Positions 1 to 64,000 of a DNA stretch of 64,000 bases are shown one piece after another. The notes under the pieces were generated by a model. The model searched no databases and was not told where the DNA came from. It saw only the letters and a list, made by a program, of their open reading frames with translations. The DNA comes from Pirellulales bacterium (GTDB lineage Bacteria > Planctomycetota > Planctomycetia > Pirellulales > JACPPG01). The DNA lies in NCBI GenBank assembly GCA_035546535.1, contig DASZWQ010000060.1, positions 1-64,000 on the forward strand, given 5' to 3'. A program made the position numbers and the translations under genes. The number at the start of each line of letters is the position of its first letter. The first letter of the stretch is position 1.

Positions 1-59
1 GCCGCCAAGGCCACCTTGGCCTTGAACGCCGCCCCAAACACCCGCCGCTTCCGCGTCAT
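1..59 (-). CDS. IS3-family transposase OrfA, N-terminal 19 codons only
   Basis: The frame starts at ATG 57-59 and runs off the window at base 1. The visible residues begin MTRKRRVFGAAFKAKVAL. This Lys/Arg-rich start with an F-x-A-x-F-K-A-K-V-A-L motif is the usual opening of the helix-turn-helix OrfA of IS3/IS911-type elements. OrfA normally binds the inverted repeats and is joined to OrfB by programmed frameshifting. Whether the copy is intact cannot be seen here. Confidence 0.75.
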   Translation of the reverse strand, partial: MTRKRRVFGAAFKAKVALA

Positions 60-140
60 GCCGGCACACTCCTGATTCGGTCGTTCCCGCTCCCGGAAAC
101 CACACCTTATCAGCGCGCCCAGTTTTTGGGGTCCACCTCA
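1..140 (-). mobile_element. IS3-family insertion sequence, one end (partial)
   Basis: Read on the minus strand, the element begins at 140 with TGAGGTGGACCCCAAAAACT, which has the TGA start and the GTGGACCCC stretch typical of IS3-family terminal inverted repeats. About 80 bp further in, an ATG opens a reading frame that resembles the N-terminus of an IS3-type OrfA. The rest of the element, including orfB and the other inverted repeat, lies beyond the window. The element sits inside a kinase-like gene whose last codon is directly before the element and whose stop is the element's own TGA. Family assignment rests on the end sequence and 19 residues of OrfA. Confidence 0.8.
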
Positions 141-641
141 GGAAGTCGTACTCAGACGCGCTAACGATTCGGACTCGGCGTAGTTAATGTCAATAATCTT
201 TGTACCGTTTTGGGATAGGATGACATTTCCGCAGTGCAAATCGCCATGAGCAACACCTTGGGCATGGATTGCCTCTAAACCGTTGAGAAGTTCATTGCAC
301 AGCTTTAGTGCTTCCGCAAACGAAAATCTTGCACCAGCTAAGCGAACGTCGAGGCGATCACCGTCGAGCCATTCCATAACGACGCAGTCGGCCAGTGCGC
401 CAGTGTCGGGGTCCGTGAGTTGCGTGACGTAATGGACTGTGACCACATTCGGGTGACTGATTTTGGCGAGCGATTTGGCGTGCGCGATCGCATCCCTCGC
501 GCCAAGCATCGATGGCTTGATGAACTTGATTGCGACGTCGCGATCGAGTTTTGATTGTCTTCCTCGCCACACCACACCGTATAAACCAGACTGTTCGCGC
601 TTCAGAACTTCAATTTCGGGCGTAGATGCTTGGTCAGCCAC
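138..641 (-). pseudogene. Protein-kinase-like gene cut off by the IS3 element
   Basis: The 167-residue frame starts at GTG 641, with AGGGG about 8 nt upstream. It has a kinase fold signature: a glycine-rich loop near residues 17-26, VAIK with Lys39, HPNVV at 63-67, a hinge VMEWLDG near 88-94, the catalytic loop HGDLHCGN at 132-139 and DIN at 151-153 where DFG is expected. The protein stops 14 residues later, so most of the C-lobe is missing. The stop TGA (138-140) is the first three bases of the IS inverted repeat, so the loss is due to insertion. Catalytic Asp134 and Asn139 remain, but without the activation segment and C-lobe it is unlikely to be active. The original partner or target is unknown. 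Confidence 0.8.
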
Positions 642-869
642 AAATCACCCCTGGCTCAAATGGGCACAGTTTCGTGCCCCTCTTTTGGGAATGTATTTGT
701 TTGCAGAATTGTCCGCAACTACGAACAATACGGGACAGTCTTACGCGCGGAGAGAACTTTCGATGTTCGCGCATCACGGCGCGCAGCATTTGCTCGCAAG
801 TGACTCGATGAATTTGAGCCAACAAGAGCGCCGAGCAGATGATAGCGATTACTGACGATCAGCCGCCCG

Positions 870-1457
870 CTACGCCTGCGGCTTGGGCGTGGCCGCTTCT
901 TCGTCGGTCACGGTCGGCACGACCCACACCTTGAGTTCGGTTTCGATCTCGTGACCGATGTGGACGTTCACCGTGTACAGGCCCAATTCCTTGAGCGGGC
1001 CCTTGAGGCGGATCTGATCGGCGGTGACGGTGAAGTCGTTCCGCTTGAGAGCGCCCACGATGTCGCTCGCGCCGACCGAGCCGTACAGGTGGCCTTCGTC
1101 GTTCGCGTTGGCCTCGATCGTGATGCTCTGCTGAGCCAGCAGATCGGCCAGTTGCCGCAGACCGGCCAGCCGGGCGTTCTGAATCTCTTGCAGGCGGGCC
1201 CGATGCTTCTCGACCATCCGCTTGTGGTGGTCGGTGGCGATCGTCGCCAGTCCCTGCGGCAGGAGATAGTTCTTGGCATAGCCCGGCTTCACCTCGACCA
1301 CGTCGCCTTGCTTGCCGAGATGGTCCACAGCCTGAATCAACAGTAGCTCGATGCCGCCGTGCTGCCCGCGCGGCAAGCGGCCGCGTGTCTTCGGCTTCTT
1401 GGGCTTCGGGGCAGACTTGGCGTTGGGTGCGGCAGGAGCGGAAGCTTTAGCGGCCAT
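870..1457 (-). CDS. rplI: 50S ribosomal protein L9 (bL9)
   Basis: A protein of 195 residues with the L9 signature: GDVVEVKPGYAKNYLLPQG at about residues 51-69, followed by the long connecting helix (about 75-105) and the C-terminal rRNA-binding domain to about 185. It binds 23S rRNA near the L1 stalk base. Bacterial L9 is usually about 150 residues. Here an Ala/Pro/Lys-rich extension of about 35 residues precedes the conserved start, and a short acidic tail follows. It is the last gene of the minus-strand block rpsF-ssb-ORF-rplI. The ATG at 1457 is the first Met of the frame; a start closer to the conserved domain cannot be excluded. Confidence 0.95.
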   Translation of the reverse strand: MAAKASAPAAPNAKSAPKPKKPKTRGRLPRGQHGGIELLLIQAVDHLGKQGDVVEVKPGYAKNYLLPQGLATIATDHHKRMVEKHRARLQEIQNARLAGLRQLADLLAQQSITIEANANDEGHLYGSVGASDIVGALKRNDFTVTADQIRLKGPLKELGLYTVNVHIGHEIETELKVWVVPTVTDEEAATPKPQA

Positions 1458-1591
1458 TGGTCGATCTCACTCGCGAGTAAACGCTGTCAGGAAGCCATCA
1501 GGACTAGGGGCGAAAGGGACTCATCGTAGCTGATTTCGGGTCGTCAGGCCAGCGGGACAGGGGGCGAAAATCGCTGCACAACGGCGATTTT

Positions 1592-1804
1592 CTACCGATC
1601 TCGACCTTCGGTCCGCGCTTCGTCGCTTGGCCGTCCGGGGAGCTCATCCGGCCGCAGAACCAGCGTTACCGGCGGGCGTGGATCTGGCCAGCCGGTCGGC
1701 CGGTTTGGTTGGCCGGAATCGCGACGATTTCCGCTTCCGAACAGATCGCCGGGAATCCCGATGAGAAGCTCGATCAAGGCGGCCATATTCTCAAGTAGCG
1801 ACAT
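1592..1804 (-). CDS. Small Pro/Arg-rich protein between ssb and rplI (unknown)
   Basis: A frame of 70 codons starting 41 nt after the ssb stop, on the same strand. A good ribosome binding site (GAGAGGAA, about 8 nt before the ATG) supports translation. The first 22 residues are hydrophobic (MSLLENMAALIELLIGIPGD); the rest is rich in Pro, Arg and Gly and probably disordered. In many bacteria this slot holds rpsR (bS18), but the sequence does not resemble S18. No family is recognised. The short length and low complexity leave room for it being a chance frame. Confidence 0.5.
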   Translation of the reverse strand: MSLLENMAALIELLIGIPGDLFGSGNRRDSGQPNRPTGWPDPRPPVTLVLRPDELPGRPSDEARTEGRDR

Positions 1805-1845
1805 CGGCCATTCCTCTCGGAACGCACAACGATCGCAGCGGCAGC

Positions 1846-2358
1846 CTAGAACGGAATATCGTCGTTCTGCTTCGAGCCACCGCCGCCGCGCCCTTCGGAC
1901 CCGCCGTAGACGTCGGCCGGGGGCCCGTATTCCGATTCATCGTATTGCGGGCCACCCCCGCCCCCGCCGCCACTGCGACCGGCGCTAGTTCCGCCGCGGC
2001 GTCCGCCACCGCCGCCACCTTCGCCACTACCGCGGCCGCCGAGCATTTGCATCCGTTCGCCGACCACGCGCAGCTTCGATCGCTTCTGCCCGTCGGTTTC
2101 CCAGGTATCGAGCTTCAGCCGGCCTTCGATCAGCACCGGCGAGCCCTTGGTCAGATATTCGCTGGCCACCTCCGCGGTGCGGGCCCACAAGGTGACGTCG
2201 ACGAACGTGGTTTCTTCGATCCACTCGCCGTTGGCATTCTTGCGGCGATCGTTCACGGCCAGGCCGATTTCGGTGACGGGCGTATTCGTGGGCGTGTAGC
2301 GCAGCTCGGGATCGCGCGTCAGGTTCCCGACCAGGATCACACGGTTGAAGCTCGCCAT
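1846..2358 (-). CDS. ssb: Single-stranded DNA-binding protein
   Basis: A protein of 170 residues. Residues 1-110 form the OB fold, opening with [20 protein letters not shown] and containing [31 protein letters not shown] glycine-rich linker (about 118-150) leads to the acidic C-terminal tip DDIPF, which in this family docks replication and repair partners. It coats single-stranded DNA. ATG 2358 is preceded by GGAGG. It lies 83 nt after rpsF, as in the conserved rpsF-ssb pair. Confidence 0.96.
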
Positions 2359-2441
2359 CGGATCAAACCTCCGTATTGCAATCGTCGCGATCGCCTCTGG
2401 TCGGCGATCCTGCCACGCGAGTCATCCCGCGCTCGCGCGGA

Positions 2442-2867
2442 TTACTCGGCGTTGCCCAAATCGGGCACTTCCAAATCATCGGTCTTGGCGGCCGCCGCAG
2501 GAGCGGGAGCGGGGCGACGGGCCTTGGCCGCGTCGGTCGCCGCTTGCGTGTGGGCCACCAGGGCATCGATGATGCGCGGATCGACCTTCAGCATCAGCTC
2601 GCGCAGGATGGTCTCGTTGATCTGGCAATCACGCCGCAGCGACTCGAGATGCTTACTGTCGAGACGGAAATACGTGAGCCAGTAGGTTCCCTTGCGCTGA
2701 CCGTTGATGGGATAAGCCAGGCGGCGTTCTTCCCACAAACGGTTCGCCAGGATCGTGCCGTCGTATTTTTCCACCATGGCGGCGATCTGACCCGAGACGC
2801 CGGCCGGATCGCGGGCGTAACGGTTCGAGTCGAAGATGAAGAGCCCTTCGTATGCGTTCTCGGCCAA
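2442..2867 (-). CDS. rpsF: 30S ribosomal protein S6 (bS6)
   Basis: A protein of 141 residues. The S6 core (about 1-105) includes YEGLFIFDSNRYARDP, the segment WEERRLAYPINGQRKGTYWL and a C-terminal helix region. The tail is rich in Ala and Pro and longer than in E. coli S6. S6 binds 16S rRNA together with S18 in the platform of the small subunit. The start is TTG at 2865-2867, chosen because AGGAGA lies 6 nt upstream and no ATG fits. The usual partner rpsR is not in this block. Confidence 0.94.
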   Translation of the reverse strand: MAENAYEGLFIFDSNRYARDPAGVSGQIAAMVEKYDGTILANRLWEERRLAYPINGQRKGTYWLTYFRLDSKHLESLRRDCQINETILRELMLKVDPRIIDALVAHTQAATDAAKARRPAPAPAAAAKTDDLEVPDLGNAE

Positions 2868-2994
2868 GGATATTCTCCTGAAACTTAAGGCAGTTTTTCG
2901 CGTTAAGCTGGCGCGCCAGCGGCACCCGCTTTTGTGTTTCGTGGTCGGTTATCGTCAAATCGCGCCGCGCCGGCCGGTAAGAACCCGCTTCGGT

Positions 2995-3552
2995 TTAATT
3001 GTACTGGTTCATGCACTCCTGGATGCCGCGGCGCACCCAAGTTTCGACCCCTTCGGCACCTCGCACGATCGCCTCGTCGATCACCGACTGATCCTGCTTG
3101 CTGAAACGGGCCAGGACATAGTCCGCGGCGTTCCATCCGGGAGGGGCCTCGTCGATGCCGATCCGCAGCCGCGGCACGTCTTCGGTGCCCAGCACGCGAA
3201 TCACGTCGGCCAGCCCCTTCTGTCCTCCGGCCGACCCCTGCGGACGAAATCGCAATTTGCCCAGCGGCAAATGGAGATCATCGCACACGATCAACACGTC
3301 GTCATTGTTCAGTTTATAAAAATCGCGGGCGGCCAGCACGCTCATGCCGCTGCGGTTCATGTACGTATGCGGCCACAACAGCAAGGTGCGCTCGACACTG
3401 ATCGCGATGTCGGCCAGTTCCCCTTGGAATGCGGCTTTCGTCCCCTGGCTGCCGGCGCGGCGGGCCAGTTCCGCCAGCACCATGTAGCCCACGTTGTGCC
3501 GGGTACCTTCGTACTTGCGCCCCGGATTTCCCAGCCCAACGACCAATTTCAT
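2995..3552 (-). CDS. pth: Peptidyl-tRNA hydrolase
   Basis: A protein of 185 residues starting at ATG 3552, at the first conserved residues MKLVVGLGNPG. The frame stays open far upstream, but that extension reads through rplY in another frame and is not real. Key residues of the family are present: N9 in GLGNPG, the catalytic H19 in RHNVG, N66 in YMNRSG and D92 in DDLHLPLG. The later H-N-G-x-K segment is Q-K-G-x-A here (about 111-115). The enzyme frees tRNA from peptidyl-tRNAs that have dropped off ribosomes. It lies 50 nt downstream of rplY, the common ctc-pth order. Confidence 0.95.
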   Translation of the reverse strand: MKLVVGLGNPGRKYEGTRHNVGYMVLAELARRAGSQGTKAAFQGELADIAISVERTLLLWPHTYMNRSGMSVLAARDFYKLNNDDVLIVCDDLHLPLGKLRFRPQGSAGGQKGLADVIRVLGTEDVPRLRIGIDEAPPGWNAADYVLARFSKQDQSVIDEAIVRGAEGVETWVRRGIQECMNQYN

Positions 3553-3602
3553 GCTCAGTACATATGCGTCGAATCGCGACAGCCGGCCGACGACGCGGCA
3601 AG

Positions 3603-4232
3603 TTACTCTTCGGTCGCGCTTTCCTCTTCTTCCGCCTTCCGTCCGATGATTTCCGGCTCGGCTGCTTCGCCGGCTTCGCCCTCTTCGGTCTCTTCCTTGG
3701 CCAGCGCACAATGGACGATGACCGTCTCGGGGTCGGTCAGCAGCTTGACCCCCTGCGGCAATTCGATGTTGCTGGCGTGCAGCGATTCGTCGAGTTTCAG
3801 CTCGCCGACACGCAGTTCCAGCTTCTCGGGAATGGCGATGGCCAGACACTCGATCTCGACCGTGTGGTGCGATTGCTCGAGGTGGCCCCCCTCTTTCACG
3901 CCCGGCGCTTCGCCGCGGAGGATGACCGGCACCTCGATCTGCAAACGCTCGTCCGCCGAGACGCGGGTCAGGTCGATGTGCAGGATATGCGTCCCGAACG
4001 GGTCCCATTGCAACTCGCGAATGAACGCCTTTTCCTTCACCGCGCCTTCCAGGTCGACGACGCGGGCACCATGCCGCAGCGCCGCGCTGAGCTGATCGGC
4101 GGCCACCTTCAGGCTGAGCGTCTGTTCGCCGTGCCCGTAGAGTACGGCCGGCACGCTGCCGGCGTTGCGCAGGCGGCGATTATTGCGTTTGCCGTGCGAT
4201 TCACGCTTTTCAACCTTCAATGCTTCGGACAT
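3603..4232 (-). CDS. rplY: 50S ribosomal protein L25/general stress protein Ctc (bL25)
   Basis: A protein of 209 residues. The N-terminal 5S-rRNA-binding domain (about 1-90) contains RNNRRLRNAGSVPAVLYGHG and a WDPFGTHILHIDL segment. The second, TL5/Ctc-type domain covers about 95-180 and has LPQGVKLLTDPETVI. A Glu-rich tail of about 30 residues follows. The start at ATG 4232 is supported by CGAGGGAA about 8 nt upstream and by the conserved N-terminus; the frame stays open another 103 codons upstream without sense. It sits in the conserved prs-ctc-pth neighbourhood, separated here from prs by a HEAT-repeat gene. Confidence 0.94.
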   Translation of the reverse strand: MSEALKVEKRESHGKRNNRRLRNAGSVPAVLYGHGEQTLSLKVAADQLSAALRHGARVVDLEGAVKEKAFIRELQWDPFGTHILHIDLTRVSADERLQIEVPVILRGEAPGVKEGGHLEQSHHTVEIECLAIAIPEKLELRVGELKLDESLHASNIELPQGVKLLTDPETVIVHCALAKEETEEGEAGEAAEPEIIGRKAEEEESATEE

Positions 4233-4541
4233 CGATCCATTCCCTCGTGGCCCATCCGTCGTGGCGACGGCCTGCAATCCGCTGTGTTTCGTGGTCGCGA
4301 CCGATCCTGGCCGCCTTCGTCTGCCCGCCTGGCAGAGGCCGTACGTGAACGGGCGGCCCAACAGAGCCCTCCCGGGACGGCGCGAATCTCGCCATTTTGG
4401 CGGAAATTGGCCGGAATGCAACCCCGCCTTGCGGCTTTGATGCCGCATCGACGACGGGCCAGGTGACTGAGGGGGGATCCGTCGGACCACGACCGCTGGC
4501 GTATCCCGGTTTTGGCCAAGATCCCAGGCTCGAGCCGACAT
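4233..4541. other. Intergenic region upstream of rplY, no gene seen
   Basis: This 309-bp gap separates rplY from the upstream HEAT-repeat gene on the same strand. It should hold the rplY promoter and the end of the HEAT-gene transcript. Frames here only overlap one another and show no conserved features, and no convincing -35/-10 pair or terminator hairpin could be picked out by eye. Confidence 0.4.
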
Positions 4542-6482
4542 TCAGTCGTTGATGAGCTCTCCCTTTTTGGCGATCGACGCCTCGATCACCTGGATGGCGG
4601 ACTCGGCCACCGACTTGATTTGGTATTCGAGCGATTCATCCGCGTTGTTCAGAGGGGGTTCGAGAGGGGATGAAGCAAAGGTTTTGAGAATCGGCAGAGT
4701 CGCCGCGGCTCGGGCGTCGAAGAACTGCAGGTAAAAGGCCGCCTCGCGTCTGGCCCGAAGATCATTTCCTTCAAGCACTTCGATCATTGTTCGCACGGTG
4801 GTCTCGGCATCGCCGTCAATCGCCCAAAGGGCCCAGGCGGCCACGGCGCGTACTTCGCCCACCGGATCGTCCAGGAGAGTTCGCAATCGCGGGACAGCGT
4901 CGGCCAGCTTCCGCTCGCCGACGCATCCAACGGCCCATTTACGGAACTGGCTATCGCGCTCGTCGAGGCCCGCGAGAAAGATTCTCTCGGCCGCCGGGTG
5001 CCGCTGGTTCGACTTGCGGACGATTTCCTGAAGTGCAATCAACACGGCGTAGCGTATGCCAGTGTCAGAATCGTTTGACTGCTCGGCAATCGCATCGATG
5101 GATGGGACCGCGTCGGCCCCCATTCGTCCCAGGGCGCCCAGGGCAGAGATTCGTTCCGTCCGCTGCACCTCGGGAACAATGTGACTAATAAGCGCCGTCC
5201 GCGACTGCTCCGTGACAGGTCGGAATCGGGCCAAGGCTTCGGCCGACTTGTGCCGCCACCCTCTAGGTGAGCGGCGATCCTTCAGGATTCGGATCAACTC
5301 AGCTTCCGCTTCGGCACGGTCGGGCAAACGTGCAAGATTCGCATAGATCACGTCGCTCCATGACCAGGTGACAATCACGCGCGATCGCGGCATTTCGGAA
5401 TCGAGAAGATACTGCACCGCTGCCACGGGGTTTGATGGCGGAACAATGACATTTTGGATGTGTACCTCGACTTCGGCCCCTGCCAACGCGACGCGATGCT
5501 TCAGCAGCAGCGGAGGTTTTTCTTCGCGCTCCTGCCGCGCGTTAGGACGGTCGACGCTTTCGACGCGGATCAGGCAAGGACCCTCGGGCACTGGACCAGC
5601 GGTGAAATTTCCCTCGCCATCGACGATGGCGGCATCGTAGGTGCGATATTCGAACTCGTCGCCCGTCTCGGCTCCCACTTCGATCGTGGCGATAAGAAGA
5701 TCCGCATCGCGCGGATCGAGCGCCTTAGCATCTCGCTCCATGTGGCCGACAATGCGGGTTCCCACGGGGCTGCCGATCCGCACCCTTTGGATTTCGCCGT
5801 CGGCGGCCGAGACGCTGAATTCCGCGAGCGTGACGTGCGCGCTATACGAAAGCAGCCCGTTTTGCAGTTGCTTTACAGCGTTGACGAGGAATCGGCCCGG
5901 CGGAAACCGTCCTTGTGCTCGGCGCGACTCGTCGAGGTTTATCTCGATCGTGGATCGCAAGTGCAGTTGATGATCGATCTCGCCAACGGGCGAGACGTAG
6001 AGCCGCGACCCGACAAGATCGATGTCGCGCGCCAGTTCGAAGTTCACCACCTGGCGCTCGGGCAACCGTAACATCAATTCCGTACGGTTCGCGGGAAGTT
6101 CGATGCCCCACGTTTCGCCGCCGACGGCGAACATGAGCCGGGACGCCAGCGGGTCGCCGCGCAAGCGAAAGCGCCCTTCACGGTCGCTGACCGCCAGATT
6201 GCTGAGATACAGGTCCTCGACGTAACGATCGGATCGCGAGAGCAGCAGATGCGAATCAGCCAGCGGCATTCCCTGGTGGTCGGCCAGGCGACCAGTGATC
6301 GTCTTCGTCGCCCAGCTCTCGGGCGCTTCACGCGAGAGGACGTGATTTGTGCCCCAAGGGGTCAGGAGCGGCTCGAAGGGTTTGAGGTCAACGGGGCCCG
6401 CATCAACATCACCGCGGGCCAAGGGCGCCGCCGAGGTAGCAGTGATGAGGAGGAACGCGACGATCGCTATTCGCCGTTGCAT
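4542..6482 (-). CDS. Secreted HEAT-repeat protein (unknown function)
   Basis: A protein of 646 residues from ATG 6482, chosen because it places a signal peptide (MQRRIAIVAFLLITATSAAP) at the start. Residues about 45-140 look like a carboxypeptidase-regulatory-type beta domain (GRLADHQGMPLADSHLLLSR, then REGRFRLRGDP). A middle beta-rich part follows. From about 385 to 640 there are helical HEAT or PBS-lyase-type repeats such as SALGALGRMGADAVPSIDAI and VRAVAAWALWAIDGDAETTV. It is probably an exported scaffold or binding protein. It sits between prs and rplY, which are usually adjacent, so it looks like an insertion into a conserved housekeeping block. Confidence 0.8.
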   Translation of the reverse strand: MQRRIAIVAFLLITATSAAPLARGDVDAGPVDLKPFEPLLTPWGTNHVLSREAPESWATKTITGRLADHQGMPLADSHLLLSRSDRYVEDLYLSNLAVSDREGRFRLRGDPLASRLMFAVGGETWGIELPANRTELMLRLPERQVVNFELARDIDLVGSRLYVSPVGEIDHQLHLRSTIEINLDESRRAQGRFPPGRFLVNAVKQLQNGLLSYSAHVTLAEFSVSAADGEIQRVRIGSPVGTRIVGHMERDAKALDPRDADLLIATIEVGAETGDEFEYRTYDAAIVDGEGNFTAGPVPEGPCLIRVESVDRPNARQEREEKPPLLLKHRVALAGAEVEVHIQNVIVPPSNPVAAVQYLLDSEMPRSRVIVTWSWSDVIYANLARLPDRAEAEAELIRILKDRRSPRGWRHKSAEALARFRPVTEQSRTALISHIVPEVQRTERISALGALGRMGADAVPSIDAIAEQSNDSDTGIRYAVLIALQEIVRKSNQRHPAAERIFLAGLDERDSQFRKWAVGCVGERKLADAVPRLRTLLDDPVGEVRAVAAWALWAIDGDAETTVRTMIEVLEGNDLRARREAAFYLQFFDARAAATLPILKTFASSPLEPPLNNADESLEYQIKSVAESAIQVIEASIAKKGELIND

Positions 6483-6525
6483 GGCCGTCTCCACGTCCGC
6501 AGGCAACCGCACGACCCTTCACGCG

Positions 6526-7479
6526 TCACACAAACAGCCGGCTCACCGATTCGTTACGGTGGATGCGCTTGATCGCCTCACCCAAGAGGGGCGCCACCGT
6601 CAGCACGTTGATCTTCGCGGGTCCTTTCTCGGGCGGCGGCGCCGCCAGGGGAATCGTATCGGTGATGATCAGGCTTTCGATCGGCGACGCTTGCAGCCGC
6701 TCGATCGCCCCGCCGCACAGCACGCCGTGCGTGGCCGCTACGAAGATTTTCTTGGCCCCGGCGTCGTGCAGCTTCTGGGCGGCGCCGCAAATGCTGCCGG
6801 CGGTACTGATCATGTCGTCGAACATCAGGGCCACTTTGCCGGCCACCGGCCCGCCGATGATGTTTTCCTGGCGTGTTTTTTCGGCGCTGCTGCGCCGCTT
6901 GTCGACGATGGCCAGCCGGCCTCCCAGGCGCTTGGCATGGCCCAGGGCCCGCTTGATGCTCCCTTCGTCGGGGCTGACGACGACCATGTCGTCTTCGTCG
7001 ATCCCCATCTTCAAGAAGTAATCGTTCAGCACCGGCGCCGCGTACAAGTGATCGACCGGAACGTCGAAGAACCCTTGAATCTGCGCGGCGTGCAGATCCA
7101 TCGTCAGCACGCGATCGGCCCCGGCCCGCGTGATCAGGTTGGCCACCAGCTTGGCCGTGATCGGCACGCGCCCCTCGTCCTTGCGGTCCTGCCGGGCATA
7201 GCCGTAATAGGGCATGACGGCCGTCACGCGCTCGGCACTGGCGCGCTTGCAACTCTCGATCATGATCAAGAGTTCCATCAGGTTGTCGTTCACCGGCGGG
7301 CAGGTGGGCTGCACCAGAAAGACGTCTCGGCCGCGGACGTCTTCGTCGATTTTGCAGGAAATCTCGCCGTCCGGGAAATTCCCCATCGAAATCGCCCCGA
7401 TCGGCAGGCCCAAGTACTCGCAAATACGTCGGGCGAGCGCTGGATTCGCGCGACCGCTGAAGATCTTCAAGCCGTTCAT
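6526..7479 (-). CDS. prs: Ribose-phosphate pyrophosphokinase (PRPP synthetase)
   Basis: A protein of 317 residues covering the whole class I PRPP synthetase. Motifs visible are FPDGEISCKI near 36, RQDRKDEGRVPITAK near 104, DLHAAQIQGFFDVPVDHL near 134 and the PRPP-binding loop MFDDMISTAGSI near 225. It makes phosphoribosyl pyrophosphate from ribose-5-phosphate and ATP for nucleotide, His and Trp synthesis. It lies 167 nt downstream of glmU, as in the common glmU-prs-ctc-pth order. Confidence 0.96.
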   Translation of the reverse strand: MNGLKIFSGRANPALARRICEYLGLPIGAISMGNFPDGEISCKIDEDVRGRDVFLVQPTCPPVNDNLMELLIMIESCKRASAERVTAVMPYYGYARQDRKDEGRVPITAKLVANLITRAGADRVLTMDLHAAQIQGFFDVPVDHLYAAPVLNDYFLKMGIDEDDMVVVSPDEGSIKRALGHAKRLGGRLAIVDKRRSSAEKTRQENIIGGPVAGKVALMFDDMISTAGSICGAAQKLHDAGAKKIFVAATHGVLCGGAIERLQASPIESLIITDTIPLAAPPPEKGPAKINVLTVAPLLGEAIKRIHRNESVSRLFV

Positions 7480-7646
7480 GGTATCGCCACCTTCCCGCGC
7501 GCTCTCGCCCTGTGACTGAAAAGCAGGCGAGACGCCTGCACCACAACCCGCGGCAGAAATCCGCCCCGCTCGGCAGAACTCTGCCCACCCTCACCCTTAA
7601 AGTATACGGCCCCGACGGTTCGCCAAGTGGTTTACTGCTTCTCTTG

Positions 7647-8396
7647 TTACTGCTTATCCAGCCCGTCGCGAATCGACTGTTCGACGATGTGCAGTTCATC
7701 CATCGTGTTCACGCCCAGGGCCTCGATCGGCTTCAAGACCGGGAGGGCCAGCACCAGCTTGCCGTCCCGCTTCATCAGGCCCGGGCAATCCGTGATGTAA
7801 TACTCCCCCTGGGCATTATCGGGACGCAGCTCTTCGAGGGCCGCCAGCAGGGCGCGGCTGTCAAAGACGTAGCAGCTCATGTTCACTTCGGTCAGCTGAC
7901 GCTGCTCGGGAGTGGCGTCTTTTTCTTCGACAATGGCGAGAAATTCGCCGGCGGCGTCGCGCACGATGCGTCCCAGCCCGTGCGGATTTTGCTTGTGAAT
8001 CGTGCCGATGATGCACGCCGGCCTGCGCCGCTCGTATTCGGCCAGCAGCTTGCCGAGCGATTCGGCCTGCAATAGCGGCGCATCGCCGGTGACCACGGCC
8101 ACCGGACCATCATGCTGCGCCAGCAGCGCGCGGCACATCATCACGGCGTGGCCGGTGCCGTTTTGTTGTTCTTGCAAGACGAAGGTCAGGTTCGGCCGAC
8201 CGCTGAGGGCCTTTTTCACATCCTCGGCGCGGTAGCCGACGACGACAGCCACCTGGTCGAAACCCACCTGCGCCAGGGAATCGAGTACGTATTCGATCAT
8301 GGGCCGGCCAAGGATTTCGATCAGCACCTTGGGAAGCTCGCTTTTCATGCGAGTTCCCTTGCCGGCAGCCAGCACGACGGCAATTTTGCGGGTCAT
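7647..8396 (-). CDS. glmU: UDP-GlcNAc pyrophosphorylase, GlmU N-terminal domain only
   Basis: A protein of 249 residues starting at ATG 8396 with MTRKIAVVLAAGKGTRMKSE, the nucleotidyltransferase signature. Other GlmU motifs are KVLIEILGRPMIEY, QNGTGHAV, TGDAPLL, NPHGLGRIVRD, EEKDATPEQR, EYYITD and GVNT. The left-handed beta-helix acetyltransferase half (about 200 residues in bifunctional GlmU) is absent. The protein should therefore form UDP-GlcNAc from GlcNAc-1-phosphate and UTP, and the acetylation step must be done by another protein. It is first in the minus-strand block with prs. A longer frame upstream carries no conserved sequence. Confidence 0.88.
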   Translation of the reverse strand: MTRKIAVVLAAGKGTRMKSELPKVLIEILGRPMIEYVLDSLAQVGFDQVAVVVGYRAEDVKKALSGRPNLTFVLQEQQNGTGHAVMMCRALLAQHDGPVAVVTGDAPLLQAESLGKLLAEYERRRPACIIGTIHKQNPHGLGRIVRDAAGEFLAIVEEKDATPEQRQLTEVNMSCYVFDSRALLAALEELRPDNAQGEYYITDCPGLMKRDGKLVLALPVLKPIEALGVNTMDELHIVEQSIRDGLDKQ

Positions 8397-8555
8397 AGGC
8401 TTCCTGGAATACGATGCTGACAGGGAGGGAATACGTTGCGACCGTCCAATCTTGGCATGAAACGCGCGGGGCCGCCAGTCATCGCTCCGGTAGCCGTTGG
8501 CGCATCGCACCTGTGGCGCGACAGCTGGTTCACAAAGGGCCAGTGTCCGGTGCGT

Positions 8556-8583
8556 TTGACAGCCGAGCCGGCACTTCTAAAAT
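8556..8583 (+). promoter_or_regulatory. Sigma-70-type promoter for argBDF
   Basis: TTGACA at 8556-8561 is a perfect -35 box. TAAAAT at 8578-8583 is a good -10 box with a 16-bp spacer. The start site would be near 8590, about 26 nt before the GTG start of argB. This argues against the upstream TTG at 8598 as start codon. Confidence 0.7.
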
Positions 8584-8615
8584 AGGACTTTTCTAAATTG
8601 GGGGGAGTGTTTCTC

Positions 8616-9542
8616 GTGAGCAGGACGGTCGCCGCAAATGGCATGTCCGGCAGCAAACCCTTAGACCGCGCGATCGAAAAGGCCGACGTCCTGATCGAGG
8701 CCTTGGAGTGGATTCGCAAGTTCCGCGGTAAGGTCGTCGTCATCAAGGTCGGCGGCAGCGTGATGGAAGACCCCAACGCGCTGCGACATCTGTTGCTCGA
8801 CATCGTCTTCATGTCCACGGTCGATGTGCGCCCCGTGGTGGTCCACGGTGGCGGCGCCGCAATCAGCCGCGCCATGGACGCGGCCGGTCTGGAGACACGG
8901 TTCATTCAGGGCCGCCGCTATACCGACGAAAAAGCTCGCGACATCGTCGAACAAGTGCTGGCCTACGAAACCAACGAGCACGTCGTCAAACGGATCGAAG
9001 AACTCGGCGGCCGCGCGGCGCCCTTGAATTTTCGGACCACGAACGTCCTGTTTGGAGAAAAGTTGACCCTCGACGGGCCAGCGGGCGAAGAGATCGATCT
9101 GGGCTTTGTCGGGCACGTGACGCGCGTCGATCACGCCACGATCGCCAACCTCTGTTATGCGGGCACCGTGCCTGTGATTCCGTCAATGTGCCTGGACGCC
9201 GACGGCGAAAAACTGAATGTGAACGCCGATACCGCGGCCACGGCCGTCGCTCAGGCCTTGGGGGCGGAGAAGCTCGTCTTTCTGAGCGACGTCAACGGCG
9301 TCCGCCGCGACAAGAATGATCCCAAGAGTCTGATTGTCTCGCTCACGGCCGAAGAGGCGCAAAAGCTGATCGACTCCGGAGCGATCGAATCAGGCATGAT
9401 CCCCAAGGTGCAGGCCTGCCTGGAAACGCTCGACCGTGGCGTCCGCAAGATTCACATAATCGATGGCCGCCTGCGTCACTCCCTATTGATGGAAGTTTAC
9501 ACCAGCCGCGGCGTGGGCACGGAAATCGTCAAGTCGCGATAG
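8616..9542 (+). CDS. argB: Acetylglutamate kinase
   Basis: A protein of 308 residues that phosphorylates N-acetylglutamate in arginine synthesis. Amino-acid-kinase-fold motifs are present: [13 protein letters not shown] (about 38-50), [15 protein letters not shown] (about 73-87), [21 protein letters not shown] and [14 protein letters not shown] 8616 is preferred over TTG 8598 because GGGGGGAG lies 8 nt upstream and a promoter ends just before it. It is first of three arginine genes (argB, argD, argF) on the plus strand. Confidence 0.93.
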
Positions 9543-9689
9543 CCGCTTCGGCCCTCGCGCCAAGCCAGCCATTCGCCGGTCGAAAAAAATCGCGAACCAG
9601 TGACGTCGCTTTTGGTGTCTGTTCATTTTTGCCCGCAAAATCATTCATTTCGAAACGCCCGCCCTCTGTCGACTTAGAGGAGACGAAAC

Positions 9690-10889
9690 GTGGCCACAGC
9701 CAGCGCGACTTCGGCCGAGATCATCGAGCTGTTCAAACGCTACGTGGTGCCCAACTACACCCGCTACCCGATCTGCCTGGTGCGCGGCGAAGGGAGTTAC
9801 GTGTGGGACGCCGAGGGGACGCGTTACCTCGATTTCTTTCCCGGCTGGGGCTGCAACTTGCTGGGGCATTGCCCCGAGCCTGTCGTCAAGGCCGTGCAGG
9901 AACAAGTCGCCACGCTGATCCACGTGCCCAACACCTGGTACACCGAAGCGCAGGGTCAATGGGCCAAGGCCCTTTCGGAACGCAGCTTTGGCGGGCAGGC
10001 CTTCTTCTGTAATTCCGGCGCCGAGGCGAACGAGGCCGCCATCAAGCTGGCACGGCTGCACACGCCGCGCGAGCGATACAAGATCATCACGTTCGAAGGG
10101 AGCTTCCACGGCCGCACGTTGGGCGCCACGGCCGCCACGGCGCAGCCGAAGTATCACGAAGGACTCGGTCCGCTGATGGCCGGCTTCAACTACGTTCCTT
10201 TCGGCGATCTGGATGCCGTGGCCCGCAAGATCGATGGCGAAACGGCCGCCATCATGGTCGAGCCGGTGCAAGGCGAAGGAGGGATCAACCTGCCGCCGGC
10301 CGGATTCTTGCAAGGCCTTCGCAAACTGTGCGACGAGCATGGCCTGCTCTTGATCTTCGACGAAGTGCAGGCGGGCTTCGGACGCACCGGCAAGTGGTTC
10401 GCTTATCAGAACTTTGGGGTCACGCCCGACATCATGACCTTGGCCAAAGCCTTGTGCGGCGGGATCGCGGGCGCGGCGCTATTGACCACGCCCGAGATCG
10501 CCCCCAGCCTTCGGCCGGGCATGCACGCCGCGACGTTTGGCGGCAACCCGATCGCGGCGCGGGCCGGCATCGCGGCCATCGAAATGATCGAGCAGGAGAA
10601 TCTGCTCGAGCACGGCCTGGCGATCAGCAAGATCTTTCGCGAGCGGCTCGAGGCGTTGCGCGGCGCATGCGACATCGTGCGCGACGTGCGCGTGCTGGGC
10701 ATGATGATCGGCGTGGAACTATCGATCGATGGCACGGCTGTCGTCAAAGCCTGCCTGGAAAAAAATCTGTTGATCAATTGCACCCATGGCACGGTGATCC
10801 GGCTGCTGCCGGCCCTGAACCTTTCGGCCGAGCAGGCGCAGCAAGGCTGCGAAATCCTGGCCGAGGCGATCAAGGCCCAAGCCCGATAA
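9690..10889 (+). CDS. argD: Acetylornithine aminotransferase (class III)
   Basis: A protein of 399 residues. It has the class III PLP aminotransferase features: [18 protein letters not shown] near 108-125, the [12 protein letters not shown] segment near 222-233 and the PLP-lysine region [14 protein letters not shown] near 250. It converts N-acetylglutamate semialdehyde to N-acetylornithine. GTG 9690 follows GAGGAG. It lies between argB and argF, which makes ArgD more likely than other omega-aminotransferases. Confidence 0.92.
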
Positions 10890-10923
10890 CGATCGACGAG
10901 CAGCAAGGGGAAGTGCGGCACAG

Positions 10924-11853
10924 ATGAGACATTTGCTTACGCTGGCGGATCTGAAAAGTGGCGAGATCGAGCGGATCTTCGCCATCACCGAAGACCTGAA
11001 GACCAAGTATCAGAACGGTCTGCGCGAGGCACTATTGCCGGGGCGCGTCATGGCGCTCTTGTTCGAGAAGCCCTCGCTGCGCACGCGCGTCAGCTTCGAG
11101 GCGGGCATCATCAACCTGGGCGGACACAGTCTGTTCCTGGGGGACGACGTCGGCTGGGGCTCGCGCGAATCGATTTCTGATTTCGGCCGCGTCCTCTCGG
11201 AATATGCCGATGTGGTCGTGGTTCGCACCAAAAGCCATGACAAGCTGGTCGAATTGGCCAAGTTCTGCAAATGTTCGGTGATCAACGGTCTCACGGATCT
11301 CGACCATCCCTGCCAGGCGTTGGCCGATTTGTACACACTGCGAGAACTTGTGGGCTCGTTGGCCGGAGAAACGCTGGCCTTCATTGGCGACTGCAACAAC
11401 GTGGCCCGCAGCCTGGCGATGGGGTGCGGCAAGACGGGCATGCGGTTCGCCATTGCGGCGCCGAAGGAATACCAGTTCGACGCGGCATTTCTCAAGTCGC
11501 TCAAGCACGAGGTTCCGGACCTCGACTTGCTCATCACCACCGACCCGCATGAGGCGGTCAAAGACGCCGCCGCGGTGTACACCGACGTGTGGACCAGCAT
11601 GGGGCAGGAAGCAGAGTCGGCCGTCCGCCGGAAAGCTTTCGCCAGCTACCAGGTGAACGCGGCCTTGATGAAGCGCGCCCCGAGCGACGCGTACTTCATG
11701 CACTGCCTGCCCGCGCATCGCGGCGAAGAAGTCACCGACGAAGTGATCGACGGCCCGGCAAGCATCGTGGTGGCGCAAGCGGCCAATCGGCTGCACGCGC
11801 AAAAGGGCATCCTGGCCTGGCTACTAGGTGCACAAGGCCAGCCGCGCGAGTAG
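10924..11853 (+). CDS. argF: Ornithine carbamoyltransferase
   Basis: A protein of 309 residues. It carries the carbamoyl-phosphate motif S-L-R-T-R at 51-55, the DLDHPCQALADL segment near 126 and HCLPAHRGEE near 259, which holds the ornithine-site Cys. It forms citrulline from ornithine and carbamoyl phosphate. It starts 34 nt after argD and closes the arginine operon. Confidence 0.95.
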   Translation: MRHLLTLADLKSGEIERIFAITEDLKTKYQNGLREALLPGRVMALLFEKPSLRTRVSFEAGIINLGGHSLFLGDDVGWGSRESISDFGRVLSEYADVVVVRTKSHDKLVELAKFCKCSVINGLTDLDHPCQALADLYTLRELVGSLAGETLAFIGDCNNVARSLAMGCGKTGMRFAIAAPKEYQFDAAFLKSLKHEVPDLDLLITTDPHEAVKDAAAVYTDVWTSMGQEAESAVRRKAFASYQVNAALMKRAPSDAYFMHCLPAHRGEEVTDEVIDGPASIVVAQAANRLHAQKGILAWLLGAQGQPRE

Positions 11854-11966
11854 CGACGTGGTTCGAGGAATACTAAAGCGCATCGCCTTGCATTTCAGTT
11901 CGTTGAGCTGACCATCGAATTTCCTCGAAAGCAAGCCCCTTTGCCAAACTAACGGGGAAAGCCGAA

Positions 11967-12599
11967 ATGATGAGCCCGCGCCCAGTTCATCCTTGGCAAC
12001 CGCCGAGGAGCGAATATGCAGTGCTGTGGCATGGATGCACCGAAACAGATAAGGACAACATCGAAGCAAACGGCATTCAACTGCAGTCCTGCCGCGGCTG
12101 GACCGACTTCGGACAAGGCTTCTACACGATGACGCGAAAGTCTCAGGCAATAAAGTGGGCCTGGATCGTCTACTATCGTTGGCGGAGCAAAAACAACCCC
12201 CAGCAACAGAATCGGCCCGTCATCCTCAGGTTCCGCCTTCGCCGCTATTCGACTGCGAAGCCACGCTCCCCTTTCGATCGTGGATTGGATGGTTTGCGTT
12301 CATTGCATTTCGTGCGCGGCGACTTCGATAACGAAGACTATTGGAGTTTCGTGCAGCATTGCCGACAAAGTCCCCGAGGCGGACCGCCACGAAACCATCT
12401 TTGTCCGCACGACTGGTACGAAATGGTCGCAGGACCAGTCGCAGCACGATGGGACGATCGTGCAGTTCTTCCTGATGCAGATCAGTTCAGCTTCCATCCG
12501 GGAGGGATAGACTTGCTAAACGCTCGCATTAAGCACGGTATGGGTGCTGGCAAAACGCGCGGGAATCAGGCATCCTATAGTTGGGAGCCCTTGGTGTAA
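11967..12599 (+). CDS. DUF3990-like protein, possible ADP-ribosyltransferase-type toxin
   Basis: A protein of 210 residues. LWHGCTETDKDNIEANGI (20-37) followed by TDFGQGFYTMTRKSQAIKWA (46-65) matches the DUF3990 layout: a histidine in an HG pair, then a DFG-x-GFY-T block with the QA-x-x-WA helix. Later come YEMVAGPVA (151-159) and DQFSFHPGG (172-180), also in the family order. DUF3990 proteins have been proposed to share the ADP-ribosyltransferase fold; H22 and Y53 would be the first two active-site residues. It is followed 16 nt later by a 79-residue acidic protein, as in a two-gene toxin-antitoxin unit. Family assignment is from memory of the motif; activity is inference. Confidence 0.6.
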   Translation: MMSPRPVHPWQPPRSEYAVLWHGCTETDKDNIEANGIQLQSCRGWTDFGQGFYTMTRKSQAIKWAWIVYYRWRSKNNPQQQNRPVILRFRLRRYSTAKPRSPFDRGLDGLRSLHFVRGDFDNEDYWSFVQHCRQSPRGGPPRNHLCPHDWYEMVAGPVAARWDDRAVLPDADQFSFHPGGIDLLNARIKHGMGAGKTRGNQASYSWEPLV

Positions 12600-12615
12600 C
12601 GGGTGGAGGATGCAC

Positions 12616-12855
12616 ATGTTACCGCACGCCGGGATCGTAGCGTTCTGGCAGTCCGTCGAAAAGGCACTGGTCGAGAGACATAAACTCGACAACGATCGCG
12701 CACGTGCGGCGATTCACGATTTCGTTGTTGCGCTCGAAGGCCACGACGCAGAGGAGATGATCTACCACGAAGACCCCGACGAAGTCGCCGACATCGTCGC
12801 GGGAGGCTACGTCGCTGGATTTCGCGATCCGAAGGGAAGTTCGCCGGCGGCGTAA
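12616..12855 (+). CDS. Small acidic partner of the DUF3990-like protein (unknown)
   Basis: A protein of 79 residues starting at ATG 12616; GGAGG at 12605-12609 is 6 nt upstream. An ATG at 12610 directly abuts the Shine-Dalgarno and is less likely. The sequence is helical and acidic, with HDFVVALEGHDAEEMIYHED and PDEVADIVAGGY. Known DUF3990 genes are often beside small DUF3791 proteins of similar size and charge; the resemblance here is only general. An antitoxin or accessory role is inferred from position. Confidence 0.55.
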   Translation: MLPHAGIVAFWQSVEKALVERHKLDNDRARAAIHDFVVALEGHDAEEMIYHEDPDEVADIVAGGYVAGFRDPKGSSPAA

Positions 12856-13079
12856 GCAAAAGCTGCTCCTGCCGATTTGCGGCCTCCTCGCGATTCGCAG
12901 CAGTGAATTGTTGTTGTAATGCGACTTATTGCGTCCGGCGTTTCAAATGGGCTTTGATGAATCTGCCGAAGGCCCCGGAAAACTCGCAACTTTGCGGAAT
13001 CGGTGACGGCCCATTGTTCATCCCGGACTCAATAACTCAACCGTGTATTTTCTTCAACACGTTTCAGGGTCGGTATAAC

Positions 13080-14363
13080 ATGCCCAACGATCATGCCGTT
13101 TCGCGCCGCAGTTTTCTGGCCGCTACTGGTACCGCCACCGCCGCCGTGGCCTGGACCGCGCAGAGCTACGCCAAGGTGATCGGCGCGAACGATCGCATTC
13201 GCATCGGATTCATCGGCGCGGGCGGCATGGGCGGAGCCCACCTCGGCGCGATCAATCATCTGAAAGGGCCCGACAATGTCGAGGCCGTGGCCGTGGCCGA
13301 TTGCTGGCTATCGCGTGCCCAGAAGGGTGCCTCGACGGTCGGCGCGCCGCAGTCGATGCAGGACTATCGCAAGCTGCTGGATATCAAGGAAATCGATTAC
13401 GTCACGATCGCCACGCCCGAGCATTGGCACAGCCGGATGACGGTCGACGCCTTGGACGCCGGCAAGGCCGTGTACTGCGAAAAGCCGATGACGCACTCGA
13501 TTCCCGAGGCGCAGGAGGTGCTCAAGAAGCAAAAAGCCACGGGCCTGGCCGTACAAGTCGGCGTGCAGGCCATGGCCGACGACAGCTACTCCTCGGCCGC
13601 CAAGGCCATTGAGGAAGGCGTACTCGGTCAGGTCGTGCAGGCCCAGATCGAGTACGTGCGCCGCTACGACAAGCAAGGTCCGTGGCGCGATCCCGATATC
13701 AACGATGGCACGCCGCAGCCGAATGATCTGGATTGGAACGCCTGGCTCGGCAAAGCGCCCAAGTGTTCTTGGAACCCGCATCATTATTTCGAGTGGCGCT
13801 GCTACTCGGCCTACTCCGGCGGTATCTGCACCGACCTGTTCATCCACCGCATCACGCGAATCATGAAGGCGTGCAACCTCACCTATCCGCGCCGCGTGGT
13901 CGGCATGGGCGGAATCTGGCAATGGCCCGACGGCCGCGACCTGCCCGACAATTTCGAAATGATCTGCGAATACCCGCGCGGCATGACCGTGTACGTGCTG
14001 GGAACGATGAGCAACCGGGTGCCGGTCGATCATTTGATCCGCGGCTATCGCGCGACGATGTTCTTTACGCCCACCGGTTGGGTCGTGAAGGACAAGGACG
14101 GCAAGGTCCTGGCGACCCACACCAAGACGGGCGGCGAAGACATCGTGCCGCACCACTCGAACCTGCACCGCCATTTGCGCACCGGCGAGCCTTTGAACTG
14201 CCCTGTCGAGCTGGGCATGGCCGGCGTCGTGGCCGTGAACATGGCCAACGAATCGTGGCGCACGAGCCGGGTGATGGGCTGGGATACCGTGAACGAAAAG
14301 ATGGTGCCGGCCGACACGCTCCCACTGAGCCACTCGCCTGATCCAGGCGCCACGGCGGGCTGA
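13080..14363 (+). CDS. Tat-exported Gfo/Idh/MocA-family oxidoreductase
   Basis: A protein of 427 residues starting at ATG 13080. It begins with a twin-arginine signal (SRRSFLAATGTATAAVAWT, residues 6-24). The Rossmann fold follows: RIRIGFIGAGGMGGAHLGAI near 40-59, then YVTIATPEHWHSRMTVDALDAGK and the family motif YCEKPMTHS. The C-terminal part carries the GFO_IDH_MocA alpha/beta domain with YEFR-like aromatic segments. Such proteins oxidise or epimerise sugars with NAD(P); planctomycetes encode many exported copies. The substrate cannot be told from sequence. It stands alone, convergent with the kinase downstream. Confidence 0.88.
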   Translation: MPNDHAVSRRSFLAATGTATAAVAWTAQSYAKVIGANDRIRIGFIGAGGMGGAHLGAINHLKGPDNVEAVAVADCWLSRAQKGASTVGAPQSMQDYRKLLDIKEIDYVTIATPEHWHSRMTVDALDAGKAVYCEKPMTHSIPEAQEVLKKQKATGLAVQVGVQAMADDSYSSAAKAIEEGVLGQVVQAQIEYVRRYDKQGPWRDPDINDGTPQPNDLDWNAWLGKAPKCSWNPHHYFEWRCYSAYSGGICTDLFIHRITRIMKACNLTYPRRVVGMGGIWQWPDGRDLPDNFEMICEYPRGMTVYVLGTMSNRVPVDHLIRGYRATMFFTPTGWVVKDKDGKVLATHTKTGGEDIVPHHSNLHRHLRTGEPLNCPVELGMAGVVAVNMANESWRTSRVMGWDTVNEKMVPADTLPLSHSPDPGATAG

Positions 14364-14399
14364 AAAAGCCATGCGGCGGCGCGCGGGTTGCGCTTTCGC

Positions 14400-16241
14400 C
14401 TAATGCGGAGTCATTTGGTTGCAGACGGCGAAATAGATCACGCCGGCCAAGATGATCGCGCCGCCGAGCGCGGCCCCTATCGCGATCACGAACCAGGTCG
14501 AACCCATCCATTTTTCGAACGCACCGCCGCCGCGGCGCTTCTTCGGCACCGCCAGCGGCGTGCCTTGATCGAGCGGCGCCAGCTCTCCGGCCGGCCCTTT
14601 CAGCGTGGCGCCGGCCAATAGATCGTCGAGCGTGTCCCCCGCGCTCGTCGAAGGGGGCGCACCGAGCACCTCATCCAGAATCGACGATGGTCGCCCGGCG
14701 ACGGCGGTCGCCGCGGCCGGTTGTGCAGGCCGCGCGCCCGGCGCGCTTGCCGGCTTCTTGGCCGTGGCCGCGATCGGCTGCTGCGGCGCCGGCGTACGGG
14801 TGCCGTGATGCGAAGGAGCTTTGCTCGGCGCCGCCGGCTTGCTCCCCGGAGACGACGTCTTTTGCGGTGCGTGCTCGCCGGGCTTTGCGGCGCCGGGGAG
14901 CGGCGCGAGCTTGGGACTCGAGCCGGGCTTGGCCGTAGCGGGCTGACTCGGGGGCTGCGCGGCCTTTACCGGCGCCGTGGCGTCAGCAGGCTTGTCCGTA
15001 CCGGTGGCCGCGGCAGGCGCCGGCGACTTCGTGGGGGCTTTCTTGGTGTCGTCCTCGAGCGGAGCGAGTGTCAGTTCGTCCTCGTCGATGACTGTCGGTG
15101 CCGGCGGCGTTTGCCCGACGGCCCGCCGTGCTAGATCTCCCAACCGCGCCCACGAACCGCTCGACGTCGGCCCCTTCGGCGGAGTATCGGTCGCCGCTAG
15201 CCCGCCGTGACCGCCGTGACCTGCCAGCCAGCGCGTGAGTGCTTCGACCACTTCGTCGGCCCGCTGATAGCGCTGCTCGCGCCGCTTGGAGGTCATCTTG
15301 TAAAAGATGTTGACCAGATCCTCGGGCACGTCGGGGCGCTGTTTGCGGATACTCTCGGGCTGCTGCGTCTGGTGCATCAAGAGCCGCTGCGTACACGTCC
15401 CTTCGGGGAAGGGAGGATGCCCGGTGAGCGCGAAGTACAGCGTGCAGCCCAGGCTGTAGATATCCGCGCGGCCGTCGACGGTGTGGCTGTCGATGGCCTG
15501 CTCGGGCGCCAAATAGTCGACCGTGCCCAACACCTTCTCGTCGTGCGCGATGGTGAGCGAGGCCTGGTCGTCGTTCGAGATCTGGGCCAGCCCCATGTCG
15601 AGAATCTTGGCGATTCCTTTGACTTCGATGAGAATGTTGGCCGGCTTGATATCGCGGTGAATCAATCCCACCTGATGCGCATGTGCCAGGCCGGACGCAG
15701 CCTGCCGGATATACTCGGCGGCAAGTGTAGGCGACAGCGGTCCATCGGCCGCGACGAGCACCTGCAGGTCACGCCCTTCGACGTATTCCATCACCAGATA
15801 GTGGGTGCCCTCGTGTTGATCGACGTCGTAGGCGCGAACGATGTTAGGATCGTCAAGCGCGGCGGCGGCGCGCGCTTCGCGATGGAAGCGTGCCAGATAC
15901 GACGTGTCGTTGACTTTGGCGGCGGGCAGCACCTTGATCGCGCGGCGCACGCGCATCACGACATGCTCGGCGAGATACACGCTGCTCATCCCACCGGTAC
16001 CCAGGTGGCCCAACAGCTTGTAGTTGCCGAGGAAGAAACCCTTATGGCGGCCTTCGAGCAGCTTGTCGCTTTGCCACTTGGTGAGTAATCCGCGGTCGAC
16101 CAGGAAGGCGCAGAGCGCGTGCGCATCAGCGGCCGATCGATCCGCCGCTTGCCGTTCGAACTCTGCCAGCGCGGCCTCGAGCTGACTTTGCTCGATCAAT
16201 CCGCTACGGCGCACCAGGTCAACAAACGTATCGGTACTCAT
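14400..16241 (-). CDS. Membrane-anchored Ser/Thr protein kinase (PknB-like)
   Basis: A protein of 613 residues. An N-terminal helical domain (about 1-70) ends in the GLLTKWQSDKLLEG motif that also appears in the other full-length kinase of this window. The kinase domain spans about 73-345: glycine-loop GTGGMSSVYLAEH (81-93), VAIK-type Lys103, HRDIKPAN at 195-202, DMG at 215-217 in place of DFG, and APEQ in DYLAPEQAI. A long Pro/Ala-rich linker (about 355-575) follows, then a C-terminal transmembrane segment (about 582-608). The kinase end is thus cytoplasmic and only a few residues lie outside. No sensor domain follows the membrane helix. Confidence 0.92.
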   Translation of the reverse strand: MSTDTFVDLVRRSGLIEQSQLEAALAEFERQAADRSAADAHALCAFLVDRGLLTKWQSDKLLEGRHKGFFLGNYKLLGHLGTGGMSSVYLAEHVVMRVRRAIKVLPAAKVNDTSYLARFHREARAAAALDDPNIVRAYDVDQHEGTHYLVMEYVEGRDLQVLVAADGPLSPTLAAEYIRQAASGLAHAHQVGLIHRDIKPANILIEVKGIAKILDMGLAQISNDDQASLTIAHDEKVLGTVDYLAPEQAIDSHTVDGRADIYSLGCTLYFALTGHPPFPEGTCTQRLLMHQTQQPESIRKQRPDVPEDLVNIFYKMTSKRREQRYQRADEVVEALTRWLAGHGGHGGLAATDTPPKGPTSSGSWARLGDLARRAVGQTPPAPTVIDEDELTLAPLEDDTKKAPTKSPAPAAATGTDKPADATAPVKAAQPPSQPATAKPGSSPKLAPLPGAAKPGEHAPQKTSSPGSKPAAPSKAPSHHGTRTPAPQQPIAATAKKPASAPGARPAQPAAATAVAGRPSSILDEVLGAPPSTSAGDTLDDLLAGATLKGPAGELAPLDQGTPLAVPKKRRGGGAFEKWMGSTWFVIAIGAALGGAIILAGVIYFAVCNQMTPH

Positions 16242-16586
16242 GCTCCAGTCAGTCGTTAACCCTAACTGGACTCAACCGTCGACAGCCCCGCGCCGTCGAT
16301 CGATCGAACCACGCAATATCCGGGAATGGCCGCACATTGATCGTCGGCCGTGCGCAGTGGTCAGCACATTGCCGGAATGTTAGCGAATCGCGCCAAATCA
16401 AAACAGTCTTTGGACGCCAAAAAACAGCCGAAATCAATCATTCGAGATGAGAAGCCGCCTCCCTATCATCTTAAGCAATCATCGTGCCAGTACCAAGAAA
16501 AAACCCGGCCACATGACGTTACAGAGGGAGCATTCTGAACGCCACTTCAGGCGCGGGCAAAGACGCACGCCGCCCTGTTTCGCGCG
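16242..16586. other. Intergenic stretch upstream of the kinase, no gene seen
   Basis: These 345 bp have lower GC content than their surroundings around 16380-16500, as expected for a promoter region of the divergent or downstream genes. The only frames are short and overlapping, without conserved features or good ribosome binding sites. No repeat or terminator hairpin was found. Confidence 0.4.
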
Positions 16587-16883
16587 CTAAGCACTGCCCC
16601 CTTCGCCTCCCTCGGCACAGTCATTTGAACAGCCAGAGTGAAACATCTCGCGAGCCGCGCGGCCCCACCGACTCAGCGACCAAACGTCCGTCGGTGCGAG
16701 CCTACTCTCCCCTCGAATTGGCGGATCAGGCATAATCGCGACGGTCCCAAGAGCCAGCGGTCGGATGACCGCGCTCGGGCCGCCGGCAGCGACCAAAAAT
16801 TTGTTGCCGTAACTGTTTGAGGCGATCGTTAGCGCTATTATCATCGTGGGAAGGAGTAGGGCGACGGTGCGAATGGGCGACAT
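16587..16883 (-). CDS. Possible small secreted protein (unknown)
   Basis: A frame of 98 codons from ATG 16883, preceded by GTGGGGAG with an 8-nt gap. The first 26 residues look like a signal peptide (MSPIRTVALLLPTMIIALTI, then ASNSYG). The remainder has no recognised domain and two cysteines near the C-terminus. It is divergent from the exporter operon that starts 40 nt away. The ribosome site and signal peptide favour a real gene; the absence of any family resemblance does not. Confidence 0.4.
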   Translation of the reverse strand: MSPIRTVALLLPTMIIALTIASNSYGNKFLVAAGGPSAVIRPLALGTVAIMPDPPIRGESRLAPTDVWSLSRWGRAAREMFHSGCSNDCAEGGEGGSA

Positions 16884-16922
16884 CGTGAAAACTCCCCACA
16901 TTTCCTTTCGGCAGTTCTGCCT

Positions 16923-18167
16923 GTGGCAAGCGTAACGAAACTCCGCGATGACCTGGCTGCATTGCGGATTGACCGGTCGAACCGCTCGCGATCCTCGAGC
17001 ATTGGGCCGTGGCTTGTTCTAACGGTAGTCCTGCTTTTAGTGGCGACGACCGGCGCGGCCTACTTCCTGCTCAACCAGCGGCTGGCGGGCGTCATCGCTG
17101 TGAAGGTCGACACCGTGCGGCTCGTGTCGCCGGCGCAGATGAACACGGTGCTGACCGCCACAGGTTATTTGGAATCCCGACAGCAGGCCGCCGTGGGTGC
17201 GAAATCGGCCGGCCGCGTCGCCCGCGTCCTCGTCGAAGAAGGCGACAAGGTCCGCGCGGGCGATCTGCTCGCGGAGCTCGAACATTCGGACCTCGATGCC
17301 ATCCTGGCTTCGAAGCAAGCGCAGGTGAAATACGCGGAAGCCGTGGCAGCCGAAGGTCAGCGCACCGCATCGCAAAAAGAGCGAGACTTCGCTCGCGAGC
17401 GCGCACTCTTCGATCGCAAGGCCGGCACCCAGGCGGCGCTAGAAGGCGCCGAGACCGATTTCCATACGGCGTCAGCTCGCGCGGCGGCCATGGCAGCCAA
17501 TGTCGCCGTGGCTGAAGCGCAAGTGCGCGAAGCCCAGGAGGCGATCGCCAACCTGAAGGTCTACGCCCCCTTTGCCGGCACCGTCGTGACGAAGGATGCC
17601 GAGGTGGGCGAAACGATCATGCCCGGCGGTATGGGGCTGGCCTCGGGGCGCGGCTCGGTGGCGACACTCGCCAATCTTGAGCAACTGGAAGTCGACACCG
17701 ACGTAAAGGAAGACTACCTCGGACAATTGGAAAAGGGTCAGCCGGCCGAGGTGTCGGTCGATGCCGTGCCCAACCGTCGCTACCAGGGGCGCCTGCGCGA
17801 GATCATTCCCATGGGCGACCGCACGCGCGGCATCGTGAAGGTGAAGGTCGCGATCGTCGACCCTGACGAGCATCTGTTTCCTGACCTGAGCGCCACGGTA
17901 CACTTTCAGCCGGCCCGGTCCGAGCGCGCGGCCGACGCCGATCAGAAGCGCATGTACTTGCCAATTTCGGCCGTAGTCACCAAGGACAGCCGCGACTTCG
18001 TCTGGCGGCTGGAAAAAGATCACGTGGTGCAGGCCCATGTCACCACCAGTGGCGAACCCAAGGACGATCTGATCCGCGTCGAAGGCAGCGTCAAGGGAGG
18101 AGATCGCATCGTCGTCGATCCGCCCGCCGAGCTAATCAATGGCGCGCGGGTGCGAATACTCGAATAG
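16923..18167 (+). CDS. HlyD/MacA-type periplasmic adaptor subunit
   Basis: A protein of 414 residues from GTG 16923. A single N-terminal transmembrane helix (about 30-52) is followed by a membrane-fusion-protein layout. There is a first lipoyl half ([27 protein letters not shown], about 94-120), a long Ala/Gln/Glu coiled coil (about 122-205), a second lipoyl half ([11 protein letters not shown]) and a beta-barrel domain. It would link an inner-membrane ABC transporter to the envelope. The three genes behind it are an ATPase and two permeases, so the set is MacAB- or DevBCA-like. No outer-membrane TolC gene is next to it. Confidence 0.88.
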
Positions 18168-18295
18168 TTTCTGTTGCGAGCGGGAGAGGCGTCGCAGGTC
18201 TCGACGGGGAGCGAGCGGCGGCGCTATGCAAAACATCAGGCTCCTCACCGACGTCTCTGTTTCGGAGGCGGCGCCGATTCTCTCGGAGGTTACTC

Positions 18296-19015
18296 ATGAC
18301 CCCTGGCGCTGAGCGGGCAGTGGTCGAGCTGCGCGGTATCTCGAAGGAATACATGCGCGACAAGATTCACGTCCCCGTGCTTACCAATACGAACCTCGAT
18401 ATCCCCAAGGGCGAATTCGTCGCGGTGATGGGCCCCTCGGGATCGGGCAAGTCGACGCTTCTTAACCTGTGCGCGGGGCTCGATCGTCCCACGACAGGCA
18501 CGATCACCGTGGCCGGCACCGAGCTGAACCAACTCTCGGAAAGCAAGCTCACGCGCTGGCGCTCGCAGCACCTGGGCTTCATCTTCCAGCTTTACAATCT
18601 GATGCCCGTACTTACTGCGTTTGAGAATGTCGAGCTGCCGCTGTTGCTGACGTCCCTCTCGCGCCGGCAGCGCGCCGAGCACGTGCAAACGGCCCTGCGC
18701 ATCGTCGGACTGTCGGAACGTATGGACCATTATCCGCGGCAGCTTTCCGGCGGGCAGGAGCAGCGCGTGGCCATTGCCCGAGCGCTGGTCAACGATCCGG
18801 TGCTGCTGTTGGCGGACGAACCGACGGGCAACCTCGATGCCGCGGCGGCGCAGGAGATTCTCGACCTGCTGCAACAACTGAACGAAGAGTTCGAGAAGAC
18901 GATCGTCATGGTCACGCACGACCCGAGGGCGGCGCGCCGCGCCCACCGCATGCTGCACCTGGAAAAGGGAACGTTCGTCGAAACCGAGCTCGACGCGCTG
19001 GAGGCCGCCGGATGA
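18296..19015 (+). CDS. ABC transporter ATP-binding protein, LolD/MacB type
   Basis: A protein of 239 residues. Walker A is GPSGSGKST (about 44-52), the Q-loop lies in [21 protein letters not shown], the signature is [15 protein letters not shown] (about 147-161) and Walker B is [12 protein letters not shown] (about 166-177). The Phe-Gln-Leu-Tyr-Asn-Leu and GNLD segments are typical of the MacB/LolD/FtsE group that drives mechanical extrusion or lipoprotein release. ATG 18296 follows GGAGG. Its stop overlaps the ATG of the next permease by 4 nt. Confidence 0.93.
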
Positions 19016-20175
19016 AGTTCCTCCCTTACATCTTGCGGAACGTGATGCGCAACAAGCTGCGCAGCGTATTCACGGGCCTGTCGATCGCCGTCAGCCTGTT
19101 CCTGGTCACGGTGATGTATGCGTACGTGAACATGCAAGACGAAACCGCCGTCGAATCGCTCAAGTATGCGCGGATCGTGGTCACGGCCAAGCAGGGGCTC
19201 ACCTTTCCCGTCCCCATCGCGCATGTCGATAAGGTCAGCTCGATACCGGGCGTGAAAACCGTGGTGCCGCTGGCCTGGTTCGGCGGCAAGTACAAGGATG
19301 ACAAAATCCCGTTCGCGCAATTCGCCACCGATCCGGAACACGTCTTCGAAGTCTTCTCCGAGTTTACCGTTCCGCCCGAGCAGTTGAGCGCCTGGCAAAA
19401 GGATCGCACGGGCTGCGTGGTGGGTGAGAAAATCGCTCGCAAGCGCGGTTGGAAAGTCGGCGACAAGATCGTGCTCAAGGGGGACATCTACCCGGTGAAT
19501 CTTGAGCTGTCGATCGACGGCATCTATACCGGCCCGGCCAGCTCCGACCAGGAGATGCTGTGGTACCACTACAAGTACCTGGACGAACTGCTGAAGCAGG
19601 CCCGCTCGCAGATGGCGGGCAACGCCGGCACGATGTTCATCAAGGCGCAATCGCCCGAGGGCCTGGCCGACTTGATGCCACAGATCAACGCCCGGTTCGC
19701 CAACTCGGAAAGCCCGGTGCGGGCCATGACCGAACAAGCTTTCCGGCAGATGTTCACCGAAATGCTGGGGAACGTGCGGGCGTACATTCGCAACGTCGCT
19801 CTGGCGGTCGTGATTTCGCTCGTATGCGTGGCGGGCAACGCCATGGCCATGTCGCTGCGCGAGCGCACGCGCGAAGTCGCGGTGCTCAAAGCGATCGGCT
19901 TCTCGCGCGCGATCGTGCTGTTCCTGGTGCTGGTCGAGGCCGTGGTGATCGCGGTCGGCGGCGGGCTGGTCGGCGTGATGACCGCGCGGCTCTTGTTCTC
20001 GTTCAGCGACGTCACGCTCAGCGGCATCCCCGGCTTCAACGCCTTTTACGTTCCGTGGTCCACCGTCACCTTCGGCCTGCTCTTGGCGGCCGGCGTGGGG
20101 CTGGCCAGCGGCATCGTGCCCGCCTGGCGCGCGGCACAAATTTCGGTCGTGGATGGTTTACGCAGAGTCGTTTAG
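19012..20175 (+). CDS. FtsX/MacB-type ABC permease, first copy
   Basis: A protein of 387 residues with the MacB-type layout: one N-terminal transmembrane helix (about 18-40, after [20 protein letters not shown]), a large periplasmic domain (about 45-255) and three C-terminal helices (about 263-380). These include the FtsX motif [20 protein letters not shown]. It starts inside the stop of the ATPase gene (ATGA overlap), so the two are translationally coupled. It is followed after 12 nt by a second permease of the same length. Confidence 0.9.
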
Positions 20176-20187
20176 CAGGAACAAATC

Positions 20188-21351
20188 GTGGTTCCCATCA
20201 AGTACAACATTCGCAGCTTACGCGCCCGCTGGGTTAGTTCGTTGATGACCGTGCTAGGCACCGGGCTCGTCGTATGGGCTTCGATTCTCGCCTTCGGGCT
20301 GGCCGACGGGTTGGATCACACGCTGGAAGTTTCGGGCGAGCCCTTGGATCTGGTCGTGATGCGCAAGGGAGCCACGGCCGAGACGAACAGCATCGTCAAC
20401 GAATCGGCCGCGCGCGAGCTGGAGACGCTCGAAGGCATCGCCTCGAACGCCGCGGGCGACAAGCTCTGCTCGCCCGAGCTGGTCGTCGTCGTCAACACGG
20501 CCCGCCGCGGCGACAGCGGCAACGGCAACATGATCGTGCGTGGCGTGACGCCCGTCGCCAAGGAATTGCGCAACAACTTCCGCCTGGTGGCCGGACGAGA
20601 AAACAAGCCGGGACTGCGCGAAGCGATCACCAGCCGGCAAATGGCCAATCGGTTCCAAGGCGCCGGACTCGACGAAGATCTGGATGTCTTCGGCAACACG
20701 TTCAAAATCGTGGGCCTGTTCGAATCGGGCCACGGGGCCACCGAGTCGGAGATATGGACCGACCTTGAAGTGCTCGGGCAAACCACGCGCCGCGAAGGGG
20801 TGCGCTCCTCGATGCAAATCCGTGCCAACAGCGCCGACGACGCGCACCGCTTGCTCGATCGCATCGCCAGCGACGAGCAGTTCGGCCTGGCAGCCCTGGC
20901 CGAGCCTGACTATTTCGCCGATCAGGCCAAATCGGGGATGGCCATCAAGATCGTCGGCCGGTTGATCGCCATCATTCTCACCGTCGGCGCCATGTTCGCC
21001 GTTGCCAACACGATGTACGCTGCCGTGGCTTCCCGGGCCCGCGAAATCGGCACGCTGCGCGCCCTGGGCTTCAACCGCCGCACGGTCCTGTTTTCGTTCT
21101 TGATCGAATCGCTGGCCCTGTGCTTGCTCGGCGGGCTAGCCGGCTGCCTGGGGGCGCTACCGCTCAACGGGCTCTCGACGGGCACAGCCAACTGGGCCAC
21201 GTTCAGCGAGCTGACTTTCGCCTTCCGCTTTGGCCCGGCGGTCTTGCTGCAAGCCGTGATCCTGGCCGCGCTGATGGGAACCGTCGGCGGCCTGTTCCCG
21301 GCGATACGCGCCACGCGGATGAAAATCGTCGACGCGCTGCGCGAAATCTGA
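20188..21351 (+). CDS. FtsX/MacB-type ABC permease, second copy
   Basis: A protein of 387 residues from GTG 20188. It has an N-terminal helix (about 17-38), a periplasmic domain with ETLEGIASNAAGDKLCSPEL, and three C-terminal helices with SRAREIGTLRALGFNRRTVL. Both permeases have the same length and topology but clearly different sequences, so the active transporter is probably a heterodimer of the two permeases with two copies of the ATPase. It ends the operon, 62 nt from a convergent gene. Confidence 0.9.
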   Translation: MVPIKYNIRSLRARWVSSLMTVLGTGLVVWASILAFGLADGLDHTLEVSGEPLDLVVMRKGATAETNSIVNESAARELETLEGIASNAAGDKLCSPELVVVVNTARRGDSGNGNMIVRGVTPVAKELRNNFRLVAGRENKPGLREAITSRQMANRFQGAGLDEDLDVFGNTFKIVGLFESGHGATESEIWTDLEVLGQTTRREGVRSSMQIRANSADDAHRLLDRIASDEQFGLAALAEPDYFADQAKSGMAIKIVGRLIAIILTVGAMFAVANTMYAAVASRAREIGTLRALGFNRRTVLFSFLIESLALCLLGGLAGCLGALPLNGLSTGTANWATFSELTFAFRFGPAVLLQAVILAALMGTVGGLFPAIRATRMKIVDALREI

Positions 21352-21413
21352 AGCAACGCCGCTTTTGCCCATTTGCGAACGCCGCAGTTGTCCGGGCAGA
21401 AGAACGAACGTCG

Positions 21414-22436
21414 TCACTTCTTGTGCAAGAACGCGCGACCTTGCCGCGCGGCTTCGCTGTCGGGCTGGTCGTCGATGATCTTTTGGATGGCGGTGCGGGC
21501 TTTTTCGCGCACGGCCGGTTTTGGCGACCTGGCCAGCTCGCGCTGTTTCTCGAGTTGCTTCATCGCCGTGACTTCCTTGCGTAGCGCCGGATCCTTACCC
21601 AGGTCGCGCCGCGCGGCGGCGGCCTTGTCGCCCGCAGGGTATCCGGCATACGTCTCGGCCGCCGCCGTGTAGCGCTGGTAAGCCCGTAACTTGTTTCCTT
21701 CCTCGGCGCTTTTCGCCGCGGCTTCCAGGTCGCGACCACTACGCTGTTCGACGAACGCCGACAGTTTTTGCCCCGCGGCTTTCAATTCGGGCTTGCGCGA
21801 GCTGAGCGCCTTGGCGATCGCCGGCCGCGCGTCGGTGAATTGACAGAACTCCAGGCTCCGCCAGGCGGGCATCAAATCGTCCGGGATATCCGCCGGATCG
21901 ACATTCCATTTCGCGCCGCTCAAAGCCCGATCGACCGTCGCCTCGATGTCGGCCCACGAACCGTGTCGCAGGTCGCCGTCGGGCGTCAGATAAGCGACCT
22001 GCATCACGTTCTGCAAGCTGATCTCGAGAATGTCGGCCTTGTTTTCGAACGAGCGATCCTGGTCGACGATAATGGGCCAGGTCAGATTCACGCTTCGCGC
22101 GTAGGCTTCCACGTCCTGCTTGGTCGATCCGGAGTTCACCGCCACGAACAGAATCGGCTCCTTCTCGTACGCCCGGGCTTTCTCCATGATCGACGGCCAG
22201 CGCGCTCGGCAACTGGGGCACGTCTCTTCGAAGAAATAGAGAAACACCGCTTTGCCGCGCAGCGATTCGGCCGAGATCGGATCGCTATTGACCCACACCG
22301 GCGGGAACTCGACTTCCTTCGCCGAGGTTTCGCCCGCCACTTCCTGCCCTGAAACGAGCGCGCCGCGCGCAACCATGATGGACAACACCGCTAATAAGGT
22401 GTAGCGCATGGCGTACAATCGCTTGGCACAAACCAT
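21414..22436 (-). CDS. Exported TlpA-like thioredoxin-domain protein
   Basis: A protein of 340 residues from ATG 22436; a start at ATG 22409 is also possible. A signal peptide (about 10-30) precedes a thioredoxin-like domain (about 45-190) with the redox pair C-P-S-C (residues 73-76) in FFEETCPSCRARWPSIM, and the AYLTPDGDLRHG segment of TlpA/ResA proteins. The C-terminal part (about 205-335) is helical and charged, perhaps TPR-like. It probably acts as a thiol-disulfide reductase or peroxiredoxin-like protein outside the cytoplasm. It is convergent with the exporter operon and divergent from the DUF1326-like gene. Confidence 0.8.
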   Translation of the reverse strand: MVCAKRLYAMRYTLLAVLSIMVARGALVSGQEVAGETSAKEVEFPPVWVNSDPISAESLRGKAVFLYFFEETCPSCRARWPSIMEKARAYEKEPILFVAVNSGSTKQDVEAYARSVNLTWPIIVDQDRSFENKADILEISLQNVMQVAYLTPDGDLRHGSWADIEATVDRALSGAKWNVDPADIPDDLMPAWRSLEFCQFTDARPAIAKALSSRKPELKAAGQKLSAFVEQRSGRDLEAAAKSAEEGNKLRAYQRYTAAAETYAGYPAGDKAAAARRDLGKDPALRKEVTAMKQLEKQRELARSPKPAVREKARTAIQKIIDDQPDSEAARQGRAFLHKK

Positions 22437-22743
22437 GACACTGCCCCGTTCCGGAAGGGTTGCGCTGGCCGTCGAAGGGAACCGATACCGCTGGTGGTAT
22501 CGAGCCGCCAGTTTACCGCGCCGCTGCATGGGCCAACAAAGGCCTGTCGCGCGGATTTCCGGACACACGCTTTACTGGACCGTCCGCCGCACGGGGGGTA
22601 GAATACGCCGGGACCAAACATTCGAATTTCAAGCCGGCACTTTGGCCCGTGGAGCGGAGTTTCGCCGAGTGCGCCTGCCCGCTCGCGACGACTGTCGGTT
22701 TTCGCACCGCATCCTAATCGTCCACATGTGAGGAGAACGGATC

Positions 22744-23406
22744 ATGTTGCGTCTTTGCGGTCTGTCGAGCGTCGTCGTTTTGGTCTTCGCCGGTGCTCTT
22801 TGTGCCGCGGACATCAAGGGTGACTATATGGAGATGCGGACGTGCGACGTTTACACCGGCCCGTGCTTTGCCAACTCGCAAGTTGGTCTGACCGGCCAGC
22901 AGGCGATCATGGCTTGGAGCATCGAGAGCGGCAGCTACCAGGATGTCGATCTCAGCGGGAAGAAGGTCGTCATGACCGTGCGTGCGAAAGACACGTTGGG
23001 CTTCGGCAGCGGCGTCGTGATTCATCCTGATCCGATTCGCTCGGTGATCCTGGTCGACGCTTCGGCAACGCCCGAGCAGCAGCAGGCGCTAGCGGCCTTT
23101 GCCCGCGACCGCGCCGGACGGGTGGCGGGAGACGTCGTGCGGATCGCGGCGCAGCCGATTGACCTGTCGATCGATCACGTCGACATGGTGGCCCGGCTGC
23201 AGGCTGGCAAAGAAATCCAGGTCGAGACGCGCAAGCTGGGCAAGACCGATTGCGTCTGCTCGAACGAGAAAACGTTCTATCCGCCGCTCACGAATATCGA
23301 CAATGCGGCGCCGGCTTACACGATCGACGCGTCGTTTACCGGCCGTGGCCTGAACGCGCAATGGTCCGCGCCGCTGACCCGCAGCGCCTATCTGGGAACG
23401 TTCTAG
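22744..23406 (+). CDS. Exported DUF1326-like protein
   Basis: A protein of 220 residues after GAGGAG at about 22731. Signal peptide 1-20 (ends LCAAD). The mature part opens with IKGDYMEMRTCDVYTGPCFA, followed by GLTGQQAIMAWSIESGSYQD, which is how DUF1326 domains begin. A Cys pair occurs at DCVCSNEKTF. No enzymatic function is established for this family. It is followed by two more exported unknown proteins on the same strand, and the three may be co-transcribed. Confidence 0.75.
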   Translation: MLRLCGLSSVVVLVFAGALCAADIKGDYMEMRTCDVYTGPCFANSQVGLTGQQAIMAWSIESGSYQDVDLSGKKVVMTVRAKDTLGFGSGVVIHPDPIRSVILVDASATPEQQQALAAFARDRAGRVAGDVVRIAAQPIDLSIDHVDMVARLQAGKEIQVETRKLGKTDCVCSNEKTFYPPLTNIDNAAPAYTIDASFTGRGLNAQWSAPLTRSAYLGTF

Positions 23407-23575
23407 CGCAGGCCGACGGCCCATCATCGAGGGAACCCGCGACGGCACGGCGGCGCGCAGCGGCCATGCCGCCACGTCCGAAGCTGCAGCTCCACGTTTG
23501 CTGACCTATAATTCTTCGCGTGTTCGTGACCTCGTTTTTCTTCCAAAGCCATCCTGTTGCCGTGGAGACCAGCCT

Positions 23576-24262
23576 GTGACGAAGCTTTCCGGATTTTTGG
23601 CGGCACTGGGCGTTTGCTTGCTGCTGGGTGTGTCACGTGCGGCCGACGACTACAAGGTCGCCGCGGCCACGCAGAGCGTTCCCGAGGAAGTCGCGGCGGA
23701 CATCGCCAAGTTGATGACGCCCGAGTCGTACAAGGTCACCAATGGCAAGCGCACGACCTGCGAGCTATGGCTGCGGAGCGCGGTGCCGGTGCAGGCGGAC
23801 TTTGCCCCCTCGGACACGGTTCTGTATCCATTCGAGGTCGGTCAGTTGGTCGGCGTGGTGCGCTTCGCGCGCAAGACCACCGATTTCCGCAACCAGGAGA
23901 TCGCCGCCGGCGTCTACACGCTGCGTTACGGCCTGCAACCGGTCGATGGCAACCACGTCGGCACGTCCGAAACGCGCGATTTCCTGTTGTTATTGCCGGC
24001 CGGCGAGGACAAGGATCCCGCCAAGCTCGAAATGGAAAACCTGTACAAACTCAGCCGCGACGCCGCGGAAACGACGCATCCGGCCATCATGCCGCTACGG
24101 GCCGTTTCGCCTGACTTGGATAAGGCCCCGGCCATGGTGCATGACGAAGCGGCCGAGTTATGGAGCGTGGTCGTCAAAGGTACGACCACCACCGGCAACG
24201 AAGACGATCAGAAAGAGAGCAAGCTGATCCAATTGGTCGTCGTCGGACACGCCGCCGAGTAA
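23576..24262 (+). CDS. Exported protein of unknown function
   Basis: A protein of 228 residues from GTG 23576, preceded by GGAGA with a 7-nt gap. Signal peptide about 1-22 (FLAALGVCLLLGVSRAA). The mature region is probably beta-rich and includes LYPFEVGQLVGVVRFARKTTD, GVYTLRYGLQPVDGNHVGTS and RDFLLLLPAGEDKDPAKLE. These segments recall planctomycete exported proteins annotated only as hypothetical. No catalytic motif was recognised. It lies between the DUF1326-like gene and another small exported protein. Confidence 0.75.
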   Translation: MTKLSGFLAALGVCLLLGVSRAADDYKVAAATQSVPEEVAADIAKLMTPESYKVTNGKRTTCELWLRSAVPVQADFAPSDTVLYPFEVGQLVGVVRFARKTTDFRNQEIAAGVYTLRYGLQPVDGNHVGTSETRDFLLLLPAGEDKDPAKLEMENLYKLSRDAAETTHPAIMPLRAVSPDLDKAPAMVHDEAAELWSVVVKGTTTTGNEDDQKESKLIQLVVVGHAAE

Positions 24263-24296
24263 GAGCGACGCCCGCTCGAGGGGGCGAAGAGGTAAC

Positions 24297-24824
24297 ATGC
24301 GAGCGTTGTTTCAGCACCGATTGTGGCCGGCCCTCCTGCTCGCAGCCGGCCTGGGCACGTTGTGCCTGTCCGCGACGTCGGGCGAAGAGTTGGCCGTCGA
24401 CAAATCGTCGAATACGGATCCGGCGGCTAGCAAAGACTTCACGGTCGAGACGCTGCACGGTCGGCTCGTGTGGCTCGGCGAGGCGCTAGCGCGCTTATAC
24501 AAGATCGAATCCGACGCCGACGCGGCAGAAACGTCGATCGTCTTGGAAACCACCGACGGTCGCCTGGTGCCGCTGGTGAAGGATTTCCGCAGTCGCGGCT
24601 TCTGGCTCGATCCCCGCTTGCGCGGCATCGACGTCGAAATGGAAGTGCGACGTTTTGACAAGTCGCCGGCCGTGCAAGTGGTGCGCTGGTACGCGATCCG
24701 GCAAGGCCGAAAGTACGAATTGGATTACTGGTGCGATATATGCGCCATTCCCATGTACGAACTGAAGACGTGCGATTGCTGTCAGGGGGAGATTCGATTG
24801 CGCGAGCGACCGGTCGAAAAGTAA
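24297..24824 (+). CDS. Small exported protein with a C-terminal Cys cluster (unknown)
   Basis: A protein of 175 residues. Signal peptide about 1-28. The mature part ends in a Cys cluster YWCDICAIPMYELKTCDCCQG (residues 143-163; five Cys in C-x2-C and C-x-C-C spacing), which could bind metal or form disulfides. The middle contains RLVPLVKDFRSRGFWLDPRLR. It starts 34 nt after the previous exported protein, so co-transcription is likely. No domain family was recognised. Confidence 0.7.
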   Translation: MRALFQHRLWPALLLAAGLGTLCLSATSGEELAVDKSSNTDPAASKDFTVETLHGRLVWLGEALARLYKIESDADAAETSIVLETTDGRLVPLVKDFRSRGFWLDPRLRGIDVEMEVRRFDKSPAVQVVRWYAIRQGRKYELDYWCDICAIPMYELKTCDCCQGEIRLRERPVEK

Positions 24825-25071
24825 TAACTGTAACAACCGCACCATAATCTCTACCGGGGGGGACGCTGGTCAATTTCTCCTTGTGGGGGGCGCAAGCGCA
24901 AGATATATACGTACGTAGGGATTCATAACGATCGGCGAACGTTTGACAGGCCTTTCTCGGTCGATTCTGTCACGCTCGCGTGCGGCGTATTTCACGAGCC
25001 GAAAGGCCATTTCAAGGTTCTTCGTTTGTGGCGCATAGCCGCTGCAAGGCGGGCATCGAGGCACACTACCC

Positions 25072-25638
25072 ATGGATCATGGCGAAACGATCGAAATTGC
25101 GATGGTCGGCGATCTGACCGACTCGGAAAACGAGCTCAGCAGCCGGCTGCTCGAGGTTCCCCCCGGCGGCACCTGCACTCTGTTCATCGATTCGCCCGGC
25201 GGCAGCCCGTACTCGGGCTTGGCGCTGATGTCGTTGATTCTGCTGCGTGGCATTCGCGCGACCGGCATCGTAACCGGCGAATGTTCATCGGCGGCACTCT
25301 GGCCCTTTGCCGCATGCCAGCGTCGCATCGTGACGCCTTACAGCGTGCTCTTGTTCCATCCCATGAAATGGCAAAGTGAAGAGCACGTGGGCCTGGCCGA
25401 GGCCGCCGAATGGGCACGGCACTTCGGGCAGTTAGAGACCGACATGGATCAGGTTCTGGCCACCTTGTTCAACGTTTCGGACGAGGAAATGGCTCGTTGG
25501 ATCCGCCCTGGGCGCTACATTGCCGGGCGCGAACTGGCGGCAGCTGGCATGGCCGAGCTGGCAGACCTCAAGGCGCTCGCGCTTTTCGCGAGGAATGGCG
25601 CCGTTCGCGGGCGCAAGCGGGCCAAGGCCGATCGCTAG
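25072..25638 (+). CDS. ClpP-like serine protease homolog with altered active site
   Basis: A protein of 188 residues with the ClpP/crotonase fold order: FIDSPGGSPYSGLALMSLIL (39-58), the nucleophile region GECSSAALWPFAACQRR (69-85) with Ser73 at the ClpP catalytic position, then YSVLLFHPM with His96. The third triad residue, Asp in the usual DRDxFxSxxEA segment, is absent; the matching stretch reads RPGRYIAGRELAAAG. The protein may use another residue, work weakly or be inactive. It stands apart from any clpX. The start is ATG 25072. Confidence 0.75.
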   Translation: MDHGETIEIAMVGDLTDSENELSSRLLEVPPGGTCTLFIDSPGGSPYSGLALMSLILLRGIRATGIVTGECSSAALWPFAACQRRIVTPYSVLLFHPMKWQSEEHVGLAEAAEWARHFGQLETDMDQVLATLFNVSDEEMARWIRPGRYIAGRELAAAGMAELADLKALALFARNGAVRGRKRAKADR

Positions 25639-25948
25639 CACACAGCGAACACGAGCAGCGGGTTCTCAGACGCCGCTAGCTGCGTACTCCGTCGCGCGAA
25701 AGTGCGCTTGTGACCCATGACAAAATGCCGCGCGGATTAGCGCTTGGTAAGGTCTGTGTCGGCGTAAGTCTTGTTCCCACAATGCTGGCATAGCGATAAA
25801 TGCCATTGTGTGTGGCGTGCCCTCCCGTTAGTATCCCGCGCCTTTTACCTTTCCAGCGAACCTACGCCCCCAGTCTTTGCAACCTCGCGCTCGCTGCTGC
25901 GCCGTGGTAGGCGATCGAGCATGCGCTTGGTTCGAGAGGAGCGCCGCT
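25639..25948. other. Intergenic region upstream of the porin gene, no gene seen
   Basis: A 310-bp gap between the ClpP-like gene and the porin, both on the plus strand. No frame has conserved features. It presumably carries the porin promoter, but no clear -35/-10 pair or operator could be defended. Confidence 0.4.
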
Positions 25949-28057
25949 ATGCGGTTGCGCGCGTCCGGGCCCGCAAACCGGGGAATTCGTCCGACGCGCG
26001 CCTGGCGGGCGCTTGCGGGGCGAGCCTCCACGGTAAGCGTGGCCTCCTGCGCCGGTACGTCTTCGACGTGGCTGGCGTACGCGCTATTGGCTAGTTTCGC
26101 CTGGTTTGCCCTGTCGCGCGCGCACGCATTAGCTGCTGATCCCGTATCACAACCAGGTTCGGCACCGGGGATTGCCGGCGGACAAACTCCGTCGCAGCAG
26201 CACCAGGTTCAAGCTCAGTTTCAGGCGCCGCAGACAGCGTCACCGCCGGCGCTGCCTGCACCAGCACCAGGAACGCCGCAGCCCTGGTCGCCGCCGATAT
26301 TGCCTGGCGGCGTACCGCAGCAGATCCTCGAGGGTGGCCGGCAATTCGATCCGTCGATCATGCCCGCCGCGGCCACGAGTCCGGCTGCGGGTGTCAGCGC
26401 TCTTGTACCGATCAGCGGCGCATTGGCAGGCGCTTCACTCAAACCGTTTAATTCCGACACTGTAACAACGCCGCAGCAGCAGCCGGTCCAGCCGCAGCAG
26501 CCGCCGCTGGCTTCAGCGACCCCCGCCTCGTACGTCGCACAGGTCCCCGGACAATCGCCGGCGGGAGTTAACCCTGACGACGCTCCGTCACCGGGTCTCG
26601 GTCTAACAACGACCGACATCTTGCAACGACTGCAAGCCGCCGAAGCCGAGTTGGCGGCGCTCCGCGAGCAGATGGTGCCGCGCGATCAGCGCCTGGCATC
26701 CTTGGAGGACGCCGCCAAGAAAGCCGAGGCCGCCGCCGTGGTGCCCTTGCCACTGATCCGGCTTAGCGGTTTTTTTCAATACGACACCGGCTGGTTCAGC
26801 CAGGATATCAACAGCAAGGACGTGCTGGGCAATATCCAAAACGGCACCGGCTTCCGCCGCACCCGTTTGCAAGGGCTAGGCCAGCTCACCGAGTTCACCA
26901 CCTTCAGCATCGAAATGGACTTCGCTTTCCCCGGCCGTCCCAGCTTCATGGACGTATGGGGTGAGCAAGCCAATTTGCCAATCGTCGGTCACGCCCGCAT
27001 CGGCCAGTATCGCCAACCGGTAACGATGGACTCGTGGACCAACATCAAGCACCTGGAATTCCTCGAACGATCCGCGCCGTTCATCGCCATGGATCCCTTC
27101 CGCCGCGTCGGCATCATGGGCTGGGACAACAGCGATGATGAGCGCACGATGTGGGCTTACAGCTTGTTCGGCACCGGCTTCACGTTCTGGAACGGCGGCT
27201 CGAGTCAGGTGTACAGCACCGAAGGCAACGACAACCGCTTCGGCACGCAGCTGGGGGATAGTGGCGGAATTTCCTTCGCGACGCGCGCCACGCATCTGCT
27301 CTATTACGATCCAAATCCGAATCCCTTGGCCCGAGACCGCTATTTGCTGCACGTCGGCGGCGGTTACCTGTTCGGCGAACTCGGCGGCGAAGGGACCACC
27401 GGAACCAATGCGAAAGCGTACGAAGCGCGCACCATCCCAGAATTCTTCGTCGGCGATCAGGCGGGCGGATTCTTGACCGCGGCCGGCACGCCGAACGTGG
27501 TCGACACGGGCCGCTTCCTGGCCACTCATTACCAGATGATGCACGCCGAGCTTGCGGGAAGCTGGGGGCCGGCTCACTTTCAAGCAGAGTACATGGCGAC
27601 CTTCGTCCAACAACTGGGCGGAGGAAACGTCTTTCTCGACGGCGGCTATATCCAGGGGGGTTATTTCCTCACAGGCGAAAACACCGGCTACAACAAGATG
27701 CTCGGCGCGCTCGACTACAACGTGATACCGCATACCCGGTTCTTTGGCATCGGTCGCAAGAAGGGGCTATGTGGTTGGGGCGCTTGGGAGATGGCGGCCC
27801 GCTGGTCATGGCTCGATTTGAGCTCGACGCAAATCCGCTCGAGCAACTACGTGGCCGGGCAAACGACGTTTCCCACCTCGGCGCCGCCGCCGCAGATTAA
27901 TCCGGGCGTGCTCAACGAGCCGACCGTCGCCCTGAACTGGTGGTGGAACGAGTATATGCGGGTGCAGTTCAACTACATTCACTCGATGGTGCAAACCAAC
28001 ACCAGCGGCTTCTACTCGACGGACATCTTCGCCCTGCGATTCCAAACGGAGTTCTAA
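25949..28057 (+). CDS. OprP/OprO-type porin with coiled-coil N-terminus
   Basis: A protein of 702 residues from ATG 25949, with GAGAGGA 8 nt upstream; the frame is open 24 codons further up. An unusually long N-terminal part holds a hydrophobic signal segment (about 42-62), a Pro/Gln-rich low-complexity region (about 65-210) and a coiled coil (about 215-255, LQRLQAAEAELAALREQM). The outer-membrane barrel then spans about 270-702: LSGFFQYDTGWFSQD, GFRRTRLQGLGQ and a final strand ending in Phe (RFQTEF). This is the Porin_O_P family layout, whose members include phosphate-selective porins. The coiled coil may anchor it to the cell wall. A structured repeat follows the stop directly. Confidence 0.85.
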   Translation: MRLRASGPANRGIRPTRAWRALAGRASTVSVASCAGTSSTWLAYALLASFAWFALSRAHALAADPVSQPGSAPGIAGGQTPSQQHQVQAQFQAPQTASPPALPAPAPGTPQPWSPPILPGGVPQQILEGGRQFDPSIMPAAATSPAAGVSALVPISGALAGASLKPFNSDTVTTPQQQPVQPQQPPLASATPASYVAQVPGQSPAGVNPDDAPSPGLGLTTTDILQRLQAAEAELAALREQMVPRDQRLASLEDAAKKAEAAAVVPLPLIRLSGFFQYDTGWFSQDINSKDVLGNIQNGTGFRRTRLQGLGQLTEFTTFSIEMDFAFPGRPSFMDVWGEQANLPIVGHARIGQYRQPVTMDSWTNIKHLEFLERSAPFIAMDPFRRVGIMGWDNSDDERTMWAYSLFGTGFTFWNGGSSQVYSTEGNDNRFGTQLGDSGGISFATRATHLLYYDPNPNPLARDRYLLHVGGGYLFGELGGEGTTGTNAKAYEARTIPEFFVGDQAGGFLTAAGTPNVVDTGRFLATHYQMMHAELAGSWGPAHFQAEYMATFVQQLGGGNVFLDGGYIQGGYFLTGENTGYNKMLGALDYNVIPHTRFFGIGRKKGLCGWGAWEMAARWSWLDLSSTQIRSSNYVAGQTTFPTSAPPPQINPGVLNEPTVALNWWWNEYMRVQFNYIHSMVQTNTSGFYSTDIFALRFQTEF

Positions 28058-28206
28058 CAGCCTGTTGAAGAACTCAACGGGCTGCGACATCGCAGGGATG
28101 CGATGGCAAAATATCGACGTAAGTCGTTATTTTGCGCGCCGTGCGAAGCTTTGCTTCGCACTTGGCGAGGTTGAAAAAAGCCACGAGGGCTTTTTTCAAC
28201 AGGCTG
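28058..28206 (+). repeat. 149-bp element forming five consecutive hairpins
   Basis: Flanked by 12-bp perfect inverted ends, CAGCCTGTTGAA (28058-28069) and TTCAACAGGCTG (28195-28206). Inside, five hairpins follow each other: (1) 28058-28068/28074-28084, 11 bp with one G-T pair; (2) 28088-28094/28099-28105, 7 bp, loop GGGA; (3) 28106-28113/28128-28135, 8 bp, plus CGAC/GTCG closing a GTAA loop; (4) 28141-28149/28153-28161, 9 bp, loop TTT; (5) 28170-28182/28188-28200, 13 bp, loop ACGAG. The element starts directly at the porin stop codon. It could act as a transcript terminator or stabiliser, or be a non-autonomous mobile element. Confidence 0.8.
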
Positions 28207-28267
28207 CTAAGCCCGCGGCGATTCACACGCCGACTTCGCCGGCCCAACTGCACCAACACTCGAAGGT

Positions 28268-28303
28268 GTGCCATGCTTTTTCGCCGGAGGCGCTCTAAGC
28301 ATG
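28268..28303 (+). repeat. Copy of the GTGCCATGCTTTTTCGC repeat
   Basis: GTGCCATGCTTTTTCGCC at 28268-28285 is followed by AAGCATG at 28297-28303, forming an imperfect hairpin (CATGCTT/AAGCATG). Related copies occur at 50957-50990, 51064-51079 and, inverted, 51171-51203. This copy lies between the porin's hairpin element and the convergent Cys-rich gene. Confidence 0.7.
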
Positions 28304-28324
28304 TCGAATCACGAAGGCGCGCGA

Positions 28325-28900
28325 CTAGTTGCGCGTAAACATGCGCTCGGCGGGGCCGCGCGCGGAGTGTTCGGCCGCCGGGATTTGCGCTTGCTCCGCC
28401 GCCGTGGCCCGGCTCGAAGGAAGCGGCGTCTCGCCGCCGATCACCTGCTCGATGCCGGTTTCCTTGACCATGGCGATGGCATCGGCAGCGCTTGCGGACT
28501 CAGGATAGTTGCACTTCTTGGCGCAGTGACCACAGCGGCAGCAGACTTCCTCGACGACGCATTTGTAGACGGGCACTTTCTTCTTCTCCTTGTTGATCAC
28601 GAGCACGGTGCGCGTCTTGACGCAGCCGCAGGTGGGCTTCCAGATGGTGTGGTCCTTGCAACAAATGCCCGCACACGTGCAGGGTCCCTTGCAGCGGATG
28701 CTCGGGCCGGGCAGACAAAAGTCTTCGCATTCGCAGGAGTACACGTTCTTGGTTTCTTCTTTCATTTCACAAATCAGCCGGCAGACTTTTTTCGTGCAAG
28801 GCTGGCAGCCGCATCCGCCGCAGCAAGGAGCTCCGGCATGAATGGCCGAGGACCAGGCAAAAAAAGCCACCGCCACACCAGGAAGCAGAAATCGTTTCAT
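28325..28900 (-). CDS. Cysteine-rich exported protein (unknown)
   Basis: A protein of 191 residues from ATG 28900. Signal peptide about 1-22 (ends SAIHAG). The mature part has 23 cysteines between residues 26 and about 130, many as CC or C-x2-C (GAPCCGGCGCQPC, CTCAGICC, CCRCGHCAKKC). This could bind metal or be heavily disulfide-bonded. The C-terminal 60 residues are Ala/Glu-rich and Cys-free. Similar Cys-rich secreted proteins are common in planctomycetes, where proteins have been found in the cell envelope; the assignment to a cell-wall role is inference. It is convergent with the porin gene. Confidence 0.75.
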   Translation of the reverse strand: MKRFLLPGVAVAFFAWSSAIHAGAPCCGGCGCQPCTKKVCRLICEMKEETKNVYSCECEDFCLPGPSIRCKGPCTCAGICCKDHTIWKPTCGCVKTRTVLVINKEKKKVPVYKCVVEEVCCRCGHCAKKCNYPESASAADAIAMVKETGIEQVIGGETPLPSSRATAAEQAQIPAAEHSARGPAERMFTRN

Positions 28901-29168
28901 GACCTCACACCTTTGAACGTTTGCCGAGCGCGACAGGTGAATACCCGCGCAAATCGCTTTGAGAGGCGCTGGGCCAGTAACCGGATCACGGCGTCCGCAC
29001 GGAAGAGACGCGGCGCAACGCTGGATCGCCCCTCTGTGCTTCACCTATCGGCGGCATCACCGTTGCCACTGCTGTAATCCTCATGCGCCCTAACCCTTCT
29101 CGCGCAACTCGCCGCGCTTAACGCGCGATCGGGGGTAGGGCATATCAGGTTCGCTAGCAACGCCCATG

Positions 29169-31973
29169 CTAGCGCAAGAAGGGAAACCGCCGGCCCGCCG
29201 AAGGATTCGCAGGAACTGTAATGCCGGCCGCAGGCCCGTTGCGTGGGGCCACTGGCTCGATCGACACGTCGTCGATCCACGCCTCGCCCAGGCCCGTCAG
29301 GGCGAACGTCAGCGTAAACGTCCGCGCTGCGTCGGCGATGCGGTAAGCCGTGAACTCCTTCCACTCAGGCGCCGCCGTGACGCGCGAGGCCAGCGCCTCA
29401 CCTCCCAGAGAATCGAGGATCAACAGCCCGTCAGGGCTTCCCTTGATGGGCGTCGGCACCAGCACGCGCCCGTGTATGCGCAAGACGGTTCCCGGCTCGA
29501 CGTTGATCGGAGGACTCGTGATCCAGCCCGGCGGTGTTTCCAGTTGATCGGGTGGAGCCTCCGGATCGAGCGCCGTGGCGGCCAGGCGCAGGCTGTGTTT
29601 TCCCTCGAAGAATTTATCCTTCGACAGCTCGGCTTCCTCGCGCACGCCTTCGGGCGGGTGTTGATAGTGTTTCCAGCCGGCGTTGATCGCCCGCCCCAGA
29701 TCCTCGAAGTCTCCTTCCGGCAGTTGATTGGCCATGCGCCGGGCCGTTTCGACATTCGTGATCAGGCCGAAATGTTGCGGAAGCGTCGCGAACTGAACCG
29801 CAAAGGGACTGCTCACGGGCGACAGCTTGGCCACGGCCGTGGTCCAATAGTCGCGCTCCATGGCGCGCAAGTTCCGCAATGCGAATTGCGCATGGCGAAA
29901 GGCCTCGGTCACGTTGTTCGACGCCAGCAAGCCCTCGGCCGCTTGCAATTCGGTATCGGCCGTCTTGAGCAGTTGGTCGCCGCGCGTCAGCATTTTTGAC
30001 TTGATCTGATTCGTGAGCCGGGGCCGGATCTCACTATCGATTTGTAGTTTGGTCCGCGTCATCTCGACCGTCAGCCGCGCAGCACGATCTCCTGCTGCCG
30101 CCGTGCGCCGTGTGGTCTCGCCCAGCATGTCCTGAGCGAGAAGAATCAACGACGTAATCCCGAAGTCATCGACCGAGACGAGCAATCCGCCCGTGACCCG
30201 TTCTTTGCGCAACAACCGCATGCCGCCTGGCCACACTTCGTACGCGCTCATGGTCTCGGGCACGCCGGGCACGACGAACGATATCTCGGCCGTGGCCGTG
30301 GTCTGCCCGGGTACGTACTGGGCTCCTTTTCCTGACCAGACGGGCAGCACCATGTAGGCGCCGCCCGTTTGCAACACCGCAGCCTGAATCTCGCGATCGG
30401 TGCTCGTAACGGAGGTCGTCAACGTTCCGCCGGCGATCCAGGGCTCGATTAATTCCAATTCATGGTTCAAGAGTTGGAGCTGCGACGCGCGCCAGCGCGT
30501 GTCTGCATCCTGGCCGGTTAGCGGCGCGTGCGACGCGAACAACAGTGCCCGCGCTCCCGAGCCCAGTGCCGTGTACGCCACGAGCCTGGTCTGTTCGGTG
30601 CCGACCAGAATGCCGACCGGCCGGTTGCCCGATAACGCATTGACCTGGCCCGTGAGGCTGGGCGCCGGCTCGGTCGGCACTGTGCTCCAGATGGGCGTGC
30701 CATGCCGGGCGAAGCGGGGCCGCTCGCGCAGCCACTTGCGGTAATCGCTCAGTTCGAAACTCGTCGACGGCGTGAAACGATCGAGGACAAGAATATCGGC
30801 CCGGCCCGGCGCGCTGTACGCGCGCAATTCAGCGCTCGCTCCGCAAATGATCGGCCGGCCGAGTTTATCGGCGCGGCGCACCTGCTCTGCCCAGCGTTTG
30901 ACGGCGTCCAGTTCGCGCCCGGTAAGGCCTTCGCCCAAGTCCCAGGCCAGCACGCAATCGAACTCTGGCGCGATGTCGGTCAGCGGCGCCGCGTCGGCGG
31001 CCGGCACATCCAGCCCGGCCGGCATCGGCGGCGGACAGACCAGCCACAGGCCGGTACGCGCGGCCTCGGCCAGCAGGGGGGCCGGCGGCAGCGTGCGCAG
31101 GCGAACCGCATTGAATCCGCGCTCTTTGAGAAACGCCAGCGGCTCGCCCTGATATTCGATGACCCGCGGAAAAAACGGCCGGCCGCCAAGCGTCAATACC
31201 GAGCCGTTCAGCTTCACCCCCGCGCGCCGCGCCACCGGCGCTCCGCGCGGAATGGCTTCTTGTTGCGGCGGTGGGGCCTGTAACGAAACGGGAGTCGAGG
31301 TGGCGGCAGGCGCCTGCATGGCAGGAGGCGCCGCTTCGCCGACAAAGCCAGTGATCTCGAGATCGTCGATCCACAAAAGCGTCTGGCCCGCGCCGGTGTA
31401 CAAGTTCAGCACCAGTCGGTCCACGAAAGCTTCCCGGGTATCGACGTCCTGTTTCAGTTCGGCACGCAAGACGCGTGCTTGGGACGCCATCAGGGTCGGC
31501 AGGTCATCGATGCGCAACTGTTCCCAGGCGGCGGTCTGCGTGTAGCTCGTGCCGGCCACTAGCACGGAATTCGGCTGGTTGGTCGTGGGATTTATGCTAC
31601 GTGGAAAGACCACGCGCGCGCGCAACTGTATCCCAGGCCGATCCGACCGCACCCACAAACTGGGCTTCAATTCGGAAATGACACGAGCCGGCGCCAGGTC
31701 GTGCACTAAATGCACGTACGTCCCCCCCGCGCCCGAGACGATCGCAAAAAACTCGCACCCCGACCCGCCATGGACCCCTTCGCTCGTGCGTTCATGGCTG
31801 GTGATGCGATAACCGGGGCTGCCGCGACCTTCGCGCCAGGTGGGCTCGGGACCGTCGAAGTCTTGCCGCACCAGGACCTGGGCGCGCAGCGTCACCGTCG
31901 GCGCCAGAAACGACGCCCCCAGCACGCACAGAGTTGCGAGCGCGCGGCACACGCGGCCCATGGGACGATCCAT
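29169..31973 (-). CDS. Large exported protein, glycoside-hydrolase-like core with beta-sandwich ends
   Basis: A protein of 934 residues; ATG 31973 or ATG 31961 places a signal peptide at the start (MGRVCRALATLCVLGASFLA). Residues about 35-215 and the last 160 look like carbohydrate-binding-type jelly rolls; each ends in the pattern LWIDDLEI or AWIDDVSIEP. The central part (about 250-600) begins VLTLGGRPFFPRVIEYQGEPL, followed by FLKERGFNAVRLRT, which resembles the start of a (beta/alpha)8 glycosidase barrel. A helical section lies near 680-760. Clear catalytic acids could not be assigned. Probable role is binding or degrading polysaccharide outside the cell. Confidence 0.7.
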   Translation of the reverse strand: MDRPMGRVCRALATLCVLGASFLAPTVTLRAQVLVRQDFDGPEPTWREGRGSPGYRITSHERTSEGVHGGSGCEFFAIVSGAGGTYVHLVHDLAPARVISELKPSLWVRSDRPGIQLRARVVFPRSINPTTNQPNSVLVAGTSYTQTAAWEQLRIDDLPTLMASQARVLRAELKQDVDTREAFVDRLVLNLYTGAGQTLLWIDDLEITGFVGEAAPPAMQAPAATSTPVSLQAPPPQQEAIPRGAPVARRAGVKLNGSVLTLGGRPFFPRVIEYQGEPLAFLKERGFNAVRLRTLPPAPLLAEAARTGLWLVCPPPMPAGLDVPAADAAPLTDIAPEFDCVLAWDLGEGLTGRELDAVKRWAEQVRRADKLGRPIICGASAELRAYSAPGRADILVLDRFTPSTSFELSDYRKWLRERPRFARHGTPIWSTVPTEPAPSLTGQVNALSGNRPVGILVGTEQTRLVAYTALGSGARALLFASHAPLTGQDADTRWRASQLQLLNHELELIEPWIAGGTLTTSVTSTDREIQAAVLQTGGAYMVLPVWSGKGAQYVPGQTTATAEISFVVPGVPETMSAYEVWPGGMRLLRKERVTGGLLVSVDDFGITSLILLAQDMLGETTRRTAAAGDRAARLTVEMTRTKLQIDSEIRPRLTNQIKSKMLTRGDQLLKTADTELQAAEGLLASNNVTEAFRHAQFALRNLRAMERDYWTTAVAKLSPVSSPFAVQFATLPQHFGLITNVETARRMANQLPEGDFEDLGRAINAGWKHYQHPPEGVREEAELSKDKFFEGKHSLRLAATALDPEAPPDQLETPPGWITSPPINVEPGTVLRIHGRVLVPTPIKGSPDGLLILDSLGGEALASRVTAAPEWKEFTAYRIADAARTFTLTFALTGLGEAWIDDVSIEPVAPRNGPAAGITVPANPSAGRRFPFLR

Positions 31974-32267
31974 CGGCCCACAGCCCTCGGATGGCGACCC
32001 CCGCTGGCATGGCAAAAACACCACACCGGCGCGAGAATCTTGGATTCTCCTTAAACCCGCGTTCTATCAGGGTTTGCGAACTCTCTCCAGATCACTTGGT
32101 TGCATTCGGGCAACGTATCTATTTTCGGCAAAATTCGCGCCTCAGGCGGAAGTTCAAATCTCACAAGGGATTACGCTGGCAATGCCTGCCCCGTGGTGTG
32201 ACTGGCACGCGTGCTGCTTTACGAGGCCTACGAAACCTAGGCACACCTCGACAGGGAACGGGCATCC

Positions 32268-32549
32268 ATGAGTTACGTCCCACACGCTCCGGCACCCGCG
32301 GCGACCGACCTTCCGCAGGACCTCGCCAATCTGCGCTCGCAGATCGAGAGCCTGCCCCTGGAAATCCGCGAGCAATTGGCTCCGGCCCTGTCGCGGGTCA
32401 TCGAAAGCACCCAGCGCCGCCGCCGCATCCTGGCGATGGTCCAAGACGCCCTTGGCCAATTACGCCTGGATATGAAGTACCTGATGTTCGACCTCGAAGC
32501 CACGCGTCGCGAGCGCGACGACTACCGCCATCGCTTGGAACAGAGTTAG
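32268..32549 (+). CDS. Small helical protein (unknown)
   Basis: A protein of 93 residues. After a Pro/Ala-rich start it is helical and charged: LANLRSQIESLPLEIREQL, then RVIESTQRRRRILAMVQDAL and MFDLEATRRERDDYRHRLE. The pattern suggests a coiled coil or a small regulator. The ATG at 32268 has AGGGAAC about 8 nt upstream. A strong intrinsic terminator lies 87 nt after its stop, which supports it being an independent transcript. Confidence 0.7.
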   Translation: MSYVPHAPAPAATDLPQDLANLRSQIESLPLEIREQLAPALSRVIESTQRRRRILAMVQDALGQLRLDMKYLMFDLEATRRERDDYRHRLEQS

Positions 32550-32636
32550 TACGTCCGAAGATTGCTGTTCGTGTCGCCCGTCCTGCCCCGGGTCACTCCT
32601 CGCTCACCTATCCTGCCTTCTCCTCATTCCGTGCTG

Positions 32637-32683
32637 GAAGCACTCGGGTACCATACTCCCACGGGCCCGAGTGCTTCTTTTTT
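32637..32683 (+). terminator. Strong intrinsic terminator
   Basis: A perfect 12-bp stem, GAAGCACTCGGG (32637-32648) with CCCGAGTGCTTC (32666-32677), a 17-nt loop, and six T directly after (32678-32683). It terminates the plus-strand transcript of the 93-residue protein and separates it from the kinase gene downstream. Confidence 0.88.
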
Positions 32684-32830
32684 ACCAGCCCCGAACTCCG
32701 TCGCGATCGTTGCGAGCATCGACAGGCCAGCGTACGATTGAGGGCGTCAGGGAACAGTCCGCGCCCGCTTCTGTCGCACGCGGATTTTCGGTATCCGCGC
32801 GCCACAGGGAACGAGGGAGCCATTGAGGCC

Positions 32831-34369
32831 ATGGCCGAACAGACCGCTGAATCCATTGCTCAGCGCGCGTTCGACCTGAACTTGTTGTCCGATCGCCAGT
32901 TACAAGAAATCTGGGGCGAGTTCGGACGCCGCAACGTTACGGTCGACGAGTTTGTCCAGTTGCTGCTGCGGCGGGAGCTGATGACGAACTTTCAGCTCGA
33001 GCGCCTCCTGAAGGGCGAGCGGGGAGGCTATTTCTACGGCGATTACAAAGTGCTGTATATCGTCGCCGGCGGCAGCTTCGCGCGCGTCTATCGCGCGGTT
33101 CACAAAGATACGGGCAAAGTCGTGGCGCTGAAGGTCTTGCGCCGCCGCTTCAGCGACATCGCGGCGCAAACCGAACAGTTCTATCGCGAAGGCCTGATGG
33201 GCGTCTCGCTGCGGCACCCGAATATCGTGCCGATCTACGAGGCCGTCTCCAAAGGCAACCAGCATTACCTGGTGATGGAATTCGTCGAAGGGGGCAACTT
33301 GCGCGACTTCATGAAAGTGCGCAAGAAATTCTCCCCCATCGAAGCCACGAAGGTCGCCGTCGACATCGCCGCCGGCCTCGACTATGCGTATCAGCGCGGC
33401 ATCTCGCACCGCGATTTGAAGCTGACCAACGTGCTGCTCTCCAGCCGCGGCCAGGCCAAGCTGGTCGACTTCGGCCTGGCCGGTGCCGATGAAAAAATCG
33501 CCGACGAATCGATCACCGGGGAAGGAATCAACGCGCGAACCATCGATTATGCCGGGCTGGAACGCGCCACCGGCGTGCGCAAGGATGATGCGCGCAGCGA
33601 CATCTACTTCATCGGCTGCATTTACTATCACATGCTCTCCGGTCAGCCGGCCTTGCAAGAAACGCGCGATCGCATCCAGCGCTTGAGCAAGTCGCGGTTT
33701 ACCAGCGTGGTGCCGATCCACCAAGCTTGCCCCGGCATCCCACGCGTGGTGGCAACCGTGGTCAATAAAGCGATGAGCCTCGAACCGGAAAAGCGCTACC
33801 AGACTCCCGGCATGATGCACGCCGACCTCAGGCAGGCGGCCGATCGGCTGGCGGCCGGCGAGACCGAGGCCTTCAGCGGCGTCGAAGACACCGGCGCCCT
33901 TGACGCGCCGCTGACGCCCGAAGAGCAGATCAAACGCCAGCGCGAGGCTGCCCGCTATCTGCCCGACAGCCAGCGCCGGGCGCTGTTGGTGGTCGAGTCC
34001 AACTCGCAATTGCAGGACTTGTTTCGCGACGCCCTGAAGCGTTACGGCTATCGAGTCCTGGTGATCAGCGACCCGAAGCGCGGTGTGGCCCGCGCCGAGG
34101 ACACCAACAACGCGATCGACGGCGTGGTGCTCAGCACGGGGCACCTGGGCGATGCCGCCGTCGATGCCTTGATCGAACTGGCCGGCGGCGAACAGACCAG
34201 CAAGGTGCCTGTCGTGGTGCTGCTGGACGACAAGCGCAAGGCGTGGCGCGCGCAGATCGAGCCGCACTTGTGCGAGCACCGCGTGATCGTGTCGCTGCCG
34301 ATCAAGCTGCGCGAATTTCGCGACGTGCTGTTTCGCCTGGTGCCGCCCGTGGCGACGGCCGAGACTTAG
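32831..34369 (+). CDS. Ser/Thr protein kinase fused to a degenerate receiver domain
   Basis: A protein of 512 residues from ATG 32831; a longer upstream frame has no sense. An N-terminal helical domain (1-65) shares the pattern x-x-L-M/L-T-x-x-Q-x-x-x-L-L-x-G with the 613-residue kinase. The kinase domain (about 72-340) has glycine loop VAGGSFARVY (78-87), Lys101, HRDLKLTN (193-200) and DFG (213-215). The activation segment ends in YAGLER rather than APE. Residues about 383-505 have the beta-alpha layout of a response-regulator receiver, but the phosphoacceptor position is Ser435, the first acidic pair is E389-S390 and the conserved Lys is Leu489. The receiver is therefore not phosphorylatable and may be a binding domain. 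Confidence 0.88.
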   Translation: MAEQTAESIAQRAFDLNLLSDRQLQEIWGEFGRRNVTVDEFVQLLLRRELMTNFQLERLLKGERGGYFYGDYKVLYIVAGGSFARVYRAVHKDTGKVVALKVLRRRFSDIAAQTEQFYREGLMGVSLRHPNIVPIYEAVSKGNQHYLVMEFVEGGNLRDFMKVRKKFSPIEATKVAVDIAAGLDYAYQRGISHRDLKLTNVLLSSRGQAKLVDFGLAGADEKIADESITGEGINARTIDYAGLERATGVRKDDARSDIYFIGCIYYHMLSGQPALQETRDRIQRLSKSRFTSVVPIHQACPGIPRVVATVVNKAMSLEPEKRYQTPGMMHADLRQAADRLAAGETEAFSGVEDTGALDAPLTPEEQIKRQREAARYLPDSQRRALLVVESNSQLQDLFRDALKRYGYRVLVISDPKRGVARAEDTNNAIDGVVLSTGHLGDAAVDALIELAGGEQTSKVPVVVLLDDKRKAWRAQIEPHLCEHRVIVSLPIKLREFRDVLFRLVPPVATAET

Positions 34370-34400
34370 CAGCCTGTTGAATCTCTCAACAGACTGCTAG
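34366..34400. repeat. Palindrome carrying the stop codons of two convergent genes
   Basis: Arms TAGCAGCCTGTTGA (34367-34380) and TCAACAGACTGCTA (34386-34399) pair with a single mismatch around loop ATCTC. The first arm opens with the TAG stop of the kinase; the second ends with the reverse-strand TAG stop of the uracil-DNA glycosylase gene. The left arm is the same sequence that begins the five-hairpin element after the porin. It probably serves as a bidirectional terminator or mRNA end structure. Confidence 0.8.
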
Positions 34401-35248
34401 CCCTTGTCCTTCCCAGGCAGCTCGATTCCCATAGCGGCCAGCAGGATCTGCATATCCTGCCAGCAATCTTTTTTCGCCGCCGGATTGCGCAGCAAGTAGG
34501 CCGGGTGATAGGTACACAGCACGCGGATGCCGTTGTAATCGTGAAATCGGCCGCGCAGCCGGCCGATCGATTCAGGTGTCCGAAGCAGGTTTTGCGCCGC
34601 CACCGCCCCCAAGCAGCAAATGTATTCCGGTTGCAGGACCTGCAGTTGACGATCGAGAAAGCCGCGACAGCTATCGGCTTCCTGCGGCGCTGGGTTGCGA
34701 TTGCCGGGCGGCCGGCACTTGAGCGTGTTGAGAATGTACACGTCTTCGCGGCGCATCGTGCAGGCTTCGATAATCTTGTTCAGCAATTGACCCGCGCGAC
34801 CTACGAAAGGCTCCCCCTGCCGATCTTCGTCCGCGCCGGGCGCCTCGCCCATGAATACCAGGCGAGGCCGCGGGTTGCCCACGCCGAAAACGGTTTGCGT
34901 GCGGGTCGTGGCCAGCTCCGTACACAGCGTGCAGGCCGCCACCTCGCGACGGATCACGTCGAGCGCCGCTGATCGCTCGTGGGGAGCTTCATCGACCGTC
35001 CCCTTTGGTGTTCGCGGCGCCACGGCATCGGACACGGTTCGAGGTGCGGATGACACCGGTGAAGGCGGGGCGTAACGAGGACCTACCTCGGCAGGCGGTG
35101 CCTGGGAAGAAGCTACGGCGGTGATACTTCCTGGCGCGGTGCGTCGCGCCTTGGGTAAATGGGTCACCCCGGCCCGCGACAGCGATTCCAGTGTTTGCAC
35201 AAGTGCTTGTCCCCGTACACGACGGCGATCGCCCGAACCTTCCGACAT
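34397..35248 (-). CDS. Family 4-type uracil-DNA glycosylase with iron-sulfur cysteines
   Basis: A protein of 283 residues from ATG 35248, with GGGAGG 5 nt upstream. The first 90 residues are Pro/Ala-rich and probably disordered. The catalytic core (about 95-283) holds CTLC, then [20 protein letters not shown] (active-site motif), and [11 protein letters not shown] with a second Cys 16 residues later. The four Cys have the spacing known for the 4Fe-4S family 4 enzymes. HPAYLLR is the second active-site motif. It removes uracil from DNA. It is convergent with the kinase and divergent from der. Confidence 0.9.
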
Positions 35249-35465
35249 CCATGCCTCCCGTTGAACGAATTGTGACCAGCGCCGAGCAACGTGCGACCGG
35301 GAACCTGACACCGGGCAGCCTGAAATTGGCGCCCGAGCGAACTTTCCCGGCCATTCGCCGCCGCCGTTGCCGTGGTTATCATAGAGGCTTCGCACGCCGC
35401 AGGCCAAACGGGCCACCCATCCGGCGGCACGCAGCCTTTTTTTCGCTTCACACGCTCCCGCGCTC

Positions 35466-36848
35466 ATGGGTATCCCGCAGGTCGTTATCGTCGGACGCCC
35501 CAACGTGGGCAAGTCGAGCCTTTTCAATTGGCTCGTCGGCAAGCGGCTGGCCATTGTCGACAACATGGCCGGCGTCACGCGCGACCGCATGAGCTTCCTG
35601 ATGTGCGTCGAAAACCGCTACTTCGAGCTGGTCGATACCGGCGGGATGGGCGTCGAGGACGCCGACAATCTCACGGCCGACATCGAGCAACAGATCGAGA
35701 CGGCGCTCGAATCAGCCAGCGTGGTTCTCTTCGTCGTCGACTCGCGGACGGGGGTCGCGCCGCTGGATCAAGAGGTCTCCAAACGGCTGCGCTACGTCGA
35801 CGTGCCGATTTTGTGCGTGGCCAATAAGACCGACGCCCCCAGCATGGACAACCTGGCCGACGAGTTTTATCGCCTCGGTCGCGGCAAAATCATCGCCGTG
35901 AGCGCCAAGGAGAATCGCGGCCGGCAGGAATTGCTCGACGCCATCGTCGAACGCTTGCCTGAGGAAAGCTCGCTGGCGCCGCCGCCGGAAGAAGCGATCA
36001 TGAAGGTGGCCATCGTCGGCCGCCGCAACACCGGCAAGAGCACCTTCGTGAATTCGCTGGCGCAGGCCGAACGGATGATCGTCAGCGAGGTGCCCGGCAC
36101 CACGCGCGACAGCGTGGACGTGCGCTTCGAGCTCGATGGCAAGGCTTTCATCGCCATCGATACGCCCGGACTGCGCCGCCGCAAGAGCATCACGACCGAC
36201 ATCGATTTCTACAGTACCCACCGGGCGCAGCGCAGCATTCGTCGCGCGGACATGGTGTTCTTGTTCTTCGACGCCACGCAACCGATCAGCAAGGTCGACA
36301 AGCAACTCGGCGACTACATCAGCGAGAATTACAAGCCGTGCGTGTTCGTGGTGAACAAGTGGGACCTGCTGGTGGGCAGCATGCCCACCGAAAAATGGGT
36401 AACCTATTTGCGCGACACATTCCGTATCATGTGGCACGTGCCGATCGCCTTCATCACGGGCCAGACGGGCAAGAACGTCAAGGCACTGTTGAACCACGGC
36501 CAGGCGTTGTTCAAGCAGTCGCAGGAGCGCGTCTCGACGGCCGAGCTGAACAAGCTGGTGCGTGCGGCCGTGGAGGCGAATCCTCCGCCGCTGGCACAGC
36601 AGCGCCGACCAAAGATCTATTACGGCACACAAGTGGGCATTCAGCCGCCGACGATCGTGCTGTTCTGCAATGAGCCTCGCCTGTTCAAGACCCCCTATCG
36701 CCGTTACCTGCTGGGTGTGTTCCGCGATCACCTGCCGTTCGCCGAAGTGCCGATCAAGCTCTATTTGCGCCGCAGCGAAGAAGGGAGCGGCGAAGGCAGC
36801 AGCGGCGCGGACGAGGAATTCGACGCCAGTGCCGCGCAGGAAGATTGA
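35466..36848 (+). CDS. der: Ribosome-assembly GTPase Der (EngA)
   Basis: A protein of 460 residues with two tandem GTPase domains and a KH-like C-terminal domain. G1 of domain 1 is GRPNVGKSSLFN (about 8-19) and its switch area has DTGGMG. Domain 2 starts near 178 with GRRNTGKSTFVN, has DTPGLRRRKSI and NKWD. The KH-like end runs from about 350, with a basic/acidic tail. The protein acts in 50S subunit assembly. The start at ATG 35466 is directly at the conserved sequence. Confidence 0.95.
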   Translation: MGIPQVVIVGRPNVGKSSLFNWLVGKRLAIVDNMAGVTRDRMSFLMCVENRYFELVDTGGMGVEDADNLTADIEQQIETALESASVVLFVVDSRTGVAPLDQEVSKRLRYVDVPILCVANKTDAPSMDNLADEFYRLGRGKIIAVSAKENRGRQELLDAIVERLPEESSLAPPPEEAIMKVAIVGRRNTGKSTFVNSLAQAERMIVSEVPGTTRDSVDVRFELDGKAFIAIDTPGLRRRKSITTDIDFYSTHRAQRSIRRADMVFLFFDATQPISKVDKQLGDYISENYKPCVFVVNKWDLLVGSMPTEKWVTYLRDTFRIMWHVPIAFITGQTGKNVKALLNHGQALFKQSQERVSTAELNKLVRAAVEANPPPLAQQRRPKIYYGTQVGIQPPTIVLFCNEPRLFKTPYRRYLLGVFRDHLPFAEVPIKLYLRRSEEGSGEGSSGADEEFDASAAQED

Positions 36849-36885
36849 ACGGCCGCAGCTCGCGTCGCGGTGTCTCTCGAAAACC

Positions 36886-37386
36886 CTAGTCGTCGCCGAA
36901 GTTGATGTTCGCCGGCTTGGGATCGACGTAATAGATGCCCAGAGCTTGTAGAGCGGCCAGCACGCGCAATACTTCCGGCCAGCGACGTCCGAACAGCTCG
37001 CGCCCTTCGGCGTGCATGGTTTGTCGAAGCGGTTCGTCGGACCAATAAGGGGGCGGATGGTCGAAATAGACCTTTCCAAAGTCCAATACATACGGCGGCT
37101 GTACGATGGTCATTTCGACGGCCATAATCGAGTCGTCGAAATCGACGAGCCGCGGGACAGCTAGCCCGCGTATCTCGTGGATTCCTGCATTACCGAGCCT
37201 GCGGTAGCAGGCCAACTCGTTATCGTATCCTTTGCAATGTTCGAACAGTTTGAGCGCGGACGCGCGCGACGTCGCCCAAACAGTGCCATCGGTTCCGTGC
37301 CCTAGCTTCCCTTTTTCCTCGAGCTCGATTCGTTTAGACTTGGCATAGTGATGTGCCCGCGCCAACGGATCATGGCTTTCTGACAT
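36886..37386 (-). CDS. Small kinase-like protein (unknown)
   Basis: A protein of 166 residues. It has pieces of a protein-kinase or phosphotransferase fold: GKLGHGTDGTVWATSRASALKLF (about 27-49, glycine loop and Lys), a hinge-like stretch MAVEMTIVQPPYVLDF, and YYVDPKPANINFGDD at the very end, which mimics the catalytic loop D-x-K-P-x-N. The protein stops there, so the DFG loop and C-lobe are missing. Such short forms occur in planctomycetes, so this may be a complete small protein and not a fragment. Its start codon overlaps that of the divergent gene next to it. Confidence 0.6.
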   Translation of the reverse strand: MSESHDPLARAHHYAKSKRIELEEKGKLGHGTDGTVWATSRASALKLFEHCKGYDNELACYRRLGNAGIHEIRGLAVPRLVDFDDSIMAVEMTIVQPPYVLDFGKVYFDHPPPYWSDEPLRQTMHAEGRELFGRRWPEVLRVLAALQALGIYYVDPKPANINFGDD

Positions 37387-37615
37387 GGCAACCTACGCCG
37401 GATATTCTGCAGAAGTCTCGTTACGCCTGATTGTTAACGGGCAAACACTGGTCCTTTCTCAAGTCGGCCCGGCGGATTTTGTGGTGCGCGCGCCGTGCGA
37501 CTCGATCGCGGAAAGCTGTGACGCGGAGCTTGTCATATCGGTCGACGGCAACGTGAAGGCCCGGCATGTCTTTCTGCCGCAGGGTGTGCAGGCTGGCCTC
37601 GTCCCGTACATTTGA
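37385..37615 (+). CDS. Small beta-rich protein divergent from the kinase-like gene (unknown)
   Basis: A protein of 76 residues, MATYAGYSAEVSLRLIVNGQ onward, with repeated beta-strand patterns (SLRLIVNGQTLVLSQVGP, then ELVISVDGNVKARHVFLP). No signal peptide or known domain is seen. The ATG (37385-37387) shares two bases with the ATG of the minus-strand kinase-like gene (37384-37386), and no strong Shine-Dalgarno is visible for either. The two genes may be a functional pair. Confidence 0.6.
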   Translation: MATYAGYSAEVSLRLIVNGQTLVLSQVGPADFVVRAPCDSIAESCDAELVISVDGNVKARHVFLPQGVQAGLVPYI

Positions 37616-37693
37616 GCAGACGACGGCATGGCGTCACAACGCCATGTTCCGACTGCGGTGAGGCCGGGTTACCCTCCAGCAAAGGATTCTGCC

Positions 37694-38803
37694 TTGATCG
37701 TCGGCGTGCCCAAGGAAATCAAACGCGACGAATATCGCGTGGCGCTGTTGCCCGTCGGCGTCGAAGAGTTAACCCGCGCCAACCATCAGGTGCTGGTCGA
37801 AAAGGGCGCGGGCCTGGGCTCGGGCATCCCTGACGATCGCTATGTCGAACAAGGCGCCACGATGATCGACGGCCCGGCGGAGCTGTTCGCCGCGGCCGAC
37901 ATGATCATGAAGGTGAAGGAGCCGCTACCGGCCGAATGGCCGTTGTTGCGGCGCGGTCAGATTGTCTTCACCTATTTTCATTTCGCCGCGGATCGCAAAT
38001 TGACCGAAGCGGTGCTGGCCAGCGGATGCACCGCCGTGGCGTACGAAACGCTGCGCGACGATGCAGGCCGGCTGCCACTTTTGACGCCGATGAGCGAAGT
38101 CGCCGGCCGCATGAGCATTCAAGAGGGGGCCAAATACCTCGAACGCCCGCAAATGGGACGAGGCATTCTGCTCGGCGGCGTGCCTGGCGTGGCGCCGGCC
38201 AATATCACGATACTCGGCGGCGGCGTCGTCGGGGCGAACGCCGCCAAGGTGGCCGCAGGATTCGGCGCGAATATCGGCCTCTTGGACATCAACATGGAGC
38301 GGTTGCGATATCTCGACGACATCATGCCCGCCAACGTCGACTGTTTGTTCAGCGATCGCCACACGATTCGCGACCAACTGTCGCGTGCCGACCTGGTGAT
38401 CGGCGCCGTGCTGATTCCCGGCGCCCGCGCCCCCATGCTCATCGAAGAGAACGATCTAAAACTAATGCAACCGGGCAGTGTGATCATCGATGTGGCGATC
38501 GATCAGGGAGGTTGCGTCGGTACCAGCCGACCAACGACGCATAGCGAGCCGACGTTCGTCGTCGAGGGCGTCGTCCATTATTGCGTCACCAACATGCCAG
38601 GCGCCGTCGGCCGCACGAGCACCTATGCCCTGTGCAACGTCACGCTTCCGTGGGCCCTGCTGATCGCGCGGCATGGCATCAGCGAGGCGGCACACCGCTT
38701 CGCGCCGATCGCCCGGGCCATCAATATCACCGACGGCGTGGTCACCAACCGCGCCGTGGCCGACACGTTTGGGTTCGAGTTGGATCTGCGCTACGACCGC
38801 TGA
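37694..38803 (+). CDS. ald: Alanine dehydrogenase
   Basis: A protein of 369 residues from TTG 37694, chosen because it begins exactly at the conserved MIVGVPKEIK and has AAAGGA 7 nt upstream; family members have about 371 residues. Conserved Arg15, Lys75 (VKEP) and His96 (YFHFA) are at their usual places. The NAD-binding Rossmann segment is ITILGGGVVGANAAKVAAGFGA. It interconverts alanine and pyruvate plus ammonia, linking carbon and nitrogen. It lies 16 nt upstream of mtnA on the same strand. Confidence 0.93.
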   Translation: MIVGVPKEIKRDEYRVALLPVGVEELTRANHQVLVEKGAGLGSGIPDDRYVEQGATMIDGPAELFAAADMIMKVKEPLPAEWPLLRRGQIVFTYFHFAADRKLTEAVLASGCTAVAYETLRDDAGRLPLLTPMSEVAGRMSIQEGAKYLERPQMGRGILLGGVPGVAPANITILGGGVVGANAAKVAAGFGANIGLLDINMERLRYLDDIMPANVDCLFSDRHTIRDQLSRADLVIGAVLIPGARAPMLIEENDLKLMQPGSVIIDVAIDQGGCVGTSRPTTHSEPTFVVEGVVHYCVTNMPGAVGRTSTYALCNVTLPWALLIARHGISEAAHRFAPIARAINITDGVVTNRAVADTFGFELDLRYDR

Positions 38804-38819
38804 GAGGAATGGAGTTCCC

Positions 38820-39893
38820 ATGCCGGTGCATGAACAACATGCCGCGCTCGCGACGCTGCACTGGATCGGCGAGACCGACGGTCATTTGAAGCTGATCGAC
38901 CAGACGCTGCTGCCCCTTGAGCTTTGCGAAATCGACTGCCGTGACGTCGAGACCGTGTTCGAGGCGATTCGTTCGCTGCGAGTACGCGGCGCGCCGGCGA
39001 TAGGTGTTGCCGCGGCGTACGGAATGGTCATTGGCGCGCAACAGGCCGCCGCCGGCCATGCAGACCAGTTCTTCGAAGCCTTGAACTTTGCCGCCGAGCG
39101 CCTGGCCACCAGCCGGCCGACGGCGGTGAATCTGTTCTGGGCCATCGAACGTATGCGCCGCGTGGCGGATGACGCGCGCATTGAATCCCTCTCGCCGGCT
39201 GACACGATGGCGCGCTTGCTGGCCGAAGCCCGCGCGATTCACGAAGAGGATCGGGCCATGTGCCGGGCCATCGGCCGCTTCGGCCAGGAACTGCTCGAAG
39301 ACGGTCAGGGCGTGCTCACGCACTGCAACGCCGGCGGTCTGGCCACGAGCGACTACGGCACGGCGCTCGCGTTATTCTTCGCTGCGCAGGAAGCAGGCAA
39401 ACGCTTGCACGTGTACGCTGATGAGACGCGCCCGCTCCTGCAAGGGGCCCGTCTGACGGCGTGGGAGCTGCACAACCGCGGCATCGCCGTCACTTTGATC
39501 TGCGATTCGATGGCCGCTCAAGTCATGCGCGAAGGACGCGTGCAGGCGGTCGTGACCGGCGCGGACCGGATCGCCGCCAACGGCGATACGGCAAACAAGA
39601 TCGGCACCTACGGCGTGGCGCTTTTGGCCGCGGCACACGATATTCCGTTCTATGTCGCGGCACCGACCAACACCTTCGACCTGTCACTGTCCGAAGGGAG
39701 CCAGATTCCGATCGAAGAGCGCAGCGCGATTGAAATCACCCACGGCTTCGGCCGGCAGACCGCGCCCGAGGGGGTGAAGGTCTATAACCCGGCGTTCGAC
39801 GTGACCCCGGCGCGGCTCATCAAAGCCATCGTCTGCGAGCGCGGCGTGATCGAACCAGTGACGCGCGAAACCATTGCGTCGATCGTCGGGTAA
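38820..39893 (+). CDS. mtnA: S-methyl-5-thioribose-1-phosphate isomerase
   Basis: A protein of 357 residues from ATG 38820, with GGAG 7 nt upstream. It has RVRGAPAIGVAAAYG (55-69), the catalytic Cys169 in THCNAGGLAT and the catalytic Asp249 in TGADRIAANGDTANKIGTY. It converts methylthioribose-1-phosphate to methylthioribulose-1-phosphate in methionine salvage. It starts 16 nt after ald, so the two may be co-transcribed; other methionine-salvage genes are not adjacent. Confidence 0.93.
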   Translation: MPVHEQHAALATLHWIGETDGHLKLIDQTLLPLELCEIDCRDVETVFEAIRSLRVRGAPAIGVAAAYGMVIGAQQAAAGHADQFFEALNFAAERLATSRPTAVNLFWAIERMRRVADDARIESLSPADTMARLLAEARAIHEEDRAMCRAIGRFGQELLEDGQGVLTHCNAGGLATSDYGTALALFFAAQEAGKRLHVYADETRPLLQGARLTAWELHNRGIAVTLICDSMAAQVMREGRVQAVVTGADRIAANGDTANKIGTYGVALLAAAHDIPFYVAAPTNTFDLSLSEGSQIPIEERSAIEITHGFGRQTAPEGVKVYNPAFDVTPARLIKAIVCERGVIEPVTRETIASIVG

Positions 39894-40070
39894 ACATCGT
39901 GGTCGGTTCGTCGCGTTCAATCCCATTCGGGTGCAACTGGCGGTTCGCCGACCAGCGCCGGACTAAGCCGAGGTATCAAGCCGCTTGCCACCGCGGTGCC
40001 TCCGGCCAACAATGTAAGGCCACTCTGCTCCCGGCGGCCGCCGTCGCCACAACGTTGTTCGTCTGCAAGG

Positions 40071-40961
40071 ATGGTCCGCGTGCTGGTCGAAACCCGAGCG
40101 CTCTCGAAAATCTACGGCCCCAAGACGGCGCTGGACCATTGCGACCTGGATATCCCGCAGGGCGAGGTTCTGGGCCTCCTCGGGCCCAATGGCGCCGGCA
40201 AGACGACGCTATTGCGCCTGCTGATGGGCTATCTGCGGCCAAGCGCGGGCCGGGCCACGATCGACGGTCTTGATTGCTACCGCGACAGCGTGGCCGTGCA
40301 TCATCGCGTGGCGTATCTGCCGGGCGACGCGCGACTATTCGGCCAGATGCGCGGCCGTGACGTGCTGCGGTTCTTTTGCGAAGTGCGGCGCGAATCGAAT
40401 CTCAGCCGAGCGGTTGCCTTCGCCGAACGCTTGGAGCTCGACCTGTCAGGCCAGGTCTCTTCGTTCTCGACGGGCATGCGGCAGAAGCTGGCGTTGGCTG
40501 CCGTGCTGGCCGCGGATACGCCGCTGTTGATCCTCGACGAACCGACAGCCAATCTCGACCCCACCGTGCGCAGCGACGTCGTGGCGATTGTTCGCGAATC
40601 GCAACAAGCCGGACGGACCGTGATTTTTTCCTCGCACGTGCTCGATGAAGTCGAAGATGCCTGCAGCCGCGTTTGCATCTTGCGCAAAGGGAAAGTGGTA
40701 CACACACAAGTGATGAGCGAGCTGAGACAGCAGCATCGCATCACGGCGCGGCTGACGGCCGCCTTGCCCCCCGTGCCCGCGCGATTGGCCGGCGAGATTC
40801 AGGTGTTTTACGATGGGCCGGACGCGGTGCGCATCGAAACGCCCGGCGAGCTTTCGCCGCTGCTGGGATGGTTGGCGACGCTGCCGCTGGCCGAGGTGCG
40901 GATCGAGCCGTTCCGCTTGCGCTCAATCTACGACCGCTTTCACGGGGCCGAGGTGCAGTGA
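40071..40961 (+). CDS. ABC transporter ATP-binding protein
   Basis: A protein of 296 residues. Walker A is GPNGAGKTTLLRLL (about 38-51), the signature is a variant SSFSTGMRQKLALA (about 134-147) and Walker B is LLILDEPTANLDP (about 157-169), with SSHVLDEVE after it. The pattern is of the CcmA/NatA-type exporters or lipid/antibiotic pumps. The ATG 40071 is close to the conserved start but has only a weak ribosome site. Its TGA stop overlaps the ATG of the next gene (TGATG). Confidence 0.88.
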   Translation: MVRVLVETRALSKIYGPKTALDHCDLDIPQGEVLGLLGPNGAGKTTLLRLLMGYLRPSAGRATIDGLDCYRDSVAVHHRVAYLPGDARLFGQMRGRDVLRFFCEVRRESNLSRAVAFAERLELDLSGQVSSFSTGMRQKLALAAVLAADTPLLILDEPTANLDPTVRSDVVAIVRESQQAGRTVIFSSHVLDEVEDACSRVCILRKGKVVHTQVMSELRQQHRITARLTAALPPVPARLAGEIQVFYDGPDAVRIETPGELSPLLGWLATLPLAEVRIEPFRLRSIYDRFHGAEVQ

Positions 40962-41788
40962 TGTTCAACAAGGCCCTGTGGCGCAAAGCGATCGGCGATG
41001 CGCGGCTGTTGCTTTTGTTTCTGACGGCTCTTTTGTTTGGATTCAACTGGCTGTTCGTGTACTTGTCGAGCTTGATTGAGTTGGGGCCGTTGGCCGTTTT
41101 CCTGCAGACGCTGCCGCCGGCGTTCGAAAAGCTGGGGGGAGTTCCTTTTGCTAGCGTGGCCACGCCCGTCGGTCGCATCTCGGCGGCCTATGTCGATCCG
41201 GTCGTATTGTTTGCGACCACGATCTGGGCCGTAGGGCGTGGATCGGACGCGGTCAGCGGCGAAATTGGGCGCGGCACGATGGAGATGCTGATCGCGCAGC
41301 CGGTGCGCCGCTTATCGGTCCTAGCGACACAGGCGCTCGTCACCACGCTCGGCTCGGCCGTCCTGGCCACGGCAGTGCTGGTGGGAACCGGCATGGGTTT
41401 GGCCACGGTGTCGCTCGGAGAGCCCGTCGACTGGCATGCGTTCGTGCCCGGCGCCGTGAACCTGTTCGCCATGATGTTCTTCCTGTCGGGCGTGAGCACG
41501 GTGTTGTCATCTGCGGATAATTACCGCTGGCGCACGATCGGCCTGGTCGGCGGTTTCTACGTCGTACAGTTGGTATTCAAGGTCATTGGCCGCCTGGTGG
41601 ACGGGTTTTCGTGGCTGATGTACTGCACGTTCGCCACGGCGTGCGAGCCCCAGGCATTGGTGATCGATTTCGACCAGGCATGGTCCCAATCGCTTCGTTA
41701 TGACGGGGTGCTGATCGGCATCGGTCTGGCCTGTTATGCCGTGGCCGCGGCGATCTTCTGTCACCGCGATTTACCAGCGCCGCTATAA
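40961..41788 (+). CDS. ABC-2-type permease
   Basis: A protein of 275 residues, coupled to the ATPase gene by a TGATG overlap. Six or so transmembrane segments are visible, for example LLLLFLTALLFGFNWLFVYL (about 17-36), and later GSAVLATAVLVGTGMGLATV and VNLFAMMFFLSGVSTVLS. The segment GEIGRGTMEMLIAQPVRR is the ABC-2 family's cytoplasmic loop (often E-R-x-x-G-T-L/M-x-x-L-L). With the ATPase it would form one exporter; the cargo is unknown. Confidence 0.85.
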   Translation: MFNKALWRKAIGDARLLLLFLTALLFGFNWLFVYLSSLIELGPLAVFLQTLPPAFEKLGGVPFASVATPVGRISAAYVDPVVLFATTIWAVGRGSDAVSGEIGRGTMEMLIAQPVRRLSVLATQALVTTLGSAVLATAVLVGTGMGLATVSLGEPVDWHAFVPGAVNLFAMMFFLSGVSTVLSSADNYRWRTIGLVGGFYVVQLVFKVIGRLVDGFSWLMYCTFATACEPQALVIDFDQAWSQSLRYDGVLIGIGLACYAVAAAIFCHRDLPAPL

Positions 41789-41923
41789 CACGCTGTCACG
41801 CCGGCATTTAGGTCGGACGACTCGGATAGCGTCAAACGGCGATTCTGGGCATAATAGGGACTGGAACACCTTGGGGCTGTGCCAGGGACGGTCACAGAAT
41901 TGCCAATCGAGGGAGTTATCATC

Positions 41924-43546
41924 ATGCGTTCGCTCTTTCCCGCCGCGGGCCTTCTAGCACTGCTGATCCTTGCGGCCACGGGCGCTGCCCAAGACGCCAA
42001 GGAAGATGGGCAGGAAGACCTCGATCGCGCCATCGAGGCCAAGCTCTCCGCTCACAGCATTCGCGAATTGAATTCGGTCATCAGCCTCTCGGAAAGCGCT
42101 CTCGACAAGGGACTGAGCGAAAAGAACCAGGCCTTTGCCAGGCAACTGCTGGCCGCGGCACTGGTCGAACGCGGCTCGGCCATTTGCGAAATGATCTTCG
42201 GCCGCGGCGCGCCTCCGCCGCAATGGCCGCAGATGCGGCAAATCGGGCTGGCCGATCTGGAGCGGGCCCTGCAGTATGATCCGGCCCTGGCCGACGCCCA
42301 CTTGCTGGTCGCGCGGCTGCAGACACTGCCCGGCGGCGACCGCAAGCGCGCCATGACCGCGATTAACGAGCTCGTAAAGCTCACCGCCGACGAACCGGAA
42401 AAGCAATCCGAGGCCCTGGTGCTGCGCAGCAGCTTGCAGGAATCACCGCAGGATGGGCTCGCCGATCTGGACAACGCCGTCAAATTGTCGCCCAAGAACG
42501 CCAAAACGTTGCGCACGCGCGGCGCTATGAAAGTGGCGCTCAAGGACACCGAGGGCGCGGTTGCGGACTTCAACGCTGCTTTGGAGCTCGAGCCCGAGGA
42601 CGCTTCAACCTATGAGGCCAAGGGGCTCACGCTGGCCACCGAGGAAAAGTGGGACGAGGCGCGCGAAGCGCTCGATCACGCCTTGAAACTCTCGCCCGGC
42701 TCGGCCGAAATCCTGCTGCAGCGCGGACGGATTAACGTGATGTCAGGCAAGAACGAAGCCGGCCTGGCGGACTTCAGCGAAATCCTCCGCACTGATCCCG
42801 ACAATGTCCCCGCCCTGCTGCTGCGGGCCGAGGCCGCCATCCCCGATCATCTGGACGAGGCTCTGGAAGACCTCAACCGGGCGCTCGATCTGCGGCCCGG
42901 CCTGGTGCCGGCACTTCGTCAGCGGGCATCGCTCTTGGCCCACGCCAAGAAATTCACAGCGGCCGTGAGTGACCTTGAACTTGCCCGCAAGCTCGAGCCC
43001 GACGATCAGGCGTCGTCGCTGCAACTCGCTGCGGTACACGTCGTCGAAGGCAAAACCGATGATGCCCTGCGCATCTACGATGAAATCATTGAAGCCGATC
43101 CGAAGAATTGGATGGCCTACCGCGGCCGCGGCGATCTGTATCTCACCACCGGCAAGCATCGCGAAGCGATCGCCGACCTGGAAAAAGCGCTCGGCTTGAA
43201 CGCTGACGACAGTGGCATCCTTAACAATCTCGCCTGGGTCCTGGCCACCAGTCCGGAAGAATCGCTGCGCGACGGCAAGCGCGCGATCGAACTGGCGAAG
43301 CGTGCCTGCGACGTCACCGAGTACAAGCAGCCGCACATTCTCAGCACGCTGGCCGCCGGCTACGCCGAGCTGGGAGATTTCACCACGGCGGTCGAATGGT
43401 CGAAGAAGGCCCTGGAACTCGGCGACGAGACGCAAAAATCGGAATTGGCCAAGGAATTGGAAAGCTACCAGGCATCCAAACCGTGGCGCGAGCTGCAGAC
43501 GGCCGCCACTGACCAGTCGAATCCGGCCGATGGCACGCGACGCTAA
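41924..43546 (+). CDS. Exported TPR-repeat protein
   Basis: A protein of 540 residues from ATG 41924, with GAGGGAG upstream and a signal peptide at 1-22 (AAGLLALLILAATGAAQ). The mature protein is built of tetratricopeptide repeats from about 60 to 510, such as AVADFNAALELEPEDASTYE and AIADLEKALGLNADDSGIL. It should act as a scaffold or binding platform outside the cytoplasm. No catalytic domain is seen. It stands alone between the ABC transporter and an HD-domain gene. Confidence 0.85.
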   Translation: MRSLFPAAGLLALLILAATGAAQDAKEDGQEDLDRAIEAKLSAHSIRELNSVISLSESALDKGLSEKNQAFARQLLAAALVERGSAICEMIFGRGAPPPQWPQMRQIGLADLERALQYDPALADAHLLVARLQTLPGGDRKRAMTAINELVKLTADEPEKQSEALVLRSSLQESPQDGLADLDNAVKLSPKNAKTLRTRGAMKVALKDTEGAVADFNAALELEPEDASTYEAKGLTLATEEKWDEAREALDHALKLSPGSAEILLQRGRINVMSGKNEAGLADFSEILRTDPDNVPALLLRAEAAIPDHLDEALEDLNRALDLRPGLVPALRQRASLLAHAKKFTAAVSDLELARKLEPDDQASSLQLAAVHVVEGKTDDALRIYDEIIEADPKNWMAYRGRGDLYLTTGKHREAIADLEKALGLNADDSGILNNLAWVLATSPEESLRDGKRAIELAKRACDVTEYKQPHILSTLAAGYAELGDFTTAVEWSKKALELGDETQKSELAKELESYQASKPWRELQTAATDQSNPADGTRR

Positions 43547-43634
43547 AGACGGATCACGCGCGGCAGTAGTTCCAACCGCGTCCGCGCCTGTCCTTTGGCC
43601 ATTGCCGGATACGCCGTAACCGCAATCCCCAATC

Positions 43635-44204
43635 GTGAATCGCGACGACGCCTACGCGCTGGTCTGTCAGTACACGGCCAGCGACAGCCTGCGCAAGCAC
43701 ATGCTGGCCGTCGAAGCCGCGATGCGGGCCTATGCTCGACGCTTTGGCGAAGACGAGGAAACGTGGGGCATCGTCGGGCTGTTGCACGACTTCGATTACG
43801 AGCGCTGGCCCAATGCCCCTGATCATCCGCTGGAAGGGGCCAAGATCCTGGCCGGCCTGGGCTATCCGGAGCACGTGATCTATGCAATTAAGTCGCATGC
43901 CGACTATCTGACAGACTGTCCGCGCCAGTCACGACTTGATAAGGCGCTTTACGCTTGTGACGAGCTGGCTGGCTTTGTCGTGGCGGTGGCCATGGTCCGG
44001 CCCGAACGCCTGGCCGGCATGCAGGCCTCGAGCGTGCGCAAGAAGTTGAAAGCAAAGGGTTTTGCGGCGGCCGTCAATCGCGACGATATCCACCGCGGCG
44101 CCGCGGACCTGGGGGTAGATCTCGACGAGCATATGGAATTTGTGATTGGAGCGTTGCAAGGCATTGCCGGAGAGCTTGGCCTGGCCAGTCCCGCTGGCGT
44201 ATAG
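43635..44204 (+). CDS. HD-domain metal-dependent phosphohydrolase
   Basis: A protein of 189 residues from GTG 43635. The HD metal motif is complete at the front: H22 in SLRKHMLAVEAAM, then HD at 51-52 in GLLHDFDYERWP, and KSHADYL later. A conserved acidic residue lies in ALYACDELAGFV. Members of this group hydrolyse nucleotides or similar phosphates; the substrate is not evident. It lies 88 nt after the TPR gene. Confidence 0.82.
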   Translation: MNRDDAYALVCQYTASDSLRKHMLAVEAAMRAYARRFGEDEETWGIVGLLHDFDYERWPNAPDHPLEGAKILAGLGYPEHVIYAIKSHADYLTDCPRQSRLDKALYACDELAGFVVAVAMVRPERLAGMQASSVRKKLKAKGFAAAVNRDDIHRGAADLGVDLDEHMEFVIGALQGIAGELGLASPAGV

Positions 44205-44338
44205 TTCACGGCCGGCGAAGCCATATCCAGGCGGGGCATACGCCGACACATGATTATCGGCCTCACTTCCGTGGCCGTGCTCTTCTCGCTCAGGGCACGG
44301 GTGCCGGATCGTCGAACGTCGAACCGTAAGACGAAATG

Positions 44339-44364
44339 AACCGTGGGAATGGTCTCCCGCGGTT
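44339..44364 (+). promoter_or_regulatory. Hairpin in the pckA leader
   Basis: AACCGTGGGA (44339-44348) pairs with TCCCGCGGTT (44355-44364) over 10 bp with one G-T pair and a 6-nt loop, 43 nt before the pckA start. No long T run follows, so it is not a standard terminator. It could be the end of the HD-gene transcript or a leader structure of pckA. Confidence 0.4.
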
Positions 44365-44407
44365 TAACCCATCCACGCGATCTCAAGAATCTTTAGCGAG
44401 AACTTCC

Positions 44408-46012
44408 ATGACGGATAGCCCCGATCCCGGCCTGTATGGGCTGACGACTCCTGCGCTTGTACTCAACGCCTCGCCGGCGCGTTTATATGAAGAGGCGATC
44501 CTGCACGATCGCGGCATTTTGGCGGCCTCCGGCGCGCTGATGACCCACTCGGGCTCGAAGACCGGCCGCAGTCCCAAGGACAAGCGCCTGGTCGAGCATC
44601 CCGACAGCGCGCAGAACGTCTGGTGGGGCGACATCAACATCCCGCTCGACGAGCACACGTTCCTCACCAACCTGCAACGCGCCGTCGACTATCTGGAAAC
44701 GCGCCCCAAGATTTACGTCGTCGACGGCTTTGCCGGCTGGGATCCGCAACATCGTTTGAAGGTGCGCGTGATCTGTGCCCGGCCATATCACGCGCTGTTC
44801 ATGCGCAACATGCTCATCCGCCCTACGCCGGAAGAACTGGCCGCGTTCGGCAAGCCCGATTACACGATCATCAACGCGGGCGAGTTTCCGGCGAATTTGC
44901 TCACCAAGCGAATGACCTCGCGCACCAGCGTCGACCTCAGCTTCGAGCGCGGCGAGGTCGTGATCCTTGGCACCGAATACGCCGGCGAGATGAAGAAGTG
45001 CGTCTTCACGATCATGAATTACCTGATGCCGCTGCGCGGCGTGTTTCCCATGCACTGCTCGGCCAACGAAGGAGCCGACGGCGACGTCACGCTCTTCTTC
45101 GGCCTGTCGGGTACGGGCAAAACGACTCTTTCGGCCGATCCGCGCCGCCGGCTCATCGGCGATGACGAGCACTGCTGGACCGATCGAGGCGTGTTCAACA
45201 TCGAAGGGGGTTGCTACGCCAAGTGCATCGGACTGTCGGCCGCGGCCGAGCCGCAAATTTACGATGCCATCCGCTACGGATCGCTGTTGGAAAACGTCGT
45301 TTACGACGAACAAACCCGCGAGCCCGACTATAAAGACGATTCACTCACCGAGAACACACGCGCCTGCTATCCGATCGAATTCATTCCGAATGCGAAGATT
45401 CCGTGCGTGGGCGGACAACCGTCAAACGTGATCTTTCTGGCGTGCGATGCGTATGGCGTCTTGCCGCCGGTGAGCAAGCTCTCGACGGCGCAGGCGCGAT
45501 ACCATTTCCTCAGCGGTTACACGGCCAAAGTCGCCGGCACCGAAGTCGGCGTGAACGATCCGACCGTCACGTTTTCGGCCTGCTTCGGCGCGGCGTTCAT
45601 GGTCTGGCATCCCACGAAATACGCCCGGCTGCTGGCCGAACGCCTGCAGGCTCACGACGCCCAGGCCTGGCTTGTGAACACGGGCTGGTCGGGCGGAGCC
45701 TTCGGTACTGGCTCGCGCATCAAGCTGGCGCACACCCGCGCTATCATCGACGCCATCCACTCGGGCGAATTGGCCAAGGCCGAGACGACTATCGAGCCGC
45801 AGTTCGGTCTCGAGATTCCGCGCCACTGTCCGGGCGTGCCCGATGCGATTCTGCAACCGAAGAACACCTGGAAATCGGCCGAGGATTATCAGCGCACGGC
45901 AAACAAATTGATTGCGCAGTTCCAGGCGAACTTCGCCAAGTACGCCGAATTCGCCGACGAAGAAGTGCGTAACGCCGGTCCGCGCGCCAGCCAGACGATC
46001 GCGGCTTCGTAG
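44408..46012 (+). CDS. pckA: Phosphoenolpyruvate carboxykinase (ATP)
   Basis: A protein of 534 residues from ATG 44408; family length is about 530-540. The ATP-type motifs are all present: the substrate loop [32 protein letters not shown], kinase-1a [14 protein letters not shown] (about 233-246), kinase-2 [18 protein letters not shown] and the adenine-binding region with [16 protein letters not shown]. It converts oxaloacetate and ATP to phosphoenolpyruvate in gluconeogenesis. It stands alone; the downstream glnB is on the other strand. Confidence 0.96.
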
Positions 46013-46045
46013 TCCAATTTCCGCTGCGCAAATCCAAAAAGTTTG

Positions 46046-46146
46046 GCCACAGAGTTCACAGAGGCCACTGAGAAAAGACGCGAAGAGCGCACGTCCGGCA
46101 CCTGACTCTTCCTCACATACTCGGTGTTCTCTGAGACCTCTGTGGC
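46046..46146. repeat. Inverted-repeat element GCCACAGAG between pckA and glnB
   Basis: GCCACAGAG (46046-46054) and CTCTGTGGC (46138-46146) are a perfect 9-bp inverted pair about 100 bp apart. Inner sequences also match loosely (CAGAGGCCACTGAGAA against TTCTCTGAGACCTCTG). The element lies between the convergent ends of pckA and glnB. It may be a small non-autonomous element or a terminator region. Confidence 0.55.
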
Positions 46147-46274
46147 AACGTATTCCTTTGGAATTGCTTTCTAATGCGCGCAAAAAAACAACCGAAAAGC
46201 GACTGTCGCCATCAGTCGCTCCTCGGTTGCAAACTCCGCCTGTCGTGCGATGCGTGACCCGCTGGACCAAAGCA

Positions 46275-46643
<369 letters not shown>

Positions 46644-46696
46644 TTATCGCCGTGAGGCCGCCTCACCCGGAACTTCCAGATGCCGACGCGTTTAAA

Positions 46697-46713
46697 AGCA
46701 AGGCGCGTGCCAA
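46697..46713 (-). promoter_or_regulatory. Sigma-54 (-24/-12) promoter of glnB
   Basis: On the minus strand the sequence is TTGGCACGCGCCTTGCT, a full match to the sigma-54 consensus (YTGGCACG-N4-TTGCW). The GG and GC dinucleotides are separated by exactly 10 bp. The predicted start site is near 46686, giving a leader of about 73 nt before the glnB ATG. Sigma-54 promoters need an enhancer-binding activator, and one is encoded next door. Confidence 0.88.
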
Positions 46714-46926
46714 CGTTCGGTCGGGAAACGGAGAGGCACGTCCGCGACGCCGCAAGTTGCAGGACGGCATGCACTTGGGTGATGGTTCGAATGTCGGTCG
46801 CACTCACGCGCCGCCGACCGCGATTTTCTGCGTGTGTGACAACCAGAGTCTGCTCGCAGCCGCCCTCAATCTTCGCAAGGCAAAGTCGCCACGGCGTTTG
46901 TAGCAAGTGTCCCACGCGGCAGAGCG

Positions 46927-46948
46927 CGTGTCACAATCGTGTGACACG
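46927..46948. promoter_or_regulatory. 22-bp palindrome, candidate activator site for glnB
   Basis: Two perfect 9-bp arms, CGTGTCACA and TGTGACACG, flank ATCG. The centre is about 250 bp upstream of the predicted glnB start site, a common distance for enhancer sites of sigma-54 activators. No T run follows on either strand, so it is not an intrinsic terminator for the activator gene. A half-site TGTGTGACA lies near 46835. The rest of the 399-bp gap 46632-47030 shows no gene. Confidence 0.55.
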
Positions 46949-47030
46949 AGAACGGGCCGCATTCGCCGGACTCCATCGGGCGCGATGAGCGGAAAACAAC
47001 AGCGCGGCGGTATTCCTAGCAACGGGCCGC

Positions 47031-48425
47031 TCACCCGCGGAAGCTTCCGGCGTCGATGCCGTGATTTTTTAAGAGGCGATAGAGCGTTCCCCGCGGTAGC
47101 TGCGCTTCGAGCGCCGCGGACGTGACTTCGCCGCCGTGGCGGCGCAAGAGCTCGGTCAGGTACTGCCGCTCGAATTTGGCCATGTGTTCGTCGCGCACGC
47201 GGAAATAGCCGGCCGGTCCGTCGGCCGTTGACCGGTCTCCGCCGGCGGCCACGACCAGCGAGTCGGGCAGGTCCTCGAGCCCGATCATCGAGTCGGTCGA
47301 GAGCGCAAGCGCCCGGCGAATTACGTTCTGCAACTCGCGCACGTTTCCCGGCCAGGCGTAGTGCGACAGCACTTGATACGCCTCGGGGGTGATGCCCGAG
47401 ACTGGCTTGTTCATTTCGCGGCTGTACTTCACGGCAAAATGCTCAGCCAACAGGCCCAGATCGTCTCCGCGGGCGGATAGCGGAGGCAAATCGATGCGGA
47501 CGACGTTGATGCGGTAAAAAAGGTCCTTGCGGAAGCGTCCCTGAGCCACCATGGCATCGAGGTCGCGCGCCGTGGCGGCCACGACGCGTACGTCGACGTC
47601 CATTTCTTGTCGTCCGCCCACGCGGCGGATTTTGCGCTCTTGCAACGTGCGCAAGAGCTTGGCCTGCATCAACAGTGGCAGCTCACCGAGTTCGTCGAGG
47701 AAGAACGTGCCACCGTTGGCGAACTCCAAGAGGCCGATGGCCCTCTGGTCGGCGCCGGTGAACGCGCCTTTTTCGTGGCCAAAAAACTCCGATTCGAGCA
47801 AGTTTTCAGGAATCGCGCCGCAATCGACCGGCACGAACGGCCCTTCCGCGCGGCGGCTGCGGCGGTGAATGCTCCGTGCGACGAGCTCCTTGCCCGTGCC
47901 TGTGTCTCCTACGACCAGCACGTCGACGCCTGAGTCAGCCACCTGCTCGATGACTTCGTACACCTTGCGCATGGCCGGGCAGGTGCCGACGATATCGTCG
48001 AAGCTGTAGGGCTTTTCGATCTGCCGGCGCAGCAAGTTGCGTTCAGCATCCAGCCGGCGCTGCTCGAGCAGCCGCCCAAGCGATGCCGCCATGACTCCCT
48101 TTTCCAAGGGGAGTGGCAGAAACTCGGCGGCCCCCAGCCGCGCTGCCGAGTTCGCAGCGCCGTGTACGGCAGCGTCAGCAACGATAATCACCGGCAGCGA
48201 GGAATCGCGACGGCGCACGCGTTCGATCAGTGCCAGGGCCGCCGCTTCGGGTTGACGCAGGGCCACCACAAACGCGTCGAACCACCCATCGTTCAGACGC
48301 TGCTCGGCAGCGACCTCGTCCGCCACGAAGATCTGCTCGCAATCGTCGAGCCCAGCTAGCGCTTGCGCATAGCCTTCGCGCGCTGCGGAATCGGGATCGA
48401 CGATCAATAGGCGGGCTTTCGACAC
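47031..48425 (-). CDS. Sigma-54-dependent activator with a degenerate receiver domain
   Basis: A protein of 464 residues from GTG 48425 (GAGGAG upstream). Residues about 5-120 are a receiver fold. Asp10 and Asp12 of the acidic pocket remain, but the phosphoacceptor is Ala55 (FDAFVVALRQP) and the conserved Lys is Leu105. The AAA+ domain (about 140-375) has Walker A GDTGTGKE, the sigma-54 contact motif GAFTGA, Walker B FFLDELGEL and the R-finger segment RKDLFYRINVV. A Fis-type helix-turn-helix ends the protein (VTSAALEAQLPRGTLYRLLK). It should open sigma-54 promoters without phosphorylation control. The neighbouring glnB has such a promoter and a palindrome, so it is a likely target. Confidence 0.92.
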   Translation of the reverse strand: MSKARLLIVDPDSAAREGYAQALAGLDDCEQIFVADEVAAEQRLNDGWFDAFVVALRQPEAAALALIERVRRRDSSLPVIIVADAAVHGAANSAARLGAAEFLPLPLEKGVMAASLGRLLEQRRLDAERNLLRRQIEKPYSFDDIVGTCPAMRKVYEVIEQVADSGVDVLVVGDTGTGKELVARSIHRRSRRAEGPFVPVDCGAIPENLLESEFFGHEKGAFTGADQRAIGLLEFANGGTFFLDELGELPLLMQAKLLRTLQERKIRRVGGRQEMDVDVRVVAATARDLDAMVAQGRFRKDLFYRINVVRIDLPPLSARGDDLGLLAEHFAVKYSREMNKPVSGITPEAYQVLSHYAWPGNVRELQNVIRRALALSTDSMIGLEDLPDSLVVAAGGDRSTADGPAGYFRVRDEHMAKFERQYLTELLRRHGGEVTSAALEAQLPRGTLYRLLKNHGIDAGSFRG

Positions 48426-48519
48426 CCCACGCTCCTCGAGAGGCAGGCAACCGCGCGGGTCCGCCTCACCCGCGCTTGCTAGCGACAATCGCTCAACGCT
48501 GTTTCAAAGTCTCGAGCGG

Positions 48520-48590
48520 GTGCCACTGGTGGCTCGCCCACCGGTGCAAAGTTCCGGGCCAAGCACTGGTCGACAAGCTACCAGTGGCAC
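48520..48590. repeat. GTGCCACTGGT inverted-repeat element, copy 1
   Basis: GTGCCACTGGT (48520-48530) and ACCAGTGGCAC (48580-48590) are a perfect 11-bp inverted pair; the pairing extends a few bases further with mismatches. The interior has the order CCACCGGTGCAAA then GCACTGGTCGACAAGCT. A second copy, in the opposite orientation, lies at 59704-59765. The element sits in the 421-bp gap 48426-48846 between the activator and the ECF sigma gene; nothing else was recognised in that gap. Confidence 0.75.
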
Positions 48591-48846
48591 ACCGGCGACG
48601 TGGCACGAGATTCTGAAACGGCGTCTAAAGCATCGGCCAGCCGCGGTGCGGCGTCAACGCCCTGGCGTCGGTGTTTTGCGTCTCGTTAGCCCCCGCTGCG
48701 AACAAAAACGACAAGATAGCAGGGGAAATAGGGGCTATGCGGGGGCGCGGCTTCGGGCAGATTCGAGGTCCCATACTCATGGGGCGCTGATTTTTGCCGT
48801 CAGGTGCAATTTCTTTCCCGCCCCCCACGTTGTTAACGTTGTAGTC

Positions 48847-49371
48847 ATGGCCCACAGCACGCCGCACTCCGAGCGCCTCACCCACTGGGTGCACGAGCAT
48901 GCCCGCTCGGTGCGCGGCTACCTGTTGGCGATGGTGCGCGACGGGCACGCGGCGGACGACCTGTTGCAAGAGGTTTTCTGCCGAGCCTGGCAGGCCCGCG
49001 ACCGCTACGCCGAGCAAGGAGCGGCACGTGCCTATTTGTTGCGGATCGCCGACCGATTGGTCTGTGACCGTGGACGCACGGCGCAGCGCGAGCGCCCCAT
49101 GACCGCCGAGCAGTGGGAACAATTCGAACCGGCCACAACCGACGGAGCCGCGTTGGCCACGGTATTGGGAGCCGAGAGCCGGCAGCAGTTGATCGAAGCG
49201 CTCGACACGCTATCGGACGCTCAGAAGCGCACGTTGCTGTTGCGCTATTATGGCGACCTGGAATTTCAAGAGATTGCGCGAATTATGGAGTGCCCAACCA
49301 ACACGGTCCTGAGCCACGCCCGGCGAGGTCTGTTGGCGTTGCGCCGACTTTTGGTAGAAGAGTACGAATGA
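48847..49371 (+). CDS. RNA polymerase ECF-type sigma factor
   Basis: A protein of 174 residues from ATG 48847. Region 2 covers about 15-75 with DDLLQEVFCRAWQARDRY, region 4 about 115-170 with DTLSDAQKRTLLLRYYGDLEFQ, followed by EIARIMECPTNTVLSHARRG, the helix-turn-helix. It should direct RNA polymerase to an envelope or stress regulon. Its stop overlaps the start of a membrane protein (ATGA), the usual sign of a sigma/anti-sigma pair. Confidence 0.92.
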   Translation: MAHSTPHSERLTHWVHEHARSVRGYLLAMVRDGHAADDLLQEVFCRAWQARDRYAEQGAARAYLLRIADRLVCDRGRTAQRERPMTAEQWEQFEPATTDGAALATVLGAESRQQLIEALDTLSDAQKRTLLLRYYGDLEFQEIARIMECPTNTVLSHARRGLLALRRLLVEEYE

Positions 49372-49913
49372 GCGAACCTGAAAACGATCCGCTGGAAGAA
49401 GCGCATCTGGCCGAGGCGTGGAATGCTTTTGCGCAACTGGCGCGAACGGCCGAGGCGCCGTTCGACGAAGCAGCTTTCGCGGCACGATTGACGACTCGAC
49501 TTGCGCGACAGGCGGAGCGCGACCAGCGCCGCCGGCGGCTGTGGATCGGCACAAGCGCGCTCGCGACGGCGGCCTCGTTGCTCGTGATCGTGGCGCTGTA
49601 TTCGTTCGTGTCGCGCCAACAGAACAACATGCCTCAGGCTTTACCCGATCAGGCGGCTCCGCGTGTCGCCGTGGCGCCAGCGCCAGATGCGCCGGCGGAT
49701 CCAGTGGATGCCCGAGCCCCGGCTGTCGACGATACTCCGGCGCACGTCGTTTCGATTGCGCCGTGGGACGACGAACTGGCCGTCGAGACGGCGTCGCTGG
49801 CCGATGAATTGCAATCGGTCGAGCGGCAATGGGGCGAACGGCCTGACAGCATCGCACTTTTGCAATCGCAGATCGATCAATTCGAACAGGAAATGAAGAG
49901 TGGCGAACTCTAG
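49368..49913 (+). CDS. Probable membrane-bound anti-sigma factor
   Basis: A protein of 181 residues. The N-terminal 55 residues are cytoplasmic, helical and charged; one transmembrane helix lies at about 58-81 (LWIGTSALATAASLLVIVAL); the rest is Pro/Ala-rich and extracytoplasmic with a helical end. The ATG overlaps the sigma-factor stop, so the two are translationally coupled. The zinc-binding H-x3-C-x2-C motif of classical anti-sigmas is absent. The anti-sigma role is inferred from coupling and topology. Confidence 0.7.
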   Translation: MSEPENDPLEEAHLAEAWNAFAQLARTAEAPFDEAAFAARLTTRLARQAERDQRRRRLWIGTSALATAASLLVIVALYSFVSRQQNNMPQALPDQAAPRVAVAPAPDAPADPVDARAPAVDDTPAHVVSIAPWDDELAVETASLADELQSVERQWGERPDSIALLQSQIDQFEQEMKSGEL

Positions 49914-49925
49914 GAGGTCTTTCGT

Positions 49926-50924
49926 ATGAAAATGCGATCTTTCTTCGCGGTGGTGTTGTGTGCGGCGCTAGGGGCAAGCGGAGTCGCGCGGGCCGACGAC
50001 ACGGCAACCACAACCAAGGACGACGACAAACCAGTCACCACCGCTACCGACAAACCGGCCGCGGCAGCCGACGATGACGATGCCAAACCGGTAGAGGCGA
50101 AGCCAGCGGCCAAGCCCGCAGCGCCGGCGGCGCCTAAGCCCGCCGCGGCGCCGGTTGCCCCGCTAGGTGGCGGATTGCGCGCGAGGGGACCGCTACGTGC
50201 GAACCCGCAGCCCGGCGCACCGCGCCCAGCCGCCGACGCGCTACGTGCGGGGGTTCGGGCCGGCGTTCGCGCTGCGGTACAGGCGCCCAGCGAATTGCAA
50301 CCTGGCGAACCGTTCACGGCTCCCGCCGATGGCGAAGCACCGGCAACGCGCCGACCGCCAGGTCCCGCAGGTGATCGTCCCTATGCTCCGCCGGGCGGAT
50401 TCGGTCCCGGACCGGATGGCCCGCCGCCCCCGGATGGCCCGCAGCCGCCTCCGCCTCCGCGCGGCGCCGCGCCGCCTCCCCCACCGCACGGCCCACAGGC
50501 AGCTCCGCCGCCGCGTGTCGAGGGGGGACATTACGATCGGCTGCTGCGTGGGGGAGACCTCAATAACTACGACCGGCTCACGCGGCCCGTCCCGCAGCGC
50601 TATGGCACCAGCCCTGACGATCCCGAGATGCAGAAGCTCAACACGGAGGAAGCGCGTCTGGAAGCGCATGCGCGGGATACCGCGGTGCGCTACCGCACGA
50701 CGACCGACGAAATCGAGCGCGATAAACTGCGCGGCGAACTGGAAGACTTCGTCCTGCAACAGTTCGAGGTTCGGCAGCAGCGGCGGCAACTCGAACTCGA
50801 GCGATTGGAACAGCAGCTCAAGCGGCTGCGCGAAGCGATTGACAAGCGCACCAGTTCGCGTGACACACTGATCAAACAGCGCATCGAGCAACTGGTCGGC
50901 GAGGAATCGGACCTGGGCTTCTGA
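49926..50924 (+). CDS. Exported Pro-rich protein with C-terminal coiled coil
   Basis: A protein of 332 residues. Signal peptide 1-23 (FFAVVLCAALGASGVARA). A long Ala/Pro/Asp low-complexity region (about 25-200) contains many PP and PPP runs. From about 235 to 325 the sequence becomes a charged coiled coil (LEDFVLQQFEVRQQRRQLEL, ERLEQQLKRLREAIDKRTSS). It follows the anti-sigma gene by 12 nt and is probably in the same operon. It may be a structural or sensing element of the envelope controlled by the sigma factor; no family was recognised. Confidence 0.72.
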   Translation: MKMRSFFAVVLCAALGASGVARADDTATTTKDDDKPVTTATDKPAAAADDDDAKPVEAKPAAKPAAPAAPKPAAAPVAPLGGGLRARGPLRANPQPGAPRPAADALRAGVRAGVRAAVQAPSELQPGEPFTAPADGEAPATRRPPGPAGDRPYAPPGGFGPGPDGPPPPDGPQPPPPPRGAAPPPPPHGPQAAPPPRVEGGHYDRLLRGGDLNNYDRLTRPVPQRYGTSPDDPEMQKLNTEEARLEAHARDTAVRYRTTTDEIERDKLRGELEDFVLQQFEVRQQRRQLELERLEQQLKRLREAIDKRTSSRDTLIKQRIEQLVGEESDLGF

Positions 50925-50956
50925 GAAGGTTCCGGATCACCAAAGGCGCCACGCTC

Positions 50957-51203
50957 GTGCCATGCTTTTTCGCGTAAGCGAATAAGCATGTCCTTCGTCA
51001 CACGTGCCGAGGCAGTAATTCTTCTGAGCACTACCCCGAAGCACAAACGAGGGTTTTGCGATGCACCATGCTTTTCGCCAGAAGGTGGTGGAGACAAGAC
51101 CCTCGCTAGCGCTTCGGGCTGGTATGAATTGCGGTGAAATCCTTCTCAAGCATCGCTACGCTCGATACCGCATGCTTATCGACTGCGGCGAAAAGCATGG
51201 CAC
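50957..51203. repeat. Composite element of GTGCCATGC hairpins and a nested inverted repeat
   Basis: The ends are GTGCCATGCTTTTTCGC (50957-50973) and its inverted counterpart GCGAAAAGCATGGCAC (51188-51203). A hairpin at the left (50961-50973 with 50978-50990, 12 of 13 paired, GTAA loop) and one at the right (51171-51181 with 51189-51199) flank the middle. A third partial copy is at 51064-51079. Inside, CCCGAAGC (51037-51044) and CGAGGGT (51050-51056) pair with ACCCTCG (about 51099) and GCTTCGGG (about 51111). It fills most of the 323-bp gap 50925-51247, where no gene was found. Confidence 0.7.
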
Positions 51204-51247
51204 GCAAGATCACACTGCGCGGCCGGGAAACGGCGCGCTCGCTCTGA

Positions 51248-51901
51248 TTACCGCGTCAGCGCCGGCTTGCGCGCGATGTTCGACGGCAAATTGATCGTTT
51301 CGTTTTCGCCCGTCGCGCTTTTGATCGCCTGCGGTACCGTGCCGGTCTGCGCGCTGTTGACGCCCAGCACGTTCCAGTCCTTCAGGTCGCTGCGGGCCAG
51401 CGCATAGCCGGAGTTGATCACAGCCTGGTGCGTTTTGACATCCATGGCCACGACGCAAATCTTGGCCGTGCCCATGGCCCGGGTGCGCGTGAACACCGAA
51501 AGCTTGGGAATGGAAATGGGCGACGGCATGGCGAGGGGAATTTCCGGCACGCCGACGAACCATTCGGTGTGATCGGTGCCCAGGCTGCCCGCGCCGACCT
51601 CGACCACAACTTCGGCGTCCTCGCGCTTCTCGACGAGCTTGCAATCCTGGTTCAAAAGACGCTGGTGCAACGAGACGATCACATAATTCTTGTCCACGCA
51701 GTCCAGGTACTGCGTATCGACGAAGACCTTGGCATGCGCGATCGGCGTCAGGTCGACTTTATCGAGCGCCTGGTCCGTCGCCGTCGAGAGCAACAACTGC
51801 TCGATGCCGGTGCGGGCCGTATCGGTCTGCTTCGTGGTGACGCAGCCGGCTAGCGTTATTAGCGCGACAGCAACGACGCAGAAGTAGCGACGCGTCTTCA
51901 T
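51248..51901 (-). CDS. Probable lipoprotein, resembles DUF6655 (unknown function)
   Basis: A protein of 217 residues from ATG 51901. The signal peptide ends in the lipobox L-A-G-C (ALITLAGC, Cys20), so it is likely lipid-anchored. The mature part starts VTTKQTDTARTGIEQLLLST, which I recall as typical of the planctomycete family DUF6655. Then comes a beta-alpha body with YVIVSLHQRLLNQDCKLVEK. No enzymatic motif is seen. It is on the strand opposite to the sigma-factor operon, beyond a repeat element. Confidence 0.72.
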   Translation of the reverse strand: MKTRRYFCVVAVALITLAGCVTTKQTDTARTGIEQLLLSTATDQALDKVDLTPIAHAKVFVDTQYLDCVDKNYVIVSLHQRLLNQDCKLVEKREDAEVVVEVGAGSLGTDHTEWFVGVPEIPLAMPSPISIPKLSVFTRTRAMGTAKICVVAMDVKTHQAVINSGYALARSDLKDWNVLGVNSAQTGTVPQAIKSATGENETINLPSNIARKPALTR

Positions 51902-52098
51902 GGCGCGGCCTCGGTAGGAATTCGAGGAAACAGGAGAACAATGGCGGGAGATGAGCAGGCGAGAAGCGGCGTGGGACGCGCGAAGCGCGTGCGGTCTTCT
52001 TCTGTATCGGCCGTAATCGCTGCAACGATTCAGCCGGATTTTCCGTGAGCGCGTGCGCGCGACGCTAGCAACGTCTTTCGCATAGGTTCGCGGTAGCT

Positions 52099-53478
52099 TC
52101 AGAGCACAATCCCGCCCAACACGAACATGGCCACCGAGAAATAAATCACCAGTCCCGTCACGTCGACCAGGGTCGCCACAAACGGGGCCGAGGAAGTCGC
52201 GGGATCAAAACCGAGCCGCTTGAGCAAAAACGGCAGCATCGAGCCCGACAGCGTGCCCCAGGTGACGACGCCGATCAGAGACAGGCACACGGTCAGCCCA
52301 TAACGCGCCCAATGCGGCCCATACAGGTCCGAAACCCAACTCCACAGCGCGATGCGCGCAAAGCCGATCGTCCCCAGCAAAGAGCCGAGCATGACGCCCG
52401 AAGTCAGTTCGCGCCGGAACACGCGTCCCCAATCGCGTAAATGGACCTCGCCCAATGCGAGCGCGCGAACCAGCAGCGTAGCGGCTTGCGAACCGGAGTT
52501 GCCGCCGCTGGAAATGATCAGCGGCACGAACATCGCCAGGATCACCGCCTTGGCAATTTCCTCTTCGTAATAGGCCATGGCGGTGGCGGTCAGCAATTCG
52601 CCGAGAAACAACAGGACCAGCCATGACGCACGCTTGCGCACCATCACCAGTAGCGGCGTCGTTGCGTACGGTTCGTCGAGCGCTTCCAGGCCGCCCAGGC
52701 GTTGAATTTCGCGAGTGGCTTCCTTCTCGGCCACGTCCAGCACGTCGTCGATCGTCACGATCCCCATCAGGAATCCATGCGTATCCACGACCGGTAACGC
52801 GGTGCGATCGTACTTGCGAAATACATCGACCGCGTGGCGCTTGCTGTCGGTCACGACCAGGCTGACGAACCGTTCGTCGAGCAAGGACGATACGTGCTCG
52901 TGCAGCGGAGCCAGCAACACTTCACGAATCCGTATGTCGTCGATCAGCCGGTTTTGGTTGTCAGTGACATAGACAACATTGAGCGTCTCGCTGTCCTTGC
53001 CATGCACGCGCACATGGTCCAGCACGTGCTTCACGGTCCATTCCCGCTTCACGGCAATGTAGTCGGGCGTCATCAGCCGGCCGACCGTATCCTTGCCGTA
53101 GCTGAGCAAGGATTTCGTCACTTGCTGTTGTTCGGCCGAGAGCAGCGGCAGCAAACGGGTTGATGTCTCGTGCGGCAGTTCTTCGAACAGCGCCGTACGA
53201 TCGTCCGGCGCCATGTCGTTGAGCACGGCCGCGGCCGCCGCGTCGTCGAGCGTGGCCAGTAATTGCTGCTGCGAGTCGCCGTCCAAGTATTCGAAAGCTT
53301 CGGCGGCCTGGTGGCTGCCCAGCACGCGAAAGACGCGTGAGCGCTCCTCCATGTCGAGCCGGCTCAAGACGGCCGCGACGTCGGCCGGTAGCCAGCCGTT
53401 GAGCACGTCCCGCAACGTTTCGAAATCCGCAGCTTCGATCAGTTCGCGAATTTCCGGGAAAGCGAGCTTGCCAAGCAT
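52099..53478 (-). CDS. mgtE: Magnesium transporter MgtE
   Basis: A protein of 459 residues in the MgtE order: N-terminal superhelical domain (about 1-130), two CBS domains (about 135-260, with SSLLDERFVSLVVTDSKRHA), a connecting helix and five transmembrane segments (about 285-455). The pore motif is in IISSGGNSGSQAATLLVRAL. In the family the N-terminal and CBS domains close the channel when cytoplasmic Mg2+ is high. The start at ATG 53478 is at the conserved N-terminus. It stands alone. Confidence 0.95.
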   Translation of the reverse strand: MLGKLAFPEIRELIEAADFETLRDVLNGWLPADVAAVLSRLDMEERSRVFRVLGSHQAAEAFEYLDGDSQQQLLATLDDAAAAAVLNDMAPDDRTALFEELPHETSTRLLPLLSAEQQQVTKSLLSYGKDTVGRLMTPDYIAVKREWTVKHVLDHVRVHGKDSETLNVVYVTDNQNRLIDDIRIREVLLAPLHEHVSSLLDERFVSLVVTDSKRHAVDVFRKYDRTALPVVDTHGFLMGIVTIDDVLDVAEKEATREIQRLGGLEALDEPYATTPLLVMVRKRASWLVLLFLGELLTATAMAYYEEEIAKAVILAMFVPLIISSGGNSGSQAATLLVRALALGEVHLRDWGRVFRRELTSGVMLGSLLGTIGFARIALWSWVSDLYGPHWARYGLTVCLSLIGVVTWGTLSGSMLPFLLKRLGFDPATSSAPFVATLVDVTGLVIYFSVAMFVLGGIVL

Positions 53479-53604
53479 GGCGCGGACCTTTCTCGAACGT
53501 GATTGACCATAGGGGCGCGCAGCAGAAACCGCGCGCTATTATGGGATTCTAATCACCCACGGCGCGAATGAGCTGACAAAGCTGCTCGCAGAGAAAAGTC
53601 CGGC

Positions 53605-54990
53605 CTAGCGGGCGACGTCGTCGCCGTCTCTCGCCTTAACTACCTTGACGTTCGTCGACAGGAAATAAGGCTGCGAGTCGGAGTCGAAGACCGCTTCGCC
53701 AAAGATGGCCGCGAAGCCGCTCTTGGGGGCGGGCAATTCGTAGCGGTACGCGTCGCCAACTTGCTCGGCCGGATGGCTGGTCCACTTCGACTGGCGGAAA
53801 TCGCGCGTTTCGGCCGCGGCCGTCCACGCCGAGACTTTGCTGGGCCTGGTATCGGCCTTCACCGTGAGAATCACGTTCCCCTTATCGTTGTCCAGTTCCC
53901 AGCTGAGCTTGGCCAGCGGCTTACCGCCCGCCGCCTGGCGATGCAGCGCCGAGATGGTGCCGATAATGCGCGTGAAGTCGTTCAAGCCGTGGCCGTTATT
54001 GGGCACATACAGAATGTGCTTCTGCCCATTGAGTTCGCCCCAGTACAAGTTCAACGCTTCAAGAGGCCAGTAGGGATCGTTCGTCCCCAATAGGATCACC
54101 TTCGGCTGTTTGAGCAGGCTGCGATAGGAAAAGGGATCGACGATCTTTTCGAGCATCTGGCCCGCCTCGGTCGCGCCCTGCTGCTGGATACCGCGCTTGG
54201 TGTAATCCTGGATTTGTTCGGAGAACTCGCCGAAGCTCTCGATTTGCAGCTTCATCTGCGCGCTCATGTTCAGCGTGTCGATGACCATCGGCGCAAAGGC
54301 GTTCACGCGTGGATCGACCGATGCCGTCAGCCAGGTGGTCCAGCCGCGCTTCGAGGCGCCGGTGAGCGTGAAGTTCTTGATGTCGAGCGACCACTCCTTC
54401 TTGGCGAACTCCTGGACCGCGTCCATGCCGCGCACGGCGCTTTTCACCATCGGCAACAAGAGCGGCCACGTGGCGTCGCGCGTATTCAGGAATTGCTCGA
54501 AGGTGTAAGAGATCGCACCGTCCTCGGTCAGCCCGTCGAAGATCGGCTGATTCGGCACCTGTTTGAGCACGGCCACGGGCGACTTCACGCGCTCGGCCAC
54601 TTGCGCAAGCAGCGTTACTTCTTGCGGCAGCTTGGCCGGCTTGTCGCCCGCGGGAGCTTGAGCCAGCTCGTCTTTCCAGGCGCCGCCGTCGATGAGCAGG
54701 ATGCCTTGTGCCTCGCTCTTCACCTCGCTGGGCTTGATGACATACAACTGGTGCCGCCAGGTCGTATCCTTCCAATGCTGCGAGGTGAGGATCAGCTCGG
54801 CCCACGTCGCCTTGCCGAGCGTTCCGACCTGCCGCTTCTCCCAACGATAGCTGTCGTCAGCCTTTTTCACGTAGGTGTGCAGCGGACCGGCGTCGGGCGC
54901 GAAATTTGCCGTATTTTCGGCCGAAAAGCTGGGCCGGGCCGCCACCAGTAGGAGCGAAAAACAAATGGTAAGCTTTAAGCAGGTTTTCAC
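53605..54990 (-). CDS. PhoPQ-activated pathogenicity-related (PqaA) family protein
   Basis: A protein of 461 residues. Signal peptide about 1-23. The mature part has an alpha/beta-hydrolase layout: GILLIDGGAWKDEL, and a nucleophile-elbow-like GASKRGWTTWLTASVDPRV (G-x-S-x-R-G) near residue 213, then VILLGTNDPYWPLEALNLYW and NNGHGLNDF with a possible catalytic His. This combination is typical of the PqaA family, whose biochemical function is not established. Planctomycetes carry several copies. A role in peptide or ester hydrolysis outside the cell is inference. Confidence 0.85.
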   Translation of the reverse strand: MKTCLKLTICFSLLLVAARPSFSAENTANFAPDAGPLHTYVKKADDSYRWEKRQVGTLGKATWAELILTSQHWKDTTWRHQLYVIKPSEVKSEAQGILLIDGGAWKDELAQAPAGDKPAKLPQEVTLLAQVAERVKSPVAVLKQVPNQPIFDGLTEDGAISYTFEQFLNTRDATWPLLLPMVKSAVRGMDAVQEFAKKEWSLDIKNFTLTGASKRGWTTWLTASVDPRVNAFAPMVIDTLNMSAQMKLQIESFGEFSEQIQDYTKRGIQQQGATEAGQMLEKIVDPFSYRSLLKQPKVILLGTNDPYWPLEALNLYWGELNGQKHILYVPNNGHGLNDFTRIIGTISALHRQAAGGKPLAKLSWELDNDKGNVILTVKADTRPSKVSAWTAAAETRDFRQSKWTSHPAEQVGDAYRYELPAPKSGFAAIFGEAVFDSDSQPYFLSTNVKVVKARDGDDVAR

Positions 54991-55150
54991 GACCGTGGGT
55001 CCTTGAAATACTCAAAGAGGCTTCGCGCGCCGGGAAACCGTCTGACGCAAGAGCGAGGGCGCGCAGGAAGGATTTAAGCGAGGGAGCGAACCCGTTCATC
55101 TTAAATCGACACAGGGTAAAGGGGCAACCCGCCCCGCCGAGAGCCGAACC

Positions 55151-55708
55151 ATGATTTCCTCGAAGAACTCCGCCACGCCCCCCTTTGTACGACATTTCGT
55201 CTCGCTGGGCTTGCTGATCCTGGCTGTTACTGCCCTGGGCTGCGGTCACGCGGCGCCCTCGAAGGCGAAGCCGACCGCCGACGAGATGAAGCAGATGCAA
55301 GCCATGGTCGAGACGCCGCCGGTGAATCCGCTCGCGCCATTATCCGAGCGAGCGGAGAACGCCTATCGTCCGTGGGGTATCAAAGAGACCGCGGTCGATG
55401 CGCTGGGGCGCATCGGTACACAAGCGGTCCCGACGTTGGTCAAGACGCTCGATGATCCGAACCCACGCGTCCGCGCCGAAGCGGCGCGAGCCTTGGCCCG
55501 CATCGGACCCGAGGCGACCGAGGCGGTGCCGGCTTTGATGGCGAGGCTGGACGATCCGGATGAAGACGTGCGCCAGGCCTCGGCCCGCGCGCTGGGTCAG
55601 GTCGGACCGGCCGCCGCGCCGGCGGTGCCCGCGCTCATCAGCCTGATCGATGCGGCGTCGAACAAGTCATCGATTGCGAACCCGCCAGCGCCGAATACGC
55701 ATCGATAA
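55151..55708 (+). CDS. HEAT-repeat lipoprotein
   Basis: A protein of 185 residues. The N-terminal hydrophobic stretch (SLGLLILAVTALGC) ends in a lipobox-like A-L-G-C, so it is probably lipid-anchored. Three or four HEAT or PBS-lyase-type repeats follow from about 75 to 170: ETAVDALGRIGTQAVPTLVK, AEAARALARIGPEATEAVPA and QASARALGQVGPAAAPAVPA. It likely binds another protein in the envelope. It stands alone, divergent from the PqaA-type gene. Confidence 0.8.
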   Translation: MISSKNSATPPFVRHFVSLGLLILAVTALGCGHAAPSKAKPTADEMKQMQAMVETPPVNPLAPLSERAENAYRPWGIKETAVDALGRIGTQAVPTLVKTLDDPNPRVRAEAARALARIGPEATEAVPALMARLDDPDEDVRQASARALGQVGPAAAPAVPALISLIDAASNKSSIANPPAPNTHR

Positions 55709-55720
55709 TCGGCGCGCGGC

Positions 55721-55784
55721 GTAGGGTGCTCTGTGAGCACCGTGCTCGAATCTGCGGCTATGCGGTGCATACAGTGCACCCTAC
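55721..55784. repeat. GTAGGGTGC inverted-repeat element, full copy
   Basis: GTAGGGTGCTCTGTGAGCAC at 55721-55740 (then C) and GGTGCATACAGTGCACCCTA at 55764-55783 (then C) form 21-bp arms that match at 18 positions when one is reversed. A single arm of the same family is at 56332-56352. It lies just after the HEAT lipoprotein gene. Confidence 0.65.
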
Positions 55785-55827
55785 CATCACCCGCACTTTC
55801 AGACGCCAATCCGCGTGGGCATGTCTG

Positions 55828-56244
55828 CTATTTGCCCTTTGCCGTGGGTAGAAAGTGGACGATGTAGCTCCTATCGTCCTCGAGCGCGATGCTCTTCGCC
55901 GCCATATCGACTTGATACTTTTTTCCATTGCCGATTCCCATTACCACCGTGAGACGCGTGATCGAGCCTCGCGACTTGGAAAAAATGACCGACACGTATG
56001 TACGACCCTCCTCCAACGGAAACGAGAAAAGGCCCTCGTCTTCATCTCTTAACGCAACGGCCAATCCACTATTTTCGTAGTCGATATGACGGTCGCGCAA
56101 GGCTTCCTTGACGTCAGCCATCTGCTGGCCGATCTCGATCCTCGCTCCTCGCTGAGTGTTCGACGCCTTATCGCATGCCGTGGCCGAACCGACAAGCGGG
56201 AAAGGCACGCAGCAAACGCTCGCGAGCAACAACAGCCGTTGCAT
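55828..56244 (-). CDS. Small exported protein (unknown)
   Basis: A protein of 138 residues from ATG 56244, with AAGGA 9 nt upstream. Signal peptide about 1-23 (LLLLASVCCVPFPLVGSATA). The mature part reads EIGQQMADVKEALRDRHIDY, then a beta-rich section with RTYVSVIFSKSRGSITRLTV. The opening pattern recalls small exported proteins of the SmpA/OmlA or PepSY type, but a match is not firm. It lies between two copies of the GTAGGGTGC repeat. Confidence 0.65.
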   Translation of the reverse strand: MQRLLLLASVCCVPFPLVGSATACDKASNTQRGARIEIGQQMADVKEALRDRHIDYENSGLAVALRDEDEGLFSFPLEEGRTYVSVIFSKSRGSITRLTVVMGIGNGKKYQVDMAAKSIALEDDRSYIVHFLPTAKGK

Positions 56245-56331
56245 GGTTGTTTGTCCTTTCGGATCGGTTCAACATGCACCCTCTGTAAGTCAGTAAATGC
56301 TCTGCGAGCGCCAAGCCCAGCGGCGGCTCAT

Positions 56332-56352
56332 GGTGTGCACAGCGCACCCTAC
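56332..56352. repeat. GTAGGGTGC repeat, single arm
   Basis: The plus strand reads GGTGTGCACAGCGCACCCTA followed by C, the right arm of the element at 55764-55784. It ends 3 bp before the stop of the thiamine-diphosphate enzyme gene, whose 3' end is at 56356. A left arm is not seen nearby. Confidence 0.55.
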
Positions 56353-56355
56353 AGA

Positions 56356-58053
56356 TTACCCATAATTCAAGCGCGGCGGGCTGGGACGTTGTACGGGCAC
56401 GTCGAACAGTCGCGGCTCATCGCCGGCGAGCGATTCTTTGAGCCGCGCTTCGAGCTCGTCGGGATCGGTGATCCGCTGCGCTTTCACACCCAGGGCCTGC
56501 GCGAGGTTCACGAAATCGATTTCCGGCTCGGTCAGGTCCATGCCGATGAAATGCCCGGCCCGGGCGGCTGGCAAGCCGATCTGCTGCGCTCCGACTTTCA
56601 GAATCTGATATTGCGCGTTGTTGCAGATCACGAACGTCACGGGCAGCTTGTAGCGGGCCGCGGTCCACAGACCTTGAATGCCATACATCGACGCTCCTTC
56701 GCCCAAGAGCGCGAGCACCGGACGCTCGGGCCAGGCGAGTTGCACGCCCATGGCGCAACCCAGCCCCCACCCTAGCGCCCAGCCGCGATGGCCGAAGTAC
56801 CCGGTCGTGTTCTTCAGCGCGCCAAAACGCTCCAAGTAAGTGCCGGTCGTGGTGACGGCTTCTTCGACGACGGCCACGTCGGGCGGAATGACGCGGGCCA
56901 CGCTCGACATCAGCGTCAAAGGCGTGAGCGGTCGCTGGCTTCGTTGCGCCTTGGCCTCTTCGACGAGCGCCGCGCGAGCCCGGCTGTGCGTGTCGGCGAT
57001 CGCCGCCGCGCGCTTTTTCGCGGCTTCGGTTTGCGCCGCGGTCATGCCGCCGCGCAAAATTTCATCCAGTTCGGTGAGGCCCACTTTCAGGTCGCCCATC
57101 AATCCCACCTCGACCGGATAGTTTTTGCCGATCTGCCACGGGTCCTGGTCGATGTGTACGATCTTTATGTGCTCGGGAATCGCGCGGGAGGGCTCGAAGT
57201 AGACGTACAGCCGCAGCAGGTCCATGCCGACGACGAGAATCACGTCGTGATCGGCCAGCCGGGCTCGCACTTCCGGCGACCAGATTGGCATGCCGGGGGC
57301 CGAAAGCGGATGATCGGCCGGAAAGCCCAGCCGGCCGTGCGTCGTGCCCGATTCGGACATCACCGGCGCGCCGATGCGCTCGGCGACGGCAACCAACTCG
57401 GCCACGGCGTCCGCCTCGGTCGTGCGGCTGCCGACCAGGATCGCCGGATTGCGCGCGGCGCCTAGTACCTGGGCCGCTTGCCTTAGAGCACCAAGGGGCG
57501 GCCGCACGCGCACGTCGAGCGGCTTGGCCTTCGTCAGGTCCAGCTCAGCGATCTCGCTCTGCAGGTCCATCGGCAGCGACAGGAACACCGGGCCCGTCGG
57601 TGGCGTGAGCGCGGCCTGCCCCGCGCGGCGAATCGCGGTCGGCAGGTCTTCGACGCGATGCACTTCGGCCGCCCATTTCATCCACGGCTCGACGACGCGC
57701 ACCATGTCCGACCAGAGGATCGGCTCCTCGAACATCAATCGCCGGTCTTGCTGCCCGGCCGTCACCAGGAGCGGCGTTCCCGCGCGATAGGCGTTGTAAA
57801 GCATGCCCATCGCGTTCCCCAGCCCGCAACTGATGTGCAGGTTCACGACGCCGAGCGAGCGCGAGGCCTGCGCGTAACCATCGGCCATGGCCACGACCGG
57901 CACTTCTTGCAGGCCGAGGATGTACTTGATGCGCTGGTCCGCGACCATGGCATCCGACAAGGGGAGTTCGGTTGTGCCGGGGTTGCCGAAGAGGTACTTC
58001 ACGCCCTGGTCGGCCAGCATATCGAGAAAGGCCTGAATGCCGCTTTTTCCCAT
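56356..58053 (-). CDS. Thiamine-diphosphate enzyme, benzoylformate decarboxylase/acetolactate synthase-like
   Basis: A protein of 565 residues from ATG 58053, at the conserved MGKSGIQAFLDMLADQGVKY. Three ThDP-enzyme domains are visible: N-terminal pyrimidine-binding domain with FGNPGTTELPL (22-32) and the cofactor Glu50 in GLQEVPVVAMADGYA; a central domain (about 190-330); and the C-terminal diphosphate-binding domain with GEGASMYGIQGLWTAARYKL and ICNNAQYQIL. It belongs to the 2-oxoacid decarboxylase/synthase group; the NPGTTELP segment points to the benzoylformate decarboxylase side. Substrate cannot be told. Confidence 0.85.
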   Translation of the reverse strand: MGKSGIQAFLDMLADQGVKYLFGNPGTTELPLSDAMVADQRIKYILGLQEVPVVAMADGYAQASRSLGVVNLHISCGLGNAMGMLYNAYRAGTPLLVTAGQQDRRLMFEEPILWSDMVRVVEPWMKWAAEVHRVEDLPTAIRRAGQAALTPPTGPVFLSLPMDLQSEIAELDLTKAKPLDVRVRPPLGALRQAAQVLGAARNPAILVGSRTTEADAVAELVAVAERIGAPVMSESGTTHGRLGFPADHPLSAPGMPIWSPEVRARLADHDVILVVGMDLLRLYVYFEPSRAIPEHIKIVHIDQDPWQIGKNYPVEVGLMGDLKVGLTELDEILRGGMTAAQTEAAKKRAAAIADTHSRARAALVEEAKAQRSQRPLTPLTLMSSVARVIPPDVAVVEEAVTTTGTYLERFGALKNTTGYFGHRGWALGWGLGCAMGVQLAWPERPVLALLGEGASMYGIQGLWTAARYKLPVTFVICNNAQYQILKVGAQQIGLPAARAGHFIGMDLTEPEIDFVNLAQALGVKAQRITDPDELEARLKESLAGDEPRLFDVPVQRPSPPRLNYG

Positions 58054-58231
58054 GACCCGTACCGCCGCGCTGAGGAAGAAAAGGTGCGCCACAAGATGCC
58101 GGCTCAGTGTACGCGACGGGTCCATCAAAGCAAATCGCCGGGCCAGGAGCGTAGCACGCGTGTTGGTGCCACGTTCCCGCCCGGCGACGGGTCATGATCG
58201 GATTGCTTTTCTCGGCCGAACGCGTGTTCGC

Positions 58232-58981
58232 TTATCGCACGTAAGTGCGTTGCGAGGTGCGTTGGACGCGCGACGAGCCGTAGTCTTCGTCCTGCGGTTC
58301 GGCCAAGGTCGGCTGATTGCTGCGACGTGCCACGTTGGCCGTGCTCGACGAACTGCGGCCCGGCAAGGTGGCTGGCTTCACCAGTCGATCGGTCGTACCG
58401 AGGTATTCCACGGCGCCTTCGTATTCGCGTGGGCCCTGCGCCGGTCCGCGCTGTGCGTATTGCTGACCGCTGGCGCTGGTGCGAGGCCGCGCGACATACG
58501 AGCGCGTGCCGCGCGTCATCTTCGGCGCGTATTCCGCCGGAGGCGCCGAGCGACGCGCCATCTGCGACCGACCGGGTTGATTCGGCATCTGCTGGGCGCC
58601 ATTGCGCACGACCTGGAAACCGTACGGATGAGCGCGCGAGTAAGTGTCGGGGCCAAGGCCATTGCCGCCCGGCGAAGGCGGGCCGACCCAGTTGCCACAG
58701 TTGTCGCAGGTCGAGCAATGCGGATCGCCGGTACACCAATCGCCCCAGTAGAATTCGCCGCAGCCGCCCGGACGTCCACATCCGCCGCAGCCGAAACCAT
58801 TCCAACCGCCCCAGCCGCCGCAAGTGTCTCCGCAGCCGCCGCCGCAATCTCCACAACCGCCACCGCCCCAACCGCAACCGGGCCAGCAGCATGGCGACCA
58901 GCCGCTCCCTTGCCACCAACAACATCCCGGCGCGCCCAAGGACAGGCAGGCCAGGCTCAATGCCAACACAACGCGCTTCAT
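58232..58981 (-). CDS. Gly/Cys/Trp-rich exported protein (unknown)
   Basis: A protein of 249 residues from ATG 58981, with GAGGGGGG about 9 nt upstream. Signal peptide about 1-18. Residues 20-97 are rich in Cys, Gly and Trp with many CG and GCG steps (GCGDCGGGCGDTCGGWGGWN). The C-terminal half is basic, Arg/Ser/Gln-rich and has Tyr-rich patches. The composition suggests a disulfide-linked envelope or wall protein. No known domain was identified. A second Cys-rich exported protein lies at 28325-28900, but the two are not clearly related. Confidence 0.72.
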   Translation of the reverse strand: MKRVVLALSLACLSLGAPGCCWWQGSGWSPCCWPGCGWGGGGCGDCGGGCGDTCGGWGGWNGFGCGGCGRPGGCGEFYWGDWCTGDPHCSTCDNCGNWVGPPSPGGNGLGPDTYSRAHPYGFQVVRNGAQQMPNQPGRSQMARRSAPPAEYAPKMTRGTRSYVARPRTSASGQQYAQRGPAQGPREYEGAVEYLGTTDRLVKPATLPGRSSSSTANVARRSNQPTLAEPQDEDYGSSRVQRTSQRTYVR

Positions 58982-59250
58982 GACACGAATCCCCCCTCAA
59001 GGATTTCGACGGATTTCTGTAGCCTGTGGGAGATATCGGCGGAATGATCGGTACAGTCGAGAAAATCGGTATTGCCGGCAAGCTGGCCCGGCAAGGTTTG
59101 CCAGGCTTACCCGAACCGTCATTCGCCGCGGCTCGCAGTGAGCGCGGCCGACGACTATATTGCGCGAAAAGAAAGTGAAACCCGGGCAGCCTCGCAAGCG
59201 CGATCGCTGCCAGCATCCGACGCTTCCTGCCAAGAATGCCGAGGCCCCCG

Positions 59251-59649
59251 ATGTCCGCCGCCCTGCCGATCCGCTCCCTGAATCACGTTGGCCGACTGAC
59301 CAAACATCTCGACAAAAGCATCGCTTTCTATCGCGACGTGCTCGGCTTTCAAGAAATCGTGCGGCCGAATTTCGATTTTCCCGGCGCGTGGCTCTTCAAC
59401 TACGGTTTGCAGATTCACCTGATCGTGAACGAATCGATTCCCGATCCCGACGGGCCGATTCAAACGCGCGATGGGCACCTGGCTTTCGAAGTCGAGGATC
59501 TCGCCACGGTCGAGCAACGTCTGGAAGAGCTCGGCATTCCGTTTCGCAAGAACACCGTAGCGCAGACGGGCCGCATGCAGATCTTCTTCCGCGATCCCGA
59601 CGGCCATCACATCGAGGTCGGCCAGTATGCGCCGTCGCAGTTCGCTTAA
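59251..59649 (+). CDS. Glyoxalase/bleomycin-resistance-fold (VOC) protein
   Basis: A protein of 132 residues from ATG 59251, with GAGG 6 nt upstream; ATG 59236 would add five residues. The VOC fold opens with LNHVGRLTKHLDKSIAFYRD (H in the first strand) and VLGFQEIVRP, and ends with IFFRDPDGHHIEVGQYAP, where the metal-binding Glu sits in HHIEV. GHLAFEVEDL gives the second-half His. Members are metal-dependent lyases, dioxygenases or resistance proteins; the substrate is unknown. Confidence 0.85.
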   Translation: MSAALPIRSLNHVGRLTKHLDKSIAFYRDVLGFQEIVRPNFDFPGAWLFNYGLQIHLIVNESIPDPDGPIQTRDGHLAFEVEDLATVEQRLEELGIPFRKNTVAQTGRMQIFFRDPDGHHIEVGQYAPSQFA

Positions 59650-59703
59650 GCGACGAGCGCGCAGCGGTAAGACGATTCTAAAAAGCTTGACGCGCCGGCG
59701 CGG

Positions 59704-59765
59704 GTGCCACCGGTAGCTTGGCTACCAGTGCTGTTTTGCACTGTTGGACGAGCCACCAGTGGCAC
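59704..59765. repeat. GTGCCACTGGT inverted-repeat element, copy 2
   Basis: GTGCCACCGGTAGCT (59704-59718) pairs with AGCCACCAGTGGCAC (59751-59765) at 13 of 15 positions. Reversed, this 62-bp copy follows the same order as the copy at 48520-48590: GTGCCACTGGTGGCTCG at one end, GTGCAAA, GCACTGGT, then AAGCTACC and GTGGCAC. It lies between convergent genes (VOC protein and dgkA) and may also end their transcripts. Confidence 0.75.
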
Positions 59766-59803
59766 CATCATCGAAAACGATTTCGCAAGGACGAGCGCTC
59801 GCT

Positions 59804-60187
59804 TCACCAGTTCATGGTGATGGCCAGGCGATTCAGAAAGATGACGGCGCCGACGACGGCCGCGCCGATCGAGGCGACAAGCACGGCGCCGCTGCCGATA
59901 TCGAGCGCGTCGCGCAAGTGAGGGTTGTGGCTCTCGTCCACGGCCTTCGCCATCCGCTCGAGCGCCGAGTTCATCATTTCGGCAACCAGCACCATGGCGA
60001 TGCACAACAGGAGCAAGCACCATTCGACCTGCGTGGCCTGCAAGACGAGCGCCGCGGCGAGCACCAATGCCGCAACGAAGAAATGAACTGAAAAGCTGCT
60101 CTCACCGCGCACGCCCAGCTTGGCGCCGCGAAACGCGCAGCGAAACTTGCGGACCCAGGAATTGGCGGGCGGTTCTTTCTTGGTCAT
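59804..60187 (-). CDS. dgkA: Diacylglycerol/undecaprenol kinase family protein
   Basis: A protein of 127 residues from ATG 60187. After a basic start it has three transmembrane segments (about 38-60, 62-80, 103-125) and the family catalytic motif EMMNSALERMAKAVDE, where the first Glu is conserved, followed by DALDIGSGAVLVAS. This is the layout of bacterial prokaryotic-type lipid kinases. It phosphorylates diacylglycerol or undecaprenol in the inner membrane. Its start lies 17 nt after the lptD stop. Confidence 0.9.
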   Translation of the reverse strand: MTKKEPPANSWVRKFRCAFRGAKLGVRGESSFSVHFFVAALVLAAALVLQATQVEWCLLLLCIAMVLVAEMMNSALERMAKAVDESHNPHLRDALDIGSGAVLVASIGAAVVGAVIFLNRLAITMNW

Positions 60188-60203
60188 CGGTCGCACCTTA
60201 CGG

Positions 60204-63200
60204 CTATTCAAGCCCGTTCGCTCCTGCGATCGGGATTTGCGCCCCGCCCACGCGGCCCAGCGTGGTGCGCGGCATGAACCGCGGCTCGATCATCACGCTC
60301 AAGCCGTAGTTCTTCTTGCTGGCGTCGACGTTGCCGCCGATGCTCATCAGGAACGATTCGCCCACACGCGTGAGCATGAATTGCTCGCCGATATTACCGT
60401 TGTGGGCCACGTCAATCGTGCCGCCCGCCGACGAAATCCATTTCTCGCTCATGCGATAACTATACGACGCGATCAGCACCTCGCTATCGACCGGGGTGAA
60501 GGCATTGGGCACGTTGGGGCCGTTGATCGAGCGGAAACCGAGATAAACGCTGGCCCGCGGCGGGCGATTGATGAACCCGCCGATGGTGGCAATATGCTGC
60601 CCGCCGCCGAAGAAATCGAAAATACCGTCTGACAACAGCGTCACGCGGTCGCCGACGTGCCACGTGAAATCGTACTGCGTCAGACCGGCCACCTGGCCGA
60701 AGTCGTCGCGGTTGGCTTGCGGGAACAGCGCCGTCGACAGGTTAAACGAGACGAGATCGATGATGTGCTGATTGCCGGGCAGCCCGCGCTTGGTCTGCCA
60801 GCGCTGCTTGAGTCCGAGTCGGATCACGCTGAGATCGCCGGCAATTTCCGGCGATTGCGACGTGACGGAGCTCGCCAGGCCGTACCGCAATGCATAGAAG
60901 CGCGGATCCCATTGCGGCGGTACGACGTTCGCATTGAACGTGTTCGTGGCAAAGCGCCGGTTGAAGGCCTCGATATTATCGTCGTCGATCGGGTCGTAGA
61001 GCGGTAGGTTCTGGAAATCCTGCGTGGCACCTGCCCAGTAGGCGTCGACGTCGACGATCGCCTTATGCGCCAGCCCGTTGACGTTGAACAGCGTGCTCTG
61101 GATCGTTGGATCCACGTTCCAGAACGGCATCGTTGCGCGCACGCCGAACTGACCGTACGCGCGGTTCATCGCACCGGCCGGCTCGCGGAAGTTCGGCACG
61201 CCTTGCAGTGTCTCGTCCCAGTGGGCCAACTGCCCCAGGGCATACGGCACCACGTTCACCGGACCGACATCGAAGGGGAAATCAAGCTCCTGCGTGGTGA
61301 AGTAGCGACCGCCATGCACATTGGCTTCCCACGGCAGCCAGTTGAACTTGGCCTCTTCCTGAGGATCAGTCGGCCGGGCCGCGATCAACATGTTCGCGTA
61401 ACCCAAGCTGGAATGCTCGTACCAGGTGAGCCGATCGTCGAGCAAGTCCTGCCCGATCCAATAATGATCCAGCCGCGGAAGCCACTGCGTCTGCGTGAAC
61501 CAGTCGTTGACGCGGGCGCTACCCATGATGTCCCACGTCGAGTTGCCGCGGTACTGTTTGAGCATCAGGTCGGTGTCATAATCCTTCGCCTGATCCCATT
61601 CGCGCTCGAAATACTGTTCGAGGAAGTTGCGGTCCGAGATCAGCCCGAATTCGCCAGTGAGTTGGAAATTGTTTTCCAGGTATTGGCGATGACGCGCCAG
61701 CACCTTGTAGCGGTTCGTCCGATCCGGCTCGGGCAGCAGGTTCATACGGTCGCTGCCCAAAGTATCGAGACCGTGATCGTGAATGCCCCAGGCATCGAGG
61801 AAGCCGTTGTACGGCCCTTGCAAACCAAACAGCTCCGAACCGCGCCAACGATACGCGGTGCCCAACGCCGGGCCGCGGGCCGTGAAGTAGTCGGTGCTGA
61901 ACGTCCAGTCGGTGCCGGGCAGGCGCTTCAGGCCCAACACCTGGTAGGTGTCCCAATCGATCAGGAATTGCTGACCGAAGATGTGGTCGCTCTTGAAGCG
62001 CGCCTGCCGGATGTAGAAGTTCGATTGCTCGACGTCGTTCTTCATCAACGGCCAATAAAAGACCGGCACGTTCTCGATGAAGATGAAGTTGTTGCGGCTG
62101 GTCGCCACCCGATCGTGCTGCATCACCGCTTCGCCGGTCTGCGGATCGATCTGCGGTTGCTTGGTGACCGGATCGACGACGGGCACGGGGTTGTCTTCGA
62201 AGAAGATGCTCTTCGCTTGCAGCCGATAGCCCGGCAAGGCCAGCCGGCTGCTGGTGAAGTAGGCGTTGGTGGCCATGAAGCGATTGGGGCCGGTCTGCTG
62301 CAAGATGTCGGCCTTCAGCTTCATCTTGCCCGCGAACTTCGGCACCGGCGAAAGGATCTCGGCCGCCAGCACCGTGCCCACCTGGTTGCGCACGTCGTAG
62401 TACATGCGTTGGGCGTAGATTTCGCGCTCGCCCTGGCGGAAGACGATGTTGCCTTCCATGTAGATTTCCAGCGGCACGTTTTCCGGCTGGAGGGTCTCGC
62501 CCGTGGTCGAGGCGGCGCCGGTCGTCCACAGCACGATGTTGTCGGCCGAAATATCGAGCGCGCCGAAGTTCGGCAGGTTGTCGATGATCACGTTCACCCC
62601 CTGCCGCATCTGCACCACGGTCTCGTTCCGCTGCGGATCCGTCTCGATCCGCGCGTCGTAAGGCACACGGCTGCGCGGGAAGAACTGGATGCGTCGCAGC
62701 CCTGGCTCGGGCGAGCCCGGCAGCGGCGGCCCGGCCGGAGGAGCTCCCGGTCCGGCAGGAGCCTGCGCGACGAGAATGCCGCCAGCCGACGGTCCCGTCG
62801 AAGCACCGGGTACGGTCGTGCTGAATCCGCCCGGCATGTACTGGGCCTGCTTCACTTGCGAATCATCGGTGCCGTTGCGTCGCGCGAGCGCTCGGCGATA
62901 AATCGCTGGCTTGATCAGCGGCTCGCCACCCGGGTTCGTAACACCGATTGCCACGGGCCCGGTCGATTGAAATTCACCGAACCATGTCTTGTCGACGATG
63001 CCGTTCGTGGGCTTTCCGCCCACGGTTTGCGATGTCGCGCCCGATCCGACGACCACGTCGCCGCTGAAGTACGCGATGACCCGATTCGCGGGCTCGGGCG
63101 AGTCGTCGTCCTGGTCTCGTTTGATCCACAGCACGGCCTCGTTGCCCGAAGCGCGCAGTTCTCCCTGCGCGACCGAGCAATGTCCGTGCAGCACCCATAC

Positions 63201-63458
63201 TTCGTGAACGCCTTGCTGCCAATGATCGGCCTGATCGGCATCGATGCGAATCGAGGCCGCCGGATCAGGAGGCGGCAGATCGACTTGCACGGTGCTTTGA
63301 GCGCGTGCCGCCACGACGAACAGCGCGAAGACCGTGACAAGCGTCGCGAGAATCCGCCCCAAGCGCGCAGCGGCAAAACACGCAACGATTCCACGTCGCG
63401 CGCAGCGTAAGCTCGGCGATGAAGTAACGGCGGAAATTGTCAGCAGAGTCGACCTCAA
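60204..63458 (-). CDS. lptD: LptD-like LPS-assembly outer-membrane protein
   Basis: A protein of about 1,084 residues if TTG 63458 is the start; the start is uncertain. A good promoter at 63576-63605 shows that the ATG at 63611 lies upstream of the transcript, so the start must be further in. A signal helix (LATLVTVFALFVVAARAQ) is followed by an OstA/LptA-like beta domain with ADHWQQGVHEVWVLHGHCSV. A Pro/Gly-rich linker follows, then a second OstA-like part (IEIY-type YMEGNIVFRQGEREIYAQRM). The long C-terminal barrel has HIFGQQFLIDWDTYQVLGL and RQYLENNFQLTGEFGL. It would insert LPS or related lipid into the outer membrane. The extra N-terminal module is larger than in E. coli LptD. Confidence 0.8.
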   Translation of the reverse strand: MRSTLLTISAVTSSPSLRCARRGIVACFAAARLGRILATLVTVFALFVVAARAQSTVQVDLPPPDPAASIRIDADQADHWQQGVHEVWVLHGHCSVAQGELRASGNEAVLWIKRDQDDDSPEPANRVIAYFSGDVVVGSGATSQTVGGKPTNGIVDKTWFGEFQSTGPVAIGVTNPGGEPLIKPAIYRRALARRNGTDDSQVKQAQYMPGGFSTTVPGASTGPSAGGILVAQAPAGPGAPPAGPPLPGSPEPGLRRIQFFPRSRVPYDARIETDPQRNETVVQMRQGVNVIIDNLPNFGALDISADNIVLWTTGAASTTGETLQPENVPLEIYMEGNIVFRQGEREIYAQRMYYDVRNQVGTVLAAEILSPVPKFAGKMKLKADILQQTGPNRFMATNAYFTSSRLALPGYRLQAKSIFFEDNPVPVVDPVTKQPQIDPQTGEAVMQHDRVATSRNNFIFIENVPVFYWPLMKNDVEQSNFYIRQARFKSDHIFGQQFLIDWDTYQVLGLKRLPGTDWTFSTDYFTARGPALGTAYRWRGSELFGLQGPYNGFLDAWGIHDHGLDTLGSDRMNLLPEPDRTNRYKVLARHRQYLENNFQLTGEFGLISDRNFLEQYFEREWDQAKDYDTDLMLKQYRGNSTWDIMGSARVNDWFTQTQWLPRLDHYWIGQDLLDDRLTWYEHSSLGYANMLIAARPTDPQEEAKFNWLPWEANVHGGRYFTTQELDFPFDVGPVNVVPYALGQLAHWDETLQGVPNFREPAGAMNRAYGQFGVRATMPFWNVDPTIQSTLFNVNGLAHKAIVDVDAYWAGATQDFQNLPLYDPIDDDNIEAFNRRFATNTFNANVVPPQWDPRFYALRYGLASSVTSQSPEIAGDLSVIRLGLKQRWQTKRGLPGNQHIIDLVSFNLSTALFPQANRDDFGQVAGLTQYDFTWHVGDRVTLLSDGIFDFFGGGQHIATIGGFINRPPRASVYLGFRSINGPNVPNAFTPVDSEVLIASYSYRMSEKWISSAGGTIDVAHNGNIGEQFMLTRVGESFLMSIGGNVDASKKNYGLSVMIEPRFMPRTTLGRVGGAQIPIAGANGLE

Positions 63459-63575
63459 ACGTGACGCCGAACGAACGCCGGCGCGCGTTCTCAGTTTCGC
63501 GCGTACGAAATGAAGGGCGCGAAACTGAACGAAACTTCTTACGAGACGTGAACTTCCGGAAAAGTAGAGGGGCGG

Positions 63576-63605
63576 ATTATAGGGGTGGTTGTGCCGGCCG
63601 GTCAA
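63576..63605 (-). promoter_or_regulatory. Sigma-70-type promoter of the lptD-like gene
   Basis: On the minus strand, TTGACC (63600-63605) and a perfect TATAAT (63576-63581) are separated by 18 bp. Transcription would start near 63568. This rules out the in-frame start at 63611 for lptD and leaves a leader of about 110 nt if TTG 63458 is used. Confidence 0.7.
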
Positions 63606-63652
63606 AGGCAATTTCGCGCGTTACTAGCGCGCCACAAGCCTTTACAAAATGG

Positions 63653-64000
63653 CTAGTTGCGCCGAGCTAGCATGTCGCCGATCCTGCCCGTCAGCCAGGC
63701 GGCTCCGGCCGCCGCTGCCAAAGCGACTGCCGGCATGACCGGTGCGCGCATCCGCATGTCGGTCCAATACACGGCGTGTACCAGCGTGAAACTGCCCGCT
63801 AGCAACAGGCCGAAGAGCCATGCCCGAGTGAACATTTTACGGCCGAGCTGGTAGAGCCCCACGAGCGCCAAGAAAAATTCCGCCACGTAGAACGCGGCCA
63901 CCATGTAACGCTCGCGCCCTTCGCGCGCACTTTGGCCCGGCAGCGCGAGAGGTAACACACCCCACAACCGCGATTCGCGATAAACGCAGGCCCGCAGGAA
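63653..64000 (-). CDS. Membrane protein, C-terminal part (possibly a glycosyltransferase-type protein)
   Basis: The frame is open from the window edge at 64000 to a stop at 63653, so 115 C-terminal residues are seen. It begins FLRACVYRESRLWGVLPLAL. Transmembrane segments follow (VAAFYVAEFFLALVGLYQLG, WLFGLLLAGSFTLVHAVYWT and PAVALAAAAGAAWLTGRIGD), with short loops such as TDMRMRAPV. The combination of an Arg-rich loop, HAVYW and RMRAPVMP resembles the end of PMT/ArnT-type membrane glycosyltransferases, which often close this way. The call is tentative because only the end is visible. Confidence 0.6.
   Translation of the reverse strand, partial: FLRACVYRESRLWGVLPLALPGQSAREGRERYMVAAFYVAEFFLALVGLYQLGRKMFTRAWLFGLLLAGSFTLVHAVYWTDMRMRAPVMPAVALAAAAGAAWLTGRIGDMLARRN

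Follow-up and report, generated by a model that had tools for sequence, protein, structure and literature searches.

Several families of short bacterial repeats offer points of comparison for the element described here. RUP, ERIC and Correia/NEMIS give highly base-paired transcripts, and RUP, whose ends are common to an autonomous insertion sequence (IS), is thought to be mobilized by IS630-Spn1; most described bacterial MITEs fold as a single long stem that pairs both ends (PMC2229807). For the bcr1-bcr18 repeats of the Bacillus cereus group, the passages of PMC3446304 that describe them present bcr1-3 as MITE-like and bcr10 and bcr18 as having conserved secondary structure, with about half of the repeat copies transcribed. 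The element at positions 28058-28206 of our window, a stretch of 64,000 nucleotides from a Pirellulales bacterium, resembles RUP, ERIC and Correia/NEMIS in its size class (100-200 bp), its lack of a transposase, its terminal inverted repeats, its target duplication and its mostly intergenic location. In contrast to those families, it consists of five separate hairpins in series that covary across the order, uses a YTAR target and has an interior without a clear IS origin. Since most described MITEs form one long stem, five separate covarying hairpins depart from the usual pattern. It also resembles the bcr repeats in being an interspersed MITE-like repeat, some of those families having conserved structure; however, it belongs to another phylum, and whereas MITE-like and predicted functional-RNA repeats fall into separate families in the bcr set as described in those passages, the Pirellulales element unites mobility and a covarying fold. 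MITEs are commonly taken for inert remnants of insertion sequences; in this one the interior, too, has been kept in shape across the order through paired mutations.

Five hairpins between a duplicated target

The 149-bp element (28058-28206, + strand) adjoins an upstream ORF of the porin O/P family (25877-28057, + strand; PF07396, E 7.5e-23), and the original prediction was right that it abuts the stop codon of this gene, which is located at 28055-28057. The five consecutive hairpins proposed there were likewise recovered, all on the + strand. Stem 1 (28058-28084) has 11 bp and an AGAAC loop, stem 2 (28088-28105) has 7 bp, stem 3 (28106-28135) has 8+4 bp, stem 4 (28137-28167) has 9 bp, extended by a further 4, and stem 5 (28170-28200) has 13 bp in the form AAAAAAGCC-ACGAG-GGCTTTTTT, a predicted shape like that of a bidirectional intrinsic terminator. 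The loop is GGGA in stem 2 and GTAA in stem 3; viewed as a hexaloop, stem 2 presents AGGGAT at 28094-28099, the ANGGAN position. The minimum free energy of the whole element was -88.7 kcal/mol; 200 dinucleotide shuffles gave -50.2 +/- 4.0 (z -9.7), and not one of them reached so low a value.

The 12-bp inverted ends proved to be perfect repeats. The left repeat, CAGCCTGTTGAA (28058-28069, + strand), also serves as the 5′ arm of stem 1 and is near-identical to the ends of an autonomous IS described below; the right repeat occupies 28195-28206 on the - strand. A feature missed in the original prediction is the CTAA that flanks the element on both sides (28054-28057 and 28207-28210), a target-site duplication whose left copy contributes its last three bases as the porin stop codon. 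Rfam covariance models gave no match to the element at the gathering threshold or up to E 1, and the five-hairpin family was absent both from Rfam and from the literature searched.

Copies, insertion sites and a likely partner transposase

The element is a repeat found across its own genome rather than being unique to the porin site. In the host assembly (6.36 Mb, 210 contigs, 97% complete), we found about 28 complete 149-bp copies that are 97-99% identical, together with further ones that end at contig ends. Their flanks are nearly always YTAR and mostly CTAG on both sides, with CTAA/CTAA pairs at three copies, a TTAG/TTAG pair at one and several mismatched pairs. Mismatches affect five of the nine informative non-CTAG pairs; these are expected from mutation or inter-copy recombination, yet they weaken the evidence for duplication that comes from flanks only. 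The orthologous porin gene in two congeneric genomes (G003 and G004) ends in GAGTTCTAG and is followed by unrelated intergenic sequence without the element. Taken together, the YTAR flank pairs and the empty porin site in two congeners indicate insertion with a 4-bp target duplication. Two contigs of the host genome (G000 C56 and C155; L003 and L013) share an identical first 141 bp, made up of a 125-bp flank, TTAG and the 12-bp terminal repeat. Beyond it the element runs one way in the first contig and the other way in the second, and the far flanks differ, a sign of inter-copy recombination, strain mixture or an assembly branch.

Using rough codon-usage gene calls made for this analysis, we placed the 26 copies with enough flanking sequence: one lies inside a predicted gene, nine coincide exactly with a stop codon, whichever way round the element is inserted, and 16 are intergenic. 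Nine of the 26 lie between convergent genes and six between divergent genes. Of the CTAG sites in the window, 18 are intergenic, eight fall on stop codons and 20 lie within genes; the copies thus have a stop-to-intergenic ratio (9 to 16) close to that of these sites (8 to 18), so that special targeting of stop codons need not be invoked. The element is found at stop codons because its YTAR target contains TAA or TAG and because damaging insertions are lost. This accounts for the contact with the porin stop codon that had been taken as a tie to a gene of highly expressed type, and a porin-specific role is ruled out, since the copies adjoin many different genes in both orientations.

A pattern search of relatives for YTAR next to an inverted repeat led to an autonomous IS of about 1.5 kb in other Pirellulales genomes, with near-identical ends (CAGCCCGTTGA or CAGCCTGTTGA), a YTAR target and a transposase carrying PF05598 (DUF772) and PF01609 (DDE_Tnp_1). 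The search first yielded a degenerate copy of 1.07 kb in G005. Six near-identical copies are present in G027, five of them flanked by CTAG/CTAG or CTAA/CTAA, and one intact copy flanked by TTAG/TTAG is present in G012; an incomplete copy occurs in G003, which belongs to the genus of the window. An intact copy flanked by CTAG/CTAG (L144, 1224-2763) resides in G013, a genome that also contains the MITE. The nearest NCBIfam models are IS1182 (195 of 270 bits) and IS5_4 (118 of 140 bits), both below their cut-offs, and by transposase sequence the partner IS family has its place between these two. It resembles both groups in its DUF772 and DDE_Tnp_1 domains; it differs from them in falling under both cut-offs, and the MITE has only the IS ends in common with it. 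A 4-bp YTAR target is typical of the IS5 subgroup. In G027, the transposase of the IS (L142, 826-2256) takes its stop codon TAG from the element's own CTAG target.

A search of the 210 contigs of the host genome (97% complete) for such a transposase gave nothing even at E 1e-5, and the MITE was not detected in G027 or G012, which hold the best intact IS copies; the detected presence of the two elements is reversed between these genomes and the MITE-rich host. A covariance model of the MITE gave no matches to the IS copies, and the two interiors share one weak match of 16 bp, which involves the degenerate G005 copy and has an uncorrected P of 0.005 in a set of 48 comparisons. With nothing beyond the ends in common apart from this weak match, the MITE is not a clear product of simple internal deletion from the IS.

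A solo hairpin of 27 bp at 34370-34396 of the window (no strand assigned), in which the terminal repeats stand back to back (CAGCCTGTTGA-ATCTC-TCAACAGACTG), lies between two convergent ORFs, and its flanking TTAG (34366-34369) and CTAG (34397-34400) each give one of the two stop codons. With similar hairpins in G005, it shows that the terminal ends can occur without the MITE interior.

On each feature open to testing, the element is a MITE, albeit one with an unusual and evolutionarily maintained architecture: it is 149 bp long, has no transposase, is present in many copies, carries perfect 12-bp terminal repeats with YTAR duplications and empty sites in G003 and G004, and has ends in common with an autonomous element (G013, G027, G012 and the degenerate G005 copy). 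Its mobility is well supported, and of the interpretations in the original prediction, a mobile palindromic element is the one sustained by the copies, the target duplications, the empty sites and the IS with matching ends in the order. The element is very probably a non-autonomous Pirellulales MITE served in trans by an IS5/IS1182-type DDE transposase, and the transposase encoded by the 1.5-kb IS with the same ends (DUF772 plus DDE_Tnp_1) is its likely mover. This enzyme would recognize CAGCCTGTTGA...TCAACAGGCTG in trans and place the 149-bp element at YTAR sites, most of them CTAG, with duplication of the 4-bp target; it would have acted in the host genome and have since been lost, or it would lie in an assembly gap.

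Compensatory changes and a fixed copy in tRNA arrays

Related elements with identities as low as about 69% were present in 12 of 58 sampled relatives. When 297 genomes of the order were searched with a covariance model, 65 gave hits at E up to 1e-4, weak matches included. Most single sequences fold unaided into five hairpins, and many families have the same number of hairpins in the same order. Across 39 elements, both sides of the pair had changed in 35 of 55 pairs, compared with 17.5 in shuffles, and compensating changes occurred in all five stems (6/11, 6/6, 8/12, 9/13 and 6/13 pairs for stems 1 to 5), as had been put forward for checking. Double-change cells numbered 194, against 48 in shuffled alignments and 23-38 in slid structures, the latter control being included because kinship alone can push sequences above shuffles, whereas sliding the structure preserves relatedness. 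Given that this alignment had been fitted to the structure, we repeated the analysis on a MAFFT alignment built from sequence with no use of that structure; the count was 85 double-change cells, compared with 27 for shuffled and 3-27 for slid controls. At the base of stem 4, opposed G-A pairs (GCGAGCC/GGCGAG) are replaced by a pairable GGCTCG in G013 and G039. Furthermore, another family of the order contains a relative of about 127 bp (L180, L184, L187, L204 and L205) that ends in CAGCCCGTGGA or CAGACTGTGGA, is mostly flanked by YTAR and has fewer or different stems, although its hairpin 2 often carries GGA in the loop.

The young copies of the host genome gave a different picture, with 25 distinct changes over 110 stem positions against 13 over 40 loop positions (P 0.42, low power) and with paired double changes absent. 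Our reading is that propagating lineages are constrained in their fold while single copies drift. A fold kept in propagating lineages together with broken pairs in young copies leads us to infer that the probable target of selection is the propagation or persistence of the element itself and not each neighboring gene. The compensatory changes point to selection on the folded shape, and an RNA-level role, as originally proposed, may exist; a function in transcript end, stability or attenuation for the porin is not indicated.

Five species of a single genus (G088, G192, G105, G071 and G035) have one diverged homologue beside tRNA-Asp within a long tRNA array, its other neighbor being Val(tac) in three species and Cys(aca) in two, as called by the same program; four congeners lack this copy. 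It has no recognizable inverted repeats, although a YTAR persists close to it in G192 and G035. In stems 2 and 5, G071 differs from the others by paired changes, in an alignment where stem 3 was out of register. The copies keep the GGA loop of hairpin 2, carry the GGA strand antisense to the tRNAs and have no stem 5 T-tract. The locus looks like a single old insertion that has retained its fold, and the copy may have been recruited in the array. The arrays themselves are very long (L183, L185, L197, L198 and L203), with as many as 19 tRNA genes within some 3 kb.

Alternative readings of the structure

Because the element is palindromic, extragenic and high in copy number, and because REP-type palindromic repeats have been reported in Planctomycetes (PMC3733652), we considered whether a tyrosine (HUH) transposase of the REP/RAYT or IS200/IS605 type moves it in the form of single-stranded DNA hairpins. 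This is very improbable: the terminal inverted repeats are perfect, the duplicated 4-bp target is variable, the same ends are found on a DDE insertion sequence, and in place of the constant GTAG tag at one end that defines REPs (PMC3733652) there is a variable YTAR at both ends. The element is not a REP. A different question is whether the compensatory changes could arise through hairpin-templated repair or template switching of DNA palindromes, leaving the fold itself unselected. Such an origin, consistent with the unprotected stems of the young copies and with counts that showed no strand asymmetry, is nevertheless unlikely, as the GGA-type loops of hairpin 2 persist during stem turnover, the series of hairpins is maintained across many families and the young copies are without paired double changes. 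Somewhat less doubtful, though still on the unlikely side, is the possibility that the hairpins insulate transcription: mainly through stem 5, which has an A-tract and a T-tract, they would terminate it in both directions and so make insertion beside genes tolerable. The A-tract/GCC-loop-GGC/T-tract form is retained in most lineages, and both the stop-codon copies and the copies between convergent genes speak for it. However, the share on stop codons is what CTAG sites in the window would predict (eight on stop codons to 18 intergenic), the copies between divergent genes do not fit, stem 5 was unlisted by a consensus terminator scan, the tRNA-array copies lack the T-tract, and stems 1-4 would be left unexplained.

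The conserved loop of hairpin 2 raises the further possibility of a structured regulatory RNA, in which hairpin 2 would bind CsrA/RsmA and the copies would be ligands or sponges spread by transposon ends. Among 39 elements, 25 have a loop here that matches ANGGAN and 37 a loop with GGA, on a covarying stem; A, G, G and A are kept while the N position is random (0.02 bits). An ANGGAN hexaloop is a described ligand of RsmE/RsmA, and RUACARGGAUGU is the SELEX consensus for CsrA (PMC7652899, PMC3791407). The host genome encodes nine CsrA-family loci, and the GGA loop survives in the fixed tRNA-array copies. The loop of stem 5, ACGAN, has a GA that is also invariant, so that the hairpin 2 loop is not the sole conserved loop. 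Like the ligand hairpins of RsmZ, CsrB and hcnA, hairpin 2 combines a short stem with an ANGGAN hexaloop, but those RNAs have many sites, whereas each element has one such hairpin, a putative site known from sequence. A promoter scan near the element gave no promoter-like site, in the arrays the tRNAs are encoded on the strand opposite to the one with GGA, and the counts of G-U against A-C cells (74 to 34 overall, 8 to 4 in young copies) give no clean strand signal. Such a regulatory role is accordingly doubtful, and rather more so is the fuller scenario of a selected RNA module, with a putative CsrA/RsmA site, that would have been captured by IS ends, spread in Pirellulales and been recruited in the tRNA array. 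If true, it would describe a mobile RNA element spreading through Pirellulales, with a fixed structure in the tRNA array of one genus. An interior kept in shape by paired mutations, with an almost invariant loop motif, opens the question of working RNAs among MITEs to direct test. The nine CsrA-family loci of the host genome (G000), for example L226-L228, all score above the Pfam cut-off.
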